Shown: in pieces, positions 1-64,000 of the stretch
Layout: every line of letters starts with the position of its first letter
Numbering within the stretch: the stretch's first letter is position 1
Assembly: GCF_013408175.1 (NCBI RefSeq)
Contig: NZ_JACBYW010000008.1
Span: 62,001-126,000, forward strand
DNA: 64,000 bases
Origin: Actinopolyspora biskrensis
GTDB taxonomy: Bacteria; Actinomycetota; Actinomycetes; Mycobacteriales; Pseudonocardiaceae
Direction: 5' to 3'
Made by a program: the position numbers and the translations under genes
The notes under the pieces: model-generated
What the model was told of the DNA's origin: nothing
Databases searched by the model: none
The model's input: only the letters and a program-made list of their open reading frames with translations

Positions 1-1940
1 TCGATCAGATCGGCCAGGACAGCGCCGGCTCGTGAAGCGTCACAGCCGAGGAAGCGTTGTACGGTCAGTACCGCGTTCCCGCTTTCCGCGCCGTGCTCTT
101 GCTTCCGGCAGAAGAGGTCGTTGCGCAGCGTGCCGATCTCGGCGAACGTCCGGGTCAGCTCCCGCAGCTGTCTGCTGCGGTGCAGTGTGTCGTCGAGCGG
201 GGCGTCCATGGTGAGTCGGATCAGTGCCAGCGAGAGCCCACCTGTCCCGGTCCGTCCGCGTTTCCCGATGAGCTCGACGGGGTCGGCGATTCCGCTCCGG
301 GTGAGGTCGACCGGTTCGCGCAGCCGGTTTCCGAGGAAGTCCCGCAGGTCTTCGGTGAATCGTCTTCGGGGGTGGGTGGGCATGCTCGTTCTCGTGCGGG
401 CCAGCAGTTCGGCCAGTGCGTGTTCGGCCGGTCCGCTGGGATGTGGAGCCGTTTCGGGAGGCCGCTCCAGGACGGTGAGGAGTCTGTCGACGAAGATCCG
501 GGCGCCGGCCGTGTCACGGGGTCGTTCGAATTCCGCGACGAACAGCTCGTCCAGGTAGTCCGCCCAGATGTGCCAGTCGGCGACCAGGGTAAGTTCCGCT
601 TCGCCCGCGTCCGGGCGTGTGAGTGCGGCGTACAGGGCGTGGTCGGTCGCCGCGAAGGTGTCCTCGTTCCAGACGGTGGTTTCGAGCAGACCGTGCCGTT
701 CGACCCAGGACCTGGTGTGTTCGCGCAGTTGGTTCAGCAGCGGATTCGGCGCGACCTCGTGGGGCGGGCGGGAATCGGTTGGTTCGAACGGCCGGTTCCG
801 CTCTCGACCAGTGGGCCGATCACGCGTGGTGTCCGTGATCGCGCCAGGCGGGCATTGCTCTGGTGGGAGAGCCGACATTCCGGTTCTGCTGGGCAGGCCG
901 AGCAGCCGGCTGATTTCCGGTGGTCCGCTCGGCTCGGAGCTCATGTACCGGCTCGAGAGCGAGTGCCACTCGTGTCCACCGGCCTGCCAGTCCCGCAGCC
1001 CTTGGACGTAGCCGAGAACGTCGGCACGTCCGGCCGGTTCGAGGGCGTGTTCGACGAACAGCGGCGGCAGTGCCGCGGCCGCGGTCTCGTCGAACCGGTG
1101 CAGTCGTGAGGTCAGCAGGTCGTTGGTGATGTCGGCGGCCCGCTGTGGTGAGCACTCGAAGAAGTGCTCGATCACCAGCACACCGTTGTTGACTTCTCCT
1201 TCCTCCTGCGTTTCTCGCTGATAGGAGAACAGGTCGTTGCGCAGGTGTACCCCGTCGGAGAACGCGTCGGCGAGCACGCGGAGCGGGTGGGTGTGGGCCA
1301 TGGAAGGGGGAAGTTCGGCCTCCCTCGCGTACTCGACCAGGTGCGCCGCCCACTGCGCCCCGCCGAACTCGCGGTGTGTCTCGATGTGGTCGATCGGGTT
1401 CGGGACACGGTCGCTGGCGATGTTGACCAGTTCCCGCACGAGGCCCTCGAACAGGTTCCGGGTGCTTTCTGCGAAGCGCAGCGACCATCCGGGCGACATC
1501 TGCCCGGCCGTGCGAGCCCACAGGTCGGACAACCCGCGTTCGACGGGATCACCGGGCCGCTGGGGAGACTTCGTGGGACGGGTCGGCATGAACCGTTCCA
1601 GGCCACGCAGGTACTCCCCGGCCAGGTCAGGCCGGTCGGTTCGTTTGTGACGGTCCAGGAAGTAGTCGTCGAGGAAGAACGCCCACACGTACCAGTCGGT
1701 GACCAGTTTCAGTCTGGGCGCCGTCGCGTCGGGGTGCGTGTAGCCGCACAGCAGGGCGTAGTCGTGCTCGTCGAAGTCGGCTTCGGACCAGACGGCTGTT
1801 TCCCCCGGCGCCTCGTCGTCGGTGAGCATTCCCATGTCCAGGGCCCACTGTTTGCTGTGGACCCGTGCCGCTGTCACGTGCGGGTTCAAACGGGCCGAGT
1901 AGGGCATGTAGAAACCGGGGAGTTCGAAGGGCCGTGGCAA
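1..1940 (-). CDS. geoA: Geosmin synthase (bifunctional germacradienol/geosmin terpene cyclase), 3' end outside window
   Basis: This cytosolic two-domain class I terpene cyclase converts farnesyl diphosphate to germacradienol and then, with the second domain, to geosmin. The N-terminal domain carries the Mg-binding motif DDYFLD at about residues 91-96 and the NSE motif NDLFSYQRE at about 235-243. It also has the family signatures VTDWYVWAFFLDD and GGHEWHSLSSRYM. A second cyclase-like domain follows after a linker, with LVADWHIWADYLDELF. About 646 of the usual 720-740 residues are visible before the window edge. TTG at 1940 is chosen because it lies 5 nt beyond the encapsulin stop and gives the family N-terminus PFELPGFYMP; the first ATG is residue 12. 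It is probably cotranscribed with the encapsulin. The second-domain motif is degenerate relative to DDxxD, as is usual for the geosmin-forming domain. Confidence 0.93.
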   Translation of the reverse strand, partial: MPRPFELPGFYMPYSARLNPHVTAARVHSKQWALDMGMLTDDEAPGETAVWSEADFDEHDYALLCGYTHPDATAPRLKLVTDWYVWAFFLDDYFLDRHKRTDRPDLAGEYLRGLERFMPTRPTKSPQRPGDPVERGLSDLWARTAGQMSPGWSLRFAESTRNLFEGLVRELVNIASDRVPNPIDHIETHREFGGAQWAAHLVEYAREAELPPSMAHTHPLRVLADAFSDGVHLRNDLFSYQRETQEEGEVNNGVLVIEHFFECSPQRAADITNDLLTSRLHRFDETAAAALPPLFVEHALEPAGRADVLGYVQGLRDWQAGGHEWHSLSSRYMSSEPSGPPEISRLLGLPSRTGMSALPPEQCPPGAITDTTRDRPTGRERNRPFEPTDSRPPHEVAPNPLLNQLREHTRSWVERHGLLETTVWNEDTFAATDHALYAALTRPDAGEAELTLVADWHIWADYLDELFVAEFERPRDTAGARIFVDRLLTVLERPPETAPHPSGPAEHALAELLARTRTSMPTHPRRRFTEDLRDFLGNRLREPVDLTRSGIADPVELIGKRGRTGTGGLSLALIRLTMDAPLDDTLHRSRQLRELTRTFAEIGTLRNDLFCRKQEHGAESGNAVLTVQRFLGCDASRAGAVLADLI

Positions 1941-1945
1941 AGCGC

Positions 1946-3349
1946 TCAGTCCTGTCGCCCGATCTCGACGTGTTCGAGCACTCCGAGTGCGTCGGGGACC
2001 AGCACGGCGGCGGAGTAGTAGGCGCTGACGAGGTAGGAGAGGATCGCCTTCTCGTCGATGCCCATGAACCGCACCGACAGACCCGGCTGGTACTCGTCGG
2101 GGATGCCCGTCTGATGCAGGCCGATCACCCCCTGGTTGTGCTCGCCCGTTCGCATCAGCAGTACCGAACTGGTTCGTGTGTCGCTGACGTGCAGTTTGTT
2201 GCAGGGAAGCAGGGGGATTCCGCGCCAGGAGGGGACCTGGTGGCCGTTGATGTCGGTACTCTCCGGATAGATGCCGCGGCGGTTGCACTCCCGTCCGAAG
2301 GCGGATATCACCTTCGGGTGGGCCAGGAAGAATCCCGCGTCCTTCCACACGAGCGCGAGGAGTTCGTCGAGGTCGTCGGGGGTGGGCGGGCCGCTTCGGG
2401 TGTGGAGGCGCTGGGTGAGGTCGGCGTTGTGCAGCAGCCCGAACTCGCGGTTGTTGACCAGCTCCTCCTCCTGGCGCTCGCGCAGCGCCTCGATGGTCAG
2501 CCGCAACTGCTGCTCGGTCTGGTTCATCGGCTGGTTGTACAGATCGGCCACCCGGCTGTGCACCCGCAACACCGTCTGGGCCACGCTGAGCTCGTACTCC
2601 CGGGGAGCCGGCTCGTAATCCACGTACGTCCCCGCCAACGGCGGCTCACCAACGTGGCCGGAGGCGATGTCGATGGCGGCTTCACCGTAGGAGTTGTGCG
2701 GGGGGTTCGGGCTTTGTTGCGTTTCCTGTATGTGTGAGCGCAGCTCCTGAGCACCGGGGATTTCCTCGAGCGTTCGACGCGAGAGGGTCAGCACGGTGCA
2801 GGCGGTGATGGCCTTGACGGTGTAGCCCCAGGAGCCGGTGTCGTCGGCCAGTGTGTGCGCTCCCACGTATTCGCCGTCGGCGAGAACGTCGAGCACGGTG
2901 TCCTCGCCGTACTCGCCGGGGCCGATCCGGTTGGCCTTGCCGTGTGCCATCAGCACCACCCGGTCGGCCGGACCGCCCCGTTCGACGATCACGTCTCCCG
3001 GGACGTGCTCCTCCTGGACGAACCGGTCGGCCAGCGCGGCCAGCGCCGACTCGTCGTCGAACCCGCGCAGCAGCGGAAGTTCCCGCAGCTCCTGCGGGAT
3101 CACCCGTACCTCGGCACCGGTGTTGACGAAGGTCAACCGACCGTCACCGAGCAAATAGGTCAGTCGGCGATTGACGCGGTACACACCGCCGTTGGATTGC
3201 ACCCAGGGCAGCATCCGCAGCAACCACCGCGAGGAGATCCCCTGCATCTGCGGCGCCGACTTGGTCGTCGTCGCCAAATTGCGGGCGGCGTCGGTTCCCA
3301 GACTCGACTGTGCGTACGTGCGGTCTCCGGAGGTCTCCGGTGTGGTCAT
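1946..3349 (-). CDS. Family 2B encapsulin shell protein (EshA-like) with cNMP-binding-like domain
   Basis: HK97-fold nanocompartment shell protein of 467 residues, the usual size of family 2B encapsulins such as Streptomyces EshA. After an N-terminal arm (about 1-80) comes a cyclic-nucleotide-binding-like insertion (about 85-215) containing [20 protein letters not shown] and [12 protein letters not shown]. The shell domain follows, with the conserved stretches [36 protein letters not shown] and [17 protein letters not shown] at 3349 is chosen for its MTTPETSGD start, which matches a disordered N-terminus; upstream in-frame codons read into the AT-richer intergenic region. The stop is 5 nt from the terpene cyclase start, so the two are probably translationally coupled. 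Family 2B shells are known to package terpene cyclases, so geosmin synthase is the likely cargo (inference). Confidence 0.9.
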
Positions 3350-3861
3350 CTTCGGCGAACCAATCTCGTCGTACCGATGGACGGGTGCGCAGCGATCGGA
3401 AAATGCACATCCGTCAATTTCGAATGTCTCCCCGGAATCGAAAAATTTTCCCGAAGTCGACGGGGAAGACATTATCAGCGGAAAAAACGGCCGCAAAGTC
3501 ACTCGAAAGTGGAACTTTTGTCGCCGGTCATCGGGTTGCGCACGCGCGGAAATCACCGTTTTGGCCGCTTGTTTCGAACGCAATGTGATCGACAAGCCGC
3601 CTTTCGGGTCTCGTTGGCGAACAAATGCGTGATGCGCGGCACGGGCGATTGGTTTTCCCGGGAAGCACGGGAGCGGTGCTCCATCGGTGGCAACTGGCAC
3701 GATCGGGTATTTCCCGCGGAGGAGTTGTCAAAAAAAGAATTGCCGGATATTAGTGTCAGGGGGGCTTTCGATCAGTGGGAGCCGGTGCAATGTCGGAAAA
3801 TCCGAACATGTGTCGACAGAGGCGACGACGGTGAGGTGTCGACGCCGGAGAGGACGAAGCG
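3350..3861. other. Divergent intergenic region between encapsulin and XRE genes, no gene seen
   Basis: About 510 nt, clearly richer in A+T than its surroundings, with many short A/T runs between 3410 and 3560. It must hold the promoters of the encapsulin operon (leftward) and of the XRE-DUF4239 operon (rightward). No confident -35/-10 pair or palindrome was found by eye, and open frames here lack coding character. Confidence 0.5.
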
Positions 3862-4161
3862 GTGAAGTGGAATCTGCGGCTCGTGGCGGCGCACCGCGGT
3901 ATCTGGAAAGCCGGTGAACTGCAAAACCGATTGGCCGAACACGGGTTGCACGTCTCCGCGGGAAAGCTGTCGGGCCTGTGGTCCGGCACTCCGATCAGCC
4001 TGAAATTGTCCGATTTGGATGTCATCTGCAGCGCATTGGACTGCGAGGTCGGAGAGTTGCTGACCCCGGAAACCGGCGGATCCGCCGTGGGAGGAACCAC
4101 GCGCAGTACCAGTACCGCCCCGGACCCTGCCCACCTGAACCGGGGGGAGAGGAGTGAATGA
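3862..4161 (+). CDS. XRE/Cro-CI-type helix-turn-helix regulator
   Basis: Small DNA-binding protein of 99 residues. Residues about 5-66 form a Cro/CI-like HTH: LVAAHRGIWKAGELQNRLAEH is the first helix pair, followed by VSAGKLSGLWSG and LSDLDVICSALDCEVGELL, the last matching the canonical fifth helix of HTH_26/XRE domains. The C-terminal 30 residues are Thr/Ser/Pro-rich and probably disordered. It starts at GTG (3862). Its TGA overlaps the ATG of the next gene (ATGA), so it is coupled to the DUF4239 protein and probably regulates that operon. It diverges from the encapsulin gene, so it could also act there (inference). Confidence 0.8.
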   Translation: MKWNLRLVAAHRGIWKAGELQNRLAEHGLHVSAGKLSGLWSGTPISLKLSDLDVICSALDCEVGELLTPETGGSAVGGTTRSTSTAPDPAHLNRGERSE

Positions 4162-4925
4162 ACCTTTACGTCAGTGGCTCGCTGTGGGTGTGTGCCGCCG
4201 CCGTGACGGCCGGGCTGGTCGGTTACCTGGTGCGCAAGTTCGGGCTGGACGAGGGCCGCCCGGGCAACAACGACGCTGCCGGGCAAGTGTTCGTGATCGT
4301 CAGCGGTATGCACGCGGTCGTGCTCGGTTTCGTCATGGTGACACTGTTCGACTCCGTGGGGACCGCTCGCGAGGGCGCCTACCAGGAAGCCCGAAATCTC
4401 GTTGCCGTCTCCTGGGCGGCTGACGCGCTACCGGAACCGACGGGGCAGCGGGTCCACGAGCTCACCGCCTCCTACGCCCGCACGGTCATCGAACGCGAAT
4501 GGCCCAATATGCGCGCGGATACCACCGTCTCCGATGACGGTTGGCGCGAACTCGGCCGCATCAAGCAGGTCGTACTCGACGCGCAGGCCTCCGGAGACTG
4601 GGAGGAAGGCCGCAAAGCCGAAGCGATGGACCGGCTGCAGGACGTCTATCGCCAACGGCAGGACAGGCTGACCACCGCGTTCCACCGCGACGTGACCACC
4701 GTGGTCTGGTTCGTGCTCGTGCTGGGCAGCGTTCTTGTCGTGCTGCTGCCGAACCTGTTCGGCGGAACCAGACTGATCCCCCACGTGGTAATCGTGGCCA
4801 CCCTGGCGGCGACCCTCGCGTTGCTGGTGTTCGCCATCTACCACCTGCAGAACCCGTTCGCCGGAGAGTCGAGGATCGAACCGACCGCGTTCCGGTGGGC
4901 CCTCGACAGACTCGTGGACAAGTGA
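4158..4925 (+). CDS. DUF4239 (bestrophin-like) integral membrane protein
   Basis: Membrane protein of 255 residues with the DUF4239 layout. One hydrophobic helix lies near residues 5-27. A second is in GQVFVIVSGMHAVVLGFVMV (about 46-68). A soluble helical section follows (GTAREGAYQEARNLVAVSWAA and ERRW-type charged helices), then two C-terminal helices near 175-195 (TTVVWFVLVLGSVLVVLL) and 200-225. The family's function is not established; the fold resembles bestrophin channels. It overlaps the XRE gene upstream by ATGA and the secreted protein gene downstream by TGATG, so the three form one coupled operon. Confidence 0.82.
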   Translation: MNLYVSGSLWVCAAAVTAGLVGYLVRKFGLDEGRPGNNDAAGQVFVIVSGMHAVVLGFVMVTLFDSVGTAREGAYQEARNLVAVSWAADALPEPTGQRVHELTASYARTVIEREWPNMRADTTVSDDGWRELGRIKQVVLDAQASGDWEEGRKAEAMDRLQDVYRQRQDRLTTAFHRDVTTVVWFVLVLGSVLVVLLPNLFGGTRLIPHVVIVATLAATLALLVFAIYHLQNPFAGESRIEPTAFRWALDRLVDK

Positions 4926-6100
4926 TGCCTCGACCGCGTTTCCCGCTGCGTGCAGCCGCGGCACCGTTGTCCGTCCTGTTCCTCGTGTCGGTGCTGGTTC
5001 CCGCCCCGGTCACGGCGACACCTCCGGGGGACGACTGTCCGATCCTGCGCGTACGGACGGAGCAGCACGGGAGAGGTTCGACGCTCGAGCGCGTCGTACT
5101 GCCCGAGGGCAGAGTCACCGCGCTGCGGGAGTTCGACCGGCGGGTCGACGCGCTCGGACACTCCGCGGACGAAGGGCTGACCTACGGCCTGGTGACCACA
5201 TCACTCGGCCTCGCGCGGGTGATCACCTTCGACCAGCACGGGCGGAAACGGATCCCCACGCCCGGCGAGGGATCCCCTGACCCGAACGGCGTTCCGCTGG
5301 TGGGAGTGCCCGCGGGCGGGACGCTCTCCGACGGAAAGTGGTACGTGACAAGCCACCATCACCTGCACGTCATCGACGTCGACCCCACCAGCCCGGATTA
5401 CCTCACGGTGGTGCGCTCCACACGACTGGGAGCACTGGTTCCCCCCATGCGGATCGAGGACTTCGACGTCACCGGGAACGCAGTGCTGCGAACTGTGCTC
5501 ACGAACCACGCGGGAACGACAGTGCTGATCACAGTCGACACCGAGACGGGACACCTGCTTTCCAGCGAACCGGTGCCGCTGCCGGCAGCGCGGTACGGAT
5601 CCGTGGTCGGCGGCCCGCACGGGGAGCTGTACGTCACGGCCGACAACACCGCCGGAGGCGCCAAGTCGTACCGAATCGACGAGCAGGCGAACACGACCGA
5701 GCTCGTGAGTGAGCCAGCCCGGGGCTACAGCGACGGGGCCGGGTGTCTGCATCTCAACCCCCGCCCACCGGAGCCCACGGTTCCACCGCCGGAGCCGCCC
5801 CCGGAACCGCCACCTCCCGAACCACCGACCACCCGAACACCGGACCCCACCAACACATCACCACGGCCGAGCAGTACGCCCACCACCCGCACACCGCAGG
5901 AGCCCACCTCCCCCTCCACACCTTCCGGCGCCGCGGAGTCACCACCGCCACCTTCCACATCCGGGGAACCCCCTCCGATACGCCCTTCGGACAGCAGGGG
6001 GCCCGCTCCGGAAGTCGACACGAGCACGAAACGGCAGTGGGTGCTGACCATGCTGTTGCTCGTGATCGGAGCGAGCACGGTGGTGCGGCGACTGCGCTGA
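4925..6100 (+). CDS. Cell-surface protein: signal peptide, propeller-like domain, Pro-rich stalk, C-terminal anchor
   Basis: 391-residue exported protein of unknown function. Residues 1-31 are a Sec signal peptide ending VTA. Residues about 35-275 form a beta-rich domain with repeated strand patterns (TYGLVTTSLGLARVITFD, GTLSDGKWYVTSHHHLHVI, GGPHGELYVTADNTAGG) suggesting a beta-propeller. Residues about 280-365 are a Pro/Thr/Ser stalk. The C-terminus has a hydrophobic helix (WVLTMLLLVIGASTVV) followed by RRLR, a membrane anchor without an LPXTG motif. Translation is coupled to the DUF4239 gene by TGATG overlap. The pairing suggests a membrane-surface complex, but no function can be assigned. 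Confidence 0.75.
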   Translation: MPRPRFPLRAAAAPLSVLFLVSVLVPAPVTATPPGDDCPILRVRTEQHGRGSTLERVVLPEGRVTALREFDRRVDALGHSADEGLTYGLVTTSLGLARVITFDQHGRKRIPTPGEGSPDPNGVPLVGVPAGGTLSDGKWYVTSHHHLHVIDVDPTSPDYLTVVRSTRLGALVPPMRIEDFDVTGNAVLRTVLTNHAGTTVLITVDTETGHLLSSEPVPLPAARYGSVVGGPHGELYVTADNTAGGAKSYRIDEQANTTELVSEPARGYSDGAGCLHLNPRPPEPTVPPPEPPPEPPPPEPPTTRTPDPTNTSPRPSSTPTTRTPQEPTSPSTPSGAAESPPPPSTSGEPPPIRPSDSRGPAPEVDTSTKRQWVLTMLLLVIGASTVVRRLR

Positions 6101-6406
6101 CTGGTGTTTTCCGTGCTCCCTGTCGCGGGGGTTGCTCGCGGGGCCTTCGATGCCGGCGGCACCGAGGAAAAACCTCGCCCCACCGACAACCCGACCGGGA
6201 AACCTCGGTGAAGCCGGTTCCGGGGCGGACGGCGTACCGAGGTGCTCGCCGTGAAGTCCCGCCGACGTTCCGTCATCCCCCGGTAGCGTGAAAATACGGC
6301 CGCACGATTCCGTGCGGTGCGACACTGCCCGTCGGCGGTGCTGCTCAGCGAAGCTCCCCGTATCCACCTACCTTGCGGACACGACGACGCCGGCGAGGAG
6401 AGAACC
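6101..6406. other. Intergenic region with possible terminator hairpin
   Basis: 306 nt without a convincing gene. An 8-bp inverted repeat, CACCGAGG at 6160-6167 and CCTCGGTG at 6203-6210, could terminate the preceding operon; an alternative short stem CGAGG/CCTCG lies inside it. The next gene has a strong ribosome binding site (GAGGAGAG, 6395-6402). Confidence 0.4.
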
Positions 6407-7429
6407 ATGGCAGAACCGGGGCTTCCCCACAGGCTCGTTCCGACCTCCACCTCGTGGACCAACGCCCACTGTGGCTGGGTCCTCGGGTTCTCCCGGGATG
6501 ACACCGCCACTCGAGCGGCTCTGCTGTACACCGACAACGGGGGGCTGAGCTGGCGACAACGAGCGGCTCCCGAGGTGACGGTGACTCCGTTCTCCGGGCA
6601 CGTCAGAGTGCACGCGGCCAACGAGAAGGACGTGCTGGTCACCAACGGCGAAACCGTTTTCGCCACACACGACGCCGCGTCGAGCTGGCACCAGGTGGAT
6701 CTTCCCGACACGCGTTCGCAGACCCTCGTCGGGGCCGTGGACTCCGGCCCGAGCGCCGCGTACGCCGTGATCACTTCGGGGCCCGACGAGGACAGGCGGA
6801 CCCGACTGTTCAGCTCCCCGGTGTCCGAGACGCGCTGGGAACCGGTTCCGGAGCTCGAACTCGCCGGACCGAGTAGCGGCGCGGTGGTCGCTTCCGACGA
6901 CGCGGTTTTCGTGACCCTCGGCGGTGGCGAGGCGGAAGGTCGGTACTGGACCACCGAGGACGGTCGACACTGGCGGGAGAAGGCACCACCGTGTCCCGAG
7001 GTGTACATGGCACCCTGGCTCGCGCTGCCCGCCGGGGACTCCGCCACGGTTTTCGCGTTGTGCGGCTATCAGGCGGACCAGCCTCCCGGACACACCTACA
7101 AGGACCTGAAGTGCTCGGTGAACGGTGCGCCGTTCGAGACGCTCGGAAGAGCCCCCGCCCCCGGAATAACTCGCGGTCTCGCCGTTCCCACACCGCTTTC
7201 GGCGTTGGTGAGTTCGGTGGGAGGCGGATTCGGGTTCCTGTTCCGCTCCACGGACGCCGGGGACAGCTGGGAAACGGCGCTGCGTCGGGAGCCGCCCTCG
7301 TTGCTCGACCTGGACTTCCAGGACCCCGTCCACGGAGTGGCTGTTCACGGCTCCGGAACGGGGGAGCACGGGGTGGTACTGCGTACCGTCGACGGTGGAG
7401 CGAGCTGGCAGGAACTGCCGTTGGAGTAG
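6407..7429 (+). CDS. BNR/Ycf48-like beta-propeller protein
   Basis: 340-residue protein built of repeated BNR/Asp-box-like blades: TDNGGLSWRQR near residue 45, THDAASSWHQV near 90, TTEDGRHWREK near 185, STDAGDSWETA near 290 and VDGGASWQEL at the C-terminus. This is the pattern of Ycf48-like or sialidase-type propellers. There is no signal peptide from the ATG at 6407, which is chosen for the GAGGAGAG site just upstream; longer in-frame starts have no such site. Catalytic sialidase residues (RIP motif, Tyr pair) were not recognised, so an enzyme activity is not claimed. Confidence 0.7.
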   Translation: MAEPGLPHRLVPTSTSWTNAHCGWVLGFSRDDTATRAALLYTDNGGLSWRQRAAPEVTVTPFSGHVRVHAANEKDVLVTNGETVFATHDAASSWHQVDLPDTRSQTLVGAVDSGPSAAYAVITSGPDEDRRTRLFSSPVSETRWEPVPELELAGPSSGAVVASDDAVFVTLGGGEAEGRYWTTEDGRHWREKAPPCPEVYMAPWLALPAGDSATVFALCGYQADQPPGHTYKDLKCSVNGAPFETLGRAPAPGITRGLAVPTPLSALVSSVGGGFGFLFRSTDAGDSWETALRREPPSLLDLDFQDPVHGVAVHGSGTGEHGVVLRTVDGGASWQELPLE

Positions 7430-7462
7430 TTGTACGGACCGCCATGAGGCGAGGGCGGTGCC

Positions 7463-7936
7463 TCACTCCTCGGCACGCCCGGCGCTGCCCGGTTTGTGCG
7501 CCGAGTGCGAGTCCAGCTCTGCGGTCAGCCGCTCCAGCGCGGGAACGGCCCTGACCAGGGCGTCGCGGTCCTCGGCGGAGAGACCGGCCATCGCCTGTTC
7601 CAACGTGGTCCTGCTGGCTGTGTCGTAACGGTCCAACAGCTGCTGTGCGGTGGTGGTCACCGACAGGTTCACGGTGCGCAGGTCACTCCGCGAGGTCTGT
7701 CTGTCTATCAGTCCGGCGGAGCTCATCGTCCGTACGAGATTGCTGACCGTGGCGGGAGAGGTGCGCAGCCGTTCCGCTGTCGCCTTGGTGCCCATGGGGC
7801 CTTCGGCGGACAGTGCGCGCAGCAGTTCGATCTGGGCTTCGGGCAGGTCGGGGAGCTCCCCGGCGGCTCGGGTCGAACGCAGCACGGCTCTGCGCAGGGG
7901 GCCGAGTAGACGACTGAGCGAGGTGGCGATGTCCAT
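7463..7936 (-). CDS. MarR-family transcriptional regulator
   Basis: 157-residue winged-helix regulator. The recognition region MGTKATAERLRTSPATVSNLVRTMSSAGLIDRQ and the wing SDLRTVNLSVT are typical of MarR. Flanking N- and C-terminal helices (LEQAMAGLSAEDRDALVRAV) form the dimer interface. It is divergent from the phenolic acid decarboxylase gene, the arrangement in which such regulators repress a phenolic-acid detoxification gene and are released by the phenolic ligand. Operator-like sequences near both starts are described separately. ATG at 7936 is preferred; an in-frame ATG at 7954 lies inside the operator-like repeat. Confidence 0.85.
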   Translation of the reverse strand: MDIATSLSRLLGPLRRAVLRSTRAAGELPDLPEAQIELLRALSAEGPMGTKATAERLRTSPATVSNLVRTMSSAGLIDRQTSRSDLRTVNLSVTTTAQQLLDRYDTASRTTLEQAMAGLSAEDRDALVRAVPALERLTAELDSHSAHKPGSAGRAEE

Positions 7937-8411
7937 CGGTTCATCGTGCCACATTTAGATTTGCTGCAAAATTACTCTGTTGTGGACTCATGTGGTGGGT
8001 GCGATGGTGCCGCCAGGGGCGCCGGATGCCCTCCGGGCGCGGGGCCGTCGAGCGATGCCGTGATGTGACGAGCCCGCCGGGTGGGGCTGGCCGCACATCC
8101 GCCGTTTCCTCGTCCCGCGTTCTTGTTCGCTCCGGACGTCACCGTGACGCAATGCCAACTTGGGAGACAGTAGGCGCACCCCGCGGAGGGTGTCGGTGAT
8201 CGCAAGGCCGTGACCGCCGCCTCGAAGGGCGTGACGATCGCGATCTTGGCGCGGATCAGCGGTGGCGTGTTCCACCTCGATCGGTCGGGTGGGGCGACAT
8301 CGCCCATGGTTCGTCGTCCAGCGGCTCGCTGTGGCACATCTTAACTTTTCTACAAAACTAGTTTGTAGCAAAATGAAGTTGTCAGTACAACGAAGCGACA
8401 GGAGATGCACG
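7937..8411. other. Long MarR-padC intergenic region, no intact gene
   Basis: 475 nt between two divergent genes, with no frame of convincing coding character. Its two ends carry similar operator-like sequences (near 7945-7975 and 8334-8368), so the middle (about 7980-8330) looks like inserted or duplicated DNA. A decayed gene fragment cannot be excluded. Confidence 0.45.
8350..8368. promoter_or_regulatory. MarR-type operator upstream of padC
   Basis: CTACAAA-ACTAG-TTTGTAG: perfect 7-bp arms around a 5-nt centre, 44 bp upstream of the padC start. The upstream half, with its flank GTGGCACATCTTAACTTTT, is echoed near the MarR gene (GTGCCACATTTAGATTTG at 7945-7962, then CTGCAAAATTA). Palindromes of this size are the usual MarR-dimer sites. 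Binding by the neighbouring MarR protein is inference. Confidence 0.6.
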
Positions 8412-8930
8412 ATGACAGCCGTGTCCTCGGCGGCCCCTCCCCAGGACCTGACCGGCATACTCGGAAAACACTTCATCTACACCTATGACAACGGCTGGCG
8501 GTACGAGATGTACGTGAAGAACTCCACGACGATCGACTACCGCATCCACAGCGGGATGGTCGGTGGCCGCTGGGTCAAGGACCAGCCCGTCGACCTCGTC
8601 CGGCTCGGGGAGAACAGCTACAAGGTGTCCTGGAACGAACCCACGGGAACCTCGGTCAGCGTCAACGTGCTGCTCGCCGAACGGCGACTGCACGGTGTGA
8701 TCTTCTTCCCGCGGTGGGTGCACCAGCATCCGGAACGCACCGTGTGCTTCCAGAACGACCACCTGGACGAGATGACGCACTACCGCGACCAGGGGCCCAC
8801 CTATCCGATCTACACCGTCCCCGAATTCGCGGCGATCACCTTCCTGGAGGACCGCGGCGAGAACGACGAGCACGTCGTCGCGAAGTCTCCCGAGGAACTT
8901 CCCGAGGGCTACGCCGCGCGCGTCAACTGA
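8412..8930 (+). CDS. padC: Phenolic acid decarboxylase
   Basis: 172-residue cytosolic beta-barrel enzyme that removes CO2 without a cofactor from p-coumaric, ferulic and caffeic acids to give vinylphenols, a plant-phenolic detoxification step. The sequence spans the whole family: [20 protein letters not shown] at residues 18-37 with the two active-site tyrosines (Y23, Y25), the conserved Arg in [11 protein letters not shown] (R53), the Glu in SWNEPTGT, and [22 protein letters not shown] at 8412 follows an AGGAG site at 8399-8403. It is divergent from a MarR regulator with an operator-like palindrome just upstream, so substrate-induced derepression is likely. Confidence 0.94.
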
Positions 8931-8935
8931 GAACG

Positions 8936-9277
8936 CTACCGCTCCGGAGGTGGTTCTTCGAACTCGGCCAGACGCGCCCGCGTCTCCTGAAGGTCGCGTT
9001 CGAGTTCGGCTATGCGGGACGCCGCGCTCAGGAGCGTGTGCTTCTGGTCGAGCAGCTCGCGCACTCGAGCGGCCAGCCGCAGCTGTTTGCGACTGTAACG
9101 GCGGTGGCCACCCCCGGAGCGTGTCGGCATCAGCAGCTCTGTGCTGTTGTCCAGACTGCGCAGGAAGTCGGGGGTGACCCCGAGGATCTCGGAGGCGCGA
9201 CCCATGGTGTAGGCCGGATAGTCGGCGTCGTCGAACGCGTCGGCAGCGCGGTCGGTGGGACCTGGGCCGTCGGGCAC
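8936..9277 (-). CDS. MerR-family regulator (HspR-like)
   Basis: 113-residue protein with a MerR-type N-terminal wHTH (about residues 20-85): YTMGRASEILGVTPDFLRSLD, then the wing RSGGGHRRYSRKQLRLAARV. A short coiled-coil dimerisation helix (ASRIAELERDLQETRARLAE) follows. There is no effector domain. It lies 62 nt downstream of, and in the same direction as, the Hsp20 gene; this is the usual actinobacterial hsp20-merR pair in which the regulator controls its own heat-shock operon (inference from context). Its C-terminus nearly abuts the end of padC, which converges on it. Confidence 0.85.
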   Translation of the reverse strand: MPDGPGPTDRAADAFDDADYPAYTMGRASEILGVTPDFLRSLDNSTELLMPTRSGGGHRRYSRKQLRLAARVRELLDQKHTLLSAASRIAELERDLQETRARLAEFEEPPPER

Positions 9278-9339
9278 GGTGCCTCCTGATCCTCGGAGTC
9301 GGTGTTCACGCCCGTTGCGGGACGAGATCCGTCGGGGGG

Positions 9340-9786
9340 TCAGCTGTTTCCGCTCTCGATGACCCGACGACCACCCCCGTGCTCGACCTTGACCTGCCGA
9401 GGTTTCGCCTGATCGGCGACCGGCAGCGTCACGGTCAGCACCCCGTCCGTGTAATCGGCGCTGATGTTGTCCACGTCCAACCCGTCACCGAGCGAGAGCT
9501 GCCGGGAGAAAGTGCCCCGCGGACGTTCCGCGGCCACATAGCTGACCTCGGAATCCGACCGGTTGCTCCGGCGGGTTCCACGTTCGGCGCGCACGGTCAG
9601 CGTACGGTTCTCGGCACTGACCTCCAGTGTGCTCGGGTCGACACCGGGGAGATCGAACTCGACCACGTAGTCGTCTCCGACGCGGTGGACGTCCATGGCC
9701 ATCGACTGGGGAGCGCGATCACTGCCGAAAACCTCGGTGGCCAGCCTGTTCAGGTCACGAAACAGCGGGTCGAATGTCGTGGTCAT
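9340..9786 (-). CDS. Hsp20/alpha-crystallin small heat-shock protein
   Basis: 148-residue ATP-independent holdase that binds unfolding proteins as cytosolic oligomers. The alpha-crystallin domain spans about residues 35-130, with DVHRVGDDYVVEFDLPGVDP, TLTVRAERGTR and RGTFSRQLSLGDGLDVDNI. The domain ends in the conserved DGVLTVTLPVADQAKPRQV. ATG at 9786 is preferred over the in-frame GTG 7 codons upstream because an AAAGGAG site sits at the right distance before it. It heads the operon with the MerR-type regulator. Confidence 0.93.
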   Translation of the reverse strand: MTTTFDPLFRDLNRLATEVFGSDRAPQSMAMDVHRVGDDYVVEFDLPGVDPSTLEVSAENRTLTVRAERGTRRSNRSDSEVSYVAAERPRGTFSRQLSLGDGLDVDNISADYTDGVLTVTLPVADQAKPRQVKVEHGGGRRVIESGNS

Positions 9787-10281
9787 CTCGGTGGACTCCT
9801 TTCCCACTCACAACCAAAGCAGTGTTCGATCAGCAACTTGCAGGAAGTGCGGGCGGCCGACGCGGGGCGGAGGGGCTCCGTCGCCGTCGAGCGGCCCGAG
9901 AAGGAAAGCGAGAGCGAAGAGGAAAGCTCGTGGTCACCTCCCGGTCCGTCTTCTCTCCCCTAGGGCTTACACCAAAAATTCTGGACCCATGACGCAAGTT
10001 TTTCAACCCTGGTACGCATGTTTTTGATGCTGATCACATCAGGAAACCCGGTAGGGCCGTATGAGAGCCGAGCCGGCGAAGCGCTGCGCACGACCGAGCA
10101 GCTCTCCACGACTCGCTTCCACTCCGTGCCGGGCACGTCCGCACGCTCCCGTCGACTCGGACGGCTCATGAGCGAGAGCGGAATGCTATACGGTTTTGGT
10201 GGCTCACCGTCGCGCCCGGGGTAACGGCTCGCCAGGTGGACCGGGACTTCGACGCATCCGAACCGGAGATCACGGATATTC
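9787..10281. other. Intergenic region between divergent hsp20 and GH3 genes
   Basis: 495 nt containing the promoters of both neighbours. No HAIR (CTTGAGT-N7-ACTCAAG) or CIRCE element was found. An AT-richer segment at 9960-10035 is the best candidate for a regulatory site. Frames in this stretch do not look coding. Confidence 0.4.
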
Positions 10282-12564
10282 ATGACCGACACCACGGACG
10301 GCACCACCTCGCCTCCGGAGAAACTCGTAGCCGCCCTCACGCTCGAGGAGAAGGCCGCGCTCACCAGTGGGAAAGGGTTCTGGCACACCACCCCCGTCGT
10401 ACGGTTGAGCCTTCCTTCGATCGTGCTCACGGACGGTCCGCACGGGGTTCGCAAACAGTCCGGCAACGGTGATCACCTCGGACTCGGGGACAGCGTCCCG
10501 GCCACGTGCTTTCCCCCGGCCGTGGCCATGGGGTCCGCCTTCGACCCGGAACTGCTGGAACGCGTCGGCCGGGCCCTCGGCGCGGAGGCACGCGCCGCGG
10601 GGGTTCACGTGTTGCTCGGCCCCGGACTCAACATCAAACGTTCCCCGTTGTGCGGGCGCAACTTCGAGTACTTCTCCGAGGACCCGATCGTGAGCGGTGT
10701 GCTGGCGAGCGCGCTCGTGCGCGGCCTGCAGAGCCGGGGTGTCGGTGCCTCGCCGAAGCACTTCGCCGCCAACAACCAGGAACACGACCGGATGCGGGTC
10801 AGTGCCGACATCGACGAGCGTCCGCTGCGGGAGATCTACCTGCGCGGTTTCGAACGTGTCGTGACCGAGGAACAGCCCTGGACCGTCATGTGCTCGTACA
10901 ACCGCGTCAACGGCGTCTACGCCGCCGAGAACTCGTGGCTGCTCGACACGGTGCTGCGCGAGGAGTGGGGATTCGACGGACTCGTCGTGTCCGACTGGGG
11001 CGCGGTGAACGAACGCGCTGCTGCCGTCGGAGCGGGACTCGACCTGGAGATGCCCGCCGGCGGCAGCGAGGCCGACGAGCGACTCGCCGCGGCCGTGCGT
11101 TCGGGAGAGCTCGACGAGAACACACTGGACACGGCGGCTTCCCGGCTGGTGCGACTGGTCGGACGCGCCACGGGCTCGGAATCCCACGAGGCTCAGGAAC
11201 CCGACCTCCGCACGCACCACGAACTCGCCCGCGAGGTGGCCGGACGCAGTGTCGTGCTGCTGAAGAACGCGGACGGGGTGCTGCCGTTGGCCGCGGACAC
11301 CTCCGTCGCCGCCATCGGCGAGTTCGCCCGCACTCCGCGCTATCAGGGCGCGGGCAGCTCGTTGATCAACCCGACCGCCCTGGACAGTGCGCTCGAAGCG
11401 CTCCGCACCCGCGCCGGGAGTGAACACGTCACCTTCGCCGCCGGTTTCACCTTCGACGGGGCCGAAACCGACCAGGACCCGCTGCGCCGGGAAGCCGTCG
11501 AAGCCGCTGCCGACTCCGAGGTCGCCCTCGTGTTCCTCGGGCTGCCCGACTCCGCGGAGTCCGAAGGGTACGACCGGGAGGACCTGCGGCTGCCCACCCC
11601 GCAGCTGGAACTTCTCGACGCCGTGCTCGAAGCCAACCCGCGCACCGTCGTCGTGCTGTCCAACGGCAGTGTCGTGGATCCGGCACCGTTCGTCGACCGG
11701 GTTCCCGCGCTGGTCGAGGGGTGGTTGCTCGGACAGGCCGGCGGCGGGGCGCTGGCCGATGTGCTCTACGGCGACGTCAATCCCTCCGGGCGGCTCACCG
11801 AGACCGTCCCGATGCGTTTGGCCGACACCCCGGCTTTCCTCGACTTCCCCGGAGAGCACGGCCACGTGCGCTACGGAGAGGGACTGTTCGTCGGGTACCG
11901 GTGGTACGACGCCAGGGACTTCTCCGTGCGATTCCCGTTCGGCCACGGACTGTCCTACACGTCCTTTACCTACTCGGACCTCTCGCTGCGGGCCGACGAG
12001 GCGGGAATAACGGTGCGTGCGACGGTCACCAACACCGGACGACGCGCGGGACGCGAAGTCGTGCAGGTCTACACGGGAGTGCCCGGCTCCACGGTGACCC
12101 GCCCGCCGCGGGAGCTCAAGGGCTTCGCGAGCGTCGAGCTGGAAGCCGGACAGCAGCGCGAGGTGACGGTCGAACTGCGCAGGAAAGACCTGGCCCACTG
12201 GGACACCCGGTTCGGAAGCTGGGTGGTGGAGGGAGGCGAGTACACCGTCGCGGTGGGAGCTTCCAGCCGTGACATCAGGCTGGACGGAACGGTCGAAGTC
12301 ACCGGCGACGAGACGCGCACACCGCTGACCCTGGAATCCTCCCTCGGGGAGTTGCTGCGTGACCCACAGGCCCGGCAGGTGCTGCAGCGGATGCTCGAAC
12401 AGGCCCCCGGGGCGGACACCCTCTCCGCCGCACTGAGCGATCCGGGGCTGGTGAGCATGATGGAGTCGTTCCCGCTGGACCGGCTGCCCACCTTCCTGGG
12501 GCAGGAGTTCAGCCGTGAACGCATCGCCTCGCTGCTCGAGATCGTCAACGCGCAGCGCTCCTGA
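10282..12564 (+). CDS. Glycoside hydrolase family 3 beta-glucosidase
   Basis: 760-residue cytosolic retaining glycosidase (no signal peptide) acting on beta-linked oligosaccharides. The GH3 N-terminal TIM-barrel-like domain (about 30-260) has VLTDGPHGVRKQ, GRNFEYFSEDP, KHFAANNQEHDR and the nucleophile region LVVSDWGAV with D238. The GH3 C-terminal domain (about 300-520) has VLLKNADGVLPL and GSSLINPTALDS. A fibronectin-III-like domain follows (about 555-640) with FPFGHGLSYTSF at its start. A helical tail of about 100 residues after it is unusual. It is monocistronic and divergent from hsp20. Confidence 0.93.
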   Translation: MTDTTDGTTSPPEKLVAALTLEEKAALTSGKGFWHTTPVVRLSLPSIVLTDGPHGVRKQSGNGDHLGLGDSVPATCFPPAVAMGSAFDPELLERVGRALGAEARAAGVHVLLGPGLNIKRSPLCGRNFEYFSEDPIVSGVLASALVRGLQSRGVGASPKHFAANNQEHDRMRVSADIDERPLREIYLRGFERVVTEEQPWTVMCSYNRVNGVYAAENSWLLDTVLREEWGFDGLVVSDWGAVNERAAAVGAGLDLEMPAGGSEADERLAAAVRSGELDENTLDTAASRLVRLVGRATGSESHEAQEPDLRTHHELAREVAGRSVVLLKNADGVLPLAADTSVAAIGEFARTPRYQGAGSSLINPTALDSALEALRTRAGSEHVTFAAGFTFDGAETDQDPLRREAVEAAADSEVALVFLGLPDSAESEGYDREDLRLPTPQLELLDAVLEANPRTVVVLSNGSVVDPAPFVDRVPALVEGWLLGQAGGGALADVLYGDVNPSGRLTETVPMRLADTPAFLDFPGEHGHVRYGEGLFVGYRWYDARDFSVRFPFGHGLSYTSFTYSDLSLRADEAGITVRATVTNTGRRAGREVVQVYTGVPGSTVTRPPRELKGFASVELEAGQQREVTVELRRKDLAHWDTRFGSWVVEGGEYTVAVGASSRDIRLDGTVEVTGDETRTPLTLESSLGELLRDPQARQVLQRMLEQAPGADTLSAALSDPGLVSMMESFPLDRLPTFLGQEFSRERIASLLEIVNAQRS

Positions 12565-12721
12565 CCAAGTTGTCGGCCGCCTCGGGGGCGCTTCTCGTCA
12601 CGAGTCCGAACGGCCGGACGTCGAGTTCGGCACCGTTCAGCTCCCCCGCGGCGAGGTAAGGACCTCCGCGGGCCGACACAGCCGCGGTGGTCCGGTCGGA
12701 CAACCGTTCCGAGGCGAGCTG

Positions 12722-13738
12722 CTACATGGTCAGGACGACGCGGAACCGGGCCTGGTTGCTCATCATCCGCTCGTAGGCCTGGGCGGCCTTGGCCAGTGGC
12801 ATGGTGTCGATCATCGGCCGGACACCGGTCAGCCTGCTGAACCGCAACGTGTCCTCGGAGTCCTTCGAGGTCCCGGAGGGATGCCCCACGATCGAGGCAG
12901 CCGGCGTTATCAGGGAAGGTGGTGCCACCTCGAGCGGATCGCTCGCAGCGCCGAGGACGAGCAGCTGCCCTCGAGGGGCGAGTCCGGGCAGCACGCGAGC
13001 GGCAGCGGCCCCACTGGCCGCCGTGGCCAGCACCACTGTCGCGCCGCCCGTCGCGGCCAGCGCTTGTCCCGGATCCGTGGCTTCGCTGTCGATGTGCTCG
13101 TGCGCGCCGAGCTCACGAGCGAGTTCCGCTTTCTCCGAGCCCCGGGAGATCGCGACGACCTCCATGCCCATTCTGGCTGCGATCTGAATGCCGAGATGCC
13201 CCAGGCCGCCCACACCGAGTACGGCGACGCGGTCTCCCGGGCGAGCCACGCTCTCCCGCAACGCGTGATAAGTGGTGACCCCGGCACACAGCAGGGGAGC
13301 CGCCTCGATGGCGGAGAGCTGCTCGGGCATCCGCGCCAAGGCGTCGGCGGGCACCACCACCGCCTCGGCATAACCCCCGTCGAAAGTAATACCGGGCACC
13401 CTGCCGTTGGCGCAGGTGATGAAGTCCCCACGGCGGCACGATTCGCAGTGGTAACAGGCACCACCGAACCAGCCCACGCCCACCCGTTGCCCGCGTTGCC
13501 ACGAACCCCGCACACCGGTTCCGACCTCGTCGATCACCCCCACGATCTCGTGACCGGGAACGATCGGGTAGGGCGTGCTCGGCAGCACGCCCTCCTTGGC
13601 CCACATGTCGCTGTGACAGATTCCGCAGGCCTCGACCCGGACCCGCACCTCACCCGCGGAGACCTCTGGTACTTCCCGGTCGACCAGCTCCAGTGGGCCA
13701 CCGGGCTCGGCGACCTGAACAGCGCGCATCGAAGACAT
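12722..13738 (-). CDS. Zinc-dependent alcohol dehydrogenase
   Basis: 338-residue medium-chain dehydrogenase that oxidises alcohols or reduces aldehydes with NAD(P). The catalytic zinc ligands are in CGICHSD and GHE (VPGHEIVGV). The four structural-zinc cysteines are in CYHCESCRRGDFITC. The Rossmann motif GVGGLGHLG lies near residue 175. ATG at 13738 gives MSSMRAVQV and is preceded by GAGGAG; the longer open frame upstream has no family similarity. It converges with the GH3 gene, and no partner gene is adjacent. Confidence 0.92.
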   Translation of the reverse strand: MSSMRAVQVAEPGGPLELVDREVPEVSAGEVRVRVEACGICHSDMWAKEGVLPSTPYPIVPGHEIVGVIDEVGTGVRGSWQRGQRVGVGWFGGACYHCESCRRGDFITCANGRVPGITFDGGYAEAVVVPADALARMPEQLSAIEAAPLLCAGVTTYHALRESVARPGDRVAVLGVGGLGHLGIQIAARMGMEVVAISRGSEKAELARELGAHEHIDSEATDPGQALAATGGATVVLATAASGAAAARVLPGLAPRGQLLVLGAASDPLEVAPPSLITPAASIVGHPSGTSKDSEDTLRFSRLTGVRPMIDTMPLAKAAQAYERMMSNQARFRVVLTM

Positions 13739-13966
13739 CCCGAACTCCTCGCCCCGTGCCGGATTCCGCTTCGTTCGTACCCGGGCTTCCGCGGACTCAC
13801 ACCCACCGAGGACTCCCGCGTGGCGGTGTTGCCGTGGGACCGCGGACAGCGCCGGTCCGCATCGTGGAGTTCCCGCGGGGACAGGCCGGTCTTCGGACCG
13901 GGAAGCACACCGACCGAGCCGACCGGTGTGGCGCGGGAACTCCACCCGCGCCACGGTGACGGTCGT

Positions 13967-14913
13967 TCAGCCGTTCCGCAGGGCGGCGACCAGCCATTCC
14001 GCGGCAGGTGCCACCTCTTCGGGGACGGGCCGGCCGTTGATCACGGCCAGCAGCCGCCAGTACCGCTCGTAGCGTCGATCGCCGGAGGACTCCAGCAGCT
14101 CCAGCAACCAGGGCCGAAAGGCCGGCCCGTCCGACTGCCCGGTGTGGCGGGCGTAGGCCGCGACGAGCTCGTCGACCACCGGTCGCGCCGCGGGCGAGCG
14201 CGGTTCGGTTCCCGCTTCGGTGGCGGCATCGACCCGCTGCCGCAGCAGCGTGGCCAGGGACTGGTTCGAATCGGTGCTGGGGCGGCCCACCTCCGCGGCG
14301 GCTCGGGCCTGCGCGGTGGCCGCCCGGCGCAGGCCGTCCCGGAATTCGGGGTCCTGGACGAGTTCGGCCAGCTCCACCCAGGCCTCGGTCTGCTGCTGCG
14401 TCGGTTCCTCGGGCAGCTCGGGCACGGCCCCGCGCATCATGGGCAGAAAGTCCGGCCCGAGATCGAGGTCGCCGAAGGTGTCGTCGATGAAGTCGTTGAT
14501 CAGAGCACGTCGTTCGTCCGCGGACAGTTGCGCCAGTTTGTGCACGAGTCGGATCTCCTCGGGAGCGGTGCTTCCGCGACCGGCGACCTTCCGCAACACG
14601 GCACGATGCAGCCGCAAGGTACGGATCCGCAGCTCCAGAGCCGCCGCGTGCGCCTCGGCCACTTCGGGAATCGTGACCTCGCTGTCCAGCACCTCCTTGA
14701 TCGTCGCGAGGTCCGCCCCCCAGTTCGCGCAGCGTGCGGACCAGGCCGAGACGCAGCTGCGTCGGGGTCGTAGAGCCGATAGCCGGCGCGGGTCCGGTCG
14801 GCCGGTGGAACCAGTCCCGCGTCGGACCAGAATCGGATGGTCTTGACGGTCAGCCCCGTCGTTCGGGCCAATTCGCCGATCGTGAGAAGCGTTTCACCAG
14901 CCACGTTGGCCAC
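13967..14913 (-). pseudogene. MerR-family regulator split by two frameshifts
   Basis: The N-terminus (from GTG 14913) encodes a normal MerR wHTH: LLTIGELARTTGLTVKTIRFWSD and AGLVPPADRTRAGYRLYDPDAA. Near 14752 the reading moves to another frame for RLGLVRTLRELG. Near 14723, in a run of six G, it moves again to continue as DLATIKEVLDSEVTIPEVAE. The third frame then runs open for over 230 residues with a helical effector-like domain ending AAEWLVAALRNG. Both shifts are consistent with one extra base each. It is either a real pseudogene or two sequencing errors; the rest is well preserved, so decay is recent if real. It sits downstream of the MFS exporter gene, possibly as its regulator. Confidence 0.78.
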
Positions 14914-15105
14914 TCTGAAGTCTCCTGTCGCTGGAGAGTCAAATCCGCGCGAACCGCGCGGCGACGCTCGGGGGAGCAGGGTCGCTCATCAAGTGCCCGC
15001 CGCTCGTCCCGGACGAAAGAGCGGGGCCGAACCGCCCGTTGACCGGCCGGATCGGCCCCGCCTCGGAGTGCGGACCGCCTCTTTTGCTCCGGGCGGGCGG
15101 AGTGA

Positions 15106-16356
15106 TCAGGAGCGCCGCGCCGCTCCGGGGAGAACGGTCCCGTCGGGAAAATCCCTCGAGCCCTCGTCCACCCGGGGCGAGGCCGGGGCGATTCCGGTCG
15201 GGTCCCCGACGGTGCCGTGCCGCTGTGGGCCGCTCCGGGGCCAGCGGAGCAACAGCAACGCGACCACGGCCACGGCCGCGGAAGCCGGTCCGAGCGCGTC
15301 CCAGCCCCACCGGGAGACGACGGCACCACCGGTGACGCCGCCGAGCCCCATGCCGAGATACATCGCCGAGGAATTGAAGGCGATCACCACGCTGGCCATG
15401 GCCGGTTTCAGCGCGATCAGCCGGTGCTGCACCGCGGGCATGATCCCCCAGCCCCCGAAGCCCCACAGGGCCAGCAGTGCGGCGCTGACCGGAAGTGCTG
15501 TCCCGGCCAGTGGCAGCAGAGCGAGACCGGCGGTGAGCACCAGCAGCGATCCGACGATCCCGACGCCCGAGCCGAACCTGTCGGTGACGCGCCCCACCAC
15601 CACGTTGCCGGTCGCGCCGGCGGCTCCGTAGACGAACAGCAGCACACCGAGCGCGCCCGCGCTTGCTCCGGTCAACGATTCGAGCATCGGTGCCGCGTAC
15701 GTGTAACCGGCGAAATCGGCCAGGGAGGCCAGCGCGGACACTGTCAGCACCAGCGCGACCGCCCGGTTGCGGAGAACACCGACACGTTCGCCGAGCCGGA
15801 CCGGTGGTGGTGCGGGAACCGCCGGAAGCGCTCGCAGCGCGAGGGCGGCCACCACACCGAGCACCGCGACCAGCCAGAACAGCCCCTGGTAGCCGAGCAC
15901 GCCGTTCAGCAGCACTCCCGTAGGCACGCCGATCACCGTGGCCAGCGTCAGCCCGGACAGCACCACGGAGACCGCCCGTCCACGCCGGTCCAGCGGGACC
16001 AGATCGCTCGCGATGACGACCGCCGTGGGAGTGAACAGACTCGCGCCGATCGCGCCGAGCACACGGGCGGCGGTGAGGGTGGCGAAGTCCGGGGCCAGCG
16101 CCGTGGCCACGTTGCTGGTGGCGAACAGTCCCAGCGAAAACCACAACAGCCGCCTCCGCTCCCATCTGGACACCATTGTGGACAGCACGGGTGCGCTGAC
16201 CGCGTACGTCAGCGCGTGCACGGTGACCAGCTGTCCCGCGACCGTCACCGACACGCCGATGTGGCCGGCGATCGCGGGGAGCACTCCGGCTACGAGATAC
16301 GAGCCGGTGTTGACGACGAAGGTGCCGACAGCGAGCACCAACAGCCGGAAAGACAT
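15106..16356 (-). CDS. MFS transporter, DHA1/AraJ-type drug or sugar efflux
   Basis: About 416-residue 12-helix major facilitator. The motif-A-like loop DRRGRAVSVVLSGLTLA, the antiporter-type segment GVPTGVLLNGVLGYQ, and the internal repeat VVVGRVTDRFGSGVGIVG at the start of the second half are seen. The N-terminus MSFRLLVLAVGTFVVNTGSYLVAGVLP is typical of AraJ/CmlR-type exporters. ATG at 16356 is preferred to the ATG two codons upstream because GAAGG then sits 8 nt before it. The MerR pseudogene lies downstream in the same orientation. Confidence 0.87.
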   Translation of the reverse strand: MSFRLLVLAVGTFVVNTGSYLVAGVLPAIAGHIGVSVTVAGQLVTVHALTYAVSAPVLSTMVSRWERRRLLWFSLGLFATSNVATALAPDFATLTAARVLGAIGASLFTPTAVVIASDLVPLDRRGRAVSVVLSGLTLATVIGVPTGVLLNGVLGYQGLFWLVAVLGVVAALALRALPAVPAPPPVRLGERVGVLRNRAVALVLTVSALASLADFAGYTYAAPMLESLTGASAGALGVLLFVYGAAGATGNVVVGRVTDRFGSGVGIVGSLLVLTAGLALLPLAGTALPVSAALLALWGFGGWGIMPAVQHRLIALKPAMASVVIAFNSSAMYLGMGLGGVTGGAVVSRWGWDALGPASAAVAVVALLLLRWPRSGPQRHGTVGDPTGIAPASPRVDEGSRDFPDGTVLPGAARRS

Positions 16357-16861
16357 GGGCATCCTTCGGGCACGTCCGAAACGAACAGGGCAAAACGGGG
16401 TCACGAGGCCACCGAAACGGATGGCCACGCGTGGTGGGAGAGATGTGCCCACCGGTGTGGGCACGGGATCCGCAACCGGGGCCCGGTCGGAGAGTGCGGT
16501 GGACGAGCACCGGCTGCGGCGGAGAATTGTTCGTTCGACCGAGGACCCTGCAACCGCGGCCGACCGTTCCGGCCGGACCCGTTCTCGGTGTCGACTCGCG
16601 AACACGGCCACCTCGAGGCCGCATCCGGATTTTCGCTCGGGCCGGCGGCGGTGTTACGCCACGTGTCTCGCTTCACAGCGAACGGCGAGGGTCGCTGTCG
16701 GTGGAACGGGAACGTCGTGGAGCGGCGGACCAGGATCTGACACCGCGCCCTGTGTTGCTCCTGCCCACCACAGTGGCCCGTGCCCCAGCGGAGCAGGGGC
16801 GGTGGTTGATCGAGACCTGTGCACGTCGTGCCCGGGATCCGGGGTGGTGAACCCCTTCCGC
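16357..16861. other. Intergenic region, no recognisable gene
   Basis: 505 nt between the MFS and M28 genes, both on the minus strand. Frames stay open on both strands because of the high GC, but none shows a plausible start, domain or codon pattern. The MFS promoter must lie here. A GC-rich hairpin-like stretch near 16780-16805 may end M28 transcription. Confidence 0.4.
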
Positions 16862-19204
16862 TCAGAGCGTTCGCGTGCTGGTGACCGCTACCGCCGGGGT
16901 GACCAGGACTCGGTCCTCGGGCGGTGCGAAACCGGGAACCTTCCGCAGGTCGTGACCGCGGTCGGCGATGCGAACGGGCAGGGTGGCGCGGTGCTGCTCG
17001 AGAACCAGCCGCACCTCGACACCCGAACCGGGTGTGCCGTCGAAGAGGATGCCGAAGCCCGCCTCCGGTTCGTCGATCGACAGCTGCCTGCCCGCGACCG
17101 TGGCGGCGCGCACCGTGGCCTGTTCGCCGGATATCCACAAACCGACTCCGGAGACACCACGTGCGGAGGACAACCGCAGGGTGAGCGCCCTGCTTCCGTC
17201 GGCGCGAGCGCGGTCGGTGAGCACCTCCAGCCGCGGCGCGGGCAGCTGCGCGGCCGGTGCCGGGCCGTGCGCGAGCCGTTGGTCGTCCTTCCAGGGGAAA
17301 GCGTCGTCGAGAACGGCCGGGCCTCGTGTCAGCAGTGACCGGCTCCAGGAGGTGTCCGGAGTGTCCGGTGCTGCCCAGCGGGCCTTTCCGGTGTCGGCGT
17401 CCACGGAGTACAGAATCCGCTCCTGCCGGGGCGGGGTCACTCCGGCACGGTTGACGACCAGCCCGCTCGCGGTGAGCGCCGTGACGAGTACGACCCCCAG
17501 CGCCGGAACCACTACGCGGCGCCGATTGGTGCCGGTGCGCGGGCGGCCGGGATCCGTCCAGAGGTTCTCGATCAGCGGCAGAGCCAACCACACGAACATC
17601 GCGAGGAACAACGTGCCCAGCGTTCCGCCCATCCCCAGGCCGACTTCGAAAGCACCGAGCACGTTCGGCCCGAGCAGCACAGCGGCGGGAACCAGCGCGA
17701 GCAGGAGCACGGCAGCGCGTCCGGTTCTCCAACGGGCTGGCATCAGCACGGTGACCAGGGCACCGAGCACCACGGGCAGCACCGGGGGCACCAACAGCGA
17801 GGACGCACCGGGCATCGCCGAGGTCGCCGACACCGCCAACAGCGCGAAAGCGAGCAACCCGCCCGGGGCGAGGGCGTTCGCCCCGATCCTGCGGCGCAGC
17901 AACGCGTAGCTGCCGAGCACCACCCCGGCTCCCGCCAGCAGCATCGCGATCCGGTACGGCTCGGGCCGGTACGGGACACCGACTGCCACCGAGAGCTGCC
18001 CCGGATCGACGGCCGCCGCCACCTTCCACACCGCGAACGCCGCGGCTCCGGCAGCGGCCGGCGTCCCCAGCGCGGCCACGGCACCCGCCCCGGCGTGGGG
18101 CAGGGTGAGAGCACGGCGACGTCGGGACAGTGCCACCACGCCCACCGCCAGCGCGAGCATCGCCCAGGCCAGCGGCGCCTCCACGGCCCGGGGATATCGA
18201 ACCGGCCCCCAGGGCAGCGTGATCACGAGTTCGTGACCGCTTTCCCGGACCGCAGCCAGATCGGTGGCGGCGAGCTCGCGCGTCATCACCAGACTCGCCC
18301 GGCCCATCTGCTGCAAGGAGGGCCGGCTCAGACGTTCCGGGGTGTCCAGCGGGGTGTGGTAGTAGGCGCCCCCTCCGGTGACGGCCGTGTCATAGGAGTT
18401 CAGGTCCCCCTCGGTGAAGCGGGTGACATCGGTGTCGTTGGGCAGCGCTTCGAAGGCGGCCTCGAAAGCGGAATTGGCCACGGCCCCCGGCGCGTGGGAC
18501 AGCACTTCCAGCAGTGTCCCGTTGGGGGAGGTGGTGCGGAAGGTCGTGGGCACTCCCGAGTTTCCGCGCGCCTCGTGGTTGAGCAGTACGGTGTGTTCGA
18601 ACTCGTCGGCGTGGTCCCGCACGAACGCCTCGGCCCCGAGCAGCCCGAGCTCCTCGGCATCGGTGATCAGCAGTGTGACGTTGTTGCGGGGTTCGGCGTC
18701 GTCTGAGCTCAGCGCCCGGGCCGTTTCCAGCAACGCGCCCACGCCGATACCGTCGTCGGCGGCTCCGGGGGAGCCGGGTACCGAGTCGTAGTGCGCCGCG
18801 AGCAGCACCGTTCCGCTCGGGGCGGTTCCGGGCATCGTGGCGACGACGTTGGTTACCGCGGCGAGCTGTCGTGTGCTGTCGCCGGTGTCGTGGGTGGCTC
18901 CGACGCTCCTTTGGACCTCGGTGTTCCACCCCCACGAGTCGAGGCGGTCCAGCAGGTAGTCACGTGTTTCGGCGTGCTGCGTCGAGCCGAGCGTCCGCGG
19001 GGCCCCGGAGATCCTGTCGATGTGGTCCATCGCGCGGGCGGCGCTGAACTCCGAGACCGGTGCGCTCGGCGGCCGGGGGGCCGGTGGGCGACGGTCGAGA
19101 GCGGACAGTGCCCCGAGAAGCAGCAGGGCGATCAACCCCGTGATCGACAGCCATCGGGACTTCCTGGAGCGGTCCGGTGCTGCCACATCCGTCGAGGCGC
19201 TCAT
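16862..19204 (-). CDS. M28-family membrane metallopeptidase
   Basis: 780-residue membrane-bound aminopeptidase-like protein. An N-terminal transmembrane helix (about 18-36) precedes an extracytoplasmic M28 domain (about 55-330). Its di-zinc ligands can be seen: His in VLLAAHYDSV, Asp in GAADDG, the Glu pair in TDAEELG, Glu in LLNHEARG and His in YYHTPLDTPERL. About eight transmembrane helices fill residues 340-600, and a soluble beta-rich C-terminal domain (about 620-780) follows. This is the layout of bacterial M28 proteins related to the eukaryotic vacuolar/ER membrane peptidases. The substrate is unknown. It is monocistronic. Confidence 0.88.
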   Translation of the reverse strand: MSASTDVAAPDRSRKSRWLSITGLIALLLLGALSALDRRPPAPRPPSAPVSEFSAARAMDHIDRISGAPRTLGSTQHAETRDYLLDRLDSWGWNTEVQRSVGATHDTGDSTRQLAAVTNVVATMPGTAPSGTVLLAAHYDSVPGSPGAADDGIGVGALLETARALSSDDAEPRNNVTLLITDAEELGLLGAEAFVRDHADEFEHTVLLNHEARGNSGVPTTFRTTSPNGTLLEVLSHAPGAVANSAFEAAFEALPNDTDVTRFTEGDLNSYDTAVTGGGAYYHTPLDTPERLSRPSLQQMGRASLVMTRELAATDLAAVRESGHELVITLPWGPVRYPRAVEAPLAWAMLALAVGVVALSRRRRALTLPHAGAGAVAALGTPAAAGAAAFAVWKVAAAVDPGQLSVAVGVPYRPEPYRIAMLLAGAGVVLGSYALLRRRIGANALAPGGLLAFALLAVSATSAMPGASSLLVPPVLPVVLGALVTVLMPARWRTGRAAVLLLALVPAAVLLGPNVLGAFEVGLGMGGTLGTLFLAMFVWLALPLIENLWTDPGRPRTGTNRRRVVVPALGVVLVTALTASGLVVNRAGVTPPRQERILYSVDADTGKARWAAPDTPDTSWSRSLLTRGPAVLDDAFPWKDDQRLAHGPAPAAQLPAPRLEVLTDRARADGSRALTLRLSSARGVSGVGLWISGEQATVRAATVAGRQLSIDEPEAGFGILFDGTPGSGVEVRLVLEQHRATLPVRIADRGHDLRKVPGFAPPEDRVLVTPAVAVTSTRTL

Positions 19205-19317
19205 GGGCCGAACCTAGCCGTGCTCGCGGAGCGCGTACACAACTTGATCGAAAATGGTTCACTTTTTGGCGGCCCGCAGCACCGCCCTTCCCGGATTGCC
19301 TCGGAACTCGGCACTGC

Positions 19318-20541
19318 TCAGTCGTCGCGTGCGGCGAAGGGGCCACCGGTGCCGAAGATCCGTTCGGCGAAGCGTTCACCGATACGGCGGTGCGTGGCCG
19401 CGTCCGGGTGAAGCCGATCGGGCAGCGGAAGTTCGGCGGTGTCCGCTTCGCCGTAGAGCTCCCGGCCGTCGAGGTGGTGCAGGTTCGGGTCCTCGGCAGC
19501 CCGCTGCTTCACGATGCGGGAGAGCTCCTCGCGGATGACGTTGAGCGTCAGCTTGCCCGCGGCACGTTCCGCAGGGTCGCCACCGGCCCGGAAAGTCAGC
19601 TTGCCCGCCTCGAAGTCCCCGAAGTCCGGGACGCTGGGGCCGGGAGTGTCCTCGTGGATGGGGCAGTGGATGGGGGAGACGACCAGCAGCGGGGTACTGG
19701 GATGGCCCTCTCGGACGGTGTCGAGGAAACCGTGCACGGCAGGTGTGAAGGCGCGCAGCCGCATCAGATCGGCGTTGACCAGGTTGATGCCGAGCTTGAC
19801 GCTGATCAGCTCCGCCGGGGTGTCGCGCAGGGCACGGGCGGTGAACGGGTCGAGCAGCGCGCTGCCGCCCAGCCCCAGGTTGATCAGCTCCACACCGCCG
19901 CGGAAAGCCGCCAGCGCAGGCCAGGTCGTGGTGGGGCTCGCCGCGTCGGAGCCGTGGCTGATCGAGCTGCCGTGGTGCAGCCACACTTGCCGGCCCCGGT
20001 CCGGCACGGCTTCGACGGGGGCGTCGGCGCGCAGTTCGACCAGCTGGGTGATCTCGTTGTGCGGCAGCCAGATCTCGAGCTCCTTCGGCTCGGCGGATAG
20101 CCCGGAGAACCGGGCCGTACCGACCGGGCCGGTCCGGGTCTCGACGGAGCCGGTGGTCATGTCCACGGTCCTGAGGTTGCCACCGGTCACGCTGGTCCGT
20201 GCGACCAGGTGACCGTCGACGAGCAGGTCGTACACCCCGTCGGGCCCGGGCGGGGCTCCCCGATAAGCCACCTTGGTGGGCAGCGTGTCCAGCTCGACGG
20301 CGGTGGCTCGGGTACGCAGGACCAGGCGCACGCCGGAAGGCTGAGCCTCCGCCATGGCCAGCTGCCCGTCGGAGCACTGGGCGCGGGCTCGGGCGGGCAG
20401 CCGGTGCGGCAGCGCTCCGTGCTCGGTGTGTTCCAGGTCGAGCGCACCACGCAGCAGGTCCGTGGTGACGGGTGTGCTGATCCACCCTCCGGTCTCGCCC
20501 CGCTCCTGGCGCGCCGAGACGTCACTGCTTCGGGAATCCAT
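19318..20541 (-). CDS. SGNH/GDSL-family esterase
   Basis: 407-residue probable acyl-ester hydrolase. An N-terminal beta-sandwich (about 40-170) precedes the SGNH domain. The catalytic Ser is in VWLHHGSSISHGSD, with the block II Gly in LGLGGSALLDP. The block III-like Asn is in VKLGINLVNAD, and the catalytic Asp/His dyad is in LPDRLHPDAATH near the C-terminus. The two-domain layout resembles carbohydrate esterases of the CE2 type. No signal peptide was found. The start is uncertain: ATG 20541 gives MDSRSSDVSA, and a GTG lies two codons upstream. Confidence 0.82.
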   Translation of the reverse strand: MDSRSSDVSARQERGETGGWISTPVTTDLLRGALDLEHTEHGALPHRLPARARAQCSDGQLAMAEAQPSGVRLVLRTRATAVELDTLPTKVAYRGAPPGPDGVYDLLVDGHLVARTSVTGGNLRTVDMTTGSVETRTGPVGTARFSGLSAEPKELEIWLPHNEITQLVELRADAPVEAVPDRGRQVWLHHGSSISHGSDAASPTTTWPALAAFRGGVELINLGLGGSALLDPFTARALRDTPAELISVKLGINLVNADLMRLRAFTPAVHGFLDTVREGHPSTPLLVVSPIHCPIHEDTPGPSVPDFGDFEAGKLTFRAGGDPAERAAGKLTLNVIREELSRIVKQRAAEDPNLHHLDGRELYGEADTAELPLPDRLHPDAATHRRIGERFAERIFGTGGPFAARDD

Positions 20542-20665
20542 GGTCACCAGTTTCGCAATCACGGGCTCGAACCGCACACGGATTTGCCGTGTGCCCCCGC
20601 TCAGGGCAAAAAGGGTTGCTTCTCCCGCTAGTCTTTCGGAAGTGCCTGGAGACCTGGGAGGAACC

Positions 20666-21418
20666 GTGGATGTAGCCGCGCACTATCGCGGCCTGCTGGC
20701 TTCGCACTACAGCTGGATGCTGGGCGGTGACATCGAACGGGTCGCGGCTCAGGACCGCCAACTGTTCGAGAAGCTGGAACTCGGCGCTACTTCCGTCTCC
20801 GGGACGGCGGTGGATCTGGGCTGTGGGCCCGGCCCGCAGACCCTGGCGCTGGCCGACATGGGCTTCGGCACCGTCGTCGGTGTCGACACCAGCCGGGAAC
20901 TGCTCGACGAACTCGCCGACCTCGCTCACGCGCGTCCCGCGGTGCGGACGCATCACGGCGACCTCCTCGACGCGCTGCCCGAGATGACCACGCCCGGTTC
21001 GGTCGACGTCGTGGTGTGCATGCGCGACACGCTCCTGCACCTGCCCGAACCGGACGCCGTGGACCTGTTGCTGACCCGCGTGGCTTCGGCCCTGGTCGCA
21101 GGCGGGACGCTCGTGCTGACCTATCGGGACCTGACCCAGCAGCTCGCCGGTACCGACCGATTCCTTCCGGTACGCAGCGACGACGAACGGATAATGCTGT
21201 GTGCTCTCGACTACGACAGTCCGGAGACGGTGACCGTCAACGATCTCGTCCACGTCCGCACCGGCGAAGGCTGGCAGCTGCACAAGAGCAGCTACCCGAA
21301 GCTGCGCCTCGCGCCCGAGAAGCTGGCCCAACGCATCGAGACCGCCGGACTCACGGTCACCCACCACGCCCCGGAATCCAACGGCATGTGGACGACCGTC
21401 GCGTCTTCCCGCCAGTGA
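20666..21418 (+). CDS. Class I SAM-dependent methyltransferase
   Basis: 250-residue methyltransferase of unknown substrate. Motif I is VDLGCGPGPQTLALADMG (near residue 50) followed by GVDTS; motif II-like SVDVVVCMRDTLLHL and motif III LVAGGTLVLTYRDL are present. The N-terminus DVAAHYRGLLASHYSWMLGGD resembles methyltransferases acting on small metabolites. GTG at 20666 is chosen because GGGAGG precedes it by 5 nt. Its 3' end is 118 nt from the maleylpyruvate-isomerase-like gene in the same direction. Confidence 0.85.
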   Translation: MDVAAHYRGLLASHYSWMLGGDIERVAAQDRQLFEKLELGATSVSGTAVDLGCGPGPQTLALADMGFGTVVGVDTSRELLDELADLAHARPAVRTHHGDLLDALPEMTTPGSVDVVVCMRDTLLHLPEPDAVDLLLTRVASALVAGGTLVLTYRDLTQQLAGTDRFLPVRSDDERIMLCALDYDSPETVTVNDLVHVRTGEGWQLHKSSYPKLRLAPEKLAQRIETAGLTVTHHAPESNGMWTTVASSRQ

Positions 21419-21536
21419 CTCGGAACAGCACCAGAACAGACACGGCCGCGCACGACTTCGTTCCGGGACGCGCCGGGGAAACGCTGAAGTGGGGCAGGAC
21501 CTCGGCGCGACTTCCGTTCTCCAGGAGTGATCACGG

Positions 21537-22172
21537 ATGAGCGATTCCGAGCACTGCGACCGGATCGATGCCCTGGAGGAGGTATGGGAACGCTGGGCCG
21601 AGATCGGCACAGCGTTGTCCGAGCAGCAGTGGTCGAGCGCGACTCGCTGCGCCGGCTGGGACGTGGCCGCGCTCTACGCGCACGTCGGCATGTTTCCACC
21701 CGCGGTGGCCGATCCGCCCGCCACCGCGGAGGAGATCACCGCGAATCCGGTCACCGCGGTGGACATCCTGCGTGGCTTCAACGTCCCGGGAGGGGCGGCT
21801 CACGAGATGGCCGACCAGGTCGCCCGAGCTGCCGCGTCCACGGCAGCAGAGCTGGATCGGGCCGGGCTGATCGCCCGCTACACCGACGGGCCGCGCGCGG
21901 TCGCCGCGTTGCGGGATCGCGCGGCGACGTCCCTCGTTCCCCGGCCGGGAACCAGCGCGGTGACGACCTGGAGCGAGGCCGTCCGCATCGTGCTGATGGA
22001 GTCGGTGATCCATCTGCTCGACGTGCTCGACGGGTTGAACCTGCAACCTGAGGTTCCCGCGGCGGCACTGCGCGAAACGGTCCACCTGCTCGCGGAGATC
22101 GCCGACCCCGTCTCGTTCCTCGAGGCGGCCACCGGGCGATCCGGACACTCACCGCTTCCCGTCCTCCGCTGA
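21537..22172 (+). CDS. Maleylpyruvate isomerase-family, mycothiol-dependent enzyme
   Basis: 211-residue DinB-like four-helix protein of the MDMPI family. The early motif SSATRCAGWDVAALYAHVGM matches the family's W-x-V-x(n)-HL signature, and the metal ligands are probably the His of LYAHV and the His/Asp of ESVIHLLDVLD. Members use mycothiol, the actinobacterial thiol, to isomerise or detoxify small electrophiles; the substrate here is unknown. ATG at 21537 has AGGAG at 21522. It is possibly cotranscribed with the methyltransferase upstream. Confidence 0.85.
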   Translation: MSDSEHCDRIDALEEVWERWAEIGTALSEQQWSSATRCAGWDVAALYAHVGMFPPAVADPPATAEEITANPVTAVDILRGFNVPGGAAHEMADQVARAAASTAAELDRAGLIARYTDGPRAVAALRDRAATSLVPRPGTSAVTTWSEAVRIVLMESVIHLLDVLDGLNLQPEVPAAALRETVHLLAEIADPVSFLEAATGRSGHSPLPVLR

Positions 22173-22322
22173 ATCCGTGCACGAGGTGTATCGGTGATTG
22201 CGCTGCTCGCCGTCCCCGAAGGGCGACGGAGAACTCCTGGGTTGGTACGTCGGTCGAACAGGACTGTCGCGTTTCGGAACACTGTTGAGTGATCGTTAAC
22301 ATCGATGAAATCAAGATCCAAA

Positions 22323-22380
22323 AATGCGAACTTCGCATTATTGACCTATCGGTGCGAAGATCGTATGTTAACGCTCACTT
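22323..22380 (+). promoter_or_regulatory. Promoter with palindrome and LacI-type half-operator upstream of GH43-like gene
   Basis: A perfect 17-bp palindrome AATGCGAA-C-TTCGCATT (22323-22339) abuts a -35 TTGACC (22341-22346). A 17-bp spacer leads to the -10 TATGTT (22364-22369). The -10 overlaps TGTTAACGCTCACTT (22366-22380), whose CGCTCAC half matches the perfect palindrome upstream of the GH127 gene at 28105. A mirrored GTTAACAT lies at 22292-22299. The layout suggests repression by the neighbouring LacI protein plus a second regulator at the palindrome (inference). Confidence 0.6.
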
Positions 22381-22497
22381 GAATGGTGCCGACCACTCGC
22401 CGCCCCGAGCGGGAGAGGAAGGCACGTACGACGCCCGGTCGCCCCGCCCCCGGCGCGTGCCACGCGGTCGCGCGCACGACGAGAGAGTACGACACCG

Positions 22498-23934
22498 ATG
22501 GCGAAGAACCCGTTGACCAGCAGATACCGACACGTGCTTTCGCACGTCGCGCTGACCTCGCTGCTGGCGCTGAGCAGCACACTGGTCACCCCGGCCGCCG
22601 TGTCCGCGGAGATCGGCGAAGGCTCGCCCGCACACCAGAGGAGATCGTCCGGTGGAACCGTGGTGAACGGACCCCCGGGGCACAACGGAAACTCCGGACC
22701 GCGGGCGGAGAAAGTCACCGAAGCGGCCGAAGCGCTCGTGGTGCCCCACGCCGACGACGTGCGGGGAAACATCACGTTGCCGACGAGCGGTTCGCACGGC
22801 ACAGAGGTGTCCTGGAAGTCGAACAAGGCCAGGGTGATCACGCCGACCGGCGAGGTGAACCGTCCCGAGCACGGTGCCGAGCCGGCGTCGGTGAAACTCA
22901 CGGCGACCGTGCGACTGGGCGGAACGAGAACCAAGCGCAGGTTCGATCTGACGGTGCGGCCGCTCCCGGAGCGGAAGCCGAAGGAGGGGTACCTGTTCTC
23001 CTACTTCACCGGAGAGGGGTATCCGAACGGCGAACAGGTGTATTTCGCGGCCAGCCGGGGAAACGACGCGCTGCGGTGGGACGGGCTCAACGGCGGTGAA
23101 CCGGTGCTGGCCTCCACCAAGGGCGATCAGGGAGTGCGGGACCCGTTCATCATCCGTTCTCCACAGGGGGACAAGTTCTACCTCATCGCCACCGACCTGA
23201 AAATCCACGGTGACGGAAACTGGGACGAGGTCCAACGGCACGGCAGCAAGCACATCGAGGTGTGGGAGTCCACCGACCTGGTGCACTGGTCCGAACAGCG
23301 TCACGTCCGGGTGGCGCCGGACAACGCGGGCAACGTGTGGGCCCCGGAGGCCTACTACGACGAGTCCATCGGAGCCTACGTCGTCTTCTGGGCGTCCAAA
23401 CTGTACTCCGAGGACGATCCGGAGCACGAGGCCGACACCCACAACCGGATGATGTATGCCACCACCCGGGACTTCCACACCTTCAGCGAACCCGGGGTCT
23501 GGAAGGACCCCGGACACTCGGTGATCGACTCCACGGTCGTGGAGGAGGACGGCACCTACTACCGGTTCACCAAGGACGAGCGGAGCAACTCGCCCGAGGC
23601 GCCGTGCGGCAAGTACATCACCGAGGAGAGGTCCGAGCAGCTGCGCAGCAGGGACTACGAACTCGTCGCGGAGTGCATCGGCGAGGGCGACGGCTCGGAC
23701 TCGGGAATCAGCCGCGGTGAGGGACCGACGGTGTTCGCGTCGAACACCGAGGACAAGTGGTACATGTTCATCGACGAGTTCGGCGGTCGTGGCTACGTTC
23801 CCTTCGAGACCACCGATCTGGACTCGGGGGAGTGGAGCATGTCCGAGAACTACGACCTGCCGGACAGGCCACGGCACGGCACGGTTCTGCCGGTCACGGA
23901 GGAGGAGTTGAAGCGGCTGCGTGCGAGCATGTAG
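22498..23934 (+). CDS. Secreted GH43-like arabinan/xylan-type glycosidase with Ig-like domain
   Basis: 478-residue exported protein. Signal peptide residues 1-37 end in SAE. An atrophied-Ig-like domain (about 70-155) has ITLPTSGSHGTEVSWKSNKA and TPTGEVNRP. A five-bladed propeller (about 165-470) resembles GH43: GDQGVRDPFIIRSPQGDKFY (first catalytic Asp region), WESTDLVHWSEQRHV and NVWAPEAYYDESIGAY with the WAPE motif. KDPGHSVIDSTVVEEDGTYY and the Glu in ISRGEGPTVF (likely acid) follow. Such proteins cleave arabinofuranose or xylose linkages; the exact activity is not assignable. It shares operator-like sequence with the GH127 gene, so both probably serve arabinan use. Confidence 0.82.
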   Translation: MAKNPLTSRYRHVLSHVALTSLLALSSTLVTPAAVSAEIGEGSPAHQRRSSGGTVVNGPPGHNGNSGPRAEKVTEAAEALVVPHADDVRGNITLPTSGSHGTEVSWKSNKARVITPTGEVNRPEHGAEPASVKLTATVRLGGTRTKRRFDLTVRPLPERKPKEGYLFSYFTGEGYPNGEQVYFAASRGNDALRWDGLNGGEPVLASTKGDQGVRDPFIIRSPQGDKFYLIATDLKIHGDGNWDEVQRHGSKHIEVWESTDLVHWSEQRHVRVAPDNAGNVWAPEAYYDESIGAYVVFWASKLYSEDDPEHEADTHNRMMYATTRDFHTFSEPGVWKDPGHSVIDSTVVEEDGTYYRFTKDERSNSPEAPCGKYITEERSEQLRSRDYELVAECIGEGDGSDSGISRGEGPTVFASNTEDKWYMFIDEFGGRGYVPFETTDLDSGEWSMSENYDLPDRPRHGTVLPVTEEELKRLRASM

Positions 23935-23962
23935 CCGCCCGCGCTCTCGACGGGAGCACGCG

Positions 23963-24014
23963 CACCGCGGCTGTCGGGCACGACTTCGAGCACCGGCGTC
24001 CGGCAGCCGCGGTG
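23963..24014. terminator. Hairpin between convergent GH43-like and lacI genes
   Basis: An 11-bp perfect inverted repeat, CACCGCGGCTG at 23963-23973 and CAGCCGCGGTG at 24004-24014, extendable by CGG/CCG, with a 30-nt loop. It lies between two convergent stop codons and could terminate both transcripts. There is no U tract, as is common at this GC content. Confidence 0.5.
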
Positions 24015-24042
24015 GCCGAGCCCGCGCGCCGCGCGTACGGGA

Positions 24043-25089
24043 CTACGTCGCCACGCCGGAGCCCTCCCGCAACCGGCCGACGGTGCTTTGCCGGGCGACC
24101 AGCTCGGGAACGATGACGGCGCTGGTCTCGGCTTCGTCGGAACCGTCGATCCGCTGGAGCAGCAGTTCCATGCTGCCTCGCCCGACCGCGTCGAAGTCCT
24201 GCGCCACGGTGGTCAGGGGTGGGGTGAAGTAGGCGGACTCCGGTGCGTCGTCGAATCCCGCGACGAGCACGTCCGCCGGAACCCGGACCCCTCGCTCGTG
24301 GAAGGCGCGAAGAGCGCCCAGCGCCATCTGGTCGTTGGCGACGAACACGGCACGTACATCGGAGCGTTCGGCCAGCAGCTGGCCGCTCGTGTAGCCGGAA
24401 GCCGGACTCCAATCACCGCGCAACGGCTCGGGCGGTTCCACACCCGCCTGCTTCAGCTCGGCCTTCCAGCCGGCGAGTCGCCCCTGGGCCTCCAACCAGT
24501 CCGACGGGCCCGCGATGTGCCAGACCGAGTCCGCCCCCTGGTCGAGCAGATGCCGTGTGACCAGCCGCGCTCCTTCGGCCTGGTCCACGCACACCACGGG
24601 ACGGCCGCCTCCGTCGCCGCCCTCGACGACCACCAGCGGCAGTTCCGAGGGCACGTCCCGCAGTGCTTCGACGGCGGCTCGTCGCGGGGCGATGGCCACG
24701 ATCCCCTCGACGAATTGGTTGTTGAGACGCTCCACCGCTCGTTGCACGGCGGCACCGTCGACGTCTTTCACGCTCGCCACGCTGACGAAGTAGCCCGCCC
24801 GGCGCGCCGCTTGCTCGATGCCGTAGAGCGTGCTGGCCGGACCGTAGAGCGTGCTGGCCGGGCTGATGACGCCGATGACCCTCGTGCGCCGGGTGACCAG
24901 GGCCCGAGCCGCCGAGTTCGGCCGGTAGTCGAGTTGTTCGATCGCCGCGATGACCCGGCTGCGCGTTCCGGGGGAGACCGATGGGTGCTCGTTGAGGACT
25001 CGGGACACCGTTTGGTGGGAGACTCCGGCCAAGCTGGCGACATCGGCCATCACAGCACGGCGCTGCGGCGAGGTCGTGTTCCGGGGCAT
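24043..25089 (-). CDS. LacI-family repressor of the arabinan locus
   Basis: 348-residue regulator. The N-terminal HTH is MADVASLAGVSHQTVSRVLN (from residue 14) with hinge helix PNSAARALVTRRT. A periplasmic-binding-protein-like ligand domain covers about 68-340, with IGVISPASTLYG, PLVVVEGGDGG, SVWHIAGPSDWLEAQGRLAGW, VFVANDQMALGALRAFHERG and VAGFDDAPESAYFTPPLTTV. The ATG at 25089 has GGAGG just upstream. It lies between two secreted glycosidase genes; the TGTGAGCGCTCACA palindrome upstream of GH127 and its half at the GH43-like gene are its probable sites. An arabino-oligosaccharide inducer is inference. Confidence 0.9.
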   Translation of the reverse strand: MPRNTTSPQRRAVMADVASLAGVSHQTVSRVLNEHPSVSPGTRSRVIAAIEQLDYRPNSAARALVTRRTRVIGVISPASTLYGPASTLYGIEQAARRAGYFVSVASVKDVDGAAVQRAVERLNNQFVEGIVAIAPRRAAVEALRDVPSELPLVVVEGGDGGGRPVVCVDQAEGARLVTRHLLDQGADSVWHIAGPSDWLEAQGRLAGWKAELKQAGVEPPEPLRGDWSPASGYTSGQLLAERSDVRAVFVANDQMALGALRAFHERGVRVPADVLVAGFDDAPESAYFTPPLTTVAQDFDAVGRGSMELLLQRIDGSDEAETSAVIVPELVARQSTVGRLREGSGVAT

Positions 25090-25245
25090 TCACACCTCCG
25101 CTGTCCGGGCCTTGGCACGACCGTACCGTTGCCGCCGCGAGCGCTTGTCGAGTGTGCGGGTCCGGACGCGGCGCCGGGGCCACCGCACAGAAGTCGCGGG
25201 GCGCTACCGAACGGCAGCGCCCCCGCGCACGTGCTGTTTCGAGGT

Positions 25246-28053
25246 TCAGCCGTCGTAGGCAGCCCTTTCCACGGCGGAGAGGATCCGCTCCCGTTCGGTA
25301 GCGGTGAAGGTGCCCTCCCGGCGCCGGTGTTGCGAGATCCGGGCCACCCGGCTCGTGAGCTCGCCCTTGTTGTCGAACGGCGCTTTCGCCCAGACCTCGT
25401 CCAGGAAGGTGGTGCCGTCCGCGGTCCGGCGGTTCGGAACGCCCGAGTCGACCGAGTCGAACACGATTCGGGGCTCTTGCCTGCGGAAGTAGGCGTGGTA
25501 GGCGTCGGTGGTGCCTTCGAGGAACGGGACGAGCTCCACGTCACCGATCCGGAAGTGCAGCGGCTCGCCCGGTACGGGCTCCAGCGCCCTGGACAGGTCT
25601 CCGGACAGACGCGCCGTGCCGTGGACGGCGAGGGGGATGAAATCGGTGCGCTCGTCCCGGGCGACCAGGTTGACCGGGCCGTACATCAGGTTCTGCACCG
25701 TCGGGTCGTCCGGAGTGCGTTCGGCACGCAGCTGGAACGGCAGGTCGACGTCGACGGTGTCACCGGTGCTCCAGTTGCGTGAGAGGGTGACGTACTCGCC
25801 CGGCCGTGCGGAAACCCGCTGCCGGGTGCCGTTGACCCGCACCGAGAACCCGTTTCCGGCCCAGCGCGGCACGCGCAGCCGCAGTTCGAAGCTCGCCGAC
25901 CCGTTCACCCGCAGTCTGCTGTGCTCCTCGTACGGGAAAGCCGTCTCCTGTTCGAGGGTCACTCCTCTCGCCCGCCAGCGCAGTGTGGAGGGAAGGTAGA
26001 GGTTGACGTGGAGCGCGCTCTGGTCCTCGCTGACGAAATAGGCCGCGTCCTGGTACTTCGTCGCGTTCTCCAGTCCTGTCCCCTCGCAGCAGGTGGTTCC
26101 CTCCTTCGGGGTGAAGTCGCGGACCGCGCCGGGCTGCAGACCGATGAAGTAGGTGGTCAGTGGCTTGTCTTCATCGCTTTTGTCCTGTTTGGATCCCAGT
26201 ATCTGGTTGAGCAGGGTACGTTCGTAGTACTCGGCGTAGTCGGGGTCGCCCTCCCGCAGGAACAGCGAACGAGTCAGCTTGAGCATGTTGTGGGCGCAGC
26301 ACGTCTCGGCGGTTTCCGGCCCCAGCAGCTCGGCGACGGCCCCGGAACCGTGGAAGAACTCGCCCTCGCCGGTTCCCCCGATGCCGAACATCCTGGGCGG
26401 CACGACCATGCGCCAGAAGTTGTGCGCTGCCTGCCGGTACCGTTGTTCGCCCGTTCGCTCGTACAGCATCGACAGACCGGTGAAGATCGGAATGTGCTGA
26501 TTGGCGTGCTTGCCGTCGAGAACGTCCCGGTCCTGCGCGCAGGCGTCGATCAGCGAATCCAGATCGAAGTACCCGGCCAACCGCAAGTGCTCCGGTTCGC
26601 GGGTGTGCTCGTGCGTGCGCAGTACCGCCTCGACCACGCCGCCGTACTCGCCGCTGGAGAAAATGCTCCACATCCGCTGGAGGTCGGTGTCGCTCAGCTT
26701 GCTCAACCGGGAGTGCATCCAGTCGCACATGCCGGAAGCCAGCTCGAGGGCCCGCTGGTCGTTCGTGGTCTCGTAGGCGTCCAGCACCCCCTGCAGGATC
26801 TTGTGCGCGGTGTAGTAAGGCGCCCACACCCGGTGGTAGTCGCTGGTGGTCATCGACTCCAGGAGGATGAACTGGGTTTCCGGGTAAGCGGCGAGGAAGC
26901 CCGGATGGCTCGGTTCGCCCCAGCTCCGCGCGTACCTCGCGTGCCGTCCGCCCCCCGAGCCGTCGTGCAGGACGGTGCCGTCCTGTTCGGCGCAGGCGTA
27001 GGAGAACCGGTCACCCGCCCCGACGGCGGTGTCGGCGGCTCTGGCGTGTTGCAGACGTTCGATCTGCTCACTCGTGAGAGCGGTCGACCACAGGTTGACG
27101 TCGTCGTATCCGCCGGCGTACACGGGGTCGTCGTAGTGCGACCGGCCGAGCCAGCAGTGGGCGAGCGTTCCGAGCTCGGCCGGAGTCAGCGACATCAGCG
27201 CGTTCCGGCCGACCCGTCGGCCGTTGACGTACAACGCTCCGGAGTTCTCCGCCAGGGTGACCGCGACGTGGCTCCACTCGTCGACCGGCAGTGGTTCCGA
27301 ACCGACGATCCGCTCCTCGGACTCGCCTCCCGTGCGGGTGATCGCGAACCGTGGAAGCCCGTCCCCGCCGTAGGGGGTCAGGAACATGTTCGTCTCGGTG
27401 TCGTTGCCGAAGTCGAAGATCCTGGTCCACGGTTCGGCGACGGCAGGTCTGATCCAGGCCGCGAACGTCGTGCTCGACAGACCGTTGACCGCCTCCGCCG
27501 GTGCGTCGAAGTAGAGACAGGAACCGCGTCGCACGGCGACGGCGGTGTCGAAACGGCCCGTTGTGCCACGTATGGCCGGCTTCCGGTTCAGTGCCTCGCG
27601 GCACTCGTGCAGCGCGGCGATCATCGTGCGGAGTTTGCGGTCGAACACCTCCTCACCGGTGCTCGCGTGGGCCTGGGACAGCATCGTCATGAAGTGGCCG
27701 GTGAAGTGCCCCCGGAGATTGCCGTTGGCCTCACCGTCCAGGTTTTCCCAGCCGTCGGGGGCTTCCACCCCGTGGGTGGGCAGGTCCGCGTTCGCGCGGA
27801 AGACCTGCAGCAGCCGGTTCTCGTCGTAGCCGCGGGCGAAGCTCAGCATCCGAGCTCGTTTGTCGGCCAGGACGCCCCGGCCGAGCGTCACGTCGGACAG
27901 GGGGAAGCCCCGTAATCGCGTGGTGCCCGCGAGCTCGCCGGTCGTGGCGGGGGAGCCGGGTGCGGCCGCGGTGGTCGGTGAAGTCAGGAGCGGAAGGGAA
28001 GCGGTCGCCGCCCCGAGCCTGAGTGCGGTCCGGCGGTTGAAGTGATGTGCCAT
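25246..28053 (-). CDS. Tat-exported GH127/GH146-type beta-L-arabinofuranosidase with inserted LamG domain
   Basis: 935-residue exported enzyme releasing beta-L-arabinofuranose. A twin-arginine signal (FNRRTALRLGAATAS, cut near TAAA) is followed by the start of the alpha/alpha-barrel (SDVTLGRGVLADKRARML). A LamG/concanavalin-like jellyroll (about 165-370: FDAPAEAVNGLSSTTFAAWI, VDEWSHVAVTLAENSGALYV, VNLWSTALTSEQIERL) interrupts the barrel, which resumes at FILLESMTTSDYHRVWAPYY. The Glu in SSGEYGGVVEAV and the cysteines of ETCCAHNMLKL and GTTCCEGTGLENATKYQD match the Zn-Cys catalytic site of GH127. C-terminal beta-sandwich domains follow. A perfect LacI operator lies 52 nt upstream. Confidence 0.9.
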   Translation of the reverse strand: MAHHFNRRTALRLGAATASLPLLTSPTTAAAPGSPATTGELAGTTRLRGFPLSDVTLGRGVLADKRARMLSFARGYDENRLLQVFRANADLPTHGVEAPDGWENLDGEANGNLRGHFTGHFMTMLSQAHASTGEEVFDRKLRTMIAALHECREALNRKPAIRGTTGRFDTAVAVRRGSCLYFDAPAEAVNGLSSTTFAAWIRPAVAEPWTRIFDFGNDTETNMFLTPYGGDGLPRFAITRTGGESEERIVGSEPLPVDEWSHVAVTLAENSGALYVNGRRVGRNALMSLTPAELGTLAHCWLGRSHYDDPVYAGGYDDVNLWSTALTSEQIERLQHARAADTAVGAGDRFSYACAEQDGTVLHDGSGGGRHARYARSWGEPSHPGFLAAYPETQFILLESMTTSDYHRVWAPYYTAHKILQGVLDAYETTNDQRALELASGMCDWMHSRLSKLSDTDLQRMWSIFSSGEYGGVVEAVLRTHEHTREPEHLRLAGYFDLDSLIDACAQDRDVLDGKHANQHIPIFTGLSMLYERTGEQRYRQAAHNFWRMVVPPRMFGIGGTGEGEFFHGSGAVAELLGPETAETCCAHNMLKLTRSLFLREGDPDYAEYYERTLLNQILGSKQDKSDEDKPLTTYFIGLQPGAVRDFTPKEGTTCCEGTGLENATKYQDAAYFVSEDQSALHVNLYLPSTLRWRARGVTLEQETAFPYEEHSRLRVNGSASFELRLRVPRWAGNGFSVRVNGTRQRVSARPGEYVTLSRNWSTGDTVDVDLPFQLRAERTPDDPTVQNLMYGPVNLVARDERTDFIPLAVHGTARLSGDLSRALEPVPGEPLHFRIGDVELVPFLEGTTDAYHAYFRRQEPRIVFDSVDSGVPNRRTADGTTFLDEVWAKAPFDNKGELTSRVARISQHRRREGTFTATERERILSAVERAAYDG

Positions 28054-28104
28054 GGAGTTTCCTGCCCTCGCGGTAGGACTGATCGCGCACCGAGTCGCTG
28101 TGTT

Positions 28105-28118
28105 TGTGAGCGCTCACA
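28105..28118. promoter_or_regulatory. LacI-type operator upstream of GH127 gene
   Basis: TGTGAGCGCTCACA is a perfect 14-bp palindrome with the central CG typical of LacI/GalR operators. It is 52 nt upstream of the GH127 start and is shared in half with the GH43-like promoter. The LacI protein encoded next door is the likely ligand. Confidence 0.75.
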
Positions 28119-28343
28119 CAAGACGGGGAAGGATGTTAGCAGTGGGCGGAGTCACTTTCCACGGTTCAGGCAGGTTTCCGCCGTCTTCCATCCTGGCTCG
28201 CTCGGAGTGCCTCCTGTAGGGGCGGCCTGTTAACGCCCACATGATCGCTGTCGCAGGCGGTGGGCCGAGGAAACACGGCGGAAGGGGCGCTCCCTGCCGG
28301 GAAGGTGCCGATGGAAGCCTGCCGCCTGGCGCCGTGCGTGTGC

Positions 28344-29023
28344 TCAGAGCGCGTGGCCGCCGGCGACCTGTGGAGTACCTGCCCGGTGATCCAGCGCGCC
28401 TGGTGGGAGGCCAGGCAGACCACGGCGTCGGCGATGTCGTCCGGATCACCGACCCTGCCCATCGGCACGATCTCGGTCGCTTGAGCGATGCGGCCTTGGA
28501 GGTACCGTAACCGGTTTGACCGGGAAAAGCCCGGGCCGCGTCGGTCGTGATATTGACGACGGACAACGGGTCGTTCCCGCGGCGGAGACGGGCCGCCTCG
28601 GCGGTCAGGACCGCAGGAGCGATGGTGTTCACCCGGTAGTTCCGTTCCAACGAATCTGGGGTCAACGACTCGACGCCGTCCGGGTGCTCGCGGTGAGCAG
28701 CGTTGTTGACCAACACGTTGATCGAACCGGCCCGTTCGGCAACCGCTCGCACGAGCTGATACGTCTCGCCGGAGTCGGCCAGGTCGGCGTTGATGGTAAA
28801 GGACCCGTCGCCGAGCTCATCGGCGAGCTCGGCGGCGGCTGCGCTGGTATCGGGGGTGATGTGGGCCCAATCGACGTGGTCGGGTGCCGACGGATCCCGC
28901 ACGAGGTGATGAACCGCCACGCACGCGCCCTGTGCTGCGAAAGCACGGCTGATCGCCGCCCCTATACTCCCGGCCCCTCCGGTGACCCAGGACAGTTTGG
29001 TCGGCAAGGCCGGGGTCGATCAT
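28344..29023 (-). pseudogene. SDR-family oxidoreductase (pteridine reductase-like), decayed
   Basis: Remnant of a short-chain dehydrogenase. ATG 29023 with AAAGGA upstream begins MIDPGLADQTVL; one extra G then shifts the frame into TGGAGSIGAAISRAFAAQG (NAD-binding motif). NVLVNNAAHREHPDGVE, the Ser region SVVNITTD and the catalytic YGTSK are readable. After YGTSKAASLK about 40-50 residues normally present are missing, and the sequence jumps, in another frame, to EIVPMGRVGDPDDIADAVVCLAS and ARWITGQVLH. Two extra bases after QVLH break the usual VAGGHAL ending, which is still legible to the TGA at 28344. At least four lesions make it non-functional. Confidence 0.85.
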
Positions 29024-29159
29024 CCTGTCGTCCTTTCCCGTCGGGGACGGTGCCAGTGGATCACGCCGCCGATGCAGTGCGGCACGGGGCAGACACACGC
29101 GAGCGTGTCTTGACAGGATGGATACTGATCACCTTTCAGATCTATAGGAAGGCGTACTC

Positions 29160-29966
29160 GTGGGCCAGTGGTTCGACAGCACCGTCGGTAGCGTGGATGA
29201 GACGACCCCGAACATCGCGCGCATGTACGACTACTTCCTCGGCGGGTCGGCGAACTTCGCCGTCGACCGCACGGCCGCCGAGGAGTTCCTGCGGGTGTAT
29301 CCGGGAAACACGGCGTGGGCACAGATCAACCGAGCGCTGTTGGGACGTGCCGTGCGCCATCTGTGTGCCCGGGGGATCGACCAGTTCCTCGACCTGGGGT
29401 CGGGAGTTCCCACGGTGGGCAACGTGCACGAGATCGCTCAGCGGGAGAACCCCGAAGCACGGGTGGCCTACGTCGACATCGAGCCCGTCGCGGTGCACCA
29501 CGCCCGGCACATACTGCAGGGAAACACGCAGGCGGCGGTCGTCCAGGCCGACATCCGTGAACCGGACGAGGTGTTGAACGCGCCGGAGGTGACCGAGCTG
29601 CTGGACTTCTCCAGGCCGGTGGGGGTCCTGGCCGTGGCGATCCTGGACATCCTCCACGTCGAGGACCCGCCGGGACTGGTGTCCGCGTATCGCGATGCGT
29701 GCGTTCCCGGAAGCGCCCTGGTGATCACCAACGGGGCGGAGCTGAGCATGACCCCCGAGGAACGAGAGGGGATCGACCAGGTCATGGGGCAGACCACCAC
29801 TCCGCACGTCACGTTCCGCAGCCCGGAAGAGGTGGCCGCGCTGTTCCCCGGCTACACCCTGCTGGAGCCCGGGGTGGTGCCCAGCGCGCAGTGGCGTCCC
29901 GACGAGCCGATCAGCGAGGAACAGGCCCTGCGTTCCAACGGTTACGCCGCTGTCGGCGTTCTGTAG
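29160..29966 (+). CDS. DUF574 SAM-dependent methyltransferase (Methyltransf_19)
   Basis: 268-residue member of an actinobacteria-specific methyltransferase family that is expanded in streptomycetes. Family hallmarks are TTPNIARMYDYFLGGSANFAVDR at the N-terminus, the SAM loop QFLDLGSGVPTVGNVHE near residue 78, VAYVDIEPVAVHHAR, and AVAILDILHVED. ALVITNGAELSM follows, and the C-terminus is LRSNGYAAVGVL. GTG at 29160 follows GGAAGG by 8 nt. Function is unknown; members often sit near DUF397/XRE regulators, which are absent here. Confidence 0.88.
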   Translation: MGQWFDSTVGSVDETTPNIARMYDYFLGGSANFAVDRTAAEEFLRVYPGNTAWAQINRALLGRAVRHLCARGIDQFLDLGSGVPTVGNVHEIAQRENPEARVAYVDIEPVAVHHARHILQGNTQAAVVQADIREPDEVLNAPEVTELLDFSRPVGVLAVAILDILHVEDPPGLVSAYRDACVPGSALVITNGAELSMTPEEREGIDQVMGQTTTPHVTFRSPEEVAALFPGYTLLEPGVVPSAQWRPDEPISEEQALRSNGYAAVGVL

Positions 29967-30129
29967 GGGCCGGGAAGAGGTCCGGACACAGTGGACCCGA
30001 TTTCCGGTCAGGTGTCGGCATCCGGACAGTGCCCCTTCACACTCGGTTCGTGCGTACGTACGTTGCCGGTTCTGTCCGCGCACTACGCTCGCCGATCACC
30101 AGCTACCTCACCGAGGTGAAGGGATTCGC

Positions 30130-30990
30130 ATGTACGGAACCGCAGCGCGAGGAACGACCGGGACCGACACCGCGTCGGAAACAACACGGGGGCGGCACTC
30201 GGCGTCCCCGGTTGTGAGACTTGGTGCGGGGCGACGACTCCCCAGAGTCCTGCTGGCCCTGAAGGCAGTGTTTCTGCTGTTGATCGCCTTTCCGGGGGCG
30301 GCCGTGGCCGAGACGGTCCCCCCGAAGATTCCGGCCGGCTCCGCACCGGAGGACGCGAAGTGGTTGCCCGCGTTCGACTACGACGGGGACGGTTGCTACC
30401 CCAGTGTGGCCATCGGCCGGAACGGAACGCTGAACCCGGGGTTGAACAACTCCGGGGCGCTCGACGGGCAGTGCCACGACCCGTCCGATCTCGACAACTC
30501 CAACGTCTACGCCCGCGCCAAGCGCAACAACGGTTGGCAGGCTTATCTCTACGACATGTACTTCCAGAAGGACCAGGCAGTGCCGGGCCTGGACGCCTTC
30601 GGGCACCGACACGACATCGAGCACGTCGTGGTGTGGGTCCACGACGGAAGCGCCAGGTACGTCTCCACCTCCGCCCACGGTGAGTACAACACCCACTCCA
30701 CCTCCGAGGTCGGTTGGCACGAGGGCACCCACGCGAAAGTCGTCTACCACAAGGACGGAGTCGGTACCCACGCCTTCCGGCTCGCGGGCAAGGACGAGCA
30801 GCCGGAGAACGACTGGGGAACCTGGCACTATCCCACGCTGGTGAGCTGGAACAACTTCCCCGGTGACACGAGGGCGAAGTTGACCGGAGCCGACTTCGGA
30901 AGCGCCAGCCTGGCCATCAAGAACGGCGCCTTCCAGGACAACCTCGACAAGGCGAAACCGGACGGGATCCCGTTCGACCCCTACGCGTGA
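30130..30990 (+). CDS. Secreted NPP1/Nep1-like protein
   Basis: 286-residue exported protein of the necrosis- and ethylene-inducing (NLP) family. A long n-region with RLPRVLLALKAVFLLLIAFPGAAVA forms the signal peptide (cut near residue 61). The conserved central heptapeptide GHRHDWE appears as GHRHDIE near residue 158, inside AFGHRHDIEHVVVWVHDG. Other family blocks are FDYDGDGCYPSVAIG, YLYDMYFQKDQ and WHYPTLVSWNNF. Two cysteines (CYPS, GQCHD) are placed as in type 1 NLPs. Cytolytic NLPs bind plant sphingolipids; the W-to-I change at the heptapeptide makes toxicity uncertain. ATG 30130 has GAAGGG upstream. Confidence 0.9.
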   Translation: MYGTAARGTTGTDTASETTRGRHSASPVVRLGAGRRLPRVLLALKAVFLLLIAFPGAAVAETVPPKIPAGSAPEDAKWLPAFDYDGDGCYPSVAIGRNGTLNPGLNNSGALDGQCHDPSDLDNSNVYARAKRNNGWQAYLYDMYFQKDQAVPGLDAFGHRHDIEHVVVWVHDGSARYVSTSAHGEYNTHSTSEVGWHEGTHAKVVYHKDGVGTHAFRLAGKDEQPENDWGTWHYPTLVSWNNFPGDTRAKLTGADFGSASLAIKNGAFQDNLDKAKPDGIPFDPYA

Positions 30991-31002
30991 TCCGAACACC
31001 GC

Positions 31003-31053
31003 CACGACGGAGCCGTTTCTCCGGGGAGGTTCCGGGAAGACGGCTCCGTCGTG
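31003..31053. terminator. Strong hairpin between convergent genes
   Basis: CACGACGGAGCCGT (31003-31016) and its exact complement ACGGCTCCGTCGTG (31040-31053) form a 14-bp stem with a 23-nt loop. It lies 12 nt after the NPP1 stop and before the convergent small gene, so it can act on both strands. Confidence 0.7.
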
Positions 31054-31093
31054 CGGCGCCCCGGAAAACGGTGACGGTGCTGACGCCTCGAGC

Positions 31094-31351
31094 TCAGCCA
31101 CGCTGGTCGTTCTCGAGAGCTTTCCGGATGTCGTTGAGCCAGCCGGTGAACTCGAGGGCGTTCAACCCGGCCGCCTGGCAGACCCGATCGGTGGCCTGCT
31201 CGAAGGTGTAGCCCACGGTCTCGAGGTGGTTTCGGTCGCGCAGCACCAGGGCGACCGCCAGCTGCTCGTCGATGGACCACTCGCCGGACGGGTGCTCCTG
31301 ATTGTGGTCCCGTGCCCATCGGCACCGTTCGGTGATCTCGTCGATGTGCAT
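31094..31351 (-). CDS. Small hypothetical helical protein
   Basis: 85-residue protein with no recognised family. It is acidic and helical (HIDEITERCRWARDHNQEH, WSIDEQLAVALVLRDRNHLE, TGWLNDIRKALENDQRG). ATG 31351 follows GGAGAACAACGGC; a GTG 7 codons upstream is an alternative. Coding is supported by the start context and by third-position GC, and by the downstream terminator hairpin shared with NPP1. Confidence 0.6.
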   Translation of the reverse strand: MHIDEITERCRWARDHNQEHPSGEWSIDEQLAVALVLRDRNHLETVGYTFEQATDRVCQAAGLNALEFTGWLNDIRKALENDQRG

Positions 31352-31811
31352 GCCGTTGTTCTCCGTTCCCACGCCGTTTCGTTCCTCGCGGACATGCTAG
31401 TGACGGTCACCGGCTGGTGGAGGAGCCGGGCGCACGAGACGCGAGTGAGCGATTCGAGGAATGAGGAGTTGATTCAGCACGTCCTGCCGACGTACGACGC
31501 GAAACGAATGCCGTCGGTGCTGCCCAGCTAGGTGACACCGGGACCGACGCACTTCGTGCAGTCGGACGCCCAGATGGTGTCCACGTTGCTAACCACCGAC
31601 GTTTTGTCGGAACAGTGGTTGTAGTAAGCGTCCTTTCTTTCCCGAAAGAATCACACATCCCCGTGCTCACGTGGGGTTGCAGCTCGGATGTGGACTATAC
31701 GACCTTCGGTGCGTCCGTTGCTGCGGAAGCTGTGCGAGGTCGTGGCCTTCGACGCCTCGCCGGAGGCCAGCGGGTGTTGGCCGCGCTGCGAGACCTGCCC
31801 CGACTGTGGGG
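31352..31811. other. Gene-free stretch leading into a transposase remnant
   Basis: 460 nt with lower coding character. Around 31600-31665 it is AT-richer (TTTGTCGGAACAGTGGTTGT, TCCTTTCTTTCC). No intact gene is visible. It may include eroded transposon sequence belonging to the Tn3 fragment that follows. Confidence 0.4.
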
Positions 31812-32057
31812 CGGGGGCGCAACAAGGTTGAGCGCAGCGAGATCGACGAAGGACTGCTGGTCGGCTCGTGGAAGCGCCTCGTGCTGGACGCCCCGCGGGA
31901 CTCGCTGCATGTGCTCGACGTCTTGTATGACCGCGACGGCGGCAGGCCGCCGGAGATGCTGGTCACCGACACCGCCTCGTATTCCGACATTGTCTTCGGT
32001 TTGTTGAGCTTGGCCGACTGGACCGAGCCGGGACACCGTGCGCTGACATCGCACTGA
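31812..32057 (+). pseudogene. Tn3-family transposase fragment (central catalytic region)
   Basis: The frame reads KVERSEIDEGLLVGSWKR, then APRDSLHVLDVLYDRDGG, PPEMLVTDTASYSDIVFGLL. This matches the Tn3 DDE-region block PGTLRDSIxVLDxLLEQ...EIMTDTxSYSDLVFGLF, with the catalytic Asp in VTDT. It ends at TGA 32057 after an unrelated tail (TEPGHRALTSH). Less than a tenth of a normal Tn3 transposase (about 980 residues) remains, and the usual flanking regions are absent. Confidence 0.8.
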
Positions 32058-32350
32058 CACGTGATCAATTCCCGATAGTAACGCTTCGTGGTGGCGAGAG
32101 GTGGTGAGAGTCGGGCGACACACCGAGCGTGCTGTTCCGTTCGGTCTGCGAGTGCTCGTGCCAGCACCCGGTTCATCCGGCCTGGTGCGGTGCCGCAGGC
32201 GCGGGCGGTTCGAAGCTCCTGCCGGATCCTCCAGCGGGAGTCAGTGAGGTGTAAGTGGCCTGTCAGCGGATCCCGATACGAAGTGAGGTCGAGTAGTCGT
32301 CACTCCGATGCGCCGCGCGCTCTGCGCCTCGGGACGGGAGGAATGCGCAC

Positions 32351-33187
32351 ATGGCTGACTGGAGCTGGAACCTCGACGCGGCCTCGTCCGAGCCTCTGCG
32401 GAGTTACGAGGACGTCCTGGTCAAACGAATATTCCATCCGTGGGCGTGTCATCTGCTGGGGGTGCTGCGCCCGGAACCGGGGTCTCGCGCGATTGACGTG
32501 GCGACCGGCCCCGGAACGGTCGCGCGAATGCTGGCGGCGTCCGTTGGTCCCCGCGGATCAGTGCTGGGAACCGACATCAGTCCGGGGATGCTCGATCTGG
32601 CCAGGGCGAAGCCCCCCGTGGACGGCGCCGCGATCGAATACGCCGAATGCGGAGCGGACTCCCTGCGAGCTCCGGACGCCGCGTACGACGTCGTCGTGTG
32701 CCAACACGGACTGCAGTTCTTCCCCGATCGCCGAGCTGCGCTGAGCGAACTGCACCGCGTCGCCGCCGACGGGGCGCGTCTCGCGATCTCTCTGTGGGCA
32801 GGCCTGGAATCCAACCCGATGTTTCGAGCGCTGCACGATGCCGTTTCCGCGGAGCTCGGAGAACAGCAGGCGCAGGACTTCCGACAACCGTGGAGCCTGC
32901 CCGCGGACGAGGTCGTGCAGCTTCTCCACGAAGTCGGATTCGTGGACGTGCGGCGCACCCCCGCAGCGCTACCAGTCCACGTTCCCGAAGGGGCCGAGGG
33001 GTTGAGCTGCGTCTACCGCCTGTCGGCGATCGCCGAGGAACTTGAACAGCTTCATCCGACCGCGCACGAGGCGCTCATGCAGAACTTGCGAACCCGCCTC
33101 GCTCCCCTGCTCCACGACGGAACGATCCACGCCGTGACCAGCGCGGAAGTGGTGACAGCGACCGCCACGTCGACACGGCCTGCCTAG
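32351..33187 (+). CDS. Class I SAM-dependent methyltransferase (UbiE/COQ5-like)
   Basis: 278-residue methyltransferase. Motif I is AIDVATGPGTVARMLAASVG (near residue 50), followed by VLGTDISPGMLDLARAK, the post-I acid in IEYAECGADSL, and DVVVCQHGLQFFPDRRAALS as motif II. A substrate domain follows (SLPADEVVQLLHEVGFVDVR). ATG 32351 follows GGGAGGAATG. The gene precedes the class V aminotransferase by 82 nt in the same direction and probably forms an operon with it. The pair is bracketed by Tn3 transposase fragments, which suggests transfer. Substrate unknown. Confidence 0.85.
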   Translation: MADWSWNLDAASSEPLRSYEDVLVKRIFHPWACHLLGVLRPEPGSRAIDVATGPGTVARMLAASVGPRGSVLGTDISPGMLDLARAKPPVDGAAIEYAECGADSLRAPDAAYDVVVCQHGLQFFPDRRAALSELHRVAADGARLAISLWAGLESNPMFRALHDAVSAELGEQQAQDFRQPWSLPADEVVQLLHEVGFVDVRRTPAALPVHVPEGAEGLSCVYRLSAIAEELEQLHPTAHEALMQNLRTRLAPLLHDGTIHAVTSAEVVTATATSTRPA

Positions 33188-33268
33188 CTCCCGAGGAGGT
33201 CCCGAGCGGCCTCCCGGTCGGGACCCGCGCCGTTGTCGTCGCCGAGCAGCAGAACCGGAGCATGACAC

Positions 33269-34654
33269 ATGGACGACACGAAGAGCAGGATGGACGCCAT
33301 CCGGGCCTCGGAGTTCCCGTATCTCGACGAGTCCGGGCAGGCCTACCTCGATTACACGGGTGCGGCGCTTCCTCCCCTGTCGCTGACGCGTGCTCACTGC
33401 GACAGGCTCTCCCACCGGGTTTGGGGGAATCCGCACTCCCGGAGCCCTGCTTCGCAAGCCTCCACCGAGCGGATCGAACAGGCGCGCACGGAGGTGCTGC
33501 AATTCTGCGGGGCGGACCCGGCGACCTACGAAGTGATCTTCACACCGAACACTACCGGGGCGATCCGCTTGGTGGCCGAGGCGTACCCGTTCGGGGCGGA
33601 CACCCCGCTGGCGATGCTGGCCGACAACCACAACTCCGTGCTCGGCCTGCGCCACTACGCAACGCGGGCGGGATCGATCACCAGGATGGTGCCGCTCGGC
33701 GCAGATCTACGGGCTGACGAGCCACGTCTCGAGCAGGAACTCGAGACGTTGTCCGAGCAGGGAAGGCCGGGGCTGCTCGCGTATCCGGCCGAATCCAACG
33801 CCACGGGCGTGCAGCATCCGCTGTCCTGGGTCTCCACCGCGCACAGTCACGGCTGGCGCGTGCTCCTCGACGCCGCCGCCTTCGCGCCGACCAGCGGTCT
33901 CGATCTGCAAGCCGTTCCCGCTGACTTCGTGACCCTGTCCTGGTACAAGATCACGGGCTTCCCCGCGGGAGCGGGCTGTCTGATCGCGCGCCGTGACGCG
34001 CTCGAGGCGCTCCAGCGACCCTGGTTCACGGGCGGGACGGTCTACGCCTCGTCGGCCCAGGTGGATTGGCACCTCCCGCTGCCCGCACCGGACAGCTTCG
34101 AGGACGGCACACTACCGTTCCTGATCCTTCCGGACATCACCGAGGCCGTCCGGTGGCACACCGCGATCGGCTATCCGGCGATCCAGCAGCACACCGGGAG
34201 GCTCACCCGCCGACTGCTCACCGGCCTCCGCGAACTCGCGCACCCGGGCGGTCGGCCGGCTGCCCAGATCGTCGGCCCCGCTGACGACGAGCAGCGCGGA
34301 CCGACGGTTGCCTTCAACCTCATCGACGAGGACGGTGCGCTGATCGACGAGCGAGCGTGCGAGGAGGCCGCCGCAGCCGCCGGGATCAACCTCCGGACCG
34401 GATGCTTCTGCAACCCCGGAGTGTTCGAACACCGCCACCAGCTGACGCAGGAGCGCCTCAGAAGCTCCCTCGCGCGAGGCAACCCCTGTGACATGGGCAC
34501 CTACCAGCGGCTGCTCCCGGTTCGGACGCAGGGTGTGGTCCGAGTGTCCGTAGGGGTGGCCAACAACGATGCGGACATCGACCGAGTGCTTGAGGTGTGT
34601 GCCGACGTGGCCCGAAATCCCACCGACATCCGGGAGCCCCGGATCGTGTGCTGA
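33269..34654 (+). CDS. Class V aminotransferase, molybdenum-cofactor-sulfurase-like
   Basis: 461-residue PLP enzyme. YLDESGQAYLDYTGAALPP at the N-terminus, GNPHSRSPASQAS, and VIFTPNTTGAIRLVAEAYPF are followed by DNHNSVLGLRHYA. LLDAAAFAPTSGLDL and the PLP lysine in TLSWYKITGFPAGAGCLI match the N-terminal domain of Moco sulfurases rather than IscS/SufS. The cysteine in NLRTGCFCNPGVFE corresponds to the persulfide-forming Cys. The C-terminal MOSC domain of eukaryotic Moco sulfurase is absent. It could supply sulfur to a modified cofactor or natural product together with the adjacent methyltransferase (inference). Confidence 0.85.
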   Translation: MDDTKSRMDAIRASEFPYLDESGQAYLDYTGAALPPLSLTRAHCDRLSHRVWGNPHSRSPASQASTERIEQARTEVLQFCGADPATYEVIFTPNTTGAIRLVAEAYPFGADTPLAMLADNHNSVLGLRHYATRAGSITRMVPLGADLRADEPRLEQELETLSEQGRPGLLAYPAESNATGVQHPLSWVSTAHSHGWRVLLDAAAFAPTSGLDLQAVPADFVTLSWYKITGFPAGAGCLIARRDALEALQRPWFTGGTVYASSAQVDWHLPLPAPDSFEDGTLPFLILPDITEAVRWHTAIGYPAIQQHTGRLTRRLLTGLRELAHPGGRPAAQIVGPADDEQRGPTVAFNLIDEDGALIDERACEEAAAAAGINLRTGCFCNPGVFEHRHQLTQERLRSSLARGNPCDMGTYQRLLPVRTQGVVRVSVGVANNDADIDRVLEVCADVARNPTDIREPRIVC

Positions 34655-34690
34655 GCTCGGGCTTGAGGGACATCGGAACGGAAACTGGCG

Positions 34691-35279
34691 CTAAGCCCCG
34701 GTTCTCCGGATTTGCTTGTTGACCGGCTTGCTCGGGTTGCTGAAGTCTGCGCGCTGCGGTTCCGCCGCAGTGGGCGGATGCAGACCTGAAAGGGCCGGTG
34801 AATGCCAGTTGAGTTCCTGTCCGATGAACAGCCGCGGCCTATTGCCGTCGGCCACATACACTTCGCGACGCCGCAGCGCATCCCGCAGCGACACCAATAC
34901 GCACAGCTCGTACGGGATGCGCTCGATGCGGTCCCGCTCGTCGATGACGGCGTCCCGCCATGCCGTGGGCACCACCCCGTCGACGGGCACACTGTCCACC
35001 TCGACGTAGAAGCGGGTCCTGTCCCTTGATCGAGCGTGAGCGCCAGGAGCAGTGCCGAACTCCTCGACAGGCACTCCGACCTGCTCAGCCACGTAGTCAA
35101 CCGCCTGTGGCGGGATCTCCTCGGCCTAGCAGCGGGAACCGCGCCCCGATCTCGAAGAACTTCAGCAGCAGTGCGAAACCCAGCCGAGTAGCCCCGGACT
35201 TGTTACCCATCAACTGCCAGTCCGCGCCGACCAGCGTCCACGACCCCACCAGCTCATCAGGCCGCCACTCGCGCTGCAT
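34691..35279 (-). pseudogene. Tn3-family transposase N-terminal remnant (DUF4158), deleted and frameshifted
   Basis: ATG 35279 begins MQREWRPDELVGSWTLVGAD and NKSGATRLGFALLLKFFEIG, the DUF4158 N-terminus of Tn3 transposases. The frame breaks near 35140. In another frame VDYVAEQVGVPVEEF follows, and after an internal deletion RFYVEVDSVPVDGVVPTAWR and ERIPYELCVLVSLRDALRRR, a block found several hundred residues into intact proteins. The last 40 residues are unrelated. The gene points towards the methyltransferase/aminotransferase pair, as does the other fragment at 31.8 kb, from the opposite side. Confidence 0.85.
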
Positions 35280-35492
35280 TCAGGAACGCTACCGCCCCAT
35301 GATCCGCGTGACCTCTGGCCCTACTTTGCCCCGCGGGCCAGCTTCGGGCGCCCAGGGCCTAGTGGAAACGGAACCCGGATCGCCGGGGCGATCCGGGTTC
35401 CGCCCACCGGACCCGACGCAACCGGAACCAACCGAAGGGTCTCGGACGTCGTCGTGTGCCCCAGCGGTTCCGAGGAGGGGAGGGGACGCGAC

Positions 35493-36761
35493 TCAGTCGC
35501 CACGCAACAACTCGCGGATGCGCTCGGACAGGGAGGCTTCGGAGGGGGAACTTTCCTCCTCGGTGTCCTGTTCGTCCAGCGCCCGCTCCAAAGCGGACCG
35601 CCAGTTGGCGAGCTCGGTCGCTCCGTCCTGGCGGGCTTGTTCGGTGGTGGCCAGTTGGTGGCGCAAACCGCCGATGGTCTCGTGCAGTTCGGCGAGCTGC
35701 GTCGCGTGCTGCTGCTGCAGTTCGTCGCGAACTCGCTGTTCGGCCTCGGCGTGTTGTGTGCGGGTCGATTCGAGTTCGCGGTGTTGTTCCTGCTCGAGTT
35801 CACGAATCCGCTCGGAGTGTTCACCGCGCAGCCGGTCGAGTTCGGCGGCGTGCTCGCGCCGGAGTTGGTCCAGGGTCTCGGTGTGCTCGCCGACGAGCTG
35901 GTGATTGCGGTTGGTGGCCTCCTCGAGCTGCTGGCGAACCTCGGTCAGAGTGTGCTGCGTGCTGTGCAGTTGTGCCCGAACCTCGGCCAGTGTCTGTTCC
36001 GCCTCGTCGCGGCGTTGGGTGACCGCGGCCAGTCGTTGTTCGAGCTCGTTGAGCTGCGCGGCGTAGCGGTCGCGCTGGCCTTCGGCGTGGGACTGGGCGT
36101 GCTCCGCGGTGTGCCGAGCTTGCTCGGCCTGCTGCTGGGCCTGCTCTGCGACCTGCCGGGCGCGGTCGGCCTGATCGCGTTCGGCTTCCGCGGACTGACG
36201 GACGTGTTCGGCCGCTTCGGCCTGTCCGCGTGCCTCGGCGGCATCGGTTTCGGCCTCGGCCTGGGCCGCGCGCGCGGCGGCGACGTCCTCGTCGAGTCGC
36301 CCGTTCACGGTTTCCAGGGAATCCACCAGCTGGGTCAGCCACGGCTGCACACCGGTCAGCCCGTTCAAGGCCGTGGTGATCTGCTCTCCGAGCACCGCGG
36401 TGTCCACCGTGGCCGCGGGGGAGTTCTGTTCCCCGTGCGCCGAGCTCAGCAGCCGTTCGGCCCGCCCCAGCTCGGCGCAGGTCACCGCTCGTCCGTCCAC
36501 TGCCCAGGTGCGATCCCGTTCGTGGCAGAACTCCCGTTTGCGTCCGGTGCGTGCCTCCGGCAGTACCGCGCGGCAACGACTGTAGCCGCAGCGCCGCGGT
36601 TCCGTCGTTGACCTGGACAAAGATTCGTCATGGGTTCCGTCATGTCCGTTTTTGCTCCCGGGGGATTCCTCCAGCGAAGTCGGGGAGCCATGGGGGGTGA
36701 TCTCGTGCTGCGCGGCGCTCGCCGGTGCCTCCGGCACGGTTTCTTCCTCGTAGCCCTGCAT
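35493..36761 (-). CDS. Long coiled-coil protein with N-terminal Cys/His cluster
   Basis: 422-residue protein of unrecognised family. Residues about 55-100 hold a zinc-finger-like cluster (CGYSRCRAVLP, REFCHERDRTW, VTCAELGRAE). Residues about 150-395 are an uninterrupted coiled coil rich in Ala, Glu, Gln and Arg (QAEAAEHVRQSAEAERDQ, ELEQRLAAVTQRRDEAEQTL). The C-terminus is acidic. It resembles in layout plasmid-borne KfrA-type DNA-binding coiled-coil proteins, but no KfrA HTH was recognised. Immediately upstream is an unusually AT-rich tract with direct repeats and a long hairpin, which it may bind. Confidence 0.75.
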   Translation of the reverse strand: MQGYEEETVPEAPASAAQHEITPHGSPTSLEESPGSKNGHDGTHDESLSRSTTEPRRCGYSRCRAVLPEARTGRKREFCHERDRTWAVDGRAVTCAELGRAERLLSSAHGEQNSPAATVDTAVLGEQITTALNGLTGVQPWLTQLVDSLETVNGRLDEDVAAARAAQAEAETDAAEARGQAEAAEHVRQSAEAERDQADRARQVAEQAQQQAEQARHTAEHAQSHAEGQRDRYAAQLNELEQRLAAVTQRRDEAEQTLAEVRAQLHSTQHTLTEVRQQLEEATNRNHQLVGEHTETLDQLRREHAAELDRLRGEHSERIRELEQEQHRELESTRTQHAEAEQRVRDELQQQHATQLAELHETIGGLRHQLATTEQARQDGATELANWRSALERALDEQDTEEESSPSEASLSERIRELLRGD

Positions 36762-36819
36762 GTCTGCACGATATCAGTTTTGTTTTGTTAAGTTAAATTG
36801 GTTAGTTTTATAAAGAGAA

Positions 36820-36873
36820 CTATTTAATAGATGTCCTATTTAGTAGTTGATAATGCCGCTTATCTACTACTAA
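36820..36873. repeat. AT-rich direct repeats and 14-bp hairpin upstream of coiled-coil gene
   Basis: Direct repeats CTATTTAATAG (36820-36830) and CTATTTAGTAG (36836-36846) are spaced 16 bp, about 1.5 helical turns. The second overlaps an inverted repeat, TTAGTAGTTGATAA (36840-36853) and TTATCTACTACTAA (36860-36873), 14-bp arms with one mismatch and loop TGCCGC. The whole tract 36770-36880 is far more AT-rich than anything else in the window. It could be a promoter-operator, a partition-like site or an origin-like iteron cluster. Confidence 0.7.
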
Positions 36874-37534
36874 GGGGGTGATGGGGCGAGGCCGGAGGTT
36901 CGCCTCGCTCGGCCCGCATCAGGGCGAACGAACCAGAGACGTGGCAGACGCAGGCGGGCGCCGGGGAGCAGTCGTTCTCGAGCTCCTACGCCGAGCCGCG
37001 AAGTAGTGCCTCTCGTGGAGATCACCGACTGGTTATGGTGAGGTGTCCGTAGTCGGTGGTGCGGGGCACACCGCAGATCCCGCGATCTGCTGGACGGTCT
37101 TCTCGCGGGTGTTGTGGAACTGTGGGACGAGCTCCGCGCTACGCGGACCTCTCGGCATTGCCGCCGACCACGGGCTCGAAGGCGCGATCCTCAAACGCAC
37201 GACCGGTCGCGGGCGGCCGCGAGATCACGTGTCAGGGGAGAGCTGCGTGCCCCTCACGTCGCGGGGTGTGCGCATGGACCGCGACCCGGCCGTAATCACC
37301 GTCCCGTTCCCGCGCCCTTGAGCACGTTGGACGGTCCACCGGCCCGGCGTCGATCGGGCCTGGACCGGCAGGACGGCAACGGCGAGCAGGACCTCGCGCA
37401 CACCCGGAGACTTCGCCGTGATCCGCCACCACGGCAGCTTCGAGAGAACTGGACCACCCCCTGGTCGCGTCCGATCACCGATGCTCCGTCACTCCGGTCG
37501 GCCGGGGTTATGCGGTGTCGCGAGAACGCCCGGT
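36874..37534. other. Gene-free stretch, possibly eroded DNA
   Basis: 660 nt between the AT-rich tract and the end of the fulvocin-like gene. Frames are open in places but have no family resemblance, no good starts and mixed base composition. No terminator for the fulvocin-like gene was identified with confidence. Confidence 0.4.
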
Positions 37535-38446
37535 TCAGGGGCCTTCACACCACCCGTTGCAGGTGTAGACCCATCCGGTTCCGCATCCGCCCACCCTGCG
37601 GCAGCTATCGCTGGGGACGCATCCCATCCAGCAGTAATCGCTGCTGGTGCTGCACTGACAGTCCGCCTTGGCGGGCGCGAGGTCCGGTGGACCGAGGGTC
37701 GCGATGAGGGACTGGGTTTCCCCGCCGAAGGAGGCGTTCACCTCGTCCCGGAGTTCCTGCAGCACCCGGTCCCGCTCGGACGGAGACGGCTGCGCGTACA
37801 GCGATTCGTCCCCGAGGACGTCCATGGCGCGCCGAAGCGCTCGTTCCTGGTCTTCCGACAGATCGGGATGCGTCGCACCGTACTGTCGGAGGTGCTCGCC
37901 CCACAGGCGACTCTTGGTCGCCGCGGACGAGGCGTTGAAGATCGCCTGGCGGTAGGCCATCGAATACTCGACGACCTCGCCGTACGACTGCGGGAGCCGT
38001 TCCCCGTTGGCCTCCACCCAGGCACGCGGATCGTCGCCGTTCCTGCCACCGCTGTACGGGTCGAGCTTGGTCAGGCTGGCCGCGACCGCAAGACCGGCGA
38101 TCAGCGGCAGGGTGCCGAGACGCTTCCGATGCGCGGTTTGGCGTATCCGGCCCAGCGCGCCGAGCACGGCCAGTGTGGAGCGAGGGCCCAGGTGCCGGAC
38201 CAGGGTGAATCCCAACGGGATGCCGACCCAGGCGCGGACCCGGTTGGATCGGACGCGGATCAGTGTGGGTGCCCACTCCGGGCTCGCACCGAGCGCCTGT
38301 TCGCGCCACTCCCGCACGTCCGGGTGCGTCAGCGGGAGCACTTCGAGCTTGTCACCGCAGGCGTCGGCAACAGCGCGGGACATGTTCCGGCAGACTCGGC
38401 ACGAACCGTCGAAGGCCAGCACCCAACGGTCAAACGTATTCGTCAT
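37535..38446 (-). CDS. Fulvocin C-like bacteriocin protein with DCC-type redox N-terminus
   Basis: 303-residue protein. Residues about 5-85 resemble DCC/DUF393 thiol-disulfide proteins (WVLAFDGSCRVCRNMSRAV, with the CxxC). A hydrophobic helix follows (LGTLPLIAGLAVAASL, about 112-128). A helical region includes YRQAIFNASSAATKSRLW. The C-terminal 43 residues contain eight cysteines (DCQC, DYCWMGC, SCRRVGGC, YTCNGWC), matching in size and cysteine number fulvocin C, the 45-residue, four-disulfide bacteriocin of Myxococcus fulvus. ATG 38446 has AAGGAA upstream. The C-terminal part is probably cleaved off as the active peptide. No immunity or protease gene is adjacent. Confidence 0.82.
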   Translation of the reverse strand: MTNTFDRWVLAFDGSCRVCRNMSRAVADACGDKLEVLPLTHPDVREWREQALGASPEWAPTLIRVRSNRVRAWVGIPLGFTLVRHLGPRSTLAVLGALGRIRQTAHRKRLGTLPLIAGLAVAASLTKLDPYSGGRNGDDPRAWVEANGERLPQSYGEVVEYSMAYRQAIFNASSAATKSRLWGEHLRQYGATHPDLSEDQERALRRAMDVLGDESLYAQPSPSERDRVLQELRDEVNASFGGETQSLIATLGPPDLAPAKADCQCSTSSDYCWMGCVPSDSCRRVGGCGTGWVYTCNGWCEGP

Positions 38447-38797
38447 TGACGTTCCTTCATGGTCGGAATGAGGGTACGTGAGGTAGTCTTCCAAGGCCTC
38501 ATGCCAGGTGTGACGCTTTCGCGAGGATTTCCCACACTCGGACCAGCGGAACGTCCGAACCGGTCCTGCCGCAAACGCATCCGGATTCCCGACTACGTAG
38601 GCGTCCCCGCCGGAGCACCGCCGCTCGGATTCCGTCCGGGGAACACCGACTGCTCGATCAACGGTCCCTGCCGGTCTCAGCCCCTGCTCGCCGCGCCCCG
38701 CGGTCTCCACCACCTACCTCGAAGCCGCCACCGATTCGTAGTCCGGCTGATGTGCCGGTGACGCGTCGGCCGCTGGTGCTGCGTCTGCGGGCTCTGA
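38447..38797. other. Intergenic region, promoter of fulvocin-like gene
   Basis: 351 nt upstream of the fulvocin-like gene and downstream of the levanase-like gene. No further gene was recognised. No clear -35/-10 pair could be chosen by eye. Confidence 0.4.
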
Positions 38798-40366
38798 TCA
38801 GGGGAGTGGCTTTTCAGGGGGTCGGATGGGATCGAACTCGCGGATCACCACGCTGGAGAAGACCGCCGCACCGCCCACCGTGAACAGCGTGACGCCGGTG
38901 TCGGTGGGGTCGGGAAAAACCAGGTGCGAGTGGACGTACCGGCCGTCGTCGAGGAACAACTCGATCGTCGTGCGGTCGACGAGCGCTCGTAGGTCCACCC
39001 GCTTGGCCGCCGGGTCGAACGGCGTGTGGCTCTCCAACCATTGCCCCGACTGGTCGGGGTGACCGGTCGCCGCGCGGTTGAGGTAGGCGTAGTCGCCGAA
39101 CACCCCGAGATCGATGTGGCGACTGCCGTCACTCGACTTCCGCAGCTGCATTCCCACGTTCTCCAGCATGCCCCAGGTCACCTCCGCGCGAATCTCGTAG
39201 GCAACTCCCTGGAACGGCAGGGGGTGTTCCCCGTCGACGGTGATGGTGCCCAGGTCGATCGTGCGCGCGACGCGATCGTAGAGCGCGTCGACCGGGCGGG
39301 AGACCAGGCTGAGCTGCCCGGAGCTCTGCTCCCGCAGGGTGATCTCCCGCACGATCGAGTCCACGCCGTTGTACCCGTCCGCTTCGGTGGTGGGCGTGTT
39401 GTGGGCGTAGTCCCAGTTGTTCATCCAGGCCATTGCGTATCGCGTGGTGGGATCGACGCCGTCGCCCGCGGGTTTTTCCCAGGTGACCGCCGCGTACCAG
39501 TCGAATCCGTGGTCGAGCCACTGCGGGGCCGACGCGTCCGGGTGGAAGGTGGTGCCGTCGAAGTGCCCCGTCCAGTACGCGAAGGTCTTCGGCAGTCCCG
39601 CGTCGCCGCCGTCGGCGCTGACCCCGAGCACCCAGGTCGCGGATCCGTCGGAGGAGGTGAGGTGGAACAGGTCGGGGCACTCCAGCGGGCCGAGCCCGTT
39701 CTTGATGAACCCGCTGACGTAGTTCCAGTTTTTCAGGTCCTGCGAGACGTAGAAGCCGACCTTGTTCCCCTCGGCGAGCAGGGTCACCCATCGCCCGCGA
39801 TCGGAATCACGGATGATCTTGGGGTCGCGGAAGTTCGACACGCCCGGATTGGGCATCACCGGGTCCTTCCCGTGGTTGGTGAAGGTGAACCCGCCATCGG
39901 TGGAGTACCAGAGGAACTGGGCCTGCGCACCGCCGTTCTGGCCGTCGGGCTGGGTGGCGAGCACGATGACGCTGCCCTCGCCGAACCCGGCCGTGTTGTC
40001 GGTGTCCACCACCACCGAACCGGACCACACGTCCCCGTTGGGGGTGGTGAACTTCGGGATGGAGATGCCCTCGTCGCGAAACACGACGTTGTCGGTCGTG
40101 GTGGCCAGCCGCCACGCGGTTCCCCCTCCGTCGCTGAGGTAGTCGGCGTTGTAGAGGTAGTAGTAGTGGAGCTGACCGTTGATGCGGATCGGCCGCTGCG
40201 GGTCGTTCTTCCACTGCTCGGGGACCGTGAAGTGGTATTGGCACCGGTAGGTCTGCTCGGTGGCGGCCCGCGTGGTGGCCGGCCGTGCAGTGGTGACGGG
40301 AACGGCGACGGTGGTGACACCGGCCGCACTGAGCTGAAGCAGTGTTCTTCGCGATAAACCGGACAC
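38798..40366 (-). CDS. Tat-exported GH32 enzyme, levanase/levan fructotransferase-like
   Basis: 522-residue exported fructan-active enzyme. A twin-arginine signal (LSRRTLLQLSAAGVTTVAV) precedes a five-bladed propeller. The nucleophile motif reads EQWKNDPQRPIRING instead of the usual WMNDPNG. The transition-state Asp is in SNFRDPKI, and the acid/base Glu in LECPDLFHL. The C-terminal beta-sandwich includes DLRALVDRTTIELFLDDG. The NDPQRP motif together with ATTTDNVVF, WSGSVVVDTDNTAGFG and AWMNNWDYA places it with levan-type enzymes (levanase, levanbiohydrolase, levan fructotransferase). GTG 40366 follows AGAGGGG. The regulator gene lies just upstream in the same orientation. Confidence 0.88.
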   Translation of the reverse strand: MSGLSRRTLLQLSAAGVTTVAVPVTTARPATTRAATEQTYRCQYHFTVPEQWKNDPQRPIRINGQLHYYYLYNADYLSDGGGTAWRLATTTDNVVFRDEGISIPKFTTPNGDVWSGSVVVDTDNTAGFGEGSVIVLATQPDGQNGGAQAQFLWYSTDGGFTFTNHGKDPVMPNPGVSNFRDPKIIRDSDRGRWVTLLAEGNKVGFYVSQDLKNWNYVSGFIKNGLGPLECPDLFHLTSSDGSATWVLGVSADGGDAGLPKTFAYWTGHFDGTTFHPDASAPQWLDHGFDWYAAVTWEKPAGDGVDPTTRYAMAWMNNWDYAHNTPTTEADGYNGVDSIVREITLREQSSGQLSLVSRPVDALYDRVARTIDLGTITVDGEHPLPFQGVAYEIRAEVTWGMLENVGMQLRKSSDGSRHIDLGVFGDYAYLNRAATGHPDQSGQWLESHTPFDPAAKRVDLRALVDRTTIELFLDDGRYVHSHLVFPDPTDTGVTLFTVGGAAVFSSVVIREFDPIRPPEKPLP

Positions 40367-40594
40367 GTTGGCCCCTCTGCGTCGTTGCGTACGAGTTCTC
40401 CCCGTGCCGTTTCCGGGCACGGCGGCGCCGGTGGGCACGACCGGTGCCGTCTGCGATTTCAGCGTGCCCCGGACGTGGTTGCGCTCAGCGAGCTGGACAT
40501 GTCCCGGACCGCGGTTCCGCCGTCGGCGAGAGGGTGCCGTCCGGCGTCTCAGGGGCGACCGTGCCGAAGGCCGACGCTTTACCGTGGACCGCCG

Positions 40595-41356
40595 TCAGAC
40601 GACGACCACGGCGGGACCGGCGGCCTCGATCTCATTCACGAGGCTGCTGTCCACCCCGTTGTCGGTGACGAAGGTGTCGACCTCCTTCAGTCCCTCTACG
40701 CGGGCGAAATGATCGTTGCCGACCTTGGTGTGATCGGCGAGCAGGACGGTTCGCCGTGCGCTCCGGATCGCGGCCCGCTTGGTCATCGCCTCGGACTGGT
40801 CCGGAGTCGTCATTCCGCGCTCGACCGACACCCCGTTGGTGCCGACGAACGCCACCTCGACGAAGGTGTCCTGCAACGCCTGCAACGCCCAGGATTCGAC
40901 GGTGGCCAGGGTGCGCCCCCGCAGTCGGCCACCGACCACCATCAACTGCACGTTCGGACGTGCGCTGAGGGTGAAGGCAATGGTCAGCGAGTTGGTTACC
41001 ACGGTCAGCTCGCGATCGGCGGGCAGTTGTTCGGCCAGCCTCCCGGTCGTGCTCCCGGCGTCGAGGAGGATCGCTCCGTCCGCGGGAACCTCGGCCAGCG
41101 CCGCCTTCGCGATGCGTTCCTTCTCCTCGGTCATGGTGGAGTCGCGCGTCCCGAACGAGGGCTCGAAACCGAGCCGCTCGATGGGGATGGCACCACCGTG
41201 CACCCGCCGCAGCACGCCGTGGCGTTCGAGTGCTGTGAGATCACGACGCACGGTCTCGTAGGTGAGGTGGAATTCGCCGGCCAGGTCTGCGACATCGACC
41301 CGACCAGCGGCCCGCGCCCGCTCGAGGATCATCCGCTGACGCTCCTCCGCGTACAT
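40595..41356 (-). CDS. DeoR/GlpR-family regulator of the fructan locus
   Basis: 253-residue regulator. The N-terminal HTH (RQRMILERARAAGRVDVADLA, TYETVRRDLTALERHGVLRRVHGGA) is followed by the DeoRC sugar-phosphate sensor domain (about 75-240). Sensor blocks include GAILLDAGSTTGRLAEQLP, LTVVTNSLTIAF, VQLMVVGGRLRGRT and VAFVGTNGVSVERGMTTPDQ. ATG 41356 has GGGGG upstream. It sits between the two GH32 genes and its own promoter carries an inverted repeat; a phosphorylated fructose derivative is the likely effector (inference from family and context). Confidence 0.88.
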   Translation of the reverse strand: MYAEERQRMILERARAAGRVDVADLAGEFHLTYETVRRDLTALERHGVLRRVHGGAIPIERLGFEPSFGTRDSTMTEEKERIAKAALAEVPADGAILLDAGSTTGRLAEQLPADRELTVVTNSLTIAFTLSARPNVQLMVVGGRLRGRTLATVESWALQALQDTFVEVAFVGTNGVSVERGMTTPDQSEAMTKRAAIRSARRTVLLADHTKVGNDHFARVEGLKEVDTFVTDNGVDSSLVNEIEAAGPAVVVV

Positions 41357-41390
41357 GTAGTACCCCCGCGCTTCCACGTTCTTCAGAGTG

Positions 41391-41420
41391 ATGCTAACCA
41401 CAGTTCGTGTGGCCTTACAA
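41391..41420 (-). promoter_or_regulatory. Promoter of deoR gene with operator in the spacer
   Basis: On the minus strand, -35 TTGTAA (41415-41420) and -10 TAGCAT (41391-41396) are 18 bp apart. The spacer holds the inverted repeat CCACA-GTTCG-TGTGG (41398-41412). Further GTGTGG copies lie at 41439 and, inverted (CCACAC), at 41629, followed by T-rich runs such as GGTTGTTTTTG. This pattern suggests autoregulation and control of the divergent GH32 gene by the DeoR protein. Confidence 0.55.
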
Positions 41421-42257
41421 GTTTTCACGTGTGGTTTCAGTTGCGTTTGGTTGTTTTTGCTTGACCAAGGGCGAAGTGCTGGGGCAGCGCCGGAGCACTG
41501 CCGAAGAGGCGCGGGGGCTCCGACTCCGCACGAGCGGACCTCGCTGATCACCACGCTCGAGCGAGCCGTGGTCGAACCCTTGACAACATCGCGACAGCAG
41601 GCATAATCGGTCAACATCAAAAACGAAGCCACACAAAAACAGTCAGAATCGGGCGTTGGTGTGGGGTGCAGAGGCAGCGACGTCAGTCGAGCGGGCAGCC
41701 GATGAGCAGGTGAACGGACCGTTCGCCCGCACTCATCCGGCTACGTCGAGTCCGCGCCTCTGCCTGCGCCCAGTGATCCAGTGCGCCGCCGTGAGACGAG
41801 ATGACCCCGGCACCAACTTGTCCGTATCGAGAAGGGCTCCTGCTCATGTCCACGTCGGCCGTCTTGCGCGCTGATCACTCGAAACAGGACGTACAGCAGC
41901 TCGTCGTCGCACCACCGTCGCTCGGAGCGACCGCCGGTTTGCTCGGCGGTGCGAGTCCGGGGCGGCACGATGAAGCGCCGGGGGTGGGACTTCACCGTCG
42001 TGATCTCGGCACTGGGTCTGATCAACGCCATCACCGTGACCAGCCTGTTTCGGGTGCACGCCGGCCTTCGGCGTGCTCGGCCCGGTGTTGCTGTACCGAA
42101 AGCTGCCCGAACCCGAGGGGGACAGCTCACGAGGACAACGCTTATCTCCCACGCGGTTCACGAAGTTCGGGCGAGCGTCTTGCGTCGACGTAATGCGCTC
42201 GCGGCCAGGCCAACCACCGCTGGCTGTTGCCAGCGGGACAGGGACGAGGAGGTCGGC
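41421..42257. other. Long region upstream of GH32 gene with possible eroded membrane-protein fragment
   Basis: About 840 nt. The left part (to 41650) holds regulatory repeats. Around 41968-42140 the plus strand reads MKRRGWDFTVVISALGLINAI, then in a shifted frame FGVLGPVLLYRKLPEPEGD, which looks like pieces of a transmembrane protein. Neither is connected to a complete gene, so this is probably an eroded fragment. A good ribosome binding site (GAGGAGG) precedes the GH32 gene. Confidence 0.4.
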
Positions 42258-43835
42258 ATGCACCACCCTGACGATTCGATCGAACCCCACCGGCAGGCAC
42301 GCCTCGGCAGGCGCGGCTTCCTGCTCGGCACTGGCGCGCTCGTGGCTACCGGGGTCCTCGCGCCGCAGCCAAGGACCGCATTCGCGGGCGACAGCTCGGC
42401 TGGCACCCCGTACTGGCGGCCCACGGTGCACTTCACACCGGAACGCAACTGGATGAACGACCCGAACGGCATGGTCCACTTCCAGGGCGAGTACCATCTG
42501 TTCTTCCAGCACAATCCCCACGGCGATCAGTGGGGGAACATGTCGTGGGGACACGCGGTCAGCCACGACCTCGTGCACTGGACGGAACTGCCGGTCGCGC
42601 TCAGCCCCGACGAACTGGGCGCGATCTTCTCCGGCAGCGCCGTCGTCGATCACGACAACACGAGCGGTCTCTTCGACGCCGAGCCGGGAATAGTGGCGAT
42701 CTACACCAACGCTGGGCAAACCCAGCAGCAGAGCATCGCCTACAGCACGGACCGCGGGCGCACCTGGACGAAATACGCCGGAAACCCGGTGATCGAGAAC
42801 CCGGGTGTGGCCGACTTCCGCGACCCGAAGGTCTTTTGGCACGACGAAACCGAGCGGTGGATCATGTCGTTGGCCGAGGGAGACCGGATCAGCTTCTACG
42901 CCTCGCCGGATCTCCTGAACTGGGAGCGGCTGAGCGAGTTCGGCTCCGACCAAGGCGCGCACGGAGGCGTGTGGGAATGCCCCGACCTATTCCGACTCCC
43001 GGTCGAGGGGCAGCCGGGCCGTAGCAAGTGGGTCCTCATCGTCAGCATCAACCCGGGCGGCCCGGCCGGCGGTTCGGGAATGCAGTACTTCGTGGGCGAG
43101 TTCGACGGGACCCGGTTCCGCAACGACGGATCCCCCGGCGAGGTTCGGTGGGTTGATCAGGGCGCGGACTTCTACGCGGCCGTGACCTGGGCTGGCATTC
43201 CCGAATCAGACGGGCGCCGTCTGTGGCTGGGTTGGATGAGCAACTGGACGTACGCCAGCGAGATCCCCACCTCACCGTGGCGGGGCAGCATGTCCGTGCC
43301 GCGCGAGCTGTCCCTGATCGAGACCGGTGCCGGGCTCCGGGTGGCCCAGCGGCCCGTTGCCGAACTGGAACGGGTGCGCAGGAGACCGCGACGCTGGTCC
43401 GGTGCCGTCTCCGACGGGGGAGCGGCGCCGGAGTTCCGCGGGTCCGAGCTGGACATGACCACAGAGTTCCGGCTCACCGGGGCCTCGGCCACGTCGTTCG
43501 GCCTGGAGGTGTTCACCGATGGAGAGCAGGTCACTCGCATCGGCTACGACGTCACCGCCCGGCAGGTGTTCGTCGAACGTACCGAGTCGGGCGACACCAC
43601 CGTCAGTGACGCGTTCCCGGCGCGCCACGCAGCCGAGCACGTTCCGGACGACGGTGTTGTGCGGCTGCGGATCCTGATGGATCGCTGCTGCGTGGAGGTG
43701 TTCGGCGACCGCGGCCAGGTCGTGCTCACCGACCTCGTGTTCCCCGCCCCGAAGGGCAACCGCGTGCGCCCGTTCGCCGACGGCGGGCGGGTCCACCTGG
43801 ATTCGTGGGAGATCTACGAACTCAACGCCCACTGA
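42258..43835 (+). CDS. Tat-exported GH32 fructan beta-fructosidase (exo-levanase/inulinase type)
   Basis: 525-residue exported enzyme releasing fructose from levan, inulin or sucrose. A twin-arginine signal (RLGRRGFLLGTGALVATGVL, cut near AFA) precedes the catalytic propeller. The nucleophile is in ERNWMNDPNGMVHFQGEYH, with FFQHNPHGDQWGNMSWGHA next. The Asp is in ADFRDPKVFW and the acid/base Glu in VWECPDLFRLP. The C-terminal sandwich (DGVVRLRILMDRCCVEVFGD) is complete. ATG 42258 follows GAGGAGG by 5 nt. It is divergent from deoR and shares candidate operators with it. Confidence 0.93.
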   Translation: MHHPDDSIEPHRQARLGRRGFLLGTGALVATGVLAPQPRTAFAGDSSAGTPYWRPTVHFTPERNWMNDPNGMVHFQGEYHLFFQHNPHGDQWGNMSWGHAVSHDLVHWTELPVALSPDELGAIFSGSAVVDHDNTSGLFDAEPGIVAIYTNAGQTQQQSIAYSTDRGRTWTKYAGNPVIENPGVADFRDPKVFWHDETERWIMSLAEGDRISFYASPDLLNWERLSEFGSDQGAHGGVWECPDLFRLPVEGQPGRSKWVLIVSINPGGPAGGSGMQYFVGEFDGTRFRNDGSPGEVRWVDQGADFYAAVTWAGIPESDGRRLWLGWMSNWTYASEIPTSPWRGSMSVPRELSLIETGAGLRVAQRPVAELERVRRRPRRWSGAVSDGGAAPEFRGSELDMTTEFRLTGASATSFGLEVFTDGEQVTRIGYDVTARQVFVERTESGDTTVSDAFPARHAAEHVPDDGVVRLRILMDRCCVEVFGDRGQVVLTDLVFPAPKGNRVRPFADGGRVHLDSWEIYELNAH

Positions 43836-44003
43836 CCTCGGTGTTGCCCCGAAAACAGGGGCAGCGCACGGAGGGAACGGCGTCCCCCGGTGCGCCGCGA
43901 AAGGCGCGCGCCGCTCGGACGGCGGGAGAGTTGAGGCGGGTGTGGCGCTGCGGGACGGTCTGCCCCCGTCCCGCCGCCTGCGGCTCTGCCCCCGCGCCGG
44001 GGC

Positions 44004-44033
44004 TGACCCGATCAGGGGCTCCTGATCGGGTCA
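44004..44033 (+). terminator. Perfect 13-bp hairpin after GH32 gene
   Basis: TGACCCGATCAGG-GGCT-CCTGATCGGGTCA: a perfect 13-bp stem with a 4-nt loop, 168 nt after the GH32 stop. A convincing transcription terminator, although no T run follows. Confidence 0.7.
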
Positions 44034-44611
44034 TACCTCACGGCCGTGAAAACCCCGATGCGGCCTCACCGACGTCACCGTCGCAACGTCGAGCACCTTC
44101 GTCAGCAACTCGACCAGCTCGTCCGACGTCCGACCCTGACGCATGAGCGGACGCTAACGCCCCACCAACACCATGACCGAGTGAACACCACCTTGCTCCT
44201 CAGGACACCGGGAGCACGGGGCCGACTGCCACGACGGTCGACGAGCTGACCGACAGCCGGGGACGCGGTTTCGGCATGGAAACCCTTCACCCGCGGCACC
44301 GACGGCATGCCTACCCGGTTCGAAGGGCGACAACCACCCAGCAGTCCGCCGGACGACAACACCGGCCTAGGAGGTTGTGGCTGTCACTGCCGAAACGAAC
44401 AGTCTCCATCAACGTCACACAGGCACACCGACAGCCGGTGTCACCGGCCCCCGACCGGCTATGTCGGTGTCGGCCGACGGCGCTTGTCGGCGCCCCAGGA
44501 AAGCGGTAGGACCTTCGCAGGCGTCGAAGTATCGATGAGTTTTGGCAGCGCTCGATGGCGGGGAAGGCCGCTCGGGCAAGCCGCTCGTCCGGCGGGAAGC
44601 CGTCGGCGAAC
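44034..44611. other. Gene-free region between convergent GH32 and fructokinase genes
   Basis: 578 nt with low coding character and slightly reduced GC. Both strands were read for transposase or toxin-antitoxin motifs and none was found. It may be eroded insertion DNA. Confidence 0.4.
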
Positions 44612-45538
44612 TCATCCGGCAGTGACCTCACACCGATAGGGCGGGTTCGCGCCGGGGCGCGAGACTGTCACGGCGGCGGCGCGACCGGCGTAGGTCAGCA
44701 CCTCGCGCCATGCGTCGGATGCGAGCGCATCCAACCGGGTGCGTGCGTCGGGCCCTGCCACATCCTTTGCCCAGAGCGCGTCGAGCAGGGCGGCGCCGAT
44801 GGTGTCACCGGCACCGATGGTGTCGGCGACGACGATTCCCTCCGGAGTGGGAGTCTGTACCGCGCCGCTGCGTGTCAGCACGAACGCGCCCTCGTCGCTT
44901 TTTGTGACGACCACGGCGCGGGGACCTTGTGCCAGGAGGTCACGGGCGGCGCTGAGGTGGTCGAGGCCCGGGTAGAGCACGTCCAGGTCCTCCTCGGAGG
45001 CTTTGACCACGTCGCTGATCGCGACCAAGCGCTGCACGCGGGCGTGCACCTCGGGGCCGGTTCCGGTCACCGCGGGTCGAGCGTTGAGGTCGTAGCTGAC
45101 CAGGGCACTGGCGCGGAGGTGGTCGACCAGCTCGTAGACCTGCTCACAGCCCGGAGTGAGCACTGCTCCGAGGGAGCAGGCGTGGAGTGCGACCGGCTGC
45201 ACGTTGTCGGGCAGCGCGAGCGGGTTCAGCCGCCAATCGATGTCGAACCGGTACTCCGCGGCGCCGTCCGCGGCGATGGTGGCCACCGCCGCCGAGGTGT
45301 GGTCGATGGCGGCGACGTCGGTGGCCAGACGTACCTGGTCCCGCTCGAGGTGGTCGGCGATGAGCCGACCGTGCTCGTCGTCGGTGTAGCTGGTCGCGAA
45401 CCAGGTCGGCCGGCCGAGACGGGCGAGGGCGACCGCGACGTTGGCGGCGCTGCCGCCGGGATAGCCGATCACCGATCCGTCTCGCTCGTGCACGATGTCG
45501 ACCAGGGACTCACCCACGACGAGGGCTCCTTGCTGCAT
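44612..45538 (-). CDS. PfkB-family fructokinase
   Basis: 308-residue cytosolic sugar kinase phosphorylating fructose (fructose to fructose-6-phosphate). The N-terminal signature GYPGGSAANVAVALARLGRP matches PfkB signature 1. The ATP/anion-hole motif VADTIGAGDTIGAALLDALW is PfkB signature 2 with its catalytic Asp. The lid region (HTSAAVATIAADGAAEYRFD) and KASEEDLDVLYPG are typical of bacterial fructokinases. ATG 45538 has AAAGGTG upstream. It is the last gene of the isomerase-porter-kinase operon, separated from the porter by a hairpin. Confidence 0.9.
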   Translation of the reverse strand: MQQGALVVGESLVDIVHERDGSVIGYPGGSAANVAVALARLGRPTWFATSYTDDEHGRLIADHLERDQVRLATDVAAIDHTSAAVATIAADGAAEYRFDIDWRLNPLALPDNVQPVALHACSLGAVLTPGCEQVYELVDHLRASALVSYDLNARPAVTGTGPEVHARVQRLVAISDVVKASEEDLDVLYPGLDHLSAARDLLAQGPRAVVVTKSDEGAFVLTRSGAVQTPTPEGIVVADTIGAGDTIGAALLDALWAKDVAGPDARTRLDALASDAWREVLTYAGRAAAVTVSRPGANPPYRCEVTAG

Positions 45539-45592
45539 GGCGTCACCTTTCGTGGCCGGGACGCAGGCCCCGGCGCGGGGCTGTGCTGTCGC

Positions 45593-45638
45593 GTGGGTGT
45601 GCCCCGGGGGCCGTTCTCGGCCAACCCGGGGCACCCAC
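45593..45638 (-). terminator. Intercistronic hairpin between sugar porter and fructokinase genes
   Basis: GTGGGTGT-GCCCCGGG (45593-45608) pairs with CCCGGGGCACCCAC (45625-45638), about 14 bp with a small bulge and a 16-nt loop. Its place between two genes of one operon suggests partial termination or mRNA stabilisation, lowering kinase expression relative to the porter. Confidence 0.5.
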
Positions 45639-45651
45639 GTCCGGTGTCTGC

Positions 45652-47115
45652 TCAGTCAGGGGTCAAGGAGTCGGAGCTGCCCCGGGACCGACCGGCGTCC
45701 GGGTGGCTGTCCGGGCTGTGCCGCAGCCCGAGGACGCCCTTCATCTCCTCCAGCGGCACCCCCTTGGTCTCGGGCATCAGCAACAGCACCCAGACGAGCT
45801 GGCCGACCATGCACACGAAGAAGAAGGTGAAGGCCGTCCCGCCACCGATCGCCTCTGCCAGCAACGGGAAGATCCAGGAGATGGCGGCCGCGAATCCCCA
45901 GTGGGTCAGTGAGCCGAACGCCTGCCCTCGTGCGCGGATCGAGGTCGGGAAGATCTCGGAGATGAAGACCCAGATGACGGCGCCCTGGCCGAAAGCGTGC
46001 GCGGCGACGAACAGCATCACCATGACCACCACGAGCAGGCTTGCCGCGCCGGAGAACGCCTCGCCCTGGCTGAGGAAGGTCACCGCGAGAACGCCCAGGG
46101 TGAGCAGGTAACCGAACGATCCGACGAGCATCAGCTTGCGTCGTCCGAGCCGGTCGATCACGACGAGAGCGAGCATCGTCGAGATCAGGTTGATCAGCCC
46201 CACACCGGCGCTGCTGAGGAACGAGGCGCTTTCGTCCATTCCGGCCGACTCGAAGATCGAGGGGGCGTAGTAGAGCACCGCGTTGATTCCGGAGAGCTGG
46301 TTGAAAGCCGCGATCGCGAACGCCAGCAGGATAATCTTGCGGTGCGGACGGGCGAAGAACGTGGTGCGTTGCTCGGTGTGGTCGGCCTCGTTTGCCTCGA
46401 TGATCTCCTCGCGAGCCAGCCGCGCCTGGTCCGCGTCCGAGGCGAGGACCGTGATCAAGCGGTCGGCCTCCTCCACGCGTCCCACCTTCATCAGCCAGCG
46501 CGGGCTCTCCGGCACCAGCGCCAGCAACAGCACGAACGCGAGCGCGGGAAGCGCCTCGACCCCGAACATCCACCGCCAGGCCGTCGCGTCGGGCGCCACC
46601 TGGAGCACGACGTAGTTCGACAGATAGGCCAGCAGAATGCCGAGCACGATGTTGAACTGGAACAGCCCCACCATGCGGCCGCGGAGTTTCGGCGGCGCCA
46701 CTTCGGCGTTGTAGATCGGTGCGACCGCGGCGGCCGCGCCGACCCCGATGCCGCCGACGAAGCGCATCACCATGAACGACACCCACCCGGGTGCCAAAGC
46801 GCTGCCAAGGGCGGACACCATGTAGAGGATCCCGATCGCGTACAGGACTTTCTTGCGCCCGATCCGGTCGGCCGGTTTCCCGAGCCCGGTGGCGGCGGCA
46901 CCAACGATGGTGCCGATCAGGGCCGTCGCGACGGTGAAGCCGAGGCCTGCCCCACCCAGGGAGAAAACCCGTTTCAGCGCCTCGGTGGTGCCGGAGACCA
47001 CGGCGGTGTCGAAGCCGAACAGCAGACCGCCGAGCGCGGCGATGACGGCGCTTCGGAGGACGAGCTTCTTACCGGCGAGGTTGCCTGCAGGGGTTGGTGC
47101 GGTGCGATCCTTCAT
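45652..47115 (-). CDS. Sugar porter-family MFS transporter
   Basis: 487-residue 12-helix proton-coupled sugar importer. Family motifs are AALGGLLFGFDTAVVSGTTE in helix 1, the loop motif DRIGRKKVLY, PESPRWLMKVGR after helix 6, and QLSGINAVLYYAPSIFE in helix 7. IDRLGRRKLMLVG and PETKGVPLEEM follow at the end of helix 12. The likely substrate is fructose or mannose released by the exported GH32 enzymes (inference from context). Its ATG overlaps the stop of the isomerase gene (ATGA), indicating translational coupling. Confidence 0.93.
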   Translation of the reverse strand: MKDRTAPTPAGNLAGKKLVLRSAVIAALGGLLFGFDTAVVSGTTEALKRVFSLGGAGLGFTVATALIGTIVGAAATGLGKPADRIGRKKVLYAIGILYMVSALGSALAPGWVSFMVMRFVGGIGVGAAAAVAPIYNAEVAPPKLRGRMVGLFQFNIVLGILLAYLSNYVVLQVAPDATAWRWMFGVEALPALAFVLLLALVPESPRWLMKVGRVEEADRLITVLASDADQARLAREEIIEANEADHTEQRTTFFARPHRKIILLAFAIAAFNQLSGINAVLYYAPSIFESAGMDESASFLSSAGVGLINLISTMLALVVIDRLGRRKLMLVGSFGYLLTLGVLAVTFLSQGEAFSGAASLLVVVMVMLFVAAHAFGQGAVIWVFISEIFPTSIRARGQAFGSLTHWGFAAAISWIFPLLAEAIGGGTAFTFFFVCMVGQLVWVLLLMPETKGVPLEEMKGVLGLRHSPDSHPDAGRSRGSSDSLTPD

Positions 47116-48407
47116 GCCGGGAACCCCTTCTCGGTCCGGTACTGGGTGCCAGGGGCTGCGGTCGTGGTCTGAGCCGGTCGACTGCCGCCGGCCAGCGCCG
47201 CGGCGAACGAGGGCACGATCGGGAGCTCGGGCAGAAGAGCCGCCTGATAGGCGTGGTAGACATCGGGCTTGCCGGTCCACACCTCGGCGCTGGGGAGGTT
47301 GTCGGGACCGAGCTCGTGTCGCCAGGAGCCGTGCTCGCGATCGACGAGGTAGCGGTCGACGTAGGTCCACCAGCGATCGGCGTGATCGGCGTACGTGCTG
47401 TCGCCGGTGACTCGGCGCAGTGTCTCGGCGGTGTTGACCGCCTCGGCGAGTACCCAGTGCATACGTGTCCGCACGACCGGGCGGCCCTGCCAGTCGGTGG
47501 TGTACACGAACCCGTCGACTCCGTCGGCCGCCCAGCCGTCGGCGACGGCCCGGTCGGTGAGCGCGACCGCGGCCTCGAGCAGACCGTCCGGGGCTGCCTG
47601 ACCGAGACTGGCGTCGACCGCCACGAGCAGCCTGGCCCACTCCAGACCGTGTCCGACTGTGGCGCCGAAGGGACGGAAGGGATCCGCCGGCTGGTCGCGG
47701 TTGTGCTCGAGCATCGGTGTCCAGGTGGAGTCGAAGTGCTCGGGAATGCGCCAGTCGTTGGCCCGGGCCCAGCCGACGACGGCGGCGGCGATCCGACCGG
47801 CGCGGTGGTGCCACACCGCGTCTCCGAGGACGTCACCGACGGCGAGGTAGGCCTCGACGGTGTGCATGTTGGCGTTGATGCCGCGGTAGTCGCCGAGCAC
47901 CGTCCAGGCACGGTCCCACTCCTCGACCGCCAGGCCCACCTCGTCGTCCCAGAAGTGGCGCTCGTGCACGTCGACGGCCTCGCGGAGCAGGGCCTCGGCA
48001 CCGGAGATCCCCGCCGCTGCCGCGGAACTCGCGGCCAGGCACACGAACGCGTGGGCATAGGCCTGCTTGGCCTCCTCGACCGGACCGTGTGGCCCCACGG
48101 CGGCGAACCAGCCTCCGTGCTCCTCGTCGGCAAAGGCGGTCGTGAGCGCCCGTACGCCGTGGGCCGCGAGATCCGTGAGGGCGGCTTGATCGGGGCCGCC
48201 GGGAGCCGGGGGTTCGTCGGCGAGCACCCCGAGGCTCATGACGTGGGTCATCCGGCAGGTGATCCACAGTTCGACGGGTCGCTCCGTGACGAGCTGACCG
48301 GCCTCGTCGAGCCAGCCGAAGCCGAGCTCGTGACGGGCGCCCTGGGCGAACCGGAGTAGGTCGGCGCGTTGCGCGGCGCGATAGGCGCGGTCGCCGGGAC
48401 TGGGCAT
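47112..48407 (-). CDS. AGE-family sugar isomerase/epimerase (mannose or sulfoquinovose isomerase-like)
   Basis: 431-residue (alpha/alpha)6-barrel enzyme interconverting an aldose and a ketose, most likely mannose and fructose. Family blocks include YRAAQRADLLRFAQGARHEL, HGVRALTTAFADEEHGGWFA, AYAHAFVCLAASSAAAAG and INANMHTVEAYLAVGDV. ATVGHGLEWARLLVAVD and RMHWVLAEAVNTAETL supply catalytic histidines of the YihS/mannose-isomerase branch, and KPDVYHAYQAALLPELP follows near the C-terminus. ATG 48407 has AAGGAG upstream. It is the first gene of the operon with the porter and fructokinase, divergent from lacI. Confidence 0.88.
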   Translation of the reverse strand: MPSPGDRAYRAAQRADLLRFAQGARHELGFGWLDEAGQLVTERPVELWITCRMTHVMSLGVLADEPPAPGGPDQAALTDLAAHGVRALTTAFADEEHGGWFAAVGPHGPVEEAKQAYAHAFVCLAASSAAAAGISGAEALLREAVDVHERHFWDDEVGLAVEEWDRAWTVLGDYRGINANMHTVEAYLAVGDVLGDAVWHHRAGRIAAAVVGWARANDWRIPEHFDSTWTPMLEHNRDQPADPFRPFGATVGHGLEWARLLVAVDASLGQAAPDGLLEAAVALTDRAVADGWAADGVDGFVYTTDWQGRPVVRTRMHWVLAEAVNTAETLRRVTGDSTYADHADRWWTYVDRYLVDREHGSWRHELGPDNLPSAEVWTGKPDVYHAYQAALLPELPIVPSFAAALAGGSRPAQTTTAAPGTQYRTEKGFPA

Positions 48408-48487
48408 CTGTTCACTCCTTCGTGATGACCGGCTGTGGCCTGATTTGCTGTGCCCGAAACCACAGTTGGCGAGTCAACTTAGCAGGA

Positions 48488-48626
48488 ATGTCATCGATGT
48501 CAAAGAGAGAATATAGAGCGCTTGCGGCACTAGTGGCAGCCAAATCACCGGTATTGAAGGTAGATAAGTGACATGATCGGGGAGAAACCGGATGCATCGA
48601 GCGACACGTATGTCATCGATAGACAT
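48488..48626. promoter_or_regulatory. Paired operator-like sites between isomerase operon and lacI
   Basis: ATGTCATCGATGTCA (48488-48502) and ATGTCATCGATAGACAT (48610-48626) share the core TGTCATCGAT, a near-palindrome TGTCATCGATGACA. They are 122 bp apart in the divergent intergenic region. The spacing would allow a LacI-type tetramer to loop the DNA. A third partial match, GTGACATGAT, lies at 48568-48577. Confidence 0.6.
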
Positions 48627-48692
48627 GAGACGGGTGGTCCGGAACGACGCCGTCGTTGACGGTTAGGCTCAAGGTCGAGGAAGGGGGCGGAC

Positions 48693-49712
48693 GTGACAGC
48701 TGAGATCCCTCCGCGGCAGGGGCACACCACGCTGCAGGATGTCGCCCGGCTGGCCGGGGTGAGTGCCAAGACGGCCGCGCGTGCGATCAACGGCGAGAGC
48801 AACGTCCGTGCCGAGACTCGGGAGCGCGTTTTCACGGCGGCCGCGGCGTTGAGGTTCCGGCCGAACCGCCTTGCCCGCGAGCTGCGTCAGGGCGCGCGCA
48901 CCGGGGCTGTGGGCCTGGTCATCGGTAATCTCGACAACCCGTTCTACTCCCAGCTCGCCGCAGGCGTCGATCACGCCCTTCGTGAGCACGACCTCGAACT
49001 CATCATCGCCTCGACCGACGACGAACCGGAGCGGGAGAGGGTCGTTGTGCAGGCGATGCTCGAGCGCCGGGTCACCGCCCTGATGCTGGTTCCCTCCGCG
49101 ACCGACCACAGCTATCTCGAAGGGGAGCGACAGCTGGGGCTTCCGATCATCTTCCTGGACCGGCCGCCGGTCACGGTGGTCGCCGACAGTGTGCTCTGGG
49201 ACAACCACTCCGGTGTCCGGGAGGCGATCCACGAACTGACCACGCGTGGCCACCGACGTATCGCTGCCCTGGCCGACAGCCCCGAGCTCTTCACCGCCAC
49301 GGAGCGGCTCACCGCGTTCCGCGAGGCGCTGACCGAAGCCGGTGCAGAGCCGGATGAAGCACTCATCGTGGCCAGAGTTCACGACGTGCCGTCCGCTGCC
49401 TCCGCGACTGCCGACCTACTCGCTCGCGACGACCCGCCGACCGCCATCATCGCCCTCAACAACCGGATCAGCGTCGGGGCTGTCAGCACGCTGCTGCGAG
49501 ACGACCCAGCGTGCGCTTTCGTCGGCTTCGACGACTTCGACCTCGGCGAGACCCTGGGCATCAGCGTGATCGCCAACGATCCCCGAGAGATGGGCAATCA
49601 CGCCGGTCAGATCGCGCTGCGGCGACTCAAGGACGGCACCGGTGCGCCCGAACGGATCTCCTTGCCGACCCGCTTGGTCCAGCGGGGCTCAGGGGAACGG
49701 CCGGTATCTTGA
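48693..49712 (+). CDS. LacI-family regulator of the fructose/mannose operon
   Basis: 339-residue regulator. The HTH TTLQDVARLAGVSAKTAARAIN is followed by the hinge RPNRLARELRQGARTG. The ligand-binding domain covers about 65-335, with VGLVIGNLDNPFYSQLAAGVD, LMLVPSATDHSYLEG, PIIFLDRPPVTVVADSVLWD and HRRIAALADSPELFTATERL. AIIALNNRISVGAVSTLLRD and VGFDDFDLGETLGISVIAND follow. GTG 48693 follows a GGAAGG/GGGG-rich site. It is divergent from the isomerase-porter-kinase operon with paired operator-like sites between them, so it probably represses that operon. Confidence 0.9.
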   Translation: MTAEIPPRQGHTTLQDVARLAGVSAKTAARAINGESNVRAETRERVFTAAAALRFRPNRLARELRQGARTGAVGLVIGNLDNPFYSQLAAGVDHALREHDLELIIASTDDEPERERVVVQAMLERRVTALMLVPSATDHSYLEGERQLGLPIIFLDRPPVTVVADSVLWDNHSGVREAIHELTTRGHRRIAALADSPELFTATERLTAFREALTEAGAEPDEALIVARVHDVPSAASATADLLARDDPPTAIIALNNRISVGAVSTLLRDDPACAFVGFDDFDLGETLGISVIANDPREMGNHAGQIALRRLKDGTGAPERISLPTRLVQRGSGERPVS

Positions 49713-50174
49713 CTGGCCCGTGGCGCCGGCTGAGCAGACCCGGAGCCGGGTTCCAGGTGGTTTGAGGATACCGGCGTGTTCGCCGGACGCTGGGGACCAC
49801 GGAGCGGGTGTGCGCAAGGGGTTCCACTTGCGGACGCGTCCAGCCGAGCTCGACCAGTGACGCTCCACGGCGATCGTGTTCTCTCGTGGAGCGCGGATGC
49901 AGGCGACGACTTCGGTGGAGGAGCGGTTCGGGTCCGAGCGGTGCGCCACCCCTCGGATCCGAACCGGTTGCTCTTGCTGACCTTTCAGCATGGTTTTTCC
50001 TGGCTGGAGTGCTCGCCCTGAGCACGACGAGTTGCTCCGGCGCGTGAGGTGGACGCGTCCCGAGGTGGGAGGGCACGTGGCGCAGGCCGCTGCTCGAGGT
50101 GCCCTCCGACGCCGGCGAGGCGCCGACTCGCGTGCCGGAAGCCGACCGCCCGGGCGGTATTCCGCAAGGACTCC
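49713..50174. other. Gene-free region between convergent lacI and esterase genes
   Basis: 462 nt. Several frames stay open, but none has a plausible start or family resemblance. No clear terminator stem was chosen. Possibly eroded coding DNA. Confidence 0.4.
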
Positions 50175-51467
50175 CTACTGCTCACTGTGCAGGCTGGTCG
50201 TGTAGTAGGTGGTGGTTGTGGGGCTGGTCAGGACCGCGTCGAATGCCTGCGGTACGGGGATAGGCAAGCTGGAGCCCTGGGCCCGGATGCGGTCCAGTCC
50301 TTCAGAGGGGGCGTTGCGGAGGTTGGTGAGGCTGATGTCGGTGCCGTATCCGGCGTCGATGACGGCGGCCTCGACACTTCCGGGCTCGGGGGTACCGAGG
50401 CGTTCCTCGGTGACGGTAAAGCCGGCTTCGGCCTCCTCGGTCGGATGCATTTCGACGACGTGCTCGGCGGTGTGGGTCTGAGCCAGCGCCCGGTAGCTGT
50501 CGCCGAGCGTGCGGTGGAGGTAGTAGCCCATGGGCAGGACGGCGAGTTCGTCGTCGAAGTACACCGGGGTTTTCTGGATGTGGTTGTTGTGGGCGGCCAG
50601 CGCGATGCGAGTGCCGGGTTCGGCGCGGTCGAGGTGCCAGTGCAGCGATTCGGCCATGTAGTGGTCCCGGACCGCGGCATCCCCGTCCAGTCCCCGGCCG
50701 GCGAAGAGGTCGCGCATGGCGGTGAACATGTAGTCGGCGTGCAGGGCCGCCTCGAGGTGACGCAACGCGAGGTCGTAGCCGGCCTGGTCGCTGCGTGAAA
50801 CGTACAGCGGTTCCAGCGAACGAAACCGCAGCAGCAGCCGCGTCAACGAGGCGGTCAGCGCGTCCTGGTCGGCACCATCCAGCTGTGCCCATTTCGGGGC
50901 GGCCACAGCCACCGAGGTTCCGGTGAATCGGTCGGCGATGGCCAGCGCCCGCTCGACGAGGCCAACGAGGTCGGGATCCACCTCGCGTAGGTAGTCGGCC
51001 AGCGGTTCCAACGCCGGGCGCAGCTGGCCTCCGGCCGTGGGGGTGTCCACGCCGACGAAGCGCAACGGGTGTGCGCTGGTGCTGTTGTGTCGGCGCAGCC
51101 AGTGCACCAGCTGCGGATTCACCCCGGCGTTCGTGGTCCCACCCACCGTGGCCAGGTCGGCATCGTCACCGTGGCCCTGCAGCCAGTGGTCCAGGGCTGC
51201 GGCTTCGCTGAATCCGAACTCGAAGGCCACGACAGTGAATCCACAGCGTTCGGCCAGGAAGCGCAGCATCCGCTGCCGAGCATGGGTGAACTCGCCGACG
51301 AAGTGGGCACCCTCGCCCAGGGCCACCACCTGTGCGTCGCCGACGATGTCGCGCAACGGTTCGAGATCGTCCAGCGGCGCGTCCACATCGAAACCACGCA
51401 GGGTGCTGGTGTGCTCGCCGAACCAGTCAGACAGTGGGGTAGCGGAACGAGACATACGGTCAGTCAT
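50175..51467 (-). CDS. Erythromycin esterase-family hydrolase
   Basis: 430-residue member of the Ere family. Hallmarks are the early VVALGEGAHFVGEFTHARQRM (Glu and His of the active site), TVVAFEFGFSEAAALDHWL, LRFVGVDTPTAGG, and DHYMAESLHWHLDRAEPGTR. ALAAHNNHIQKTPV supplies the second catalytic His pair. EreA/EreB open the macrolactone ring of macrolides; many family members have other or unknown substrates, so resistance is not proven. ATG 51467 is the preferred start; a second ATG lies four codons inside. It lies at the right end of the accessory segment, near a Tn3 remnant. Confidence 0.88.
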   Translation of the reverse strand: MTDRMSRSATPLSDWFGEHTSTLRGFDVDAPLDDLEPLRDIVGDAQVVALGEGAHFVGEFTHARQRMLRFLAERCGFTVVAFEFGFSEAAALDHWLQGHGDDADLATVGGTTNAGVNPQLVHWLRRHNSTSAHPLRFVGVDTPTAGGQLRPALEPLADYLREVDPDLVGLVERALAIADRFTGTSVAVAAPKWAQLDGADQDALTASLTRLLLRFRSLEPLYVSRSDQAGYDLALRHLEAALHADYMFTAMRDLFAGRGLDGDAAVRDHYMAESLHWHLDRAEPGTRIALAAHNNHIQKTPVYFDDELAVLPMGYYLHRTLGDSYRALAQTHTAEHVVEMHPTEEAEAGFTVTEERLGTPEPGSVEAAVIDAGYGTDISLTNLRNAPSEGLDRIRAQGSSLPIPVPQAFDAVLTSPTTTTYYTTSLHSEQ

Positions 51468-51837
51468 CAGTAGCTCAACTCTCGGTGTAGAAGCGAAACA
51501 CAATCACCGAACGGGGAGGCGGACCCAAGCCGACTGGCCGTACAAAACGAGTGGCGGGGCAACGGCCCGACGCCACCGAACCGGAGGAGACATCACTCCG
51601 ACCGTCCGCGCTCCCGCGAGGAGCGCGTCAGAGGAAAAGACTTCCCGTAGGCATGGCATGCACCCTAGCAGCCCGCTGATCATCTCGCACTGCTCACCAC
51701 CAGTACGTCCTCCACTCGTGATCGGTTACCTCGCCAGAGCACACGTGCTGAAACCGTCAGTTTCGGGCAGAGTCCCCAGTGGGCTCGTGATCACGAACAT
51801 GCCAGGCCTCTCACGTGGCATGGGGTCAAACGGACAC
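51468..51837. other. Intergenic region upstream of esterase gene
   Basis: 370 nt holding the promoter of the esterase-like gene. No gene was recognised, and no -35/-10 pair was chosen with confidence. Confidence 0.35.
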
Positions 51838-52284
51838 ATGACCACCAATGCCGGATATGACGAGATCGCCATCCGAGTGGCCGATCTGGACCGCCAACAA
51901 CTGCCCGGGCAGACCGCTGTGCCGGTGCCCGGATACGGCACCGACCAGAACGCGCCGGGCGTCGAACCTCACGCCGAGACGGCGATCGCAAGCACAGACC
52001 ATTCGGCAGAGCAACAGCCTGCTCGCCCCTCACGACACCGCACCAAGTCCCGCCGGAAACGCCGCTACACCGACATCGACAGCTACCAGCTCGAGGGGCT
52101 GCGCAGCACGACCGGAGATCTGCTCGGCTGCACCGTGGTCATCGCGGAGGACGCACTCGCATCACCCGCAGCAACCACCCCCGCAGGCGGCGGGCCTTCC
52201 CAGGCAGCTCAACCACCCCGGTCGAGCACATCGGAACAGGCCGGGCCGCACCAATCCGCGAAAAAGCCGTCATCGACCTACTAG
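51838..52284 (+). CDS. Small hypothetical protein
   Basis: 148-residue open frame from ATG 51838 with no recognised family. The N-terminus is acidic (YDEIAIRVADLDRQQLPGQT), the centre basic (HRTKSRRKRRYTDIDSYQLE), and the C-terminus Ala/Pro/Ser-rich and probably disordered. No strong ribosome binding site is seen. Its end overlaps the 3' end of the Tn3 fragment by 4 nt on the other strand, so it may be a truncated gene at an insertion boundary. Confidence 0.4.
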   Translation: MTTNAGYDEIAIRVADLDRQQLPGQTAVPVPGYGTDQNAPGVEPHAETAIASTDHSAEQQPARPSRHRTKSRRKRRYTDIDSYQLEGLRSTTGDLLGCTVVIAEDALASPAATTPAGGGPSQAAQPPRSSTSEQAGPHQSAKKPSSTY

Positions 52285-52505
52285 CCCACCTCGGCATCCT
52301 GGGCAGCTAATCCGGTGCACGTGCGACGAGAGCGCGGGACCTCTTCGGCATGCCGCGGGAACCGCGCCCCGGTCTCGAAGAGCTTCAACAGCAGCGCGAA
52401 TCCCAGCCGCGCAGCCCCGGACTTGTTGCCCACCAAGCGCCAGTCATGACCAACCAGCGTCCACGAGACCCCCACCAGCTCATCCGGCCTGCCCTCCCGC
52501 TGCAC
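52281..52505 (-). pseudogene. Tn3-family transposase N-terminal fragment (DUF4158)
   Basis: ATG 52505 begins MQREGRPDELVGVSWTLVGH and continues NKSGAARLGFALLLKLFETG and ARFPRHAEEVP, the DUF4158 start of Tn3 transposases. It closely parallels the remnant at 35279. After about 52 residues the sequence diverges (RTCTGLAAQDAEVG) and stops. It marks the right edge of the accessory segment. Confidence 0.85.
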
Positions 52506-52690
52506 ACGCGCACGCTATCGAGCCTCCAGGCCAGCACCCACCGGGATCGCTCCACTCCGCCCCTCGCAACAGCTTCGGGAGCACAAGGTCTGCTCGGGAG
52601 TGAGCGCCCACGACGGGGCACGGAGTTCGCGTGCGCCCGTATCGGCCGATCGGCAGCTTCCTCGGCGAGGTTCCTTCCCGGCTGGAAGGA

Positions 52691-53647
52691 TCACCCACCG
52701 GCTGCTCGGGCTATGCGCTCGGCCAGCTTCCGCGAGCAGGTGATCAGTTCCGGGGGAGACTCGATGCTGTAGGGCACGCCGACCGTGGCGAGGGCGGCGG
52801 ACAGCCACTCCCAGGAGTCGGTGCTGGTGGTGTAGCGGCAGCTGGTGTCGTCGATGGCTTCGAGGGAGCCGGATCGGGCGATCAGCCGCTCGGAGACCAC
52901 CGAGACCGGGGCCGCGAAACGCACCACGCCGCGCCGCCCGGTTCGGGGGAACCGGGCGCTGTCCTGGACGAAGCTCACCGGATCCTCGGAGGGCAGCTCG
53001 CGGGGCGCGAAAGTGGTGCCCGGAACGGTGAGAGCACCGATTCGGTCGATGCGGTAGGTGCGCCAGTCGGCACGGTCGCGATCCCACCCCAGCAGGTACC
53101 AACGGTGCCCCATCAGTACCTGCCGGTAGGGCTCGACGCGGCGTTCGGTGCGTTCTCCGCCGCGGCTGGTGTAGTCGAAGCGCACGTCCTGATACGTGTG
53201 CGCTGCGGTGGCCAGCAGCTGCACAGTGCGCAGATCCAGCGTTCGGGAGGCGCGGGAGTTGACCTCGGTGGCGGCGGTCAGCGCCTGGATGCGGGCCCGC
53301 AGCCGCTGGGGAACAACTCGTTCGAGTTTGCCCAGAGCACCTTCGGCGGCCGCGCCGGCACCGCCCGTCTCGGTGAGGGCTGCGATACGCAGGCCGACGA
53401 CGGTGGCGACCGCCTCCTCGTCGGTGAACAGCAGCGGAGGCATGGCGCGTCCGGCGACGAGCTGGTAGCTGCCCCCCGGTCCGCGCGTCGAGGAGACAGG
53501 GTAGCCGAGCTCACGCAGGCGATCGAGGTCCCGCCGCAGGGTGCGCGGTGACGCGCCCAGCCTCGCGGCCAGCTCGGTCGCCGGCCAACTGCGTCCGCTC
53601 TGCAGCAGCGACAGCAGCTCCAGCATCCGGGTGCTCGGATCGGTCAT
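52691..53647 (-). CDS. HTH/WYL-domain transcriptional regulator
   Basis: 318-residue regulator. An N-terminal DeoR-like HTH (TRMLELLSLLQSGRSWPATEL, SPRTLRRDLDRLRELGYPVS, GPGGSYQLVAG) is followed by the WYL domain (about 135-230). The WYL domain includes FDYTSRGGERTERRVEPYRQ, MGHRWYLLGWDRDRADWRTYR with the Trp-Tyr-Leu signature, and a C-terminal WCX domain. Such proteins sense ligands or nucleic acids through WYL. It is divergent from the NmrA-like gene 64 nt away and probably regulates it through the palindrome between them. Confidence 0.9.
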   Translation of the reverse strand: MTDPSTRMLELLSLLQSGRSWPATELAARLGASPRTLRRDLDRLRELGYPVSSTRGPGGSYQLVAGRAMPPLLFTDEEAVATVVGLRIAALTETGGAGAAAEGALGKLERVVPQRLRARIQALTAATEVNSRASRTLDLRTVQLLATAAHTYQDVRFDYTSRGGERTERRVEPYRQVLMGHRWYLLGWDRDRADWRTYRIDRIGALTVPGTTFAPRELPSEDPVSFVQDSARFPRTGRRGVVRFAAPVSVVSERLIARSGSLEAIDDTSCRYTTSTDSWEWLSAALATVGVPYSIESPPELITCSRKLAERIARAAGG

Positions 53648-53667
53648 CACGCTCAATGTAATCGAGA

Positions 53668-53692
53668 GTTGTGGCCAGTATCCGACCACAAC
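53668..53692. promoter_or_regulatory. Operator-like palindrome between WYL regulator and NmrA-like genes
   Basis: GTTGTGG (53668-53674) and CCACAAC (53686-53692) are perfect 7-bp arms separated by 11 nt, filling most of the 64-bp divergent gap. Arm centres are about 18 bp apart, less than two helical turns. The adjacent WYL regulator is the natural candidate ligand. Confidence 0.65.
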
Positions 53693-53711
53693 CAGCCGTA
53701 GCGTTGCGGGT

Positions 53712-54626
53712 ATGACACCAGGACACACGCGCAGGAAGATCGTCGTCACCACCCCCACCGGACACGTGGGCTCGCGGGTCGTGCGACTGCTTCTGCAAGC
53801 GGGCACACGTCCGACGCTGCTGTTGCGCGACCCCACCAAGCTCGATGCCGCGATACGGGCGCGGGCCGAGGTCGTTCAAGTCGACCAGGGCGACGCCGAG
53901 GCGGTGGTCCGCGCGACGCGCGGCGCGGACTGTCTGTTCTGGGTCGATCCGCCGCACACGGTGGACGGCGACCCGGTGGCCGGATACGCCCGCATGGGCG
54001 CCAACGCGGCACGCGCGGTCGAGGAGAACGGCATCGCACGCACCGTGTTCCTCAGCAGCGTGGGAGCGGAGAAGCGCCACGGGGCCGGCGAGATCGATGG
54101 ACTCGCCCGAACGGAGGAAGCGCTGGATGCCACCGGAGCCGGGGTGCTGCACCTGCGCTGCGGCTATTTCTTCACCAACCTGCTCATGGACCTCACCGCG
54201 CTGCGCGAGGGGGTGCTGCCCACACCGTGGCCACTCGACCATCCGATGGCCTGGGTCGACCCGCGCGACATCGGCGAGATCGTGGCCGCGCGACTGCTGT
54301 CGGACTGGTCGGACAGCCACGTGCAGGCCGTGCACGGCCCCGAGGACCTGACCTTCTCGCAGGTGGCCGACATCCTGGGCCGAGCAGTGGGACGCGAAGT
54401 GCGCGCCGAGCGGATCTCCGAGGACGATTTCCGCACCGCGCTGCGCTCCGCCGGTTTGAGCGGCGGACAGATCGAAGGCATCGTCGGCATGTCCACCGGG
54501 TTGAGCGGGAACTTCGTCGCCGAGGACGAACGCGGCATCCTCACGACAACACCGACCACGCTAGATGCCTGGGCACACACCCATCTTCGCCCCGCGCTCC
54601 GCGACACCCCACCGGGTGAGCTCTGA
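53712..54626 (+). CDS. NmrA-like NAD(P)-binding oxidoreductase
   Basis: 304-residue atypical SDR. The Rossmann motif is IVVTTPTGHVGSRVVRLLLQ, followed by LLLRDPTKLDAAIRAR and VQVDQGDAEAVVRATRGADC. VFLSSVGAEKRHG and LRCGYFFTNLLMDL follow. The domain ends with PMAWVDPRDIGEIVAARLLSD and GPEDLTFSQVADILGRAVG, characteristic of NmrA/QOR2-type quinone reductases or redox sensors. The substrate is unknown. It is divergently arranged with the WYL regulator. Confidence 0.88.
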   Translation: MTPGHTRRKIVVTTPTGHVGSRVVRLLLQAGTRPTLLLRDPTKLDAAIRARAEVVQVDQGDAEAVVRATRGADCLFWVDPPHTVDGDPVAGYARMGANAARAVEENGIARTVFLSSVGAEKRHGAGEIDGLARTEEALDATGAGVLHLRCGYFFTNLLMDLTALREGVLPTPWPLDHPMAWVDPRDIGEIVAARLLSDWSDSHVQAVHGPEDLTFSQVADILGRAVGREVRAERISEDDFRTALRSAGLSGGQIEGIVGMSTGLSGNFVAEDERGILTTTPTTLDAWAHTHLRPALRDTPPGEL

Positions 54627-54727
54627 GGCCGCGCGGCGCCCCGGTAGCAGAAGCCGAAAAACAACGGTCAGCTCGACCGTGCTCGACACATCTCCCTCGC
54701 TCCGCCCGAGGGGGAGTCCGGGATGTC

Positions 54728-55921
54728 TCAGTGGGGTTCCCGAGTGGACATGCCACCCCTTCGGGCGGGTTGTGACTGTTCGTGAGGAGAGGTGGATGGT
54801 GCGGCCCATTCCGGGTGGGGGCCGTGGTGGAGGGCGGCGTAGATGCGGTCGCGGAGGATGTTGGCTTGGTGGTCGGTCAGAGTGCTGTCGAGGGGGCGCA
54901 GGACTGCTCGGACGAGAAGGTTGGCCTGTCCGGAGCGGGTGCCGAGGCGTTGTTGGGCCGCGACGGGCAGCTGCTCGTGGTCGGTGACTGCGCGGATCGT
55001 GAGGCTTTCCAGCATGTCGGCCTCGGAACCGAGAGCGCTGCGGGCGCGGTCTCCGAGCAGTTCGGCGTCGGTGGTGGCATCGGCCACGATCGATAGGTCG
55101 CGACGCACGGGCGGCATCATCGAGATCGGCCGCCACGGGGCGAGGTCGAGCATCTGCTCGGCGATGCGCGGCTCGCTGGCGCGCAGGAGGCGAATGTCGG
55201 GGATCCGTTTGCGCAGCATCAGCGCCCGGTCCAGCCCCATGCCCAGAGCGAGGCCACTCCAGCGTCCCGGGTCAAGTCCGGCCCCGGCCAGGACGTGCGA
55301 CGCGGCTAGGCCGCACTCGGCGAGCTCGACCCACTCGCCATCGGCCTCGACGTCAACTTGGAGGCCGGAGGCGGTGTAGGGATGGACAGCGGGCTGGGTG
55401 CGCCAGTGCGCTGCGGGCAGGGCTGCTGCGACGACCGTGGCGATCATGTCGTCGAGGTCGGCCGGAGTCGGGGGCTGGTCCCGGGTGAGGCGCCACAGGT
55501 CGACTTGATGCGGGGTGCCGATGTGCAGCCGGTCGATGACATCCCGGCGGTAGCTCACCCCCGGCAGCACCAGCAGCAGGTCGGTCGGCGGGTGCTGTTC
55601 GGTCGCCAACGCGCGTAGCGCAGGCGGGATGCCGGCCGACGTGTGGCTGCGCAGCATCGTGGTGTCACTCGTGTAGCGGGTGTAGCGACGGTCTCGAGTG
55701 ACCGCCTCGGGATCGTAACCGAGGCGGTCGTAGTTGTCTTCGATGCTGACCAGAGGCCGGGGCCGCACCGTGCGAGCTCGGCTGTCCCACCGGGTGGTGA
55801 GTTGCTCGACGATGGTGGCCAACAGGGTCTGCATGGCATGATCGCCGCAGGCCGGGTCGGTCAGATCACGAACCTGCAGGCACGCGGCGATCTCGCTGGG
55901 ATCAAGCTGGGGAGTGGTCAT
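54728..55921 (-). CDS. Stand-alone PheS-related ligase (SrmL-like)
   Basis: 397-residue class II aminoacyl-tRNA-synthetase paralogue. The catalytic domain has SIEDNYDRLGYDPEAVTRDR, motif-2-like TTMLRSHTSAGIPPALRAL and GVSYRRDVIDRLHIGTPHQV. Motif 3 is SGLALGMGLDRALMLRKRIP. A C-terminal FDX-ACB-like anticodon domain (SMMPPVRRDLSIVADATTD, EQLPVAAQQRLGTRSGQANL) normally belongs to PheT or mitochondrial PheRS. No tRNA-binding N-terminal coiled coil and no PheT partner gene are present. The family is known as PheS-related mystery ligases, one member being SrmL of the spiramycin cluster; its substrate is unknown. ATG 55921 has GAGGAA upstream. A leader peptide and hairpin precede it. Confidence 0.85.
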   Translation of the reverse strand: MTTPQLDPSEIAACLQVRDLTDPACGDHAMQTLLATIVEQLTTRWDSRARTVRPRPLVSIEDNYDRLGYDPEAVTRDRRYTRYTSDTTMLRSHTSAGIPPALRALATEQHPPTDLLLVLPGVSYRRDVIDRLHIGTPHQVDLWRLTRDQPPTPADLDDMIATVVAAALPAAHWRTQPAVHPYTASGLQVDVEADGEWVELAECGLAASHVLAGAGLDPGRWSGLALGMGLDRALMLRKRIPDIRLLRASEPRIAEQMLDLAPWRPISMMPPVRRDLSIVADATTDAELLGDRARSALGSEADMLESLTIRAVTDHEQLPVAAQQRLGTRSGQANLLVRAVLRPLDSTLTDHQANILRDRIYAALHHGPHPEWAAPSTSPHEQSQPARRGGMSTREPH

Positions 55922-55962
55922 CACACGGTTCCTCGTCGGTGGCAGCAACAGCAACGGAGGAA

Positions 55963-56040
55963 AGCCCCCGGCCACCGGCCGCGTGTGGACCTCTAGACGA
56001 GCACGATCACGCCCACGCGGCCGCTACACGGCCGGGGGCT
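55963..56040 (-). promoter_or_regulatory. Nested GC-rich hairpin (attenuator-like) before the PheS-like gene
   Basis: In the transcript, outer arms AGCCCCCGGCC (56040-56030) and GGCCGGGGGCT (55973-55963) enclose inner arms CGGCCGCGTG (56023-56014) and CACGCGGCCG (55985-55976). Both are perfect, 11 and 10 bp, and TT follows. The 5' arms lie inside the leader ORF, whose stop codon is in the loop, so ribosomes on the leader would block the hairpin. This is the geometry of translation-dependent attenuation. Confidence 0.65.
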
Positions 56041-56064
56041 GGGAAATCGCAGCTCGGAAATCAT
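55993..56064 (-). CDS. Probable 23-residue leader peptide upstream of PheS-like gene
   Basis: ATG 56064 to TAG 55993 encodes 23 residues, MISELRFPSPRPC followed by a tail ending VGVIVLV: four Val, one Ile and one Leu in the last seven codons. It has no Shine-Dalgarno, but a -10 box ends 9 nt upstream of the ATG, so translation is probably leaderless or nearly so. Its 3' half overlaps the 5' arms of the nested hairpin. Clustered branched-chain codons are typical of ilv/leu-type attenuation leaders; here a link to an aminoacyl-ligase-like gene would be new. Confidence 0.5.
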   Translation of the reverse strand: MISELRFPSPRPCSGRVGVIVLV

Positions 56065-56073
56065 CACGAACCG

Positions 56074-56103
56074 AGGTTAACGCACGGCGTGAGCTCCGGC
56101 CAA
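56074..56103 (-). promoter_or_regulatory. Promoter of leader peptide and PheS-like gene
   Basis: On the minus strand, -35 TTGGCC (56098-56103) and -10 TAACCT (56074-56079) with an 18-bp spacer. Transcription would begin within a few bases of the leader ATG at 56064. Confidence 0.5.
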
Positions 56104-56471
56104 GCCACGATGCTCATGCGAAAGTTCCCGGTGATCACGCGACGGCGATCGCCGCGCCTGAGCTCGGTGCGGTGATCGCGACCTTCGTCGGAACTCGGTG
56201 GCCCCCGTCCGTTCCCTCCGGCCGCGGACACGGACGGGGGCCACCACGGCCTGGGGCGCGGGCACGGTCAGCATCAGCGCGCTCGTCGCACCGACAGCGT
56301 GAGCGAGGGGACGGAACCCGCCAAGTGCGTGTGAAGGACGGGCACGGCCGGAGAACATGCGGAAACTCCTCGTCACGTACGACTGGGGAAGCACTTCGCC
56401 CGCGAGCTGTCGACGTGGCCGTACACGAGGGCCCGATGCTCCGTGACGGGGCGCTTTCGAACACGAGGACC
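56104..56471. other. Gene-free region upstream of PheS-like gene
   Basis: 368 nt between the promoter and the terminator of the MetE-like gene. Open frames exist on both strands but without starts or family resemblance. Nothing further was seen. Confidence 0.4.
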
Positions 56472-56509
56472 GTTCCCGGGTGGTTACGAACACCGAACCA
56501 CCCGGGAAC
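56472..56509 (-). terminator. Perfect 14-bp hairpin after MetE-like gene
   Basis: GTTCCCGGGTGGTT (56472-56485) and AACCACCCGGGAAC (56496-56509) form a perfect 14-bp stem with a 10-nt loop, 23 nt beyond the stop of the MetE-like gene. A strong terminator that insulates the downstream leader region. Confidence 0.75.
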
Positions 56510-56532
56510 AGCTCGACGAAGGACAGGAACCG

Positions 56533-57609
56533 TCAGGGAAGAACGGCGGAGTCACCACGGCACGCGCTGACCGTCTCGCGGTGCTGGCGCATCGTCTCCT
56601 CACCGTCCTCGCCCGGCTGCCGACCGAACCCGCAGTACATCGAGAGCCCGAACTCGTCGAGGTACTTCGACGCGGTCCTCATGCGACGTTGCAGCCCCGG
56701 AACACCGTCGATGGGCAACACCAGCCCCAGGAAGACCCGCGTGTCGCCGACATCGAGGTCGGACAGCGGACGGAAGAAACGCTCGTCCTCACTGCGCAGC
56801 GAGCGCGGCCCCGCCAAGTGCAGCCAGTCGACCCGCCGTCCGGACTCGGCGACGGCGTAGTTGGCCATGCGCACCACCGTGCTCATGTCCTGCGGCTCGT
56901 ACATGGGCCACTCCGGGAACGTGCCGTAGCACAGGTGGTACCCGACGAGCACGTCCTCCGGGATGAGCCGCGTCAGCCGGGAAACAGGGCCCGCGAATCG
57001 TTCCCACGCGTCACCGGAAGTCCAGGACAGCACCCCCTCGACGTCCTTCGTCTCGTAGGCGCTGTCCCACTGGATGGCCAGATCGGCCGGCGGTATGGCC
57101 TCGGTCAACCGTTCGAGCTCACGGGCGACGAGGTCCTCGAACCCGCGTGCCGCCCTGGGATAGTCCCGCCCGAAGTCCGCCTTGAACGCGTTCATGGCGC
57201 TCGACGGAAACGGCAGCCCGACCTGGAACCGCAGATGGGCCGGGATCGTGCCCTGCTCGCGCAACTCGCGAAACACCTCGTAGGAGGCGATCGCGTCGTC
57301 GATGCGCGGCCAGGTGCCCCAGTGCAACCGTTCGACACCTTCCCGCACGGAGAACACGGGCGTGTCGTGCACATGACGCGGAACCCCGGTCGGAGAGGCC
57401 GTTTCCTCCACGACGACCACGTCGGGATTGGGGCGTACCAACCGCTCCCGCTCGTAACCCACCCAAGGGGCACGTGGCCCGGTCTCCCCGTCCGGCAGTG
57501 CGGCAACCAGGTCACCGAACCAGTGCGCGCCCGACCGGAACGCTTGTTCGGTCGAACCGGTCGGCAGGCTCCCGACCAACAGCAGATCACTCGCCACTCG
57601 TGGGCTCAT
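56533..57609 (-). CDS. UROD/MetE-superfamily zinc protein (methionine synthase C-terminal-like)
   Basis: 358-residue single-domain TIM-barrel protein related to the catalytic half of cobalamin-independent methionine synthase. The zinc ligands are visible as His and Cys of VGYHLCYGTFPEW (near 245) and Cys of MYCGFGRQPGEDGEETM near the C-terminus. LLLVGSLPTGSTEQAFRSGA at the N-terminus and RLHWGTWPRIDDAIASYEVF resemble the family. The MetE folate domain is missing, so it may transfer methyl or alkyl groups between other thiols and cofactors. ATG 57609 has AGAGGA upstream. No partner gene is adjacent. Confidence 0.75.
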   Translation of the reverse strand: MSPRVASDLLLVGSLPTGSTEQAFRSGAHWFGDLVAALPDGETGPRAPWVGYERERLVRPNPDVVVVEETASPTGVPRHVHDTPVFSVREGVERLHWGTWPRIDDAIASYEVFRELREQGTIPAHLRFQVGLPFPSSAMNAFKADFGRDYPRAARGFEDLVARELERLTEAIPPADLAIQWDSAYETKDVEGVLSWTSGDAWERFAGPVSRLTRLIPEDVLVGYHLCYGTFPEWPMYEPQDMSTVVRMANYAVAESGRRVDWLHLAGPRSLRSEDERFFRPLSDLDVGDTRVFLGLVLPIDGVPGLQRRMRTASKYLDEFGLSMYCGFGRQPGEDGEETMRQHRETVSACRGDSAVLP

Positions 57610-57757
57610 CGCCGCATCCTCTTTCCTCGGCTCGTCGCGGTGACGGGGCTGCCGGTGGAGGGCCGACGGACGCGATCCCGCCCTCGTCGCCCGGCCACAG
57701 CCGCCCGATACGGGCACCGAGCGTGCGGGCGTTGTAGTCCACAGCACTACAGCGTTC

Positions 57758-57901
57758 TCATTCAGCGAGAGAAAAATCGGGTTCCGGATCGTAGGAGACG
57801 GAAGCGACGGGGTGATGAACCGTCGTGGTGCGAACGAGCACGGGCAGATATCCGTGCAGGCACCAGGCGGGTGCGCCAGTGGCTGTCGTGTCGTCGGTCA
57901 T
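57758..57901 (-). CDS. 47-residue protein translationally coupled to 2'-5' RNA ligase
   Basis: Short ORF beginning MTDDTTATGAPAWCLHGYLP and ending SYDPEPDFSLAE. Its ATG overlaps the stop of the RNA-ligase gene (ATGA), which supports real translation. It has one Cys, four Thr/Val-rich strands and no signal peptide. No family was recognised. It could be a small partner protein or, less likely, a RiPP precursor; no modifying enzyme is adjacent. Confidence 0.5.
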   Translation of the reverse strand: MTDDTTATGAPAWCLHGYLPVLVRTTTVHHPVASVSYDPEPDFSLAE

Positions 57902-58455
57902 GAGACAGTCCGTTCCCGAACGTCCCCACTCCGGTCCGGCCGGGCCCGGAGAGCGAACCGTTCGCGGATGCGCCACTGCCCCTCGAAGACCACCAGCCAC
58001 ACTTCGGACAGCTCCGCCGTGACCGGAAGCAGTTCCGTCACCGTCCGCTGGATCGCGACCGCCGTTTCCCTGGAAGTGCCCGTGGCCACCGTCAGGTGCG
58101 GTTCCACCACCTCGTGACGCCCTTCATAGGGAACCACGTCCGGCCACCGGCGCTGAACCGCGTCCATCAACCGCTGAACGGGACCGGGCGGATCGGGGCG
58201 TAGGTACACGAACCCACCGTGCCGCGCACACTCCCTCCAGGACACTCGCAGCGGCGGCTGCTCGTCGAACAACTCGCGCAACTCACCGAACACCCGCTCA
58301 CCGAGCTCGTCGGCGGCCAGGAAAGGGAACAGCACCGACACGTGCGCGGGCACTTCCCGCCGCACCGCCTCCGGATACCGTTCGCACACCGGCCCCAGCA
58401 CGGTGTCGGCCTCCGGAACCGGGATCACCAGCCCGGTTCGACCGTCTCGTGGCAC
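57898..58455 (-). CDS. 2'-5' RNA ligase-family (2H phosphoesterase) protein
   Basis: 185-residue 2H phosphoesterase. Both catalytic HxT/S motifs are present: PAHVSVLFPFLAADELG near residue 35 and EPHLTVATGTSRETA near 125, which together form the active-site cleft. FVYLRPDPPGPVQRLMDAVQ lies between. Family members act on RNA 2'-5' linkages or cyclic phosphates, and in many bacteria the substrate is unknown. GTG 58455 is used, with GGGAGG directly before it. A further upstream GTG would add 12 residues. It is coupled to a downstream 47-residue ORF. Confidence 0.85.
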   Translation of the reverse strand: MPRDGRTGLVIPVPEADTVLGPVCERYPEAVRREVPAHVSVLFPFLAADELGERVFGELRELFDEQPPLRVSWRECARHGGFVYLRPDPPGPVQRLMDAVQRRWPDVVPYEGRHEVVEPHLTVATGTSRETAVAIQRTVTELLPVTAELSEVWLVVFEGQWRIRERFALRARPDRSGDVRERTVS

Positions 58456-58710
58456 CCTCCCGTTGTACCCGAGACCGTCCGCCCGGGGCCGCACATCGGC
58501 TCTGCCGGACATCGCCCACCTCGCGCGGTCTGCCACCGGGGAGCGGTCACGATGACAGCAGGATGGTGCGCGGTTGGAGGAAGGGTCCGGGGGGCGAGGC
58601 ATCGGCGACGGCATCTGCCGTCCCCGCTCTGGGCGGCTGGGTGACGTTACACCGGCGCTGCGGGAAAAACGAGTTGCCGGCGCACGGCGGCCCGCCCCTA
58701 TGATCACGGC

Positions 58711-59538
58711 ATGAACCACGGGGGCAGCGACACCGAGCTGGTCGAGGACAACCGGCGACACTGGGACGAGCGGGTCCCGCTCCACACCGCGAGCTCGTTC
58801 TACGATCTCGACGGGTTCCGCGCCGGGGACGAGGCCCTCGACCGGTTCCAACTCGACGAGCTCGGCGATGTCACCGATCTCGACCTGGCACACCTGCAGT
58901 GCCACATCGGTCTGGACACGCTGGGCTGGGCCCGCCACGGAGCCCGCGTCGCGGGGCTGGACTTCTCCGCACCGGCCATCCGCACGGCAACCGACCTCGC
59001 CGTCGACACCGGCCTCGACCAGCGGTCCCGCTTCGTCGCGGCCGACGTCTACGACGCGGTCGAGGAGCTCGGGGCCGGCGCGTTCGACGTGGTCTACACC
59101 GGAAGCGGCGCACTGATGTGGTTGCCCGACATCGACCGCTGGGCGCGCACCGTGGCGGGACTGCTGCGCCCGGGCGGGCGGCTCTACCTGGCCGAGTTCC
59201 ACCCGCTGACCGACGTCCTCGACGACGAGCACGGGGCCACCGTCGCCCGCGACTACTTCACCCGCGACGCGCGCACCTACGACGCCCCGGGCTCGTACGC
59301 CGACTGGGAGGCCGCGACCACGTACAACACCGCCACCGAGTGGCACCACACCCTCGGCGACGTCATCAGCGCCATAGCCGCGGTCGGGCTGCGGATCGAG
59401 TTCGTCCGCGAACACGACACCATCCCGTTCCAGCGCTACGCCGCGCTGACCGTCGACGATGCCCACTTCCGCTATCCCGACCGGGCGGCCCGCCTGCCGC
59501 TGATGTACTCGCTGGCCGCCTCGGCCCCCGCACGGTAG
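58711..59538 (+). CDS. Class I SAM-dependent methyltransferase
   Basis: 275-residue methyltransferase. The N-terminus NRRHWDERVPLHTASSFYDL and the motif I region LDLAHLQCHIGLDTLGWARH (the Gly-rich loop replaced by QCHIGLDTL) are hallmarks of a distinct actinobacterial/bacterial methyltransferase group. GLDFSAPAIRTATDLA, FDVVYTGSGALMWLPDIDRW and LRPGGRLYLAEFHPLTD follow. YNTATEWHHTLGDVISAIA lies in the C-terminal part. The substrate is unknown. It is monocistronic, divergent from the RNA ligase and convergent with the cobalamin operon. Confidence 0.87.
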   Translation: MNHGGSDTELVEDNRRHWDERVPLHTASSFYDLDGFRAGDEALDRFQLDELGDVTDLDLAHLQCHIGLDTLGWARHGARVAGLDFSAPAIRTATDLAVDTGLDQRSRFVAADVYDAVEELGAGAFDVVYTGSGALMWLPDIDRWARTVAGLLRPGGRLYLAEFHPLTDVLDDEHGATVARDYFTRDARTYDAPGSYADWEAATTYNTATEWHHTLGDVISAIAAVGLRIEFVREHDTIPFQRYAALTVDDAHFRYPDRAARLPLMYSLAASAPAR

Positions 59539-59596
59539 AACGCCGAACGAGCAGGCCCAACCGCGGCTTCCGTGGTCCTTCCGGATAACGGTTCTG

Positions 59597-60343
59597 TCAG
59601 TGCGGAGCGGCCTCGCGGAGCAGGGCGTGCCGTTGGTCGGGAGAACGGCCGGGGCAGGACGAGCACTTGTCCTCGCCCGGGGCCCGGTAGAGCAGGCAGC
59701 ACGAGGTTCGCCTGGTGAACAGCCGTGAGGTGCCCGCCTGCGAAGCGATCTCGGTGTAGCGCGGTGATGGCATCGGAGCGTCGATGGCTGTGACCAGCGG
59801 TGCGGCCAGGGCGGTGGCTCGGGCCGGCGTGCCCTGTGCGCGGCCTGCCCAGAGAAGGCACCCGGCGATGGCGTCGGTCGCGATCGCCCAGAGCGGGCGC
59901 TGCCGCATCCGGGCCGCGGCGGAGACCGAGGCGATGCTCCGTTCGAGGGTCTGCCGCAGTGCCTCGGCCAGTGATTCCAGCGGGGTGCTGCCGGTGAGCA
60001 CGCTCACCGAGGTGACTCCGGTCAGCCTGCTGTCCGGGTGCCAGTGCAGTCGCAGGTCGGCCAGCCGGGGTGACAGCACCTCGCCGGTGACGACGAACGA
60101 GGCGACCGATGGTGTGATCAGCCTGGTCGAAGCCGAGAACCACCACAATGTGGCGAGCACACGCGCTTCCTCGGTGTTCCAGATGCGGCTGCGCAGCCGC
60201 ATCTGCTCGGCCATCCAGCCGGGATCGTCGACCAGGGATCCGGGCACCTGTTGGCAGCCCTCATCCGGGAGCAGCCGACCGTGCTCGGTGGGACGTATCC
60301 CGTCGAGGGTGCGGGCGAGTAGTTGGTCCGCGTGCGTGGTCAT
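59597..60343 (-). CDS. FhuF-like [2Fe-2S] protein (probable ferric/cobalamin-linked reductase)
   Basis: 248-residue cytosolic protein. The C-terminal signature SCCLLYRAPGEDKCSSCPG has the C-C-x10-C-x2-C arrangement that binds a [2Fe-2S] cluster in FhuF-type siderophore-iron reductases. The N-terminal part (VLATLWWFSASTRLITPSVA, LLWAGRAQGTPARATALAAP) is helical and typical of the family. ATG 60343 has AGGAGAGG upstream. It is the last gene of the riboswitch-controlled transporter operon, 49 nt after the ATPase gene. A role in reducing the imported corrinoid cobalt or iron is inference. Confidence 0.85.
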   Translation of the reverse strand: MTTHADQLLARTLDGIRPTEHGRLLPDEGCQQVPGSLVDDPGWMAEQMRLRSRIWNTEEARVLATLWWFSASTRLITPSVASFVVTGEVLSPRLADLRLHWHPDSRLTGVTSVSVLTGSTPLESLAEALRQTLERSIASVSAAARMRQRPLWAIATDAIAGCLLWAGRAQGTPARATALAAPLVTAIDAPMPSPRYTEIASQAGTSRLFTRRTSCCLLYRAPGEDKCSSCPGRSPDQRHALLREAAPH

Positions 60344-60392
60344 GCCTCTCCTGGGGACGGCGGTGAGTCGCGGTCTGCGCGGCGACGGACGG

Positions 60393-61178
60393 TCAGTTTC
60401 CGAAGAAGACGGTCGGAATGCCCGTACGGGGATGGGCGCCGACCTCGGCGTGCACGCCGTACACCTCGGACAGCAACGACTCGGTGAGAACCTCGGCGGG
60501 AGTTCCGATCGCCGCCACCCCACCCGCAACCAGCACGCACATCCGGTCGCAGAACCGGGCGGCCAGATTCAGGTCGTGCAGAGCGGCGAGGGTCGTCACT
60601 CCCAATCGGCGCACGAGTGCCAACACGTCGAACTGGTGACGCATGTCCAGGTGATTGGTGGGTTCGTCGAGTATCAGCACCCCCGGTTCCTGCGCCAGTG
60701 CCCGGGCGATGAGCACCCGCTGCTTCTCCCCACCGGAGAGCTGGCCGAACGGACGACGGGCCAACTCGGCCATCTCGACCATTTCCAGCGACACTGTCAC
60801 GATCCGCTCGTCGCCGAGCCGGTCCCCGCCGAGCCCCCTCCGGTGCGGTGCGCGTCCCATCTCGACCACGTCGTAGGCGGTCAGCTCGAACTCGGCGGGG
60901 AGTTCCTGGGGCAGCGCCGCGAGCCGCCGTGCCAGCACCCGACGCGGCATCCGGAACACGTCCGTCCCGTCGACCAGCACCTGCCCACTGGCGGGCCGCA
61001 GGTATCGGTAGGCCGTACGCAGCAGCGTCGACTTTCCGGCCCCGTTGGGACCGACCACACCGACGACCTCACCCGGCGCCGCCGTCAGCGACACGCCCGA
61101 GAGGACCTCGCGCCCTCCCGCGGTGCGGGAGACGTCCCTGAGCTCCAGCTCGGCCGGTCGCACCTCGTGATGGCTCAT
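60393..61178 (-). CDS. btuD: Corrinoid/siderophore ABC transporter ATP-binding protein (BtuD/FecE-like)
   Basis: 261-residue ATPase of a type II importer. Walker A is VGPNGAGKSTLLRT, the Q-loop LAALPQELPAEFELTAYD, the signature FGQLSGGEKQRVLIARALA, Walker B VLILDEPTNHLD, and the H-loop LAALHDLNLAARFCDR. ATG 61178 overlaps the permease stop (ATGA). The upstream cobalamin riboswitch indicates vitamin B12 or another corrinoid as substrate. The same family imports ferric siderophores, but the riboswitch decides. Confidence 0.9.
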   Translation of the reverse strand: MSHHEVRPAELELRDVSRTAGGREVLSGVSLTAAPGEVVGVVGPNGAGKSTLLRTAYRYLRPASGQVLVDGTDVFRMPRRVLARRLAALPQELPAEFELTAYDVVEMGRAPHRRGLGGDRLGDERIVTVSLEMVEMAELARRPFGQLSGGEKQRVLIARALAQEPGVLILDEPTNHLDMRHQFDVLALVRRLGVTTLAALHDLNLAARFCDRMCVLVAGGVAAIGTPAEVLTESLLSEVYGVHAEVGAHPRTGIPTVFFGN

Positions 61179-62308
61179 CGGTCACCCCTTTCCCGGTGCG
61201 CCTGACGGCGCAGCAACCACACGAAGAAAGGCCCACCGCACAGCGCTGTGAGCACCCCGATCTGGACCTCCTGCGGCGCGGCCACGGTGCGGGCGGCGAG
61301 GTCGGCGAGGACCAAGAACGTCGCTCCCAGCAACGCAGCGGCAGGCAGTACGCGTCGGTGATCGGCTCCGACCAGCATGCGCACCGCGTGCGGCACCATC
61401 AGGCCGACGAACCCGATGGAGCCGCTGACCGCCACCATCACACCGGTCATCAGCGACACCAGCACGAACATCCCGGTGCGGAAGCGGGACACGTCCAGGC
61501 CCAGGGTCCCGGCCGCCTCCTCGCCCGCGAACAGCAGATTCAGCGATCGGGCCTGCCACAGCAGACCGGCCAGACCGGCCAGCACCACGGTCACCGGCAC
61601 AGGCAGGGTCTCCCACTCGGCACCGGCTACGCTGCCCAGTGTCCAGAACCGGATCGAGGACAACAGGTGCGGATCGGCGGCGGTGCTCAGCAACAGGTCG
61701 GCCAACGCGGACAGCACGTAGGACACCGCCACACCGGCGAGCACGAGGCGGGTGGTGGTTATTCGACCCCCCGAGCCGGCGAGCGCGTGGACGGCGATCA
61801 GGGTGGCCACCGAGCCGGCGAACGCGCCCACCATCGGTGTGGCGAACGCTCCGAACAGCGTGGCCCCGGACACCAGTACCGCCACAGCGCCCAGGGACGC
61901 TCCCGAGGAGATCCCGAGCAGGTAGGGGTCGGCGAGAGGGTTGCGGACCAGGGCCTGTAGCGCGGTCCCGACGGCCGAGAGCCCGGCACCGACCACTCCG
62001 GCGAGCAGCACCCGGGGCAGCCGCACGTCCAGCACGATCGTCTCGTAGGCGGTCGGCCAACCGGGATCGATCCATCCCGGAAACACTCGGCTCACGAGGA
62101 CGGCGGCCACGTCGGAGGGGAGCAGCGAGACAGAGCCGACCGCGAGACCGATGACGACGGCCGCTGCCAGCGCGGCGCCGAGCAGGGCCAGCACCAGCGG
62201 GTAGGGAACCCGACGCTCGCGCGGCGAAACGCGTTCCGGGGCGGGGTGACGATCCGGTTGCGGTGACGAGGTCGTTTCCGCCGGTGCGGCGTTGTCCGCG
62301 CTCCTCAT
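61175..62308 (-). CDS. btuC: Corrinoid ABC transporter permease (BtuC/FecCD family)
   Basis: 377-residue inner-membrane permease with about ten transmembrane helices. Family motifs are VLDVRLPRVLLAGVVGAGLS, ALQALVRNPLADPYLLGISS, LAGVAVSYVLSALADLLLS, RFWTLGSVAGAEWETL and GSIGFVGLMVPHAVRMLVGA. A Pro-rich cytoplasmic N-terminus of about 45 residues precedes helix 1. ATG 62308 lies 11 nt after the substrate-binding protein stop. A longer in-frame extension upstream lacks a ribosome binding site. Confidence 0.9.
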   Translation of the reverse strand: MRSADNAAPAETTSSPQPDRHPAPERVSPRERRVPYPLVLALLGAALAAAVVIGLAVGSVSLLPSDVAAVLVSRVFPGWIDPGWPTAYETIVLDVRLPRVLLAGVVGAGLSAVGTALQALVRNPLADPYLLGISSGASLGAVAVLVSGATLFGAFATPMVGAFAGSVATLIAVHALAGSGGRITTTRLVLAGVAVSYVLSALADLLLSTAADPHLLSSIRFWTLGSVAGAEWETLPVPVTVVLAGLAGLLWQARSLNLLFAGEEAAGTLGLDVSRFRTGMFVLVSLMTGVMVAVSGSIGFVGLMVPHAVRMLVGADHRRVLPAAALLGATFLVLADLAARTVAAPQEVQIGVLTALCGGPFFVWLLRRQAHRERGDR

Positions 62309-62319
62309 GTTGCCGCCGC

Positions 62320-63357
62320 TCACCGGGACCGACCCGGGTGCAGCTGTTCGCTCAGGTCGGCCACCGCGCGGGGAACACGCACCCCGGCCACCACGGAGGA
62401 GAGCGGCAGCACCGCGAACCGTCGGTGCTTGATGGCCGGGACGTCCGCCAGCGCGGGCTTGTTCAGCAGCATGCGCTTCTTCTGCTCGACCGTGGTCGAT
62501 CCGTAGTCCAGGATCACGATCCACTCGGGACGCCGCTGGACCACCTGCTCCCAGGAAGCATCGACGAATCCCTCGCGCTGGTCGGCGAAGACGTTGTGAC
62601 CGCCGGACATGCGGACGATCGCGTCGACGACACCGTCACCGCCCGCGGTGTAGGCCGTCTTCGCGCCGCTGTCGTAGACGAACGCGCTCACCGGCTGCGC
62701 GTCACCTTGCTCGCGCCGGGCCTTCGACAGCGTCGCGTTCATACGGTCGATGAGGCCCTGCGCCCGGTCCGGAACATCGAAGATCTCGCCGATCGTCCGG
62801 ATCTCGTCGTGGACCTCGGACGCGCCCACCGACCCGTCGGTGCAGCTGGCGATGTTCAGGTGAGTCCTGATCCCGGCTTTGCGCAGCCGTTGGCGTGAGC
62901 GTCCGTCCTGCTGGTCGAACGCGCTGGAGTAACCGCCGTAGACGAAGTCGGGCGCTGTCTTCAGCAGCACTTCGTAGGAGGGGTACCGCTCGGCCAGCAC
63001 CGGGATCCGCCGGTACTCGTCGCGATACTCCGGCAGGACGCTGTCGTCCAGGTAGGCGGTACCCACCATGCGGCCCGCCAGCCCGAGCGCGAGCATGATC
63101 TCCGTGGTGTGCTGGTTCATCGTCACCACACGCTGCGGAGGCCGCTGGTAGGTGGTGGCCATGCCGCAGTTGGTGACCGTGACGGGGAATCCGGGCGACG
63201 GCGCCCCCTGCTCGCGGGGTCCCGTGCGCGCGCCTGTGGTGCCGCATCCGGCGATCAGCGCGATCAGTGTCAGCGCGGCGAACGCCGTGGCAACGCGTCG
63301 TGACCGGTCGCGTCCGGCGCGAGGCCGGGCGACGATACATGTCGCCGGGTGGCGCAT
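62320..63357 (-). CDS. btuF: Corrinoid-binding lipoprotein of ABC transporter (BtuF-like)
   Basis: 345-residue cell-surface lipoprotein. The lipobox LIALIAGC puts the acylated Cys at about residue 38. A type III periplasmic-binding fold follows: VVTMNQHTTEIMLALGLAGRM, PVLAERYPSYEVLLKTAPDF, YTAGGDGVVDAIVRMSGGHN and DASWEQVVQRRPEWIVILDYG. ATG 63357 has GAGGACAG upstream. It is the first gene after the cobalamin riboswitch. It resembles iron-siderophore binders as well, so corrinoid specificity rests on the riboswitch. Confidence 0.88.
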   Translation of the reverse strand: MRHPATCIVARPRAGRDRSRRVATAFAALTLIALIAGCGTTGARTGPREQGAPSPGFPVTVTNCGMATTYQRPPQRVVTMNQHTTEIMLALGLAGRMVGTAYLDDSVLPEYRDEYRRIPVLAERYPSYEVLLKTAPDFVYGGYSSAFDQQDGRSRQRLRKAGIRTHLNIASCTDGSVGASEVHDEIRTIGEIFDVPDRAQGLIDRMNATLSKARREQGDAQPVSAFVYDSGAKTAYTAGGDGVVDAIVRMSGGHNVFADQREGFVDASWEQVVQRRPEWIVILDYGSTTVEQKKRMLLNKPALADVPAIKHRRFAVLPLSSVVAGVRVPRAVADLSEQLHPGRSR

Positions 63358-63384
63358 CTGTCCTCAATCCATCGTCGAGCGGAT

Positions 63385-63560
63385 GCCTGCGCCGCAGCCG
63401 GTCTCCTGGCTTCCGGATCGTCACGTCCGCGCTGCCTTCCCGGCGCTTCGGCCGGTGGCGTCGTCGGTGCGGGACGCTCCCCGGTCACAGTGGCGAGGAC
63501 CACGCCGGACTCACACCGGCTTCCCGAGCACTGCGGCGAGCACTGAAGCTACATCGTCGA
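63385..63560 (-). promoter_or_regulatory. Cobalamin riboswitch (B12 element) controlling btuFCD operon
   Basis: On the minus strand the conserved aptamer blocks appear in order: GGGAAGCCGGTGTGAGTCCG, then the box CGCCACTGTGACCGGGGAG (GCCACTG at 63488-63494), a variable domain, and AAGCCAGGAGACCGGCTGC (CCAGGAGACCGGC at 63397-63409). It ends about 30 nt before the btuF start codon, so control of translation initiation is likely. Adenosylcobalamin binding should repress the transporter. Confidence 0.93.
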
Positions 63561-63657
63561 AGCGCGGTGTTGGTCCCTCGCATGACATAAGCCACTCACC
63601 TGCTGCCGCACGGACTCGTCGTTGCCCGCGCCGATGACAACGGCCGACAACAGTTGA

Positions 63658-63974
63658 CAGCCCCAACACCCCGACGGCATCGCCGCGCTGACCTGGGATC
63701 GGACTCCGCGCCGTTTTCCCGTGCTACCCCCGCCGTGCGAGCCCGCCGAGGTGCCGCCCGGACTCGTGGTGCTGGAGCTGGCCACCCCGGACGGTGTTCC
63801 GTGCTCGGTGGCCGACTGGCTGCACCGCCCACTGCGTACCCGAATGATCGGGCCCGACTACGAGGCGGCACGCGACAGGGGCCTCCGCGTGGGGACCGGC
63901 CCCTGCACGAGTGCGTCGAACTCCTGATCCACGCATCGCGGATCAACGCTCCGCACCCCCTGACACCCGCATAG
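63658..63974 (+). pseudogene. Gene remnant of unknown function, probably frameshifted
   Basis: The plus strand reads in one frame HPDGIAALTWDRTPRRFPVL, VPPGLVVLELATPDGVPCSV and ADWLHRPLRTRMIGPDYEAA, which has good coding character. Near 63890 the protein-like reading passes to another frame, RPLHECVELLIHASRINAP, ending at the stop at 63974. The in-frame stop TGA at 63655-63657 precedes it with no suitable start between. It is probably the 3' part of a broken gene; the family was not recognised. Confidence 0.4.
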
Positions 63975-64000
63975 CCGGTCCGGTGCTGCGGCACCCGACG

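Follow-up and report, generated by a model that had tools for sequence, protein, structure and literature searches.

The window analyzed here, a 64,000-nucleotide stretch of contig C8 of the salt-loving bacterium Actinopolyspora biskrensis, begins within a four-gene operon, Enc1–GSL–Enc2–polyprenyl synthase, where GSL is a geosmin-synthase-like cyclase. Judging from the sequences, this operon on balance appears to encode a shell with a first-step sesquiterpene cyclase and a retained pseudo-cyclase domain, and not a geosmin compartment. It is unlikely to be a source of geosmin, because the second half of GSL is eroded while the shell genes are well conserved. A second encapsulin operon of the same kind, with an intact synthase (L008), is located on contig C1, and a free synthase on contig C6. 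Both encapsulin gene sets probably specify shells holding terpene-making enzymes.

In the proposed scheme, Enc1 and Enc2 would together build one mixed shell, an isoprenoid diphosphate would be supplied by the polyprenyl synthase, and the first domain of GSL would convert farnesyl diphosphate to a product of the germacradienol/germacrene D type. The second domain would be unable to finish the step to geosmin, so that the pathway would stop after domain 1; it would be retained as a folded pseudo-cyclase domain and not as a catalyst. Geosmin itself would come from the encapsulin-flanked C1 synthase, the free C6 synthase, or both, which are the likely geosmin makers of this organism.

Organization of the operon and its shell genes

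The predicted adjacency of an encapsulin gene and a gene of the geosmin synthase type, on the same strand with a 5-nt gap, holds when the cyclase start is placed at the TTG codon at 1938–1940 (the Enc1 stop codon is at 1946–1948). Most of the operon was missed by the original prediction, because the window edge cuts through the locus: past base 1 follow the 3' end of GSL, the second shell gene, and the polyprenyl synthase gene. Thus the shell–cyclase pair stands, but a single shell with a single cargo does not, as there are two shell genes and also a polyprenyl synthase, likely the second cargo of the shell.

Table 1. Features of the locus (positions in the window unless a contig is given)
Feature	Position	Strand	Remarks
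Enc1, Family 2B encapsulin shell protein, 467 aa	1946..3349	-	motif LVWK (Enc1 class)
HK97/SrpI-like shell domain of Enc1, residues 213-465	1955..2713	-	PF19307
cNMP-binding-like E-loop insertion of Enc1, residues 116-197	2759..3004	-	PF00027
GSL, 5' part (741 aa in full)	1..1940	-	TTG start at 1940
GSL, last 286 nt including stop, beyond the window	C8:61715-62000		
First cyclase domain of GSL, residues 3-335	936..1934	-	DDYFLD and NDLFSYQRE, metal ligands intact
Linker sequence GLPSRTGMSALP of GSL, a degenerate form of the proposed cargo motif GPTGLGTSAA	846..881	-	motif from PMC8346489
Eroded Asp motif DELFV, second cyclase domain of GSL	537..551	-	DDYFP/DDYYP in geosmin synthases
Altered NSE motif NDLFCRKQE, second cyclase domain of GSL	96..122	-	Ser to Cys
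HTH_26 (Cro/C1-type) regulator	3862..4161	+	divergent from Enc1
Bestrophin-like membrane protein	4158..4925	+	PF14023; divergent from Enc1

The assignment of Enc1 to Family 2B is confirmed by 770 bits with NF041163 (cut-off 400) and by the order of its domains, PF00027 and then PF19307, as in an HK97-fold SrpI-like protein with a cNMP-like insertion in the E-loop. Enc2 scores 764 bits with the same model and cut-off; the polyprenyl synthase scores 455 bits with NF041169 (cut-off 450) and has the first Asp-rich motif. Gene order and the motifs ALVWK in Enc1 and ARRRR in Enc2 correspond to two-component Family 2B systems with a terpene cyclase and a polyprenyl transferase. Dutcher et al. 2025 (PMC12407261) describe the same arrangement: Enc1 and Enc2 with diagnostic VWK and RRR motifs, the cyclase between them, and the polyprenyl transferase after Enc2. 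The insertion had been suggested to link geosmin output to a nucleotide signal; such a switch is disfavored by published evidence, since the same paper reports that insertion domains of Family 2B have been shown not to bind cyclic nucleotides.

The Actinopolyspora operons of the window type (type 2) differ from the systems described there in having long identical DNA tracts between Enc1 and Enc2, up to 139 bp in the window operon and 329 bp in genome G004. These sequences point to gene conversion, a phrase absent from the main text of PMC12407261. In G007, Enc1 and Enc2 share an exact run of 1227 bp with an Enc2-type motif at the Enc1 position; this near-identity, possibly due to an assembly collapse, was left out as evidence. 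Enc1 is split over two reading frames in G005 (L131) and contains a run of N in G001 (L129).

Assembly error as the whole explanation of the window operon was rejected: the surrounding 20 kb has no run of N, four further genomes have orthologues, and both operon types are present in another genus. The orthologous operon of G241 has a relative of the HTH_26 gene upstream, and the bestrophin-like gene is kept beside the five full-length window-type Actinopolyspora operons and the G241 operon. The conserved flanks link the window operon to the orthologue in that other genus.

Cyclase domains of GSL and the other synthases of the genome

The first domain of a geosmin synthase converts farnesyl diphosphate to germacradienol, and the second converts germacradienol to geosmin. 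The first domain of GSL matches the solved chain of the S. coelicolor germacradienol/geosmin synthase (5dz2) with an E value of 5e-114 and has both the DDxFLE-type motif and the NSE ligands. Across six aligned type-2 GSLs, domain 1 shows no change at D91, D92, R190, N235, S239, E243, R331, and Y332 (numbered as in the window protein), with R190, R331, and Y332 presumably serving its function, whereas the Asp and NSE ligands of domain 2 vary. The second domain of the window protein departs from the DDYYP-type motif and has N-C-E for NSE; three of four ligands remain (D464, N607, E615), so some activity is possible. The original identification as a geosmin synthase is therefore correct as to the two-domain type and domain 1, but the altered motifs of domain 2 set the protein apart from a standard geosmin synthase.

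The C1 operon has the same four-gene order as the window one; its Enc1 is 69% and its polyprenyl synthase 57% identical to the window counterparts. Unlike GSL, the C1 synthase has intact DDYFP and NDLTSYQKE motifs and GPTGLGTSAA both in the linker and in the tail. A NUDIX-domain gene, which we take to be an IPP isomerase, precedes the C1 operon, whereas the HTH and bestrophin-like pair flanks the window operon. The known system with 2-methylisoborneol (2-MIB) synthase in a Family 2B shell resembles the window in combining such a shell with a terpene cyclase. In contrast to it, the genome has no match to 2-MIB synthase over the family cut-off, and this enzyme was rejected as the true cargo.

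That geosmin-synthase-like cyclases are Family 2B cargo is not a new finding, because it has been in print since 2021: Andreas and Giessen 2021 (PMC8346489; model NF041168) describe cargo which, like GSL, has two cyclase domains, a Family 2B neighbor, and a first domain close to germacradienol/geosmin synthase. This precedent, the real and conserved adjacency, and the presence of the domain 1 ligands speak for a self-assembling compartment in which the window cyclase makes geosmin, as was initially proposed. However, domain 2 of GSL, altered in both its Asp and NSE motifs, is only 28% and 30% identical to its C1 and C6 counterparts, which share 61% identity, and the NF041168 scores are 781 for GSL against 1169 for C1 and 1171 for C6, all three below the curated cut-off of 1200. 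Given the eroded domain, the intact synthases on C1 and C6, and the far better fit of the C1 locus, we regard geosmin production in the window shell as quite improbable.

Conservation and constraint of the second domain

Conserved adjacency, which the original prediction called for, is observed in Actinopolyspora: the C1-type operon is present in all ten genomes examined and the window-type operon with a full-length cyclase in five of them. The shells and the polyprenyl synthase stay conserved in window-type operons, and four Actinopolyspora orthologues of GSL have lost all four domain 2 ligands. Of the named loci (the best 80 of 209), 79 have the full set of ligands (first Asp, N, S, and E), and the sole exception, L057, is flanked by a shell gene on either side. 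Among a further 68 rows, counting duplicates, ligands are missing only from the window protein, the four orthologues, duplicates of these, and a protein truncated at a contig end. L220 (G098), which lost the first Asp but kept NSE, stands beside a single shell gene and refutes the rule that ligands are lost only between two shell genes. Thus among the cyclases compared, ligand loss in domain 2 is found only beside shell genes, and nearly always between two.

In genus g11 (at least four genomes), the second cyclase domain is encoded by a separate gene with an invariant tail GLGTAA. All three NSE positions are changed in four of four such domains and the first Asp in three of four; each of the four genomes read has the domain, and it is under constraint there.

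The dN/dS ratios were calculated by the Nei-Gojobori method with the Jukes-Cantor correction, excluding codons with gaps, N, or stops, type-2 Enc1 of Actinopolyspora, and, in g11, the G217 first-domain gene and the polyprenyl synthases; on GC-rich genes only matched comparisons are meaningful. In three matched pairs, the ratio is 0.44–0.50 for type-2 GSL, 0.10–0.22 for the C1-type synthase, 0.11–0.16 for the C6-type synthase, and 0.12–0.15 for type-2 Enc2. Domain 2 of type-2 GSL gives 0.46–0.52 in these pairs (bootstrap upper limits 0.66–0.97), and 0.73–0.74, at dS near 1, when the window is compared with G004 or G007, which indicates weak constraint on the window branch.

These raised values would fit a cyclase that is being lost, with the polyprenyl synthase as the cargo maintaining the shells. 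G009 has two shell genes with nothing but an in-frame cyclase stub of 183 aa between them, and its polyprenyl synthase is 80% identical to the G004 one; in G008 the HTH gene and a shortened bestrophin-like gene are all that is left, and three genomes have no match to the bestrophin-like gene. We nevertheless consider such decay rather unlikely, since five genomes have open frames of 714–741 codons whose products are about 40% identical to the window protein, the domain 1 ligands are invariant, dN/dS is below 1, and the dead domain of g11 is maintained.

Still less likely is a change of function, with two active domains yielding some other terpenoid. In the G241 orthologue and L041, both with the cyclase between shell genes, domain 2 keeps all four ligands and its Asp motif ends in T or V, not P, so an altered but active domain is possible there; the domain 2 tree also groups the type-2 proteins apart from geosmin synthases, although the cyclase trees are quick ones with long branches, suitable for grouping only (the single-domain L139 was excluded from the alignment and the fragmentary L134 kept). 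Against this stand the four orthologues devoid of these ligands and the altered g11 domains.

Cargo loading and a possible role of the second domain

The papers considered here leave unsettled how terpene cyclases are selected and retained by Family 2B shells. A short targeting motif similar to GPTGLGTSAAR, located in the interdomain linker and at the C-terminus, is proposed in PMC8346489. Compared with the cargo described there, GSL has an eroded second domain, a degenerate linker motif (GLPSRTGMSALP), and no C-terminal copy, so its loading is uncertain. The proposed motif lacks specificity for shell-adjacent cyclases: among the best 80 of 209 loci, PxGLGT is present in the linker of 16 of 22 shell-adjacent named loci and, less commonly, of 20 of 45 non-adjacent ones (13 of the 80 are unclassified), and thus it was rejected as a marker of encapsulation.

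The preferred reading, a shell with a first-step cyclase and a pseudo-cyclase domain, admits a further, tentative suggestion: in two-component terpenoid encapsulins the dead second domain may itself be a working part, a scaffold or loading adaptor for cargo. The domain 2 catalytic residues would have been lost at least two times independently, and the chemistry would be done by the accompanying domain 1 and polyprenyl synthase. In g11 the domain has a gene of its own, is under purifying selection, and ends in the invariant sequence P-x-GLGTAA, which is similar to the loading motif proposed. The split operons of g11 may have a counterpart in KaGerS of Kutzneria albida, a geosmin-synthase-like enzyme that according to PMC7192455 yields germacradienol and germacrene D.

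The presence of a geosmin synthase next to an encapsulin is thus no proof of geosmin production there. The loading motif proposed for these shells also occurs in free geosmin synthases (best 80 of 209 loci). Operons in which domain 2 is dead but in frame, and in one genus a separate tagged protein, set catalysis apart from packaging and make the question of cargo loading directly testable.

Composition of the operon and its cyclase

The 4.95-Mb genome that contains the window (G000:C8:62001-126000) encodes three geosmin-synthase-like proteins and four Family 2B encapsulin shells, the latter divided over two four-gene operons of identical gene order, the window operon and one on contig C1 (locus L008). 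In the former, the remaining 286 nt of the cyclase gene, stop codon counted, the second shell gene Enc2 and a polyprenyl synthase gene lie past window base 1 (see the table), and the other side of the first shell gene, Enc1, is occupied by an HTH_26 gene and a bestrophin-like gene, both divergent. The predicted 5-nt gap between shell and cyclase genes on the same strand holds if the cyclase starts at a TTG codon. The NCBIfam model for family 2B encapsulin scores 770 bits for Enc1 and 764 for Enc2 (cut-off 400), and that for family 2 encapsulin cargo polyprenyl transferase scores 455 for the polyprenyl synthase (cut-off 450); the diagnostic site of Dutcher et al. (2025) reads ALVWK in Enc1 and ARRRR in Enc2. 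In the TC/PT operons described by these authors (PMC12407261), the cyclase can be flanked by Enc1 and Enc2, and the polyprenyl transferase follows Enc2; the window operon is of this kind. Operons of this class are already known. Geosmin-synthase-like cargo was described in 2021 (PMC8346489), and a 2025 preprint describes encapsulins in all its myxobacterial geosmin clusters.

Coordinates of the operon and of other features discussed in the text
Feature	Location	Strand	Remark
Enc1	window 1946-3349	-
Window cyclase gene	first 1940 bases inside window	-
Enc2	C8:60209-61648		outside window, past base 1
Polyprenyl synthase gene	match at C8:59152-60138		outside window, past base 1
Type-2 Enc1/Enc2 with long identical tracts	L007:8209-9648 and 11946-13349; L130; L132		L007 is the window locus
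Cyclase stub of G009	L214:11006-11554
Enc1 of G005 type-2 operon	L131:7830-9373
C6-type synthase of G002	L134, G002:C1:4071723-4073849
Shell gene, then divergent two-domain cyclase	L220:6507-10150 (G098:C3)
Single-domain terpene synthase	L139:9606-10568 (C8:172605-173567)
Phenolic acid decarboxylase gene	window 8397-8930	+	PF05870
MerR-type regulator gene	window 8936-9277	-

In two-domain geosmin synthases, domain 1 converts FPP to germacradienol and domain 2 converts germacradienol to geosmin (PMC10881772, PMC7192455). The C1 synthase has DDHFLE and NDLFSYQRE in domain 1, DDYFP and NDLTSYQKE in domain 2, and GPTGLGTSAA twice, in the linker and the tail. The C6 synthase has standard ligands, and no shell gene was found within its 18-kb stretch. 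The original prediction that the shell's partner is the two-domain geosmin enzyme stands for domain 1 of the window cyclase, which keeps its motifs (DDYFLD, NDLFSYQRE) and shares 58-59% identity with three C1-type synthases, but not for domain 2, where the motifs are altered (DELFV, NDLFCRKQE) and identity to the C1 and C6 counterparts is 28% and 30%. The linker of the window cyclase holds a degenerate form of the proposed loading motif, and the tail lacks it.

Elsewhere on the contig, the best NCBIfam match of a single-domain terpene synthase close to the C8 end is selinadiene synthase (236 bits, below the cut-off of 450), and a phenolic acid decarboxylase gene converges with a MerR-type regulator gene.

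Loss of domain-2 ligands in shell operons

The window genome was compared with nine further Actinopolyspora genomes. The C1-type (type 1) operon is present in all ten, and the window-type (type 2) operon is full-length in five (the window genome, G001, G004, G005 and G007). Shells of the other four are 77-82% identical to those of the window (complete genes), and their cyclases just 39-41%. These cyclases retain the first Asp, N, S and E in domain 1 (DDQLP or DDQLL, NDLFSYQRE) and none of the four ligands in domain 2 (NDGAH, NDDAH or NDGAS; EDLVVAHHR-like). The second domain of G004 still matches PF19086 (42.6 bits) and 5dw7 (E 2e-17). The cyclase of G009 is reduced to 183 aa, an in-frame stub flanked by two shell genes, each containing a run of N; the polyprenyl synthase there is 80% identical to that of G004. 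G008 retains the HTH gene and, for the bestrophin-like protein, a match of 36 residues; G002, G003 and G006 have no match to that protein. Enc1 of the G005 type-2 operon lies in two reading frames, which may be a genuine break or a sequencing error, and the C6-type synthase of G002, found as several scattered matches, may be broken.

Another genus of the same family code (G241) has both operon types (L174, type 2; L175, type 1), and the two therefore look like old paralogues. L174 is preceded by the bestrophin-like gene and by an HTH relative; domain 2 of its cyclase retains all four ligands, but with DDFFT. Cyclases between two shell genes also occur in further named families: L041, from a Micromonosporaceae MAG, has DDLFV and all four ligands, its contig being short and giving no polyprenyl synthase match; L057 (Actinomadura parmotrematis) has RDLFT and has lost the NSE motif. 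In genus g11, four genomes (G217, G225, G328, G360) encode the cyclase that lies between the shells as two proteins. The single-domain one has 356-359 aa and the tail GPTGLGTS (three genomes measured). In the separate second-domain protein all three NSE positions are altered in all four genomes and the first Asp in three, while the tail P-x-GLGTAA is invariant. In profile searches these dead domains still fall within the terpene synthase family (PF19086, 88-99 bits, cut-off 23.7; four-row profile against 5dw7, E 8e-61).

Among 80 named loci, the best 80 of 209 by similarity to the window cyclase and not a random sample, a Family 2B shell lies within 1.5 kb in 22, not in 45, and unclear in 13; all but L057 retain the four domain-2 ligands. 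In 68 further rows, duplicates counted, those that depart are the window cyclase and its four orthologues, with their duplicates, plus a single protein truncated by the end of its contig. Except for this truncated protein, all these departures and the g11 cases sit between two shell genes, and no ligand loss away from a shell gene was seen in the rows compared. An exception is L220, with a single adjoining shell gene, where the first Asp of domain 2 is Gly and N, S and E are kept; this cyclase shares ~39% identity with the C1 synthase, its second domain reads GDLMD and its tail is WPTGLGTSAARIG. In the Enc1 tree, L057 and g11 cluster together (84/87), and the type-2 Enc1 of G241 clusters with Actinopolyspora (99/94). 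Since G241 retains the ligands, they have been lost at least twice.

Selection on the cyclase and possible conversion of the shell genes

In three species pairs (G001-G007, G004-G007, G001-G004), the type-2 cyclase has a dN/dS (Nei-Gojobori with Jukes-Cantor) of 0.44-0.50. The C1-type synthase stands at 0.10-0.22, the C6-type synthase at 0.11-0.16, type-2 Enc2 at 0.12-0.15 and the type-2 polyprenyl synthase at 0.22-0.34. Within the type-2 cyclase, domain 2 has values of 0.46-0.52, with bootstrap upper limits of 0.66-0.97, and domain 1 has 0.35-0.45; their intervals overlap. When the window is paired with G004 or G007, at dS near 1, the whole cyclase has 0.59 and its domain 2 0.73-0.74, compared with 0.30-0.31 in the C1 synthase and 0.15 in Enc2. 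The g11 dead domain gives 0.25-0.45 in six pairs (highest upper limit 0.63), and domain 1 0.15-0.24 in three. Dead domains are therefore changing more quickly than working domains, yet not freely in the close pairs.

We propose that domain 2 would be a retained pseudo-cyclase. Against this, G009 is without most of the cyclase, as simple decay of the gene would have it, an explanation that the restrained substitution in close pairs makes us regard as unlikely. The window protein also retains three of the four domain-2 ligands, and two relatives lying between shell genes retain all four; a domain altered but active would suit these proteins, and it is quite improbable given the four orthologues with no domain-2 ligand left.

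The longest exact DNA run shared by Enc1 and Enc2 is 139 bp in the window operon, 329 bp in G004 and 62 bp in the G241 type-2 pair; in the C1-type pairs of the window genome and G004 such runs do not exceed 39 bp. The 1227-bp identical tract of G007 is possibly an assembly collapse. In a quick shell tree, Actinopolyspora type-2 Enc2 is placed with type-2 Enc1 (98), yet the Enc2 motif is retained. The long identical tracts point to gene conversion within the Enc1/Enc2 pair of type-2 operons.

Proposed function

A second domain that is eroded or split off in shell operons was not found described in the open-licence literature searched, outside which most subscription papers lie, nor did that literature yield a paper joining encapsulin with Actinopolyspora or with germacradienol. 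Beside the observed gene order, families, residues and selection, the most likely picture for the window operon is that Enc1 and Enc2 would co-assemble into a mixed shell packaging a first-step sesquiterpene cyclase together with the polyprenyl synthase, and that the product would be of the germacradienol type rather than geosmin. The suggested gene conversion would fit a need for the two shell proteins to remain compatible in one mixed particle.
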